DNA of 33,428 nt from Acidimicrobiales bacterium (lineage in GTDB: Bacteria; Actinomycetota; Acidimicrobiia; Acidimicrobiales; JABEUL01): positions 1 through 33,428 of the forward strand of contig JABEUL010000089.1 in the NCBI GenBank assembly GCA_013044465.1, given 5' to 3'. The position numbers and the translations under genes were made by a program. Positions within the stretch are counted from its first letter, which is position 1, and the number at the start of each line of letters is the position of its first letter. The notes beneath the pieces were generated by a model. It was not told the DNA's origin. It ran no database searches and worked only from the letters and a program-made list of their open reading frames with translations. This document shows positions 1 to 33,428 of this stretch, in pieces.

Positions 1-762
1 CATTTGACGATTAACCGTCCAGAAAGGCGAAATGCTCTTTCACCTCAGGTCTTACTTGATCTCAGGAAGTACTTCCAAATGGCCAAAAGCGATCCCGAAG
101 TGAGATGTGTGGTCCTAAAAGGAACGGGTGACAAAGCATTTTGTGCAGGTGCTGACCTTGGAGGGAATCACTCAATAATGGACGCACCCTCAGCTCAAAG
201 CCCAAGCTTGGTTGAGCAGCATTACTTAAGAGGCGAGCTTGCAGATCTTTTTCTCGACATGTGGCACTTAGGAAAGCCAGTGATAGCCAGAGTGCAAGGG
301 TATGGCATGGCTGGGGGCTTTGGACTTGCTATGGCATGTGACATCGTGATTGCAAGTCAGAGCGCGATATTTGGGGCCACTGAGGTCGCAGTGGGACTCT
401 GGCCGTTTATGATCTCAGTCCCCTTGACTAGGTCAATGCCACCTAAAATTGCCCTGGAGCTTATGATGACAGGGCGAAGAGTCAAAGCTGACGAGGCTAA
501 ATCTATAGGTTTTGTAAATAGAGTGGTTGAAGATTCCCAGCTTGATTCCGTGGTTGAAGAGGTAGTAGAGGAGTTGAAAAAGGCGTCTCCAGTAGCTATG
601 AAACTTGGCCGTGACTCGCTTTACGCTACCTGGGGGATGGAGCCTCACCAGGCATTAGAGATCCTTAGAGGGGCCCTGTCGTTGACTACGCTGACCGAAG
701 ATGCCAGGGAGGGTATTACCGCATTTCTTGAAAAAAGACCTCCAAATTGGAGTGGAAGGTAG
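1..762 (+). CDS. Enoyl-CoA hydratase/isomerase family protein (5' end outside window)
   Basis: Crotonase-fold enzyme, probably hydrating or isomerising acyl-CoA thioesters in fatty-acid or related catabolism. The frame is open to the left edge (a His codon precedes the TTG at 4), and the visible protein begins at the TINRPERRNALS motif that normally follows 10-20 N-terminal residues, so the true start lies upstream. The oxyanion-hole segments are visible as AFCAGADL (about residue 46) and QGYGMAGGFGLAMACDI (about residue 98). The TEVAVGLWP stretch holds one position often occupied by a catalytic Glu. The C-terminal helices (KRPPNWSGR end) look complete. It is followed after 66 bp by gmd with its own promoter-like box, so the two are probably not functionally linked. 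Family assignment is firm; substrate is not determinable. Confidence 0.9.
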   Translation, partial: HLTINRPERRNALSPQVLLDLRKYFQMAKSDPEVRCVVLKGTGDKAFCAGADLGGNHSIMDAPSAQSPSLVEQHYLRGELADLFLDMWHLGKPVIARVQGYGMAGGFGLAMACDIVIASQSAIFGATEVAVGLWPFMISVPLTRSMPPKIALELMMTGRRVKADEAKSIGFVNRVVEDSQLDSVVEEVVEELKKASPVAMKLGRDSLYATWGMEPHQALEILRGALSLTTLTEDAREGITAFLEKRPPNWSGR

Positions 763-804
763 CTATTTTTCGGGATTTTGGCCGAAATTTATTTACCTTT
801 TTAA

Positions 805-1797
<993 letters not shown>

Positions 1798-1919
1798 AAT
1801 AGTTGTTTAACCTTGGCTGAGAATGCAACTCTCAACTTTAGGTATTTTAAATTTGGGCTGATCATATTGCTGAGAGCCTTATGCTTAGCTGATCTTCAAT
1901 TAAATTATTGAGGAGAGTA

Positions 1920-2246
1920 ATGACTGCCAAAAGATTTGAACTTCCAAAAATTGTTCGGTTGACTAAGTGTGAAATCAGAAAAATTGCGAAGTATCTTGAC
2001 ATTGAAGTAAAAGCTCAACTACCTAACGAGCTAATTATTCCAATTGATGGGCTGCTAGATTTTATTTTTGTAGCAAAATCTTCCCAATTCACAGCCGGAG
2101 ATAGCCAAGCAGGGATTGAAGAGTTCATAGTAAATATTGTGTCCAATAGGCGAAATACCTGCAATTTTGCTGTTTTACGGGGCATTTCACACCCGGCTGG
2201 ACCGAGTAGACACTATTGCCAAAAAGTTGCTAAGGTATTCCCATGA
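1920..2246 (+). CDS. Hypothetical protein, 108 aa
   Basis: Not recognised. The track opens at TTG 1908, but the ATG at 1920 is preceded by AGGAG (1911-1915) and is the better start. The product is mixed alpha/beta-looking, with a basic N-terminus (KRFELPKIVRLTKCEIRKIAKYL), no membrane segment and three cysteines. The stop TGA overlaps the ATG of the next small ORF (ATGA), which supports translation of both. The C-terminal third is less protein-like, so this could be a decayed or spurious gene. Confidence 0.4.
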   Translation: MTAKRFELPKIVRLTKCEIRKIAKYLDIEVKAQLPNELIIPIDGLLDFIFVAKSSQFTAGDSQAGIEEFIVNIVSNRRNTCNFAVLRGISHPAGPSRHYCQKVAKVFP

Positions 2247-2317
2247 AGAAGATTTTGGTACTTATAGTTCTCGTGGCCCTTGGTGTAGTTGTAGCCAAGA
2301 AGCTCCGAGAAGGCTGA
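2243..2317 (+). CDS. Small 24-aa single-TM peptide
   Basis: Too short for the ORF track. ATG 2243 follows TAAGG (2231-2235) at 7 nt and overlaps the upstream stop as ATGA. The peptide is MKK, then a 15-residue hydrophobic stretch (ILVLIVLVALGVVVA), then KKLREG: positive-hydrophobic-positive, typical of a tiny inner-membrane peptide. It resembles the N-terminus of the short actinobacterial DLW-39-type proteins but lacks their C-terminal part; that comparison is from memory and tentative. A perfect hairpin begins inside its stop codon and a terminator follows. Confidence 0.45.
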   Translation: MKKILVLIVLVALGVVVAKKLREG

Positions 2318-2338
2318 TATTTAAGCTTTAAATATCAG
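2314..2338. repeat. Perfect 11-bp inverted repeat (AT-rich hairpin)
   Basis: CTGATATTTAA and TTAAATATCAG are exact reverse complements separated by GCT. The left arm includes the TGA stop of the 24-aa ORF. It sits 16 bp before a GC-rich intrinsic terminator, so it may protect the 3' end, act as an operator or be a second terminator element. Confidence 0.6.
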
Positions 2339-2353
2339 AACAAAAATTAGATC

Positions 2354-2376
2354 AAGCCAGCTTTAGCTGGCTTTTT
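2354..2376 (+). terminator. Rho-independent terminator
   Basis: AAGCCAGC / TTTA / GCTGGCTT forms an 8-bp stem and 4-nt loop, followed on the + strand by a run of T residues. It would end the 1920-2317 transcript. The TAA stop codon of the opposing HAD gene (2363-2365) lies in the loop, so the element may also work in the convergent direction. Confidence 0.8.
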
Positions 2377-3175
2377 CAACTACTATTCGGCGATGTCGGC
2401 CGACCCACCATCCAATGGCTAGAGCGCCACTTGCCGTAACGGCAGTTACTCCAGTGATTGCTGCAGTGCGGCGTTTTGTTAACATGCCTCGCCTTTCAGC
2501 AAGGTGAACCGTAGCATCAAAGTGGCGAATTTCCCATCCCTTTTCTTTGGCAAGTTTGGCCAGTGCACGATCTGGGTTAATGGCTACGGGATGGCCAACC
2601 ACGCTTAACATTGGCTCGTCAGTAATTGAGTCCGAATATGCCCAGCACTCATCTAGATCTAGGTCTTCTTTTTTTGCGATGTCGATAATTGCCTCAGCTT
2701 TATATGGACCGTATACGTACTGCTCCATCTCACCTGTGTAAAGACCATCAGCATCTACAGCCGCTCTAGAGGCAATTACGCCATCTACGCCCACATATCT
2801 CCCTAGCGGCCTTACAATCTCTTCAGGAGAGGCAGATATAAGCCATACTCTCCGTCCGGCAGCCTGGTGGGCATCGATCTCGTCGAGGGCTTCACGGTAG
2901 AGGATTGGATCAACTGTTCTGGCAAGGGCTTCTTCGACAATTTGGCGCACTTTTACTTGCTCCCAGCCTCGGGTGAGTTCCAGCACTGACTTTCTAATTC
3001 GCTCGAGTTTTTGCTCACTTGCACCTAAGTGCTTGTAGACAAGCTGAGAGTAAAGAGCTCTCATCACGGTTGTTTTGGATATTAACCCGCCCTTATAAAA
3101 AGGCGCACCAAAGGCCGCCATTGAAGCACGTGCAATGACGGTCTTGTCAAGGTCGAAAAAAGCCGCTTGCCCCAT
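2363..3175 (-). CDS. HAD-IB family phosphatase with C-terminal membrane anchor
   Basis: SerB-like haloacid dehalogenase phosphatase, 270 aa. Motif I FDLDKT (residues 7-12) carries the nucleophile Asp. Motif II LISAS is at 112-116, the motif III Lys is in GPYKAEA (K159), and motif IV YSDSITDEPML at 180-190 provides the Mg2+-binding aspartates. The tail (about 238-257, GVTAVTASGALAIGWWVG) is a hydrophobic segment followed by basic residues, as in actinobacterial membrane-anchored HAD-IB proteins; the catalytic domain probably faces the cytoplasm. Substrate is unknown: phosphoserine-like or lipid phosphate monoesters are both possible. The ATG at 3175 lies exactly 7 nt after a TAGAAT box, so the mRNA may be leaderless. 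Confidence 0.85.
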   Translation of the reverse strand: MGQAAFFDLDKTVIARASMAAFGAPFYKGGLISKTTVMRALYSQLVYKHLGASEQKLERIRKSVLELTRGWEQVKVRQIVEEALARTVDPILYREALDEIDAHQAAGRRVWLISASPEEIVRPLGRYVGVDGVIASRAAVDADGLYTGEMEQYVYGPYKAEAIIDIAKKEDLDLDECWAYSDSITDEPMLSVVGHPVAINPDRALAKLAKEKGWEIRHFDATVHLAERRGMLTKRRTAAITGVTAVTASGALAIGWWVGRHRRIVVEKAS

Positions 3176-3181
3176 ACCTAT

Positions 3182-3187
3182 ATTCTA
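3182..3187 (-). promoter_or_regulatory. -10 box TAGAAT for a leaderless HAD transcript
   Basis: Read on the minus strand, TAGAAT is followed by six bases (ATAGGT) and then ATG, placing the expected transcription start on the A of the start codon. No SD is present. I could not identify a good -35. Confidence 0.45.
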
Positions 3188-3363
3188 GAGCTATTTGCTA
3201 GCAAAAGATAGCAATACTTGAATTGAATTAGCAATGTGATAATTTCCGTGAATTTGCCCTCAAGCAAAAGGATTCGTGGCTCTTCCAGGAAAAGGCTCTT
3301 TGGAAACCGTACTAAATACTATTTAACCAGCCCAAACTACGCGTAAATGATTAAGAATTAGTG

Positions 3364-3385
3364 GCCCCTATATTAGATCAGGGGC
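3364..3385 (+). promoter_or_regulatory. Inverted repeat around a -10-like TATATT before the exonuclease
   Basis: GCCCCT and AGGGGC are exact 6-bp arms around a 10-nt centre, overlapping TATATT at 3369-3374. This could be an operator over a promoter for the exonuclease gene. Because TTAATTTT follows, a terminator for an unseen short + strand transcript is the alternative. The rest of 3188-3363 shows no gene. Confidence 0.35.
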
Positions 3386-3451
3386 TTAATTTTGAGAAAT
3401 TCAAAACATCAATTTGTCTCATCCAGCTGTTACGATGTGAACAAGGTGACC

Positions 3452-3997
3452 GTGTTCCAAGATTGCGAGTATGAGTTTGTGGCTTTGGATTTTGAAACCG
3501 CTACAAGTGAAAGATCTAGCGCCTGCGCCCTTGGAGTGGTTTTTGCCGATTCGCTAGGTCGAGAAGTAGGGAGCGACTACTGGTTGATTAGACCCCCAGG
3601 AAACTATTACTTAGACATAAATATCGGCATTCATGGAATCTATCCAGAGCAGACCCAGGAGTCTCCAAATTTTGGAGACCTTTGGAGTGAGATCTCGGAT
3701 CTCTTTGTGGGGAAAACCCTAATTGCACACAATGCACCATTTGATAAAGGTGTCCTTAATTCGACCCTAATGCACTATGGACATGAGCCAGTAGATAATA
3801 CATTTATCTGCTCACTAGCTCTAGCCAGGCGCTATCTCAGAGATCTCTCACGATACAAGCTCTCTTGCATAGCTAACTATTTTGAATACGACTTCATACA
3901 CCACAATGCTCTTGAAGATGCCAGGGCATGTCTATTTGTGGCGAACAAATCAGTAGAGTATTCGCCATTTGATTCAATTCACTCAGCCTGGAAGTAG
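3452..3997 (+). CDS. DEDDh 3'-5' exonuclease (DnaQ-like)
   Basis: Cytoplasmic exonuclease of the DNA polymerase III epsilon superfamily; it could take part in proofreading, repair or RNA processing. Exo I is VALDFETA (catalytic Asp and Glu), Exo II is IAHNAPFDKGVL (Asp) and Exo III is HNALEDA (His and Asp), so all five DEDDh residues are present. The open frame extends back to a TTG at 3392. I prefer GTG 3452 because AAGG lies 5 nt before it and the domain then starts at the usual distance. It has no polymerase, BRCT or GIY-YIG domain (about 181 aa), unlike larger fused versions. It stands alone, so its role in the cell is open. Confidence 0.85.
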   Translation: MFQDCEYEFVALDFETATSERSSACALGVVFADSLGREVGSDYWLIRPPGNYYLDINIGIHGIYPEQTQESPNFGDLWSEISDLFVGKTLIAHNAPFDKGVLNSTLMHYGHEPVDNTFICSLALARRYLRDLSRYKLSCIANYFEYDFIHHNALEDARACLFVANKSVEYSPFDSIHSAWK

Positions 3998-4170
3998 TGG
4001 AGCTTCTCTTCTCGAGAACGAAACGGAAGGTTAACTTCTACTTATTTCCTGTAACACTATTCCTTTATTTTGACTCTGCCTATGCACATTTGGGTGCAGA
4101 TTCAAGCTGCCGTTTCATCAGAGAAAGACAGTTAATAATTATTGGTAGTTAAAGAGATGAAAACGAGTTT

Positions 4171-4545
4171 CTAGCGGATCTTAAATCCAAGTGCAGCTGC
4201 AGCTTCTTTGTCTATTAGCGCTGGGCTCCAGGGAGGGTCCCACACGACATTTACTTCGACTGCCACCGCTTTGCCCAATCGTTCGGAAATTGCCATCCGG
4301 GCTGCTTCAGATAGGCTTTCTGAAGCTGGGCACCCCTCAGTGGTCAAAGTCATATCCACTGATATGTCTCCGTTATTTTCACGAATGTCATAGATGAGAC
4401 CGAGGGATACCACGTCTAAGTAAAGCTCAGGGTCATAAACGCATCGAAGTGCATCCCAGGCTGCCTCGACTGCATTATCTACCGGTGTCACAGTCCTAAT
4501 TGGACCGATTGCTACGGGTGTTGTGCTTTTGGTATCTTCTGTCAT
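4171..4545 (-). CDS. MIP18/DUF59 family Fe-S assembly-type protein (PaaD/SufT-like)
   Basis: Small protein of the MIP18 (DUF59) family, whose members help mature Fe-S proteins. The family core is visible as VYDPELYLDVVSLGLIYDI (about residues 36-54), TLTTEGCPASESL with the conserved Cys (about residue 72), and VWDPPWSP near the end. The N-terminal 22 residues are extra and hydrophilic. Its ATG overlaps the TGA of the upstream DUF2249 gene (ATGA), so the two are translationally coupled. The pairing and the divergent heme-type membrane protein next door suggest it serves a redox or nitric-oxide-related enzyme rather than general Suf assembly; that link is inference. Confidence 0.85.
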   Translation of the reverse strand: MTEDTKSTTPVAIGPIRTVTPVDNAVEAAWDALRCVYDPELYLDVVSLGLIYDIRENNGDISVDMTLTTEGCPASESLSEAARMAISERLGKAVAVEVNVVWDPPWSPALIDKEAAAALGFKIR

Positions 4546-4763
4546 AGTTGCCTTTTAAATGTGACTCGCCAGTCGCCTGCACCGATTTCTTCTGCTTCGT
4601 ATGAAAAACCTTGAGCGCCTAAAACGCCTTCCAGTGGAACGGGTTCAAATGGTGCCAGGATTACAAGATCCTCCAGTACATCAAGTGCAGCCACAGTGGA
4701 CATAATGAGGTCAAAGGGTTCCTCACCTCTAGCAATGATAGGACGTGCATCAACAGTTGCCAT
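4542..4763 (-). CDS. DUF2249 domain protein
   Basis: A 73-aa TusA-like-fold protein. The track ORF starts at 4790, but ATG 4763 is preceded by a strong AAGGAGG six bases upstream, fixing the start as MATVDARPIIARGEEP. The DUF2249 pattern is visible as DARP...GEEPF...I......L......L.ILAPFEPVPL, followed by a GDWRVTF end. Members are often found with hemerythrin-like or nitrogen-oxide genes and are thought to bind small ligands or act as sulfur/redox partners; the molecular role is not established. First gene of a two-gene operon. Confidence 0.85.
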   Translation of the reverse strand: MATVDARPIIARGEEPFDLIMSTVAALDVLEDLVILAPFEPVPLEGVLGAQGFSYEAEEIGAGDWRVTFKRQL

Positions 4764-5109
4764 AGTCGGCCTCCTTATTTGGTCACACAATTGACCTAAT
4801 AAAATTATAACCGATCAATTAAATGAGCAGTCTTAGTGCCAATTAAACTACTTAGGGCTCGGACTGCCACGACATATCAGCATAAATGCACACTACTAGT
4901 TGATCCTCATTATTTACCCTGGATCTGGCTTCGTCGCATCAGATTTGAATTGGGTGTCTTGATTTCTTCTAGGCTTGAGAGATCAGAAAATATGTGAGCA
5001 AAGTATCTAAAAGAGCCGTGAAGCTTTGGAAAGAGCGAGTGTGGGATGTGATTCCGATCGATAAGTGCCGAAATAGGTACCAGAAAAGTCCTCTGCATTT
5101 GGGGTCATT
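4764..5109. promoter_or_regulatory. Divergent intergenic region with TATAAT box for the DUF2249 operon
   Basis: 346 bp without a convincing gene. On the minus strand TATAAT (complement of 4804-4809) lies about 40 nt before ATG 4763, giving a 5' leader of about 34 nt containing AAGGAGG. ATTGA (about 4791) and TCAAT (about 4815) flank this box as a spaced inverted repeat, a possible regulator site. I see no clear promoter for the rightward gene. The 4910-5098 and 5007-5312 minus ORFs look like shadows. Confidence 0.4.
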
Positions 5110-6492
5110 TTGACTACAATCCCTATAACATCTCCTGGGGCAGCTCCAGGAAAAAGTCTCGGAGGTTGGGATGGACGCCCACCTGGCTTACCCAGTGCCA
5201 TCCCTCCACCGTCAGTCCCTCTTAGTTTCCTTCTCGCATCGGCATTTGGTTTAGTTGCTTGTGGAGCTTTTCTTATTTGGAGTCGTAGCATCGCCATGGT
5301 TGATCCAACCAATGACCATGTAGTGGCAACTGCTCATTTAGCAATGTTGGCAACTCTATCTATGGGTGTCCTAGGAGCGCTCCATCAGTTCACTCCTGTA
5401 ATTACCCAACGTCCATTGCGCTCCATAAAGCTCTCTCGGGCAACTTTTTTGAGCTGGCTTTTAGGGTCATGGTTACTCCCAATAGGCTTTGCCACTACAC
5501 ATGAATTTGTAGTTGAAGCAGGAGGGTTCTTTGCTGGTCTAGCTGTGATTTTATTGGTGGTAAATATTATTCCTGCTCTAAGTGCAAAGGGGAAAGGGGC
5601 TCCAGTGACCGGGCTCCGACTAGCCGTTATTGGTTTTGTGATAACTGCGTGTTATGGGATTGTTTACGTTGTAGATAGACGGGGCAACTGGTTTGACTTA
5701 AATGGACGGGTAGTACTGGCCCACGCAATAATTGGAATGTTCGGATGGCTTGGGCTCAGTTATGTAAGTGTCGCTGAAAAACTCTGGCCAATGTTTTTAC
5801 TAGCACATGTTCCTGGTCGCAGAAGGTCTTCGTGGGTTTCAGTTTGGGCAATTGCAGGCGGAGTGGTATTAATTTCACCTGCACTGCTATTTAACTTAGT
5901 GTGGCTCATATGGATCGGCGTAGTAGTGCTAATAATCGGACTCGGTGCACATCTCTACTCCCTTTTAATGCACGTTATGCATCGTCGCCGAAAGGCAGAC
6001 TTGCACCTGCTATTTGTGGTGACCTCGGCGTTCTCACTTATTGCAGCCATTGGACTCGCACTTGGTGCAACACTAACAATGAGCCATCATCACCATCTAG
6101 GCGTTGCCCTCACTTCTTCCATGGTTGGAGCTATCGGTGGTTGGCTATTGATAGCTTATGTCGGTCACTTGCATAAGGTCGTGCCCTTTATTCTATGGTC
6201 AGTCCTGCGGGGAAAAGGAATCAAAGAAAAGCCTGATAAAACCCAACTCATGTTTGCTGACCTTTACAATCATCAGTTTGCTTTCCTTGACTATGCGCTA
6301 GTCACGACCGGCATTTGCGCAGTATGCGTGGGCCTGGCAGGGTCATTTTCGATCTTGATTTTGATTGGTGGAATACTGTTAATTGCAACTGGATTAACAG
6401 TACCAGTGAATTTATCAGTGCCGACTCTTCGTTTCCTATCACAGTCCAAAACTACTAGCACTCCTACAAATGGTGATCCAAAAATTCAGTAA
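5110..6492 (+). CDS. Polytopic membrane protein, heme-copper-oxidase/NnrS-like
   Basis: 460 aa with a proline/glycine-rich N-terminal tail of about 37 residues, then about 12 predicted TM helices. Histidines fall at helix positions that recall heme-copper oxidase subunit I or NnrS: H76 and H92 (AHLAMLATLSMGVLGALHQF), H205 (LAHAIIGMFGWLG), an MSHHHH cluster (326-329) and GHLHKVVPF (352-356). The HH pair of a true CuB site is not evident, so it is probably not a terminal oxidase. It is divergent from DUF2249-MIP18, which favours a nitric-oxide/heme stress or respiratory role (inference). The start is TTG 5110 with GGGG just upstream; no ATG alternative in this frame lies near the N-terminus. 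Confidence 0.65.
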   Translation: MTTIPITSPGAAPGKSLGGWDGRPPGLPSAIPPPSVPLSFLLASAFGLVACGAFLIWSRSIAMVDPTNDHVVATAHLAMLATLSMGVLGALHQFTPVITQRPLRSIKLSRATFLSWLLGSWLLPIGFATTHEFVVEAGGFFAGLAVILLVVNIIPALSAKGKGAPVTGLRLAVIGFVITACYGIVYVVDRRGNWFDLNGRVVLAHAIIGMFGWLGLSYVSVAEKLWPMFLLAHVPGRRRSSWVSVWAIAGGVVLISPALLFNLVWLIWIGVVVLIIGLGAHLYSLLMHVMHRRRKADLHLLFVVTSAFSLIAAIGLALGATLTMSHHHHLGVALTSSMVGAIGGWLLIAYVGHLHKVVPFILWSVLRGKGIKEKPDKTQLMFADLYNHQFAFLDYALVTTGICAVCVGLAGSFSILILIGGILLIATGLTVPVNLSVPTLRFLSQSKTTSTPTNGDPKIQ

Positions 6493-6554
6493 CCGAAAAC
6501 GAATTCCAAACTAAGTTTCCCTTGAGACAAAAGGAACTAACTAGACTTTAGCAA

Positions 6555-6584
6555 TTGGTTCTTGGACCCAAGACTTACTAGAAT
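6555..6584 (+). promoter_or_regulatory. Promoter (TTGGTT-18-TAGAAT), leaderless
   Basis: TTGGTT (6555-6560) and TAGAAT (6579-6584) are 18 bp apart. The ATG at 6592 is 7 nt past the box and no SD is present, so transcription probably begins at or next to the start codon. Confidence 0.5.
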
Positions 6585-6591
6585 TTTGACC

Positions 6592-7128
6592 ATGCGCCAC
6601 CGAGCCTTATTTGGAGCTTTATTAGCCTTTATATTCGTCGTCGCTCTAGTTATCTTGTACTTTAATTGGGGTGTTGTCACAGGACCCCATGGGGGCGATC
6701 CCCATTTTGCTATAGCTAATGAGCTAGCACAGGTAGATAAGGCACTTCCTCCGAACTCAACTGGCCTACATTCCAATTGGGTACCTACTCAATGGGACCA
6801 AGCGTGTTCTTCAAGCGATAGGCCAGGATGGTCAATGGAATTGAATTGGCTTTTATTCAACACAATGTCATCTGATACTGCGATTGTGAATTTTGTTTCA
6901 AAAAAACTTCTAACTATGGGATGGAAGCCAACGAATTCATATTTCGACGGAATGTGGCAGTATCCGCCGGCTGCGAAGTGGACTAAAATCATCCCAGGTG
7001 CTGCAAAGGTCGTGGCATTTGTCATGAAAGAACCAGAGACAACACTGCCTCCTGGCCAGTCGACATGGGAGCTAGCCGCTGAGGCCTTTCCTGAACCTGT
7101 AGTTAATGCTCCGAGTTGCCATCCTTAA
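6592..7128 (+). CDS. Membrane-anchored exported hypothetical protein
   Basis: About 178 aa from ATG 6592; the track start TTG 6562 would include the promoter and is disfavoured. The N-terminus MRHRALFGALLAFIFVVALV forms a signal anchor, and the rest (about 150 residues, Trp- and Pro-rich, two Cys) would lie outside the membrane. No known domain is recognised. Motifs such as STGLHSNWVP, ELNWLLFNTM and GMWQYPPAAKW suggest a small globular ectodomain. It follows the histidine-rich membrane protein by about 100 bp on the same strand but appears to have its own promoter. Confidence 0.65.
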   Translation: MRHRALFGALLAFIFVVALVILYFNWGVVTGPHGGDPHFAIANELAQVDKALPPNSTGLHSNWVPTQWDQACSSSDRPGWSMELNWLLFNTMSSDTAIVNFVSKKLLTMGWKPTNSYFDGMWQYPPAAKWTKIIPGAAKVVAFVMKEPETTLPPGQSTWELAAEAFPEPVVNAPSCHP

Positions 7129-7308
7129 TGTTTGAATGAGATCTCTGGAATATTAGGCTTATTGAAGTGAACCCAACTGCCAAGCCTTAAAAGATATTCT
7201 TTTTATCACTCCGCCAGTTAGGGCCAGGGTTGGTGAACTAAATGACTACTGCTTCATGCAGTCGATAAATGTAAGTTAATTTCCAGTCTGAATTGTGTTT
7301 CTGGCATA

Positions 7309-7314
7309 TAAAAT
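7309..7314 (+). promoter_or_regulatory. -10 box TAAAAT for a leaderless small gene
   Basis: TAAAAT ends 7 nt before ATG 7322. No SD precedes that ATG. This argues for 7322 rather than GTG 7295 or ATG 7313, which overlap the box. Confidence 0.4.
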
Positions 7315-7321
7315 GATTTCT

Positions 7322-7564
7322 ATGTCCGAGGCAATATATGACTTGTGGTTTGATCCCAATATGGTTGATGGTGATCTAGTGGTTGAATGCTGGATTTCAC
7401 ATGGTCCCCGAAGTAGTGATAATAACTTTAATCCTCTAACTGGTGACTCGCTTTTGGCCGGAGATGGAGAAGTTGATCCGATCAGTGCTCTTGTCTTGCG
7501 GCGAGAGGGAAATAGAGTGTGGATACAACTTCGACTTCAATCTCGTGCACCATTAAAAGTATGA
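7322..7564 (+). CDS. Hypothetical protein, 80 aa
   Basis: Not recognised. An acidic, beta-rich-looking soluble protein (MSEAIYDLWFDPNMVDGDL...), with no membrane segment and no cysteine cluster. The internal piece ECWISHGPRSSDNNFNPLTG and the final RREGNRVWIQLRLQSR suggest a compact single domain. The track gives GTG 7295 as start; ATG 7322 is chosen for the reason given under the -10 box. It is convergent with the TrkA genes and shares a terminator hairpin with them. Confidence 0.5.
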   Translation: MSEAIYDLWFDPNMVDGDLVVECWISHGPRSSDNNFNPLTGDSLLAGDGEVDPISALVLRREGNRVWIQLRLQSRAPLKV

Positions 7565-7596
7565 GTGGAAGCTATTTTTATTTGTTGAGAACTTGT

Positions 7597-7621
7597 TTGG
7601 GCTTTTTGATCTAAGCCCCAA
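7597..7621. terminator. Bidirectional terminator hairpin between convergent genes
   Basis: TTGGGCTT pairs with AAGCCCCAA (one bulged base) around the loop TTTGATCT. The TAG stop of the minus-strand TrkA gene (7611-7613) sits in or next to the loop. A T-rich tract is present on the minus-strand side. Confidence 0.6.
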
Positions 7622-8273
7622 TTAAAATTGCATGCACTTGAGGCTCAGCATCGGCGGTTACTAGGACTAAAACTTCATCCGAAGGACCAAGTATCGTGTC
7701 ACCCCGAGGAACCACTACGTGTCGATCCCTTACGACGGCTACAACTGTGGCATCTCTTGGAAGCCCCAAGTCTGCAATCACAGATCCTGACGCTGGCGAG
7801 TCTTCTGCCAGAGTGACTTCAACTAATCGGGCATCCCCTCCACCAAACTGTAAAAGTCGCACTAACGATCCGACACTAACAGCCTCTTCGACGAGGGCCG
7901 ACAGAAGGTGAGGAGTAGATACAGACACATCAACACCCCAAGACTCATTAAAGAGCCACATATTCTCTGGGTGGTTAACTCTTGCTACCACCCTTGGGAC
8001 GGCAAACTCTTGCTTTGCTAAGAGACTAATTACTAGATTGTCTTCGTCATCACCGGTGGCGGCCACTACAACATCTACCGTGTCAAAACCTGCTTTTTGA
8101 AGAGCGCTAACCTCGCAGGCGTCAGCTCCAATCCACTGAATATTTGGGGAGGGCTTTAGTTTGGAAACTAATTCTATATCCTTTTCGAGCACCAATACTG
8201 TGTGATGAGCAGCAGCTAAGTCATGGGCAATAAATGTGCCCACATTGCCTGCCCCACATATAGCTACCTTCAC
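7611..8273 (-). CDS. TrkA-family K+ regulatory (RCK) protein, second of pair
   Basis: Cytosolic gating subunit of a Trk/Ktr-type or related K+ transport system, 220 aa. RCK_N begins with the NAD-binding MKVAICGAGNVGTFIA (residues 1-16), the acidic residue after strand 2 is in VLVLEKD, and the ADACEVSALQKAG and ATGDDEDNLV motifs follow. RCK_C covers about 135-220. Start is GTG 8273 with AAAGG about 10 nt upstream. It lies 42 bp downstream of another trkA on the same strand, matching the paired ceoB/ceoC arrangement of mycobacteria. No TrkH channel subunit is visible nearby; the adjacent permease is KimA-like. Confidence 0.88.
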   Translation of the reverse strand: MKVAICGAGNVGTFIAHDLAAAHHTVLVLEKDIELVSKLKPSPNIQWIGADACEVSALQKAGFDTVDVVVAATGDDEDNLVISLLAKQEFAVPRVVARVNHPENMWLFNESWGVDVSVSTPHLLSALVEEAVSVGSLVRLLQFGGGDARLVEVTLAEDSPASGSVIADLGLPRDATVVAVVRDRHVVVPRGDTILGPSDEVLVLVTADAEPQVHAILIGA

Positions 8274-8315
8274 TTTGAAGCGACCTTTCTACTGCAATTA
8301 TGTTTAAACTGCCTT

Positions 8316-8990
8316 CTACTTTTCAACTTTATTACCGCTTTTCATATCACCGAGTAATTCATGGAACTCACTGAGTGCCGATCGAATCACTGCAAAATAC
8401 AGAAGGTCGCCTTCTTGGCCAACAGCTTCAGCTGATGGGATCATTGGCTCGCCGGCCCTGGAGACTCCCACTAGGCGTACTTTACCTGGAATTTCTAAAG
8501 CTGAGAACTTTTTCCCTCCACAACTGGCTGGAAGCAAGTGCTCAAGTAGTTGCAAATTGCCGGTGTTGTCGTTCCATTCAGTTGCAGTCGTTTCAGGGAA
8601 GAGTCTTCTGTGGACTTGCTCAGTTGTCCAGGCAACAGTGGCCACTGTCGGAATGCCCAATCTCTGATATATCTCAGCTCTCCTGGGATCGTATATTCGA
8701 GCTACGACATTTGGAATATTGAAGTTCTCTCTTGCAATTCTGGCCGTGAGGATATTGGAATTATCACCACTTGTCACAGCAGCCAACGCCGCAGCCCTCT
8801 CGGCACCAGCCTCAATCAAGTCGTCTCTATCAAATCCAAATCCCACAATCTTTGTCCCAGTCCATTCAGGAGGAAGCCTTCTAAATGAGTGAGGTGATTT
8901 ATCAACAATCGATACTGTGTGACCGCTATCAACAAGACTTGTTGCTAGGCCACTTCCTACTCTTCCACAACCAACTACGATAATGTGCAC
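8316..8990 (-). CDS. TrkA-family K+ regulatory (RCK) protein, first of pair
   Basis: Single RCK protein, about 224 aa. The conserved beginning is MHIIVVGCGRVGSGLA if GTG 8990 is the start; the track extends to GTG 9005, adding five non-conserved residues. NAD-binding GxGRxG, the acidic residue in SIVDKS, and GDNSNILTARIA are typical of RCK_N. The C-terminal half (VRLVGVSRAGEP...EGDLLYFAV) is RCK_C. It is the promoter-proximal gene of the pair and divergent from the KimA-like permease (about 120 bp between starts), so the two units are probably coordinated to set cytoplasmic K+. Confidence 0.88.
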   Translation of the reverse strand: MHIIVVGCGRVGSGLATSLVDSGHTVSIVDKSPHSFRRLPPEWTGTKIVGFGFDRDDLIEAGAERAAALAAVTSGDNSNILTARIARENFNIPNVVARIYDPRRAEIYQRLGIPTVATVAWTTEQVHRRLFPETTATEWNDNTGNLQLLEHLLPASCGGKKFSALEIPGKVRLVGVSRAGEPMIPSAEAVGQEGDLLYFAVIRSALSEFHELLGDMKSGNKVEK

Positions 8991-9112
8991 CCTAATATGC
9001 AACACTTAATTTGCCACAAAAGCAAACCAATCGCCATAAGCAGGGCTTTTAGGAACGAATTTGCAAGGGATCAACTAAAGGCTTGTTCTTTGTTGGCTAG
9101 GCTAGGTAACTA

Positions 9113-11485
9113 GTGACCGAAGAAGATACCATAAATAGCGGGGAGCAAGATGCCTTTTTGCCACCCGAGCGGCTTAGCTACAGATTAAAGCGAGTGCTAT
9201 TAGGCCAACCCCTTGTCTCAGAGAGGCTCTCCACCGAACGAATAGGGCGACCAACTGCATTGGCGGTGCTTTCTAGCGATGTTATGTCGTCATCTGCATA
9301 TGCAACCGAGCAGATTTTAATTGTGCTGGTTTTGGCAGTTGGCACTGGTGCCTATTCGCTAGTAGTTCCAATCACAGTTGGAATACTCTTTGTTTTAGTT
9401 ACGGTCACACTTTCATACTTGCAAGTAATAAAGGCATTCCCTAAAGCTGGCGGGGCTTATATGGTGACACGGGACACTTTTGGGAAAAATGTGGCCCAAA
9501 TAGCAAGTGCCGCACTTTTGATTGACTACACCCTGACGGTCGCAGTTTCTGTGGCCGCAGGAGTTGATGCCATGACCTCGGCTATTCCAGCATTACTTCC
9601 CTATACAGTTTATTTCTCAGTATTTTTTGTTGTTCTTATTGCTTATGGAAACCTCCGTGGAATAAGGGAGGCTGGGAAAACCTTTGCTATCCCTACTTTC
9701 GTCTTTATCTTCAGTATGGCTGTTTTGATAGTGGTTGGCATTGTGAAGTGGCTCACTGGAGGTTTGGGATTTGCAAATCAGCATTTACCTGACAGCTACA
9801 AGTTCGCCAGTCCAGGGCATGGCATATTAGTCGGCGCTTCCCTTTTTGTCATGGCTCAAGCATTCGCAAATGGTGGTACTGCCCTGACAGGGACAGAGGC
9901 CATCTCTAACGGAGTTTCCATTTTTAAGATAACACATAAATCCAGGAAAGGAATGCTTTCGGGACTAGAGGGGCAGTCGAAAAATGCCCGGACGACACTT
10001 GTGGCAATGAGCATAGTCTTAGGAACCATGTTTTTTGGAGTCTCTTTCTTGAGCGCCGTTGTGCACCCGATTCCTCAGCAAAGTGGAATCCCAACCGTAG
10101 TGTCGCAGATTGCCTCAACGGTATATGGAAATGGTTTTTTAGGAAAAGGACTTTACATATTTTTGCAAATTGCAACTACGGCAATTTTGATTTTGGCTGC
10201 CAATACAAGCTTCTCAGGTTTTCCGCTTCTAGCGAGCTTTGCCGCAGAGGATTCGTTTTTGCCAAGGCAGTTAATGAGGCGTGGTCACAGACTTGTGTTT
10301 TCAAACGGAATCTTGGTTCTTACTACAATGTCCATTATTTTGCTTGTTGCAACTAGAGCCCGGGTAACTTCACTTATTGCACTTTATGCAATAGGGGTTT
10401 TCACCGGCTTTACTATGGCTGGCGCTGGCATGGTAAAGCATCACTTAGTAAACAAGGAAAAGAACTGGCGGATTCGAGTTGTAATAAATGGGACCTCTTG
10501 TGTATTGAGTTTTTTTGTGGACCTTATGTTTATCGTCACAAAATTCACAGAGGGAGCTTGGGTAGTGGTTGTATTGATGCCACTGATGGTTATTGGTTTC
10601 ATTATGCTCCATCGCCAGTATGAATCAGAGGAAAAAATACTGGAAGAAAATGCCCCGGCACTGTGTGAGTCACCAATTCTTCGACGCCATGTTGTAATTG
10701 TTTTAGTTGAGAGGTTGGACCTAGCTACGGCTAGAGCTATTCAGTTTGCTAGAACTCTCACACCTGATGATTTGAGAGCTGTGCATTTCGTGCTCGACCC
10801 GCAAGCTGCCATGAATCTCGAAAACGGGTGGAAACGACTTGGGTTGTCGAGACTTCCACTTGATGTCATGGAATGTGGCGATCGAAGGCTTGGAAGAGCA
10901 GTTGCTGAACTTGTGGCCGATCTAGCATCGGATCAAGAAACCGAAGTAAGTATTCTCTTGCCAAGGCGAGTTTATGTAGGAGCGCTTAGAAGACTGTTGC
11001 ATGACAGGACCGCCGAGCGAATTTCGGCACTAGTTTCTCAGATGCCACATGCCAGTGCCACAATTATCCCATTCCAACTCGAGAAAAAGAACCCCAGGAT
11101 CCACATGCCATCACCTGGCAGACAGTCAAGACGTGCCGCTGAAGCCGCTGCAGAGCTTGAGAGCTTTGAGGTTAAAGATGTAACTGGAACTGTGATGATT
11201 GGGTCGCTTACCTATAGAACGAGAACCAGGATTGCAGGACGAGTCCTATCTGTCAGAGTGCAACCTCGTGCCGGAATTGCCTCCCTTGAGTGCATTGTGG
11301 CTGATCAGAGCGGGAAAATAACCTTAGTTTTCCAAGGGCGCCGTAGTGTCCCTGGGATTCAGCCGGGAACCAGGCTTGTGGCCGAAGGAATGGTTGGGAA
11401 GCGTGGAAACCAACTCTTGATAATGAATCCGACCTACGAATTGCGCTCCACCCACGAATTAGACAACGTTATTACACCATCTTGA
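9113..11485 (+). CDS. KimA-like APC potassium permease fused to a C-terminal OB-fold domain
   Basis: 790 aa. Residues about 20-500 are an APC-superfamily transporter of the KimA type: LGQPLVSERL, AVLSSDVMSSSAYATEQIL (about 50-68), FPKAGGAYMVTRD, DYTLTVAVSVAAGVDA and NLRGIREAG all match the KimA pattern, implying proton-coupled K+ uptake. Residues about 524-655 (RRHVVIVLVERLDLATA...) resemble the cytoplasmic USP-like regulatory domain of KimA. Residues about 690-790 form an extra OB-fold-like unit (RIAGRVLSVRVQPR, CIVADQSGKITLVFQGRR, PGIQPGTRLVAEGMV, MNPTYEL). As I recall, that unit is a separate small gene near ceoBC in other actinobacteria (the Rv2694c type), so this looks like a fusion. Start is GTG 9113, with a TAGG-rich region immediately upstream and no SD. 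Confidence 0.85.
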   Translation: MTEEDTINSGEQDAFLPPERLSYRLKRVLLGQPLVSERLSTERIGRPTALAVLSSDVMSSSAYATEQILIVLVLAVGTGAYSLVVPITVGILFVLVTVTLSYLQVIKAFPKAGGAYMVTRDTFGKNVAQIASAALLIDYTLTVAVSVAAGVDAMTSAIPALLPYTVYFSVFFVVLIAYGNLRGIREAGKTFAIPTFVFIFSMAVLIVVGIVKWLTGGLGFANQHLPDSYKFASPGHGILVGASLFVMAQAFANGGTALTGTEAISNGVSIFKITHKSRKGMLSGLEGQSKNARTTLVAMSIVLGTMFFGVSFLSAVVHPIPQQSGIPTVVSQIASTVYGNGFLGKGLYIFLQIATTAILILAANTSFSGFPLLASFAAEDSFLPRQLMRRGHRLVFSNGILVLTTMSIILLVATRARVTSLIALYAIGVFTGFTMAGAGMVKHHLVNKEKNWRIRVVINGTSCVLSFFVDLMFIVTKFTEGAWVVVVLMPLMVIGFIMLHRQYESEEKILEENAPALCESPILRRHVVIVLVERLDLATARAIQFARTLTPDDLRAVHFVLDPQAAMNLENGWKRLGLSRLPLDVMECGDRRLGRAVAELVADLASDQETEVSILLPRRVYVGALRRLLHDRTAERISALVSQMPHASATIIPFQLEKKNPRIHMPSPGRQSRRAAEAAAELESFEVKDVTGTVMIGSLTYRTRTRIAGRVLSVRVQPRAGIASLECIVADQSGKITLVFQGRRSVPGIQPGTRLVAEGMVGKRGNQLLIMNPTYELRSTHELDNVITPS

Positions 11486-11551
11486 CATTGCCATCTACCT
11501 GGTATTTTACGCTTCCTATGGCCAAGAGTTATTAGAGAATTTACTCGGTTG

Positions 11552-11581
11552 TTGATTAGGGGTCTCAAAATTCGGTATCGT
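11552..11581 (+). promoter_or_regulatory. Candidate hppA promoter (TTGATT-18-TATCGT)
   Basis: TTGATT at 11552-11557 and TATCGT at 11576-11581 are 18 bp apart. This would give a leader of about 110 nt before hppA, long for this window, and the leader contains a perfect hairpin. Confidence 0.4.
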
Positions 11582-11651
11582 ATATTGGTCGCTCAGGGCG
11601 GGTTGTAAATACGCGCCGTGGATCGAGCCGAATCAAATGATTCAAAATCTT

Positions 11652-11671
11652 CCAACTTCGAGTGAAGTTGG
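11652..11671 (+). promoter_or_regulatory. Perfect leader hairpin just upstream of the hppA RBS
   Basis: CCAACTTC / GAGT / GAAGTTGG is an 8-bp perfect stem with a 4-nt loop, followed by CTTTAATTT and then GAAGGAG, 10 nt before the ATG. It could be an attenuator or RNA-stability element controlling hppA. It could also be the terminator of the preceding permease transcript, though the T tract is short. Confidence 0.5.
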
Positions 11672-11697
11672 CTTTAATTTGAAGGAGTCAAATACCA

Positions 11698-14046
11698 ATG
11701 CCTCACCTCGTTGCTGCTGAAGGCGGCTACCAGGCTTTTAGTTTAGGTGGAGCCGAAAAAGGCTGGCTGTACTTTGCCATTGCTGCTGCTTTAATCTCCA
11801 TGATTGTTGGCGTTACTCTCATGCGCGGTGTCCTTGCTGCTGATCAGGGAACCCAATCAATGAAAGATATAGCAAAGGCCATCCAAGAAGGTGCGGAAGC
11901 TTTCCTGCGCCGCCAGTTCAAAACGATTTTAATTATCGTCGTGCCACTTGCAGTCTTGATTTTCTTCACGGCTACCCAAGTTAAAAGACCTGATGGCTCG
12001 ATTGCACTGAGTGCATCTATGGCTGGAGTGTACCGGGTACTTTGCTTTTTAGGCGGAGCAATTTGCAGTGGGGCCACCGGCTTCATTGGAATGAGCTTGG
12101 CCGTAAGGGGAAATGTAAGGACAGCGGCGGCGGCCCGAGATGGCAAGCTTCCTCCAGCTTTGAAAGTCGCATTTAGGACCGGTGCTATCACTGGTCTTTT
12201 CTGTGTCGGTTTAGGACTTTTAGGGGCCACCACGATTGTTTTGATCTTCCAAAATAGCGCTACGGCCGTTTTGGTTGGCTTTGGATTCGGCGCTTCACTT
12301 CTGGCGCTTTTCATGAGGGTTGGTGGAGGAATATTCACCAAAGCAGCTGACGTAGGTGCTGACTTGGTTGGAAAAATTGAGGCTGGGATTCCAGAGGATG
12401 ATCCAAGGAACGCAGCTACAATTGCCGACAACGTCGGTGACAACGTCGGTGACTGTGCCGGAATGGCCGCAGACTTGTTTGAGTCCTATGCCATTACCAT
12501 AATCGCTGCCATTATTTTGGGATACTCTGCTTTCAATTCAATTGGGAAAGGCTCTGAAGCCGCCCGTGCAGTTGTGTTTCCCTTGATTGTTCCGGCAATT
12601 GGAATTATTGCAACCATCGTCGGTGTTTTTGCCGTCCGTGCGAGGGCAAATGAGAAATCGGCCATGGTGGCCATCAACCGAGGTGTTTGGACTGCTTCAC
12701 TTCTAACCATATTGGGAGCAGGATTAGTTGCTGGTTTCTACTTGCACTACATGAAAGCCTTCTATGCCGTCTTAGCGGGTTCAGTTTTGATGCTTATAGT
12801 TTCTGCCATTACAGAGCAGTTCACGTCAACTGAACGATCTCCTGTTAGGGAGATTGCCGCTGCAGCAAGGACTGGACCTGCCACTACAACCCTGGCAGGA
12901 ATTGCATTCGGCCTTGAGTCCTCGGTTTGGGCCATCATTGCCATTGCCATTGCCATTGCAGTTTCCGTGGGGCTAGGTGGTGGAAACATTGAGCTGTCTC
13001 TTTACCTAGTTTCACTAACTGGAATCGGAATGTTGGCAACTGCGGGAATGGTTGTTTCTGAAGACAGTTTCGGACCTGTTTCTGACAATGCCGCAGGAGT
13101 GGCTGAAATGTCTGGAGAGTTCACTGGTGAAGCCGAACGTGTCATGGTCAGTCTCGATGCAGTTGGAAACACCACTAAGGCCATTACAAAAGGTGTTGCC
13201 ATCGGATCTGCTGTGATTGCTTCGGTGTCCTTGTTTGCATCCTTTATCGAGACCGTTGGTTCTCAACTGGGCCTTAATGCCCCGGGAATTGGAAAAGCAG
13301 GATATGACGTCAACTGGTTGTTCCATCAGGCTCAAACTCAGATAAATGTTTCCAATCCAACAACATTCATTGGAATGCTTATTGGTGGATCGGTTGCCTT
13401 CTTGTTCTCAGCACTTGCAATCAGGGCAGTTGGAAGAACAGCTGGCACTGTAGTTCAAGAGGTTAGGCGCCAATTTAGAGAGCACCCTGGAATCATGGAC
13501 TACACAGAAAAGCCTGAGTACGGCAGAGTTATCTCCATTTGCACAGCCGCATCACAGCGTGAACTAGCCACGCCTGCACTCCTTGCAATTTTGACTCCTG
13601 TAATTGTGGGTTTTGGAATTGGATACTTGGCACTTGGTGCGTTTTTGGCTGCAGCCATTTTGACAGGACAGCTCATGGCTAATTTCTTGTCGAACTCTGG
13701 TGGAGCCTGGGATAATGCGAAGAAGTACATTGAAGACGGTCATGAAGGTGGAAAAGGTTCAGATGCCCACAAGGCTGCTGTGATCGGAGACACTGTTGGT
13801 GATCCCTTTAAAGACACCGCTGGTCCGGCTTTGAATCCATTAATCAAAGTCATGAACTTAGTCTCACTTCTTATTCTTCCCATAGTCATCACCAACCAGC
13901 ACCACACTGCAATTCGTCTCACGATATCGGGAATTGCACTTGTAGTGCTACTTATCTCAATTGGATTCTCTAAGCGGTCAACAGGCTCGATGGACGATGA
14001 TATAGCAGGTCCGGCCAAGCAGGTAGAACAAGCTGGGGCCCATTAA
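11698..14046 (+). CDS. hppA: Membrane-bound proton-translocating pyrophosphatase
   Basis: Hydrolyses PPi and pumps H+ across the membrane; 782 aa, about 16 TM helices. Substrate/Mg-binding motifs are visible: [21 protein letters not shown] (from about residue 219), [22 protein letters not shown] and near the C-terminus [18 protein letters not shown]. The K+-dependence signature reads [10 protein letters not shown] (Lys at about 494), the form found in K+-independent enzymes. The C-terminal tail is hydrophilic ([19 protein letters not shown]), longer than in many homologues. ATG 11698 has GAAGGAG 10 nt upstream. The gene is apparently monocistronic with a structured leader. Confidence 0.95.
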
Positions 14047-14156
14047 TAATACAATCGAAAAAGGCGGCCTCTTGCGAGTGCTTCAAGGAAAAATAGCTAA
14101 CTACATGGTAGTTTCCACTAAGTTCTTGACAAAGGACCACTTTATGCATCAACCTA

Positions 14157-16919
14157 GTGGCAGTCATGGCTAAGCCTCTTGTTATTGTCGAATCACCCGC
14201 CAAGGCTCGTACAATTGCGACTTTTTTGGGAAATGAATTCAATGTGGAGTCTTCAATTGGCCACATTAGAGACTTGCCAAGAAGTGCCGCTGAAGTCCCA
14301 GAGGAGCTTAAGGGAGAGTCTTGGTCAAGACTTGGAGTCGATCCCTATAATGACTTCAAGCCGTTATATATAGTCTCTCAAGATAAAAAAAGCCACGTTC
14401 AAAAACTAAAGAAGCTTGTAAAAGAAGCCAGCGAAGTTTACCTGGCAACAGACGAGGACCGAGAAGGTGAATCAATTGCGTGGCACCTTCTAGAGGTTCT
14501 TTCACCCAAGGTTCCTGTCAAGCGAATGGTTTTTCACGAAATTACGAGGGATGCCATCAACCGTGCAGTAAGTGACTGGCGAGAGCTAGATAGAAGACTC
14601 GTAGATGCGCAGGAAACCAGAAGAATATTGGACCGCCTCTATGGATACGAGGTTTCACCTGTTCTTTGGCGCAAAGTTATGCCGAGGCTGTCTGCAGGAC
14701 GTGTCCAGAGTGTGGCTACAAGGATGGTAGTTGAGCGAGAGCGAGCTCGCATGGGATTTAGATCTGCCTCATGGTGGGATTTAGAAGCCTCCCTTTTAAA
14801 GAAGAGCGAGACAGTTCAAGCTGTTTCTATCGAGATAAATGGAATTAGGCTCGCCACTGGAAAAGATTTTGACGAGATTGGCCACTTAACTAAAAAAGAT
14901 GTCATAGTTCTAGGCGAAATAGAAGCAAGATCTCTTGCCGAGTCTCTTTCAGCAGGCAGCTTTAGTGTCAAGAGCATTGAAGAGAGACCATTTAGAAGAT
15001 CTCCTGCACCTCCGTTCATGACATCCACTTTGCAACAAGAGGCTGGTCGCAAGTTGAGATTTGCTGCCGCCAGAACTATGAGAGCCGCACAGAGGCTTTA
15101 CGAAGAGGGTTGGATCACATATATGAGAACCGATTCAACAACTCTTTCGGACGAAGCCATAACAACTGCCAGAAAACTAGCATCTTCGAGATACGGCAAG
15201 AATACAATTCCAGCTAAGCCCAGGCTATATGCAAATAAGGTTAAGAACGCTCAAGAAGCCCATGAAGCAATCAGACCTGCTGGGGACTCGTGGCCCACAC
15301 CCCAAGAGGCTTCTAGGAGCCTCGGGAGTGACGAATCAAAGTTATATGAATTGATTTGGCAGCGCACTGTTGCTTCACAGATGGTGGATGCAAATGGTCA
15401 GAGTGTTCAGGTGAGAATAATTGGCCTCACCAAAAATCCTCCTCCGGCATTCAAAAAAGAAGGATCAAATGAGTGCGAAGCAATATTCTCGGCCTCTGGC
15501 AGAGTAATTACTGAACCTGGGTTCTTAGCGGCTTACGAAGAAGGAAATGATGACAGCGACTCATCTGAGGGCGAGAGTGGAACCTCTAGACTTCCTCAGT
15601 TGGTAGTAGGTGAGGCTCTCACGTGTGGAGAGATGACTCCAAAAGAGCACTCCACTCAACCTCCACCTAGATATAGTGAAGCTTCTTTGATCAAGGCTTT
15701 AGAAGAGATGGGCGTTGGTAGACCCTCTACTTATGCTTCAATTATCGACACTATTCAGCAAAGAGGATATGTTTGGAAAAAGGGCACCGGGTTAGTGCCG
15801 ACTTGGACTGCATTTTCAGTCGTTGGTCTCCTCGAGCGTTACTTTGCGGAGTTAGTTGATTATGGATTCACTGCTTCCATGGAAGATGATCTCGATGAGA
15901 TTGCAACAGGTTCACAAGAGATGGTCCCTTGGTTGCGGAAGTTTTATTTCGGAACCGAGGAACTCCCGGGATTAAAGCCTGCCGTTGAAACCAGGTTGGG
16001 TGAAATTGATGCCAGAGAGATTAACACCCTCCCAATTGGCAAAGACCCAGATGGCACAGACATCTTCGTCAGAGTGGGGAGATATGGACCTTATATTGAA
16101 AGAGGAGAAGACAGGGCTTCGCTTCCAGATACGCAGCCACCCGATGAACTAACCGTGGAGCTAGCTCTCGAAATGCTAGCAGCCCCCACTGGCGACAGAT
16201 TGGTTGGTCAAGATCCAGAAACAGGTTTACAGATTGTTGCCAAAGCCGGGAGATATGGACCCTATGTCCAAATGGAGCTTCCACAAGATGCCGGGAAGTC
16301 AGAAAAGCCAAAAACTGCATCACTTTTCAAATCCATGCAGGTCGAAACCGTGACTCTCGAAGATGCACTATCGCTCTTTAGATTGCCAAGGAGTCTTGGG
16401 ATAGACGAGTCAGTCGGAGTTGAGATTGTAGCTAAAAATGGTCGATACGGCCCCTATTTGGAGCGGGGAAGTGATACGAGAACGCTAGGCAGTGAAGAAG
16501 AACTTCTCACTGTGACCATGGATGAGGCCAAAGAACTTTTCTTGCAGCCAAAAGCTAGAAGACGGCAAAAGCAAGATGCCGCCCCCCAAGTCTCCTTAGG
16601 CGAAGATCCAAATTCAAAGAAGCCCATATTGGTCAAATCGGGGAGGTTTGGTCCTTATGTGACTGATGGGGAAACTAACGCATCCTTGAGAAAGGGTGAT
16701 ACTACAGAGAACTTGACTTTCGAGCGAGCAGTTGAGCTGTTAGAAGAGAGACGGTCAGCCGCACCGAGAGCACCAAGGGCCAAGAAAGCTGCAAAGAAAG
16801 CCGTCAAAAAGACAGCTGTAAAGAAAGCTGCAAAGAAAACCGTCAAAAAGGCTGTTGCAAAAAAAGTAGTGAAAAAAACTGCAACCCCTAAGTCCCAAGT
16901 TGAAGATTCCGGTGAGTGA
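14157..16919 (+). CDS. topA: DNA topoisomerase I
   Basis: Type IA topoisomerase that relaxes negative supercoils; 920 aa from GTG 14157 (ATG 14166 is an alternative and leaves a conventional MAKPLVIVESPAK start). The Toprim domain starts at PLVIVESPAKARTI, with the acidic triad DEDREGE (99-105). The active-site Tyr is Y322 in WITYMRTDST. The C-terminal part has four Topo_C repeats seen as GRYGPY(I/V/L) and GRFGPYV instead of zinc fingers, then a Lys/Ala-rich tail of about 40 residues (AKKAVKKTAVKKAAKK...), as in actinobacterial enzymes, which probably binds DNA. No SD precedes the start; TTGACA lies at 14126 and TATGCAT just before GTG. First gene of topA-tmk-trmH. Confidence 0.95.
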   Translation: MAVMAKPLVIVESPAKARTIATFLGNEFNVESSIGHIRDLPRSAAEVPEELKGESWSRLGVDPYNDFKPLYIVSQDKKSHVQKLKKLVKEASEVYLATDEDREGESIAWHLLEVLSPKVPVKRMVFHEITRDAINRAVSDWRELDRRLVDAQETRRILDRLYGYEVSPVLWRKVMPRLSAGRVQSVATRMVVERERARMGFRSASWWDLEASLLKKSETVQAVSIEINGIRLATGKDFDEIGHLTKKDVIVLGEIEARSLAESLSAGSFSVKSIEERPFRRSPAPPFMTSTLQQEAGRKLRFAAARTMRAAQRLYEEGWITYMRTDSTTLSDEAITTARKLASSRYGKNTIPAKPRLYANKVKNAQEAHEAIRPAGDSWPTPQEASRSLGSDESKLYELIWQRTVASQMVDANGQSVQVRIIGLTKNPPPAFKKEGSNECEAIFSASGRVITEPGFLAAYEEGNDDSDSSEGESGTSRLPQLVVGEALTCGEMTPKEHSTQPPPRYSEASLIKALEEMGVGRPSTYASIIDTIQQRGYVWKKGTGLVPTWTAFSVVGLLERYFAELVDYGFTASMEDDLDEIATGSQEMVPWLRKFYFGTEELPGLKPAVETRLGEIDAREINTLPIGKDPDGTDIFVRVGRYGPYIERGEDRASLPDTQPPDELTVELALEMLAAPTGDRLVGQDPETGLQIVAKAGRYGPYVQMELPQDAGKSEKPKTASLFKSMQVETVTLEDALSLFRLPRSLGIDESVGVEIVAKNGRYGPYLERGSDTRTLGSEEELLTVTMDEAKELFLQPKARRRQKQDAAPQVSLGEDPNSKKPILVKSGRFGPYVTDGETNASLRKGDTTENLTFERAVELLEERRSAAPRAPRAKKAAKKAVKKTAVKKAAKKTVKKAVAKKVVKKTATPKSQVEDSGE

Positions 16920-17538
16920 AACAGGCTGTTTCATTGTTTTTGAAGGAATAGATGGTTCAGGAAAGTCAACTCAGGCACAGCTACTTGCAAAACGGATAGG
17001 AGCACTTTTCACCATTGCCCCTGGAGGAACTGATTTTGGATTAGAAGTCCGAAATCTGGTACTTCACTCGAATCGAGAATTGAATGACCGCACAGAGGCT
17101 TTGCTTATGCTTGCTGATCGATCACAGCACGTTAGCGATGTAATTCTCCCAGCTATTCGATCCGGGAAATGGGTTGTTTGTGACAGATTTAATGGCTCTA
17201 CCATTGCTTATCAAGGTTATGGCAGGGGCCTCGATGTCAAAGAGCTAGAATTAGTAACAAGATGGGCTTCAATGAATGTTGAACCTGATCTTTATATTCT
17301 TTTAGATATTTCCCCCGAAACAGCAAGTCGTAGACGAATTGAGAGAAATAAGTCAAACGATCGGATGGAATCTGAGGAGCTTCACTTTCAAGAAAGAGTG
17401 AGGCAAGGTTACCTTGAAATTGCTAAAGAGTCAGATAATTGGTCAGTCGTGGATGCGAGCTTAACAGCAGACGAAGTAGAGCGATCAATTAGAGAAATAA
17501 TAGCGACTAAGTTCGCAAAAGTAATGGAGTTAAATTGA
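16912..17538 (+). CDS. tmk: Thymidylate kinase
   Basis: Phosphorylates dTMP to dTDP for DNA synthesis. P-loop FEGIDGSGKSTQ, the DRFNGSTIAYQGYGRG base/substrate motif and a LID region rich in Arg (SRRRIERNKSNDRMESEELHFQERV) are clear. The track start is TTG 16900. GTG 16912 (MSETGCFIVFEGIDG) fits the family better; both overlap the end of topA, so the gene is coupled to it. The stop TGA overlaps the TTG start of the next gene (TTGA). The usual downstream neighbour holB is absent here. Confidence 0.92.
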   Translation: MSETGCFIVFEGIDGSGKSTQAQLLAKRIGALFTIAPGGTDFGLEVRNLVLHSNRELNDRTEALLMLADRSQHVSDVILPAIRSGKWVVCDRFNGSTIAYQGYGRGLDVKELELVTRWASMNVEPDLYILLDISPETASRRRIERNKSNDRMESEELHFQERVRQGYLEIAKESDNWSVVDASLTADEVERSIREIIATKFAKVMELN

Positions 17539-19445
17539 AAGAGAGCAATTCAGGGTCGCCAAAGAAACCCAATAAGTGGTCAGGATCCCTGACCCGAAAA
17601 GGAGCGGCCGAAGTCGGTCGACAAAATAGACCATTCAAAGATCGAGATGGATCCGATCAAAGAGATGACAGGCCCTATAGGTCCCGTGAAGGTGGCACAC
17701 CTTGGCGAGGTGAAAAGAGAAGCTTCAACGACAGAGACAGGTCCGAACAAAGAGATGACAGGCCATACAGATCTCGTGAAGGCGGTACTCCCTGGCGAGG
17801 TGAGGACAAGCCCAGAGGTGATAGGGATCGATCCGGGCAAGGAGAGGGAAGACCCTTTAGGTCTCGTGATGGGGGAGCCCCGTATAGATCTCGTGAAGGT
17901 GGCGCTCCATATAGATCTCGTGATGGGGGAGCCCCGTATAGATCTCGTGAAGGCGGTACTCCCTGGCGAGGTGAGGACAAGCCCAGAGGTGATAGGGATC
18001 GATCCAGTCAAGGAGAGAGACGACCCTTTAGAGAGAGAAGCGATGGCCCTCCCTGGCGATCGCAGGACTCACAAAGAGGCAGGTCGTATTCGGGCGAAGA
18101 TAGGAAACCTTGGAGATCAGAAAGTGGTGAGCCCAGGAGGTTCTCTGAAAACCGTGAACGAAGCGGTGGAGGTTCTAGAGGATATGGGGGGTCCAGAGAT
18201 TCAAGAGACCGTGATTTTGGAAGCAGAGGAGCACCGTTTAGATCCGATCGAGATAGAAGCTCATCGAGATACTCAAACGACGAGCGACCCCGTCGTGATG
18301 GTAGTTCTGGGGAATGGAGAGAGAAAAGGCAGTCATTCTCAGACAGCAGGTCCTCAGGGCCAAGAGGCCAAGGTGGTTCCCCCAAACCATTCAAAACCGC
18401 GCAAGAAAAGGGATTACTTGGTGGCATAGTCATCGGCAAAAGGTCAGTAGCTGAACTTATCAAGAAAAATTCGCGAAAGATTTATGAGATATTAGTTGCC
18501 CACGATTACACTGAAGGCCACGACGATTCAGAAGATATCGAATCAATAATTGCCCAAAGTGGAGTCACGACTAGATCCGTAAGCAAGAGAGAACTAGATG
18601 ATATTGCCGGGACCTACTCCCACCAGGGCGTTGTGGCAAAATGTCGACCGATTGATTCCATTACGCTTGACCAGTTACTCGAAATATTATCCGGGTCCAA
18701 AGTAAGCGTTGACGAAAAAGCATCTGTAGATTCATCAGAAGTGGAAGACTTTGACAGTGAGTCAGATGTTGAAGAATTAGACGACGAACTTTTGGCCCAA
18801 GATGATGAAGACGATGCATTCGATGAAGTTTTTGAAGCTGAATCTATAACTGATGAAATATCGGCGAACGAAGAGATTGCCGAAGAAGTCATTGAAGTTG
18901 AGTTAACTGATATTGAATTATTGGATCAAGAAGATTTAGATGAAAAAGTATCAGAGCCTGCAATTGAGCCTGCAAATATAGTTGGAGCACCAATCATTTT
19001 GGTTCTAGATGGCATTACAGATCCTCAGAACTTGGGAGCTATTCTTAGATCGGCAGCTTGTTCGGGTGTCAAAGGAGTAGTTTTGCCGGCACAAAGAAGT
19101 GCCAAGTTGACACCTGCTGTGACCAAAGTTGCAGCTGGTGGAGTTGAATACATTAGCTTTGTAGAAGTTGGCGGCATTCCGGCTGCATTGATGGAACTTG
19201 CTTCCAAGGGTGTAGAGATTATTGGCCTCGACTCAAGTGGTGATACCTCAATATTTGAACTACCTGTCCATGATGGGCTTCGAGCACTTGTAGTTGGTTC
19301 CGAGGGGAGCGGACTGTCAAGGCTTACTAAAATTAGATGTGATTTATTAGCCAACATTCCTCACGGTGGAGGCCCTGAGTCTCTAAATGTCAGCGTTGCC
19401 ACTGGGATAGCTCTCTTTGAGCTTTGTAAGAGTTACCTGGGTTAA
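17535..19445 (+). CDS. TrmH/SpoU-family 23S rRNA 2'-O-methyltransferase with giant disordered extensions
   Basis: 636 aa, against roughly 250-330 aa for usual RlmB-type enzymes. Residues 1 to about 290 are low-complexity Arg/Gly/Ser/Asp with repeats such as PYRSREGG(A/T)P and WRGEDKPRGDRDRS. Residues about 296-385 are the SpoU substrate-binding domain (GGIVIGKRSVAELI...YSHQGVVAKC). Residues about 386-481 are a strongly acidic insertion (runs of D/E, e.g. SESDVEELDDELLAQDDEDD). The SPOUT catalytic domain follows, with motif 1 DPQNLGAILRSA, motif 2 VVGSEGSGLS and motif 3 LNVSVATGIALFE. Predicted to methylate a ribose in 23S rRNA with SAM. TTG start with GGAG 5 nt upstream, overlapping tmk. The 17580-18463 ORFs in other frames are shadows of the repeats. 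Confidence 0.88.
   Translation: MKESNSGSPKKPNKWSGSLTRKGAAEVGRQNRPFKDRDGSDQRDDRPYRSREGGTPWRGEKRSFNDRDRSEQRDDRPYRSREGGTPWRGEDKPRGDRDRSGQGEGRPFRSRDGGAPYRSREGGAPYRSRDGGAPYRSREGGTPWRGEDKPRGDRDRSSQGERRPFRERSDGPPWRSQDSQRGRSYSGEDRKPWRSESGEPRRFSENRERSGGGSRGYGGSRDSRDRDFGSRGAPFRSDRDRSSSRYSNDERPRRDGSSGEWREKRQSFSDSRSSGPRGQGGSPKPFKTAQEKGLLGGIVIGKRSVAELIKKNSRKIYEILVAHDYTEGHDDSEDIESIIAQSGVTTRSVSKRELDDIAGTYSHQGVVAKCRPIDSITLDQLLEILSGSKVSVDEKASVDSSEVEDFDSESDVEELDDELLAQDDEDDAFDEVFEAESITDEISANEEIAEEVIEVELTDIELLDQEDLDEKVSEPAIEPANIVGAPIILVLDGITDPQNLGAILRSAACSGVKGVVLPAQRSAKLTPAVTKVAAGGVEYISFVEVGGIPAALMELASKGVEIIGLDSSGDTSIFELPVHDGLRALVVGSEGSGLSRLTKIRCDLLANIPHGGGPESLNVSVATGIALFELCKSYLG
17769..18005 (+). repeat. In-frame DNA repeats inside the TrmH-family gene
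   Basis: A 66-bp segment starting AGATCTCGTGAAGGCGG (17769-17834) recurs exactly at 17940-18005, 171 bp (57 codons) away. Between them lie 27-bp units encoding YRSR(E/D)GGAP, with two units recurring 54 bp apart almost base for base. Identity at synonymous positions points to recent duplication. Confidence 0.8.
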
Positions 19446-19463
19446 TTTGTACAGTCGCTTCGG

Positions 19464-19479
19464 GAAAATAATTATTTTC
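19464..19479. repeat. 16-bp perfect palindrome downstream of the TrmH gene
   Basis: GAAAATAATTATTTTC equals its own reverse complement. It lies 19 bp after the methyltransferase stop and about 20 bp before the TTGACC box of the next promoter. It could be an operator or a weak AT-rich terminator. Confidence 0.4.
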
Positions 19480-19498
19480 TCTACAAGCCATTCTCGAC

Positions 19499-19526
19499 TT
19501 GACCTTTAGCGGAGTATGAATAAGTA
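19499..19526 (+). promoter_or_regulatory. Promoter TTGACC-16-TAAGTA for the aldo-keto reductase
   Basis: TTGACC (19499-19504) and TAAGTA (19521-19526) have a 16-bp spacer. The ATG at 19535 lies 9 nt after the box with no SD, so the leader would be 0-3 nt. Confidence 0.45.
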
Positions 19527-19534
19527 TTGAGATT

Positions 19535-20533
19535 ATGCAACATAGACACCTAGGATCAAGCGGACTTAAAGTTTCGGCTTTAACTTACGGAAATTGGATT
19601 ACTCACGGAAGCCAAGTGGATGATGACGCAGCATTGGCTTGCGTACATGCTGCGCTTGACCTTGGTATCACAACGTTTGACACAGCAGATGTTTATGCAG
19701 GCACCGAAGCTGAAAAGGTTTTAGGGAAGGCACTATCAGGCCAGAGGCGAGAGGGACTTGAGATTGCGACCAAGGTATTTTGGCCCACAGGACCTGGAGT
19801 AAATGACCGAGGTTTGTCGAGAAAACACATAATGGAGTCCATTGAAGGCTCTCTTAGGCGTCTTCAAGTCGACTATGTCGATCTCTACCAAGCCCATCGC
19901 TTCGATCATGAGACACCAGTTGAAGAAACTGTAGCTGCCTTTGACGATCTCATCAGACAGGGAAAAGTGCTTTATGTAGGAGTTTCCGAGTGGCGACGTG
20001 AGGAAATAAAAGCATACCTTGACATCGCAGACGCCAGCCATCGAAGTCGACTTGTTTCCAACCAGCCCCAGTATTCAATTTTATGGAGAGTTATTGAATC
20101 TGAAGTTGTGCCTTTTTGTCTGGACCAAGGCATTGGCCAGATAGTCTGGTCACCACTTGCACAAGGAGTACTGACGGGGAAATATCACCTAGGTGAGCCT
20201 CCTCCGGCTGGTTCTCGGGCGACTGATCCAACCGGATCTAATTTTCTGCAAGGTTATCTAAGAGACAAGGTTCTCGAAGCAATAGACCGTCTTAGGCCAG
20301 TGGCCAAAGAGGCTGGTCTTTCAATGGCAGTCATGTCTTTAGCGTGGGTACTTTCTAGACCTGGGATTTCTTCGGCAATTGTCGGTGCTACTCGGCCCGA
20401 ACAGTTGGAGGAAAATGTAGTAGCTGCCAATGTGACACTGGGGCAAGATGTCTTAGAAGCAATTGATGAGGCGGTTCAAGATGTGGCAATAACAGATCCA
20501 GCAAAAACAGTGAGTCCCCCGCAACGCCCGTAG
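19535..20533 (+). CDS. Aldo-keto reductase (Kv-beta/YghZ-like)
   Basis: NADPH-dependent oxidoreductase with a TIM barrel, 332 aa. The catalytic tetrad can be read as Asp and Tyr in TTFDTADVYAG, Lys in EIATKVFW and His in LYQAHRFD. NADPH-binding features GVSEW, QPQYSIL, WSPLAQGVLTGKY and IVGATRPEQLEEN are present. It is closest in style to the AKR group that includes bacterial YghZ and potassium-channel beta subunits. Substrate is unknown. Single gene, convergent with the GT4 gene; the 95 bp between them holds no obvious terminator. Confidence 0.9.
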   Translation: MQHRHLGSSGLKVSALTYGNWITHGSQVDDDAALACVHAALDLGITTFDTADVYAGTEAEKVLGKALSGQRREGLEIATKVFWPTGPGVNDRGLSRKHIMESIEGSLRRLQVDYVDLYQAHRFDHETPVEETVAAFDDLIRQGKVLYVGVSEWRREEIKAYLDIADASHRSRLVSNQPQYSILWRVIESEVVPFCLDQGIGQIVWSPLAQGVLTGKYHLGEPPPAGSRATDPTGSNFLQGYLRDKVLEAIDRLRPVAKEAGLSMAVMSLAWVLSRPGISSAIVGATRPEQLEENVVAANVTLGQDVLEAIDEAVQDVAITDPAKTVSPPQRP

Positions 20534-20627
20534 GGAAATTGATCAAGTATCTAGGGCAAACTACAATGCCAAGCTAATTCAAGAAGCATTTTTAAAGCCT
20601 TGTGCTAAGCCAATTGTCACCTTTTAT

Positions 20628-21854
20628 CTAGAAACCAGTAATGCGCTCCATTAATGCTAAGTAATCACTGGCTAATTTGGTTCTATCAAAGTTCTCTTCC
20701 ACATAGGACCTTCCAGATTTGCCCATTGCCTCCCTTAAAAATTCTGAATCTGACAACTTTTTGATAGCTTCGGCTAAGAGTTCGGGATTCTCGGGAGGGA
20801 CTACAACTGCACCTGAGTCAGTCAGTATCTTGGCAGGTTCCCCGGATAGTGAGCCTATTACAGCTTTTTTGGAGGCTAAGTATTCAAATATTTTGGATGG
20901 GATAAAACTCGTGAAAAGCGGGACGTCACGAAGTGGAACTAAGCATATGTCACTAGCGCCCAATATCAGAGGTACTCTCTCACGCGGTTGACCAGGCAAA
21001 AAAGTTACGTTTTGAATGTCGTTGTTTTCAACATAGTCAATCAGATCTTTTTTAGCAGCACCTTCTCCGACAAAAGCAAAATGTAAATTGCTCTTATCTT
21101 TTAGCAGCAGCGCTGTTTTAGCTATTGATACCAAACCATGAGAAATCCCGTGGGCGCCAATATAGAGAACAACAATATCGTCTCTACTTGCACCAAGTTC
21201 TTTTTTGATATCCAAATCACATGGAGTTGCCCCAAACTTGTCGAGGTCGACGCCATTTCTAATTACTGTTATCTTTTCTCGGGGCACTCCTCGTGAGACT
21301 AAATTGTCTAAAAAGCCCTCAGTGACTACTACAACTGCGTCACTTACACGATAGGCGCAAAGCTCAAGTGCCTCAAGTATTTTAATTATTGTTTTGTTAG
21401 TTAGTACTCCAAGTTCCACAAAGATAGCGGGCCAGAGATCTCTGATCTCCACTATGAGTTTTGCTCGCTTGACTTTAGAGATTACCCAGGCGGAGAAGAT
21501 AGAAAAAAATGTGGGAGAAGAAACTATGACAATATCTGGTCTACCCACCTTGGTTATTCCTAACAAAATGGATGTAATCATAAAAGACAGGTGACCTAAA
21601 GTTTTTTTGACAAATCCTTCGTTGGGAGTTGCATATAACCACGTTCTAATGACCTTATAGCCATCGATAAATTCTTCCCTCACTACTGCACCTTGGTACT
21701 TTGATGGGATAATTCCTGTGGGATGATTTGGCATGCCTGTGAGCACAGTAACCTCGTGGCCAGATTTTACCCAAGAGGCAGCCATCTCAGAGAGGCGGGC
21801 CTGAGGAGCGCCTATTTCGGGCGGAAAGTAATGGGAAACTAAGAGTATTTTCAT
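20628..21854 (-). CDS. GT4-family glycosyltransferase (WbuB-like)
   Basis: GT-B fold glycosyltransferase of about 408 aa, cytoplasmic or membrane-associated. The N-terminal domain starts ILLVSHYFPPEIGAPQARLSEMA, typical of WbuB/WcaI-type enzymes, and includes VEIRDLWPAI. The donor-binding C-terminal domain has VIRNGVDLDKF, VGEGAAKKDL and the E-x7-E region in PSKIFEYLASKKAVIG. The track starts at TTG 21860; ATG 21854 gives the conventional MKILLVSHYFPPE start and lies just after the stop of the upstream transferase gene, so they form an operon. It probably adds the second sugar to the lipid carrier made by its neighbour. Confidence 0.9.
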   Translation of the reverse strand: MKILLVSHYFPPEIGAPQARLSEMAASWVKSGHEVTVLTGMPNHPTGIIPSKYQGAVVREEFIDGYKVIRTWLYATPNEGFVKKTLGHLSFMITSILLGITKVGRPDIVIVSSPTFFSIFSAWVISKVKRAKLIVEIRDLWPAIFVELGVLTNKTIIKILEALELCAYRVSDAVVVVTEGFLDNLVSRGVPREKITVIRNGVDLDKFGATPCDLDIKKELGASRDDIVVLYIGAHGISHGLVSIAKTALLLKDKSNLHFAFVGEGAAKKDLIDYVENNDIQNVTFLPGQPRERVPLILGASDICLVPLRDVPLFTSFIPSKIFEYLASKKAVIGSLSGEPAKILTDSGAVVVPPENPELLAEAIKKLSDSEFLREAMGKSGRSYVEENFDRTKLASDYLALMERITGF

Positions 21855-21856
21855 GA

Positions 21857-22870
21857 TCAAGTCAATTTGTTTTCAATTTTAATGTTGGCAAGCTTATCTG
21901 TGAAGTTAGGAAGATATAGGTAAAAAATGGCAATCAGTATGATCCCAAAATCATTAAGCACGTGGTCCAATATAGTGGCATGCAAGTTGCCAACTCCCAA
22001 AACTCCACAGAGGATAGAGAGTATCCCATAGATGCTTGATACTGACATATGCGCATAACCTCTCTGGTGCAACCTTTGATATGCATGGCTTTTGTGCGCC
22101 TCAAAAAGCTTCTCTTTTCGCCAGGCTCTCTTGATAACAGTTGTAGATGTATCAGCTATTGAAAGCACTACAGGCGCAATAATTGCATCTAGTGGCACAT
22201 GTTTTGAAATGGCGACCACAACTGTGCTTGCAATGATGGAGCCCCAACCATAGCTTCCCACATCCCCTGCAAAGGTCTTGGACCTAAAGCAGTTAAATGC
22301 TCCAAAACCAAGTGCACCCCCAATGAGTGCACCTGAGAGCAGTAGCAACCACTGCAAATGCAGCTCGGAGGCAAATATTGCCCAGAATAATCCTGTTACT
22401 GCCACTCCAATTGCGGTAATTCCATCAATGCCATCCATGAAGTTCCATGCGTTGATGAATCCAACAATAAAAATGATCCCAACAATAATTGCAGCTATCT
22501 TGAATGAGGGACTAAAACTTGATGGGATGAATGAAGCGAGCGAAATAGATAACGATATTGTTAGAAGAAGAATGAGGCGAAGTAGGGGTTTCAACCCCTT
22601 AATATCATCGGCCAAACCAACTGATGACGATATTAATACGGCTATCGGAAGAACCAAAAGTGGCCAAGTTCGAAACTGACTTATTGAACCTATAAGGAAA
22701 AGAGTCACCACTATTGCTACTAACGATCCCCCGCGTGGGACTGGCACTGAATGGGATGAGCGGTGATTTGGGGTGTCGAAGTGACCTTGTTTCCGCAGAA
22801 ATGTTATTAAAAAAGGAGTTATAAGTAAGGTGGCAAGAGTACCTATACCTAAGTAAGCAGCGAAAACCAT
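21857..22870 (-). CDS. Undecaprenyl-phosphate sugar-1-phosphate transferase (WecA/WbpL-like)
   Basis: Polyprenyl-phosphate HexNAc-1-P transferase of the MraY/WecA family with about 10-11 TM helices. Signature loops: GHFDTPNHRSSHSVPVPRGG, SVGLADDIKGL (metal-binding aspartates), NAWNFMDGIDGI, FAGDVGSYGWG, and the cytoplasmic HKSHAYQRLHQRGY, as in WbpL-type enzymes. It would start a lipid-linked glycan by moving a UDP-sugar phosphate to undecaprenyl phosphate. ATG 22870 has GGAAGAG just upstream; the track's TTG 22888 adds six residues. First gene of a two-gene leftward unit, divergent from the UDP-sugar dehydrogenase. Confidence 0.9.
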   Translation of the reverse strand: MVFAAYLGIGTLATLLITPFLITFLRKQGHFDTPNHRSSHSVPVPRGGSLVAIVVTLFLIGSISQFRTWPLLVLPIAVLISSSVGLADDIKGLKPLLRLILLLTISLSISLASFIPSSFSPSFKIAAIIVGIIFIVGFINAWNFMDGIDGITAIGVAVTGLFWAIFASELHLQWLLLLSGALIGGALGFGAFNCFRSKTFAGDVGSYGWGSIIASTVVVAISKHVPLDAIIAPVVLSIADTSTTVIKRAWRKEKLFEAHKSHAYQRLHQRGYAHMSVSSIYGILSILCGVLGVGNLHATILDHVLNDFGIILIAIFYLYLPNFTDKLANIKIENKLT

Positions 22871-23038
22871 ACTCTTCCAATGGTACAAGTTTCGAGTCAG
22901 TTGAAATGATCAATGATGAGAGCTTCGTTGGAAAATAGGGACAGTCGCTTTAATTTCTAGATTTTGCAAAGCAGTGTTAAAAGGCAGCTCTTGAGCCAAT
23001 GTCAATATCAGGCACAGTAATTGTGGCAATATTAAGAG

Positions 23039-24322
23039 ATGGAAAGATCCCACGACATGGCGGTTCATGGAAAACTAGTAGTTATTGGCCAGGGATACGT
23101 TGGCCTCCCACTTTCAATGCGAGCAGTCGAGGTCGGGTACCGAGTAATCGGTTTTGACGTGGATAAGTCTCGAGTAGACCTGTTAGCTTCTGGGATTACC
23201 TATATTGAAGATGTAACTTCAAACCAAATCAAAAGTGCCTTGGAAACTGACCGTTTTCAGCCATCATTTGATCCTAGTGATATTGATGACTTTGATTTTT
23301 GCGTAATTACAGTTCCAACTCCCCTTCGAGATGGACTTCCCGATCTCTCTTACATCACGGCAGCTTCCGCCATGATTGGCACAAGAATCAAAAAGGGTTC
23401 TTCGGTTATTTTGGAATCCACCACTTATCCAGGAACTACTTCTGAGCTAGTGCTTCCTGAACTCGAGAGGCTGAGCAACTTGGTGGCGGGAGTCGATTTC
23501 TACCTTGGCTATAGTCCAGAGAGAATTGATCCTGGAAACCCGAATTTCAATTTTATCAATACTCCTAAATTGGTTTCAGGGATCAATAAGGACTCGTTAG
23601 AAGCAATAAGTAATTTTTACAAGGACTTAGTTGATGAGACCGTTGAGCTTAAATCACCAGCCGAAGCCGAGATGGCAAAGCTATTGGAAAATACATTTAG
23701 GCATGTAAACGTAGCACTTGTTAATGAATTGGCTGTTTTTGCAAATGAGCTTGGAATTGATGTTTGGGAGGCCATCAGGGGAGCTGCTAGCAAGCCATTT
23801 GGTTTTATGCCTTTTTTCCCAGGACCAGGTGTAGGGGGTCACTGCTTGCCCATAGATCCATCGTATCTATCTTGGAAAGTCAAATTGCAGTTGGGTGAGA
23901 ATTTTAGATTTGTCGAGTTGGCAAATGATATCAATCATCACATGCCTCAGTTTGTTTCGAGAAGAGTGATGCTAGGCCTCAATGAAAGAGGGAAGGCTGT
24001 TAAGGGTTCAAACATTGTACTCGCGGGTCTTGCCTACAAGCCCAATACCTCCGATGCCAGAGAATCCCCTGGAGTTTCTGTGGCAGCTTCACTAATAGAG
24101 CTTGGGGCAAGGGTCATAGCGTGTGATCCTCTAGTTCGAAGAGAAGATGTCAATTTGTCACTCGAATGGAGAGATTTCAGCAAAGAGATAATGAAAGAGG
24201 CAGACGTAGTGGTGATACTTGCTCCTCATAGAGATTTTGATTTAAATGAAATCGTTGAGAATGCGAGTTATATATTAGATACAAGGCATGTCCTAGTCGG
24301 AGAAAATGTTGAGTACCTGTAG
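23039..24322 (+). CDS. UDP-N-acetyl-hexosamine dehydrogenase (WecC/WbpA/TviB-type)
   Basis: NAD-dependent four-electron oxidation of a UDP-HexNAc to the uronic acid. Rossmann motif VVIGQGYVGLPLSM near the N-terminus, TVPTPLRDGLPD, LESTTYPGTT and YSPERIDPGN are conserved. The catalytic Cys is in PGPGVGGHCLPIDPSY, and the UDP-binding C-terminal domain has GLAYKPNTSDARESP. 427 aa, full length. ATG 23039 or the in-frame ATG 23057 could be used; neither has a strong SD. Followed 38 bp later by the 2-epimerase, so UDP-ManNAc to UDP-ManNAcA is the natural reading, though UDP-GlcNAcA or UDP-GalNAcA cannot be excluded. Confidence 0.92.
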   Translation: MERSHDMAVHGKLVVIGQGYVGLPLSMRAVEVGYRVIGFDVDKSRVDLLASGITYIEDVTSNQIKSALETDRFQPSFDPSDIDDFDFCVITVPTPLRDGLPDLSYITAASAMIGTRIKKGSSVILESTTYPGTTSELVLPELERLSNLVAGVDFYLGYSPERIDPGNPNFNFINTPKLVSGINKDSLEAISNFYKDLVDETVELKSPAEAEMAKLLENTFRHVNVALVNELAVFANELGIDVWEAIRGAASKPFGFMPFFPGPGVGGHCLPIDPSYLSWKVKLQLGENFRFVELANDINHHMPQFVSRRVMLGLNERGKAVKGSNIVLAGLAYKPNTSDARESPGVSVAASLIELGARVIACDPLVRREDVNLSLEWRDFSKEIMKEADVVVILAPHRDFDLNEIVENASYILDTRHVLVGENVEYL

Positions 24323-24360
24323 TACTGCCTATTTGTTGATCCCATCAATAGGAAAATGAC

Positions 24361-25437
24361 TTGAAGATTTTAGTGGTGGCCGGAGCACGGCCCAATTTCA
24401 TGAAAGTTGCTCCAATTCTAAAAGAACTAGAGGCGAAGGGAATTGAGAATTTACTCGTACACACTGGGCAGCACTATGACCCACTTCTCTCTGACGTATT
24501 CTTTGCTGACTTGGGAATAAGGGAGCCTGATTATTCACTGGATGTTGGATCTGGTTCACATGCCCATCAAACTGCTCGAGTAATGGAGGCCTTCGAGTCT
24601 TTGGTGCAAGAAGTGTCTCCAGATGTAGTGATAGTAGTGGGGGATGTTAACTCTACTTTGGGATGTGCGCTAGTTGGCGCCAAAGCACCATGTAAGGTGG
24701 CCCACGTTGAGGCAGGGCTTAGAAGCAGGGACTGGACTATGCCTGAAGAAGTTAATAGGGTAGCTGTTGATCATGTGAGTGATTACTTGTTTGCGCCATC
24801 TCCTGATGCGGTTGAAAATTTGGAAAAAGAGGGTCTCGGAAAAAAGTCATATTTGGTTGGGAATGTAATGGTGGATACTTTATTATCCTCACTTCCCCTT
24901 GTTGAGAAATCTACAATTATGGAAAAACTTGGCATAGTTGGAGAGAACTACGCACTTGTTACTTTGCACCGACCTTCAAATGTCGATGATCCCGAGACAT
25001 TGCAGACTCTTTTAGAAGCCCTAGAAAAAATCAGCCAAGCCTGCAAAATTGTTTTTCCCATTCATCCGAGAACTCTTTTGAAACTGGAAGATACGACTAT
25101 TTCTCCAAATATCATTACTACCGAACCGGTCGGTTACCTTGACTGCATTGCCTTAGAGAAACACGCAAAAGTTGTTCTTACTGATTCAGGAGGAATACAA
25201 GAAGAAACTACAGTACTAGGCACACCTTGCTTAACGCTACGCGAATCAACTGAGCGGCCAATTACAGTCTCTCAAGGAACTAATCAAGTAGTGGGCACTG
25301 ACGTAAAGATTATTGTTGAAAAATCGTTGGAAATAATTAAAAACGGTTACCTTAAAAGATCACCTGCACTATGGGACGGAAAAGCCTCAGAGCGAATTGT
25401 AAATATTCTTGCTACGAATTGGGCCTCTCGCTACTGA
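24361..25437 (+). CDS. wecB: UDP-N-acetylglucosamine 2-epimerase (non-hydrolysing)
   Basis: Interconverts UDP-GlcNAc and UDP-ManNAc; GT-B-like fold, 358 aa. Visible motifs: VVAGARPNFMKVAPI, HTGQHYDPLLSDVFF, VVGDVNSTLGCALVG, HVEAGLRSRDWTMPEEVNR, TLHRPSNVDD, and the UDP-binding SGGIQEETTVLGTPCLTLRESTERP. TTG 24361 start with GGAA about 7 nt upstream. Its last 7 bp overlap the end of the convergent minus-strand gene. With the dehydrogenase upstream it supplies UDP-ManNAcA for surface polysaccharide. Confidence 0.95.
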   Translation: MKILVVAGARPNFMKVAPILKELEAKGIENLLVHTGQHYDPLLSDVFFADLGIREPDYSLDVGSGSHAHQTARVMEAFESLVQEVSPDVVIVVGDVNSTLGCALVGAKAPCKVAHVEAGLRSRDWTMPEEVNRVAVDHVSDYLFAPSPDAVENLEKEGLGKKSYLVGNVMVDTLLSSLPLVEKSTIMEKLGIVGENYALVTLHRPSNVDDPETLQTLLEALEKISQACKIVFPIHPRTLLKLEDTTISPNIITTEPVGYLDCIALEKHAKVVLTDSGGIQEETTVLGTPCLTLRESTERPITVSQGTNQVVGTDVKIIVEKSLEIIKNGYLKRSPALWDGKASERIVNILATNWASRY

Positions 25438-26054
25438 GTAGGAAGGTAACTGGCTGCTTCTTTGGCTGTACAGGTGAATCCACTTGGTGCCTGGGTAATG
25501 GAGTTGCTACTTTGGCCATTTATGAAGATTAGATAACAGTTTCCATATCCAGAGCTCACCGCAGCATAAACAAACCCAATAGTATTGGGTAGATCAGTCG
25601 GCTCAGCTAGTGCACTAACCTCGAATGGTCCAGTAGATGCTATTGAATCAGGAATAATAGTTAGCTTTCCCAATCTCCATGGGGTGTTTGAATTAGTCGG
25701 CAAAAAGCTCGCAGAGGTTGATACTATTTGGTTCGCCAAGTAATTGAGACTTGCCTGAGCATTATTCTGCGCATTGTTCTTTTCAGTATGAATCGCGTAG
25801 ATCGGAATCACAATGGAGGCAAGAATTGCAAATGTCGCGATTGCCACATAGGTATAGACTCGACTCACAAAAATCCAATGATCACGTGCTTTGTTAATTT
25901 CGACACGTTTCTTCAATTTCTTATATTGGTGCTGGTAGATAAGGGCTGCAACTGTGCCTATCCAGAAATACCAGCCTGCGGCGAATTTGACACTTCTGTA
26001 TGCATACTCATTTGCCAGCTGATCTTCATAATGGTTGTTAGTAGATTCAGTCAC
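25431..26054 (-). CDS. Two-TM membrane protein with extracytoplasmic C-terminal domain
   Basis: 207 aa, not recognised. Two hydrophobic segments (about 25-41 FAAGWYFWIGTVAALIY and about 66-88 YTYVAIATFAILASIVIPIYAI) flank a basic loop (KKLKKRVEINKARD). That hairpin faintly recalls CD225-like small membrane proteins. The remaining 115 residues, Ser/Thr/Asn-rich with two Cys (GNCYLIF, FTCTAKEA), probably fold outside, perhaps with a disulfide. GTG 26054 overlaps the stop of the beta-propeller gene (GTGA), so the two are translated together and may form a complex. No SD is needed if coupled. Confidence 0.6.
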   Translation of the reverse strand: MTESTNNHYEDQLANEYAYRSVKFAAGWYFWIGTVAALIYQHQYKKLKKRVEINKARDHWIFVSRVYTYVAIATFAILASIVIPIYAIHTEKNNAQNNAQASLNYLANQIVSTSASFLPTNSNTPWRLGKLTIIPDSIASTGPFEVSALAEPTDLPNTIGFVYAAVSSGYGNCYLIFINGQSSNSITQAPSGFTCTAKEAASYLPTQ

Positions 26055-27280
26055 TTTGTGCCTAAATTCATAGGACCAGAAGTAGTTAATTTATAGCTAG
26101 AAAGATCTAAAATACCGAGGCCTGCCTGATACCCATATATGAAGTAACAAGAATTACCCAATACGGTCACACCTACAACTGAATTCGGAGTAGTTATCTC
26201 TTTGACAATTTTACCTGAATTAACGTCAACAATAGATAGATTATCCGGATACTTGTGGCTACTTGGCAACGGTTCGAGCGCAGGATCAGATCCAGAAGAT
26301 ACCAATAGCTGGCTGCCATTAGGCAGAAAAGCAAGTGCAGTAACGCCAGATTGCACACTTATAGTATTTGTTAAGTACGACGTAAGGTCAATCATCGTAA
26401 TTGTAGAATCGAAGTAGTTCCCAACTGCGAGTTTGGACCCATCTGGAGATATAGATAGAAATTGAGGGTCTTTCCCCACAGAAATTGATTTAACTGTTTG
26501 GAATGTTTTCGTGCTAATTACAGATAACGTGCCATATGTAGGATTTGCACCTGGGCCAAAGATGCCATCTCCATTATTGAGCACATAGAGAAGTGATCCG
26601 TCGGCAGAAATTGCTAGGCCAACGGGGTAGCTACCTGAAAATAGGCTGGCTCCAGTATCGGTGCTGCTGGCTGAAAAGGTGTTAGTTATTTTGTTTGAAG
26701 ATAAGTCCACAACACTAATACTTCCCGGAACTGAGAGAGATGCAAATGCTACATAGGCATATTGTCCATTAGGAGATATCACAACTGCAGTTGGAAGACC
26801 TCCAATCGGAATACTTGCGATAACACTTTTTAGTTGGATGCTGACAACGTCCAGTTCCCCTATACCGACGGAAAGAATATTTGAAGAATCAAAATTTGAA
26901 TAGATTATATAAGCTGTGTTTCCATCTGGTGACAGGGCTACACCCATGGCCGTCTGGGTAGTTGAAATAGATGCGATTTGGCTTCCTTTAGCTGTGACGA
27001 CCAAATTATTTAGAAACGCATCTACATAAGCAACCTCGCCTGATTGTGAGTTACTCGCAATGCTTGAACCACTTGAATTTGATCCAGATCCTGGGAAATT
27101 GAAGTTACAGTTGCCAAAAGATATGCTGAAAGTGCCAACAAAAATAATTGCAGCAACAATGATCCCTATAAAAGAATTAACCCCGGCGCCAAATCCCAAA
27201 AATGCAAAGCTTTCGATCCAACCATTAGTATTCAATTTTACCTTCTGCTCTTCAAGCTTGAGCTGATCGAATACATCCAA
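26051..27280 (-). CDS. Membrane-anchored YVTN-type beta-propeller protein
   Basis: 409 aa. A cytoplasmic N-terminus of about 35 residues precedes one TM helix (about 36-56, NSFIGIIVAAIIFVGTFSISF). A Gly/Ser linker (FPGSGSNSSGSS) leads into about seven blades with the repeated pattern P.(G/A)(L/V)(A/V)(I/L)SPDG...YV: LPTAVVISPNGQYAYVAF, YPVGLAISADGSLLYVLN, KDPQFLSISPDGSKLAVGNY and VTALAFLPNGSQLLVSS. Such propellers usually bind proteins or sugars at the cell surface; no catalytic residues are evident. TTG 27280 is set by AGGAGGT 9 nt upstream. It has its own promoter and is coupled to the downstream two-TM gene. Confidence 0.8.
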   Translation of the reverse strand: MDVFDQLKLEEQKVKLNTNGWIESFAFLGFGAGVNSFIGIIVAAIIFVGTFSISFGNCNFNFPGSGSNSSGSSIASNSQSGEVAYVDAFLNNLVVTAKGSQIASISTTQTAMGVALSPDGNTAYIIYSNFDSSNILSVGIGELDVVSIQLKSVIASIPIGGLPTAVVISPNGQYAYVAFASLSVPGSISVVDLSSNKITNTFSASSTDTGASLFSGSYPVGLAISADGSLLYVLNNGDGIFGPGANPTYGTLSVISTKTFQTVKSISVGKDPQFLSISPDGSKLAVGNYFDSTITMIDLTSYLTNTISVQSGVTALAFLPNGSQLLVSSGSDPALEPLPSSHKYPDNLSIVDVNSGKIVKEITTPNSVVGVTVLGNSCYFIYGYQAGLGILDLSSYKLTTSGPMNLGTK

Positions 27281-27303
27281 CTTTAGGTGACCTCCTATTA
27301 AGG

Positions 27304-27332
27304 ATTATATATCTAGAGGCTAAATTTCTCAA
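27304..27332 (-). promoter_or_regulatory. Strong promoter TTGAGA-17-TATAAT for the beta-propeller operon
   Basis: On the minus strand TTGAGA (27332-27327) and TATAAT (27309-27304) are 17 bp apart. The expected start near 27297 sits directly at the AGGAGG SD (27296-27291), giving a leader of about 17 nt. Best sigma-70-like match in the window. Confidence 0.65.
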
Positions 27333-27693
27333 CAAGTATCTCTAATTACTTAAATCCAACAACTGTTTGCGACCTTGATTAACTTTGCGAGTGAAAGCTC
27401 GATGCAAGCCTTCGAGATCTGAGGCTCAAGGGGAATTGGTACGCCGTGTAGTAGCTAGAAAATTCGCAGTTGCTTTAAGGAATGTGGCTCCAGATTATGA
27501 GTATACGGATTGTGTGGGGTATTAACTGCTTGCTTCTTGCGTAGAGCATGTTTTGCAAAATATTGATGCCAATTAAATGAATTCAGGCCTACCTTTTGGC
27601 GCTCTAAATAACTTGTCATCAGAGGCTTCTTGATTGTAAATGGCCCCAAATAAGGTTTAGCAGTAGCGGAACTACATTAATTGTTAGAGTTCT
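27333..27693. other. Gene-poor spacer
   Basis: About 360 bp between the beta-propeller promoter and the end of the broken secreted-protein gene. A 64-aa minus ORF (27455-27649) and a roughly 46-codon plus frame ending near 27522 (VARKFAVALRNVAPDYEYTD...) are open, but neither has an RBS or a recognised family. They could be relics of older genes. No clear terminator is seen. Confidence 0.3.
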
Positions 27694-28392
27694 TTACGGC
27701 CCATAACCTGGCAAGTACTGCAATGTTCGCTCCGCGACCTGCCATTGGCCTGAGCTATTCTTGACGAGGCTTGCGGAAAGTGTTTCACGATCGTAGATTT
27801 CACGCCATGTAAGGTGCGAGCTGGAAACTTGGGATGGCACGTTTGCAGTCATCCGCCATATAGAGATAACCACCTGTTCGGTTGCGGAGGTTGGTGAAAT
27901 TGTTTGAGTTTGGGTGCTCAGTATTTTTACTCCGCATGCACCCCAAATGCTTTGAGGTTCTCCTTTTGAAATATATTCCCCCATAATTGTTGTTTCTATG
28001 GGAACAAGGTTGCTGGCAATTGAAGTCGTGAAGTAACGGTTGACTTCTCCAACTGTTGTCTTAAGGCATGCCTGAGCCATGGTTGGCTCCAAGAAAGCAG
28101 CTGGCTTGCCATTAGAATCTATTGCCATCCTCCACGGTGAGGTCGTCTCACTGATCGTTCCTTGATCGTCAGTAAGCTTGTCAGTTGCAAAAACCCGCCC
28201 ATCAGAACTGCAACTGTATCCACCTAGGTCCAACTGCGCAGTTTCTGATGCAACCACGGCTTCTTACGCTGCTGCTGCAGCTGCGGACGATCCACTACCC
28301 CGAATTAGCACATAGCCTCCAGCCATAGTGCCTATGATTAATCCTGCTAAAATAAGAAAAAGAAAGAGAAATCTTGCCGACCTCAACTGCAT
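27694..28392 (-). pseudogene. Signal-anchored secreted protein interrupted by an in-frame TAA
   Basis: The track lists only 27694-28257 from a GTG. Reading upstream in the same frame, ATG 28392 begins MQLRSARFLFLFLILAGLII..., a signal anchor, then GSGSSAAAAAA, then TAA (28266-28264), then EAVVASETAQLDLGGYS continuing to the 27694 stop. Promoter and SD-like AAGGG lie upstream of 28392, not of 28257. The 187-aa remainder has Cys at GYSC, QACL and GACG and a C-terminus (IYDRETLSASLVKNSSGQWQVAER) that resembles NTF2-like extracytoplasmic domains (low confidence). Possibilities: a recent nonsense mutation, a sequencing error, readthrough, or re-initiation at GTG 28257 giving a cytoplasmic form. 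Confidence 0.6.
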
Positions 28393-28419
28393 CTTCCCTT
28401 ATTAAGGTTCATAACCCTT

Positions 28420-28448
28420 ATAATACCCAGCTTTCAAAGGTTCCACAA
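28420..28448 (-). promoter_or_regulatory. Promoter TTGTGG-17-TATTAT for the interrupted secreted-protein gene
   Basis: On the minus strand TTGTGG (28448-28443) and TATTAT (28425-28420) are separated by 17 bp. The start of transcription would be near 28413, about 20 nt before ATG 28392, with AAGGGAAG as SD. This supports 28392 as the original start. Confidence 0.5.
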
Positions 28449-28634
28449 GCTATTCCTCTAGCTTATTCAAGACTAGTTCTTGGTTATGTTTTTGCCTTGC
28501 GTAATTTTAACCTCCGTAAACGTTTGGGAAGGTTTGCTCAAACTTGGGGTGGATCGGACTAATGAGCGCCAGGCAAGTCACTGTGGAAACTATAGCAACA
28601 ATAACTCTTTAGAACGCTCCCGAAGGACAACCTG

Positions 28635-28648
28635 TATACTGCAGTATA
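28635..28648. promoter_or_regulatory. 14-bp perfect palindrome over the -10 of the 189-aa gene
   Basis: TATACTGCAGTATA is its own reverse complement. TATACT (28635-28640) can act as -10 and the ATG at 28652 follows 3 bp after the palindrome, with no SD. This looks like a repressor site controlling a near-leaderless transcript. The regulator is not identifiable. Confidence 0.5.
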
Positions 28649-28651
28649 GAG

Positions 28652-29221
28652 ATGGCTAGATCTGACATAACACAATTTGATTATCAAAAAGTCGCAAAAT
28701 TAGATACTAATATGTGGATTTCTTATCGCAATTCTGATCGCAAAGTGATTGCTCTATTCTTGGAAGCATTCCGGCTGATTAAACATGAACTTCGCTTTAA
28801 CTGGATTACAACTTTTAAGATGGCAATTTACGCGGGCCAGGCCGCAGCAGTTTATAGATTGAGGAAAGGCAATGAGAACTATGGTCGGGCACAAAAAAAT
28901 CTAACAAAACTTTTTAAAACAGTTTCAGATAACTGTACTCAACCGTTTGATTACAGCGAAGCTGCCAAATTAGAACTGGAGTGGTGGGATATACAGCGTT
29001 ACCCAGAAAAACACAAGAAAAGTCTTGAGCAAAGTCTCGCCGAAAACATGGCAGCCGTTTATAATGTAACTGCCACAAAAACAGAGGGTTATGGCCGAAA
29101 TAGAGCGAAGGCTTTGTTGCTATTGAGTAAAGATGACCTGACATTTGATGAAGGCGAATTTTCGACACTTTTGAACAAATCATGGGAGTCATTACACGAA
29201 TCAGTACAAAATGAAAATTAA
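28652..29221 (+). CDS. Hypothetical protein with duplicated FDY-AKL-W-R motif
   Basis: 189 aa, soluble, helix-rich, no signal peptide. The motif FDYxxxAKLxxxxWxxxR occurs twice, at residues 9-26 and 99-116, exactly 90 apart, implying an internal duplication of a two-helix unit. Other features are KVIALFLEAFRLIKHELRFNW and GYGRNRAKALLL, the latter like a conserved Gly-Arg-Ala turn. I recall uncharacterised bacterial proteins with this pattern (FDxxxAAxLELxWW) but know no function. ATG 28652 follows a palindromic operator-like site. No neighbour suggests a role; divergent from the interrupted secreted protein. Confidence 0.65.
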   Translation: MARSDITQFDYQKVAKLDTNMWISYRNSDRKVIALFLEAFRLIKHELRFNWITTFKMAIYAGQAAAVYRLRKGNENYGRAQKNLTKLFKTVSDNCTQPFDYSEAAKLELEWWDIQRYPEKHKKSLEQSLAENMAAVYNVTATKTEGYGRNRAKALLLLSKDDLTFDEGEFSTLLNKSWESLHESVQNEN

Positions 29222-29436
29222 CCCATATCTCATAAATGCGCCGAGATCAAGAGCTTTATTATTGCCCTAAAAGAGGCGCCAACTTCTCTTTAGTAATTTC
29301 AAATCGTCATGCATGATGCGATTTAAATTGCTTATTGACAACTATCAGGTAGTTGAGAGGTCCCCAGCATCTGGTCTACTCAGTATGTGGGTACAACTTT
29401 GCTTATTTTGCCAAAGCTAGCTAACTAGTTTGTTCC
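29222..29436. other. Noncoding stretch with imperfect inverted repeat
   Basis: No gene seen. At 29301-29324 AAATCG and CGATTT flank TCATGCATGATG, whose core TCATGCATGA is a 10-bp palindrome. It may be the terminator of the upstream gene or a relic of an IS200/IS605 end hairpin, since TnpB remains follow. Confidence 0.35.
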
Positions 29437-29658
29437 AATTGAAAGAACTTCTTGGAATGCCTTCCTCTCCGTTTTTGGGCCAAAGATGCCAATAGAGAAC
29501 TAGTTGGAGTAAATCCGCAATATACATCACAAACCTGTCCGGTCTACAGACATGCTTCTAACGAGGATAGAAAAACTCGGGAAGAGTTTCCATGTAGACA
29601 TTGTAGATATTTATAAAATGCTGACATTAAATTGGTTCATGGTTGGACCAACTCCTCA
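29437..29658 (+). pseudogene. Decayed TnpB (IS200/IS605 OrfB) C-terminal zinc-ribbon fragment
   Basis: One frame reads FWAKDANRELVGVNPQYTSQTC, then PVYRHASNEDRKTREEFPCRHCRYL, then TAA (29614-29616), then NADIKLV in the same frame. The pieces RELV.VNP.YTSQTC, ...F.C..C.Y and NAD.N are the hallmark C-terminus of TnpB/OrfB: the end of RuvC with the zinc ribbon. Decay signs: the first knuckle is C-P-V-Y instead of CxxC, a stop replaces the residue before NADI, a TGA closes the frame just upstream, and the main RuvC and N-terminal parts are missing. There is no intact TnpA in the window. Confidence 0.7.
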
Positions 29659-29698
29659 AAAACCTCAAATGTCGAGAAGTAATCTCTAGCTATTTCTT

Positions 29699-30657
29699 TT
29701 AAAAACTCGCCGGGAGTGCCGCTGCCACAGCTGCACAGAAAGGAAGGATAAGTAGCATCAAAACTCCGAAAGTTACTAATGCTGCAAGTAGCTTTTTCCA
29801 ACCCTTTATATGGCGCATCGAAAGTCTGAACAATAAATAGTCAAAAAATAATAGAACACCCCAACCGATTTCCGGGGATGTCGAGCTGGTACTTCCAGCA
29901 AGAAGAGACTTGGCATTTTTAAGTGACCCCCCTGAATTGGGCGAAGTTTTAGGGGCATTTGGTTTGGAGCTAGAACTTGGTGTATTTGAATTAACAACTT
30001 CAACTATTCCTAAAAGGTGAGCCACAACGACTAAGCGGGTAGCTGCACTGTATTTTGGATTACAAGTAGTTAGCGTCAGACGATTGTCACCAAATTGCCT
30101 AAGGATGGTTATATCGTAAGGTTCTCTGACATCAATATTTGTGACTAAGTATTCAAGTGTCCCAATCGTAGAAGTTAAAAATATTGGATCCCCACCTTTT
30201 AACTCAGCCAAATTGTAAAAGGGATGCAAGTATGTTGTTCGGTGACCTGCAATCGCTACGTTTCCAGCCATCCCTGGAAGCGAGGTACCTTGGTAATGCC
30301 CAGGACCCAACCTGAGATCTCCGGTCTGAGTCCCTTCTACCACTACCATTTGCAGTCCGATTGCAGGAATATTTATCTCTGCTATTGGTGAGCCTTGCTG
30401 TGGATTCGACGATGTTGAAGTTGGAAGGTTAATCGGAACTACTTTGAAAGATTTCTTAGAAACCGGAATCTTGGGGCTGGGAATGATTTTTTCAATTTCG
30501 GTTTTTAGTTTGGCTTGACTACTTGCGGTGAATGCACCTGTTCCAAAGAGAACATAAATGAGGAGAACCAATAATATTAGAGCAGTAAATATAAGGAATC
30601 TTCCGAGTTCACCTATGAAAAGTCGTAGAAAGCTGCGGTTATGTGAATCTGTATTTT

Positions 30658-30661
<4 letters not shown>
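29699..30661 (-). CDS. Sortase (class E-like) with C-terminal TM segments
   Basis: Membrane transpeptidase that would attach surface proteins to the cell wall or process pilins. About 320 aa from ATG 30661; the track start 30727 adds 22 residues lying in the upstream gene. TM1 is about 20-40 (FLIFTALILLVLLIYVLF). The catalytic domain has IAGHRTT (His about 140), LTLTTCNPKYSAATRLVVVA with Cys about 200 and Arg about 209. A Ser/Pro-rich linker and two further hydrophobic segments (GWGVLLFFDYLLF and LLAALVTFGVLMLLILPF) follow, unusual for short class E enzymes. ATGA overlap with the permease gene shows coupling. No LPxTG-like substrate gene is visible in the window. Confidence 0.85.

Positions 30662-33428
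<2,767 letters not shown>

Follow-up and report, generated by a model that had tools for sequence, protein, structure and literature searches.

The window analysed here, a stretch of 33,428 nucleotides from a bacterium of the order Acidimicrobiales, encodes a KimA-type permease that is extended at its C terminus by an OB-type domain, together with two TrkA-type proteins on the opposite strand and a membrane pyrophosphatase. The features of the locus are as follows.

7611-8273, minus strand: CeoB-type TrkA protein (NAD-binding RCK), matching TrkA_N and TrkA_C; its neighbourhood is kept in relatives
8316-9005, minus strand: CeoC-type TrkA protein (NAD-binding RCK), matching TrkA_N and, weakly, TrkA_C; its orthologue adjoins KimA/OB in relatives
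9113-11485, plus strand: KimA-OB fusion gene of 790 amino acids with a GTG start and without internal stop
9179-10642, plus strand: KimA-type transmembrane domain (residues 23-510), from phmmer against KimA 6s3k, with K+/H+ residues kept
10643-11092, plus strand: KimA cytosolic domain (residues ~511-660), from alignment to KimA, with altered c-di-AMP contact positions
11093-11194, plus strand: linker (residues ~661-694), the stretch between domain matches, dN/dS 0.015
11195-11446, plus strand: OB-type domain (residues ~695-778), from PF01336, the RecG OB region, conservation and dN/dS
11652-11671, plus strand: weak terminator-like hairpin after the KimA-OB gene (one of 4 in the region, against an expectation of 2.8)
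11698-14046, plus strand: membrane H+-pyrophosphatase (PF03030, E 3.9e-245), often the next gene in relatives

The anatomy of the fused protein is settled. Residues 23-637 matched KimA of Bacillus subtilis (PDB 6s3k, 8b70 and 8b71; phmmer E 3e-99), in agreement with the preliminary description of a KimA-like permease, and Pfam returned AA_permease_2 for the 790-residue protein. The window protein shares with B. subtilis KimA, a K+/H+ symporter of the KUP family, both the transmembrane and cytosolic domains and the residues for K+ and protons (D36, Y43, T121, E233 and Y377 in KimA; D56, Y63, T142, E262 and Y425 in the window). These residues were nearly all kept in 83 homologues, with one T121V and one T230S as the deviations among the 55 members of the clade described below, and K+ uptake by the KimA-OB protein is predicted from sequence. 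Differences from B. subtilis KimA lie in the extra C-terminal OB domain, the changed c-di-AMP contacts and the adjoining ceoB and ceoC. No hydrophobic segment was found after residue 520, so the tail is expected to be cytosolic, like the cytosolic domain of KimA.

The tail had been read as an OB-type unit, and profile searches supported this assignment. The last 111 residues on their own matched PF01336 (E 6.6e-6) at 26.4 bits, against a cut-off of 27 bits, and the RecG OB region in NCBIfam (E 4.6e-6). In a 41-member family alignment of tails and standalone homologues, 40 members matched PF01336 (best E 2.4e-9), and the domain call therefore does not depend on the window sequence alone. The fold as such rests on these profiles; an AlphaFold prediction from two sequences, the tails of the window and of locus L061, gave an all-beta order of seven strands with a C-terminal helix at a pLDDT of only 45. 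Across the whole OB unit the nearest solved relative was the wedge/OB domain of RecG (PF01336, PF17191; PDB 1gm5 and 9wm0), which was matched weakly (E 0.016 and 0.16); unlike RecG, the window protein has no helicase and carries a conserved G-R-R motif. Ubiquitin matches in the PDB profile search were discarded as artefactual, being summed from numerous 5-bit fragments of polyubiquitin. The OB domain of the window is basic (pI 11.6), as are nearly all homologues (median net charge +5 in fused forms and +4 in standalone and other forms), and R743, R744, N772, P773 and Y775 were near-invariant across fused and standalone forms, with G-R-R and N-P-x-Y as the conserved motifs.

We found that KimA-OB fusion extends beyond this genome and is the prevailing state within one KimA clade of the class. 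Across 59 related genomes the long fused frame turned up in numerous families of the order, and more were found class-wide, giving 43 fused permeases including that of the window and nine with the OB gene directly downstream. Three further clade members had no OB gene in view, of which two run off contig ends (L091 and L138) and the third is the second permease copy in the L131 locus (3807-5780). In a tree of 84 proteins, accompanied by gene maps of about 80 loci, these 55 permeases formed one clade with support of 100 and a long stem, all of them from this class, and at least three switches between fused and split forms are required on the tree. Residues 655-700, where a stop or frameshift in relatives had been considered, belong to a true fusion, the two units being fused in 42 other loci; an assembly fusion is ruled out by the spread of these loci over many families of the class. 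Where the genes are split, the first codon of OB shares bases with the permease stop (TGATG in L129, ATGA in L131, GTGA in L144 and L151) or is separated from it by anything from a few bases to some tens, which implies translational coupling. Because ordinary start codons are present at or next to the stop, a programmed frameshift was set aside. Comparison of the window with its congener L062 gave dN/dS values of 0.007 for the OB domain, 0.010 for the cytosolic domain, 0.015 for the linker and 0.023 for the transmembrane domain, indicating that the OB unit is selected as a protein under purifying selection. A literature search on KimA and OB-fold found no mention of a KimA-OB fusion.

Variation in copy number and domain number was also seen among KimA homologues. 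Two fused KimA-OB genes stand in tandem at L077 (7796-12709), while homologues in L153-L161, L122, L123 and L126 have two tandem cytosolic domains, amounting to about 150 extra residues, and two such double-domain KimAs are in tandem in L123. No OB or TrkA match occurred within the 7-9 kb around the double-domain KimA in L153-L161; in L122, L123 and L126 an OB gene and ceoBC are both nearby.

Outside the class the OB unit is a gene of its own, and the preliminary description was right to recall a separate small gene near ceoBC and the permease, as KimA lay within 10 kb of it in 59 of 66 loci and a CeoC-like TrkA gene in 64 of 66, with OB, ceoB, ceoC and KimA near one another in example loci. 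The actinobacterial standalone protein, which we take to be Rv2694c in Mycobacterium tuberculosis, belongs to the same OB family and has the same K+ gene neighbourhood and the G-R and N-P motifs, but is separately encoded, ~120 amino acids long, and has an N-terminal segment (R-L-T...) that is absent from the fused form. Among 299 genomes of the phylum (raw counts, relatedness ignored), OB and KimA occurred together in 93, OB only in 2, KimA only in 28 and neither in 176. OB matches weaker than ~1e-14 in frames of at least 650 residues were taken as RecG and left out of these counts, and CeoC was dropped as a phylum-wide presence marker in favour of linkage because RCK paralogues blur it. Since 28 of the 121 KimA-bearing genomes had no detected OB gene, OB is probably dispensable for the function of KimA in itself. 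Within the order (59 genomes, shared descent ignored), OB and CeoC were both present in 35 and both missing in 21, with three exceptions: G003 (a 4-kb contig), G002 (KimA truncated by the contig end) and G038. Seven genomes of the order with KimA and without OB also lacked CeoC, and neither OB nor CeoC was found in any KimA-less genome. In Streptomyces, synteny between an OB protein and trkA has been mentioned briefly (PMC13118837), and part of the linkage was thus known before; cluster 13947 of that study is probably the standalone OB protein.

A coherent K+ locus with an adjacent TrkA pair had likewise been proposed, and this held: both genes match TrkA_N and TrkA_C, and their linkage is kept in relatives. 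TrkA proteins are cytosolic regulators that normally gate the TrkH channel. No TrkH was found in the window's own family, and the position of CeoBC beside KimA where this usual target of TrkA is absent suggests that CeoBC acts on KimA. Across the order KimA and TrkH are largely mutually exclusive, TrkH being present in 14 of 14 KimA-less genomes versus 6 of 45 with KimA (relatedness ignored). The CeoBC (Trk) system of M. tuberculosis is likewise a pair of TrkA proteins and presumably adjoins a KimA homologue (Rv2690c) and the OB gene, whereas in the window OB and permease make up a single protein. The mycobacterial pair has been described as a K+ transporter of two TrkA proteins in a paper that mentions neither KimA nor Rv2690c (PMC13163235), and in the main text of the mycobacterial CeoBC papers covered here we found no mention of Rv2690c or TrkH. 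S. venezuelae reportedly has KimA homologues but lacks TrkH (PMC10117811).

KimA, CeoB/CeoC and the OB protein likely constitute one K+ uptake system. We consider it probable, with room for doubt, that the gene at 9113-11485 encodes a KimA/KUP-type K+/H+ symporter with a dedicated OB-type C-terminal subunit, working within a KimA-CeoB-CeoC-OB system. The usual actinobacterial form would comprise four genes, for the KimA permease, CeoB, CeoC and an OB protein of ~120 amino acids, and in one KimA clade of the class the OB gene follows immediately on the permease gene or has been joined to it. The permease would move K+ together with H+, CeoB and CeoC would sense NAD(H) or another nucleotide, and the basic OB domain would lie next to the KimA cytosolic domain on the inner side of the membrane, where it may dock CeoBC or bind a nucleotide or nucleic acid and so change permease activity. 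Beyond the observed architecture, conservation, purifying selection, linkage, co-occurrence and changed pocket residues, we infer that the parts form one complex in which CeoBC acts on KimA and not on TrkH, with OB as adaptor or sensor. We read the fused clade as one in which a conserved OB protein became a domain of the permease.

The c-di-AMP pocket bears on how such a system could be regulated. In KimA structures c-di-AMP contacts R337, V457, P479, V506 and H579-S582, and the cytosolic domain is PPAT-like (PMC10284832). The preliminary description had expected a USP-like domain that senses c-di-AMP; the cytosolic domain is present, but it is PPAT-like in the literature and its contacts are changed. 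At the KimA sites the window keeps R337 and H579 and has V457 replaced by E, N580 by D, Q581 by R and S582 by T, the altered contact positions being R619, D631, R632 and T633 in its cytosolic domain and E506 just before that domain, at the end of the last transmembrane helix. The fused clade shows V457E in 54/55, N580D in 53/55, F568R in 47/55 and Q581R in 39/55, and none of these occurred in the 28 canonical homologues; canonical actinobacterial KimAs have V457-type hydrophobics in 27/28, N580 in 25/28 and Q581 in 27/28. R337 is kept in 46 of the 55 clade members and is K in eight. Judged from these residues, the c-di-AMP site of the clade appears changed, not clearly lost, and with its contacts altered c-di-AMP sensing is not simply transferable to the window protein, even though its own genome has a gene for a diadenylate cyclase. 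The (I/L)(I/L)x2DxRx5N(I/L)(I/L) signature of c-di-AMP-binding RCK_C proteins (as given in PMC10117811) was absent from CeoB and CeoC of the window and from 55 orthologues of each.

More tentatively, it is possible that the actinobacterial KimA, CeoB/CeoC and OB machine replaces TrkH-TrkA, and that the fused clade has the OB unit built in, its pocket rebuilt and a ligand other than c-di-AMP. We regard it as unlikely that OB is a new nucleotide or nucleic-acid sensor that replaces or adds to c-di-AMP control, with the site rebuilt in the clade. The four clade substitutions missing from canonical homologues and the lack of the RCK_C signature in both sets of orthologues are consistent with such a sensor, as is a Streptomyces RCK_C protein that is numbered beside a KimA homologue (Vnz_27460, Vnz_27465) and does not bind c-di-AMP (PMC10117811); the basic character of the domain (pI 11.6) and its conserved R-R are only suggestive of nucleic-acid binding. 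However, R337 and H579 are mostly kept, such that c-di-AMP may still bind, the genome encodes a diadenylate cyclase, and an OB gene is retained next to KimAs with the canonical site as well, which argues against OB as a simple replacement.

OB folds can bind proteins, and both the covalent link to the permease and the coupled translation speak for a stoichiometric subunit, so that OB might be a structural or assembly element only, stabilising the dimer or the cytosolic domain without a ligand. We find this improbable, as the near-invariant R743/R744, N772, P773 and Y775 and the positive charge suggest a binding surface, and the co-absence of OB with CeoC points to CeoBC. That the fusion is due to chance or assembly, or that the tail is not an OB domain, would fit the sub-threshold PF01336 score of the window (26.4 bits) and the pLDDT of 45, but is exceedingly improbable given 42 further fused loci, PF01336 matches in 40 of 41 alignment members (best 2.4e-9) and an OB dN/dS of 0.007.

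The favoured reading, a K+/H+ symporter with a dedicated OB subunit, ties an uncharacterised and widespread actinobacterial OB protein to K+ uptake through fusion, coupling, linkage and co-absence, and provides KimA as a candidate membrane permease for CeoBC. These results suggest that potassium uptake involves this overlooked OB protein as a functional component.

Downstream, the proton-pumping pyrophosphatase beside a K+/H+ symporter may reflect functional coupling. The order KimA-OB, H+-pyrophosphatase and topoisomerase I was seen in the window (9113-16919) and in L063, L064, L066, L069, L072, L078 and L080. Within the window no RNA element reached the gathering threshold, and a promoter scan gave no more matches than chance. 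On the other side, a 188-amino-acid protein encoded at 6562-7128 on the plus strand adjoins the locus; it has no Pfam match at E 0.01 and shows 81% identity in the congener L062.
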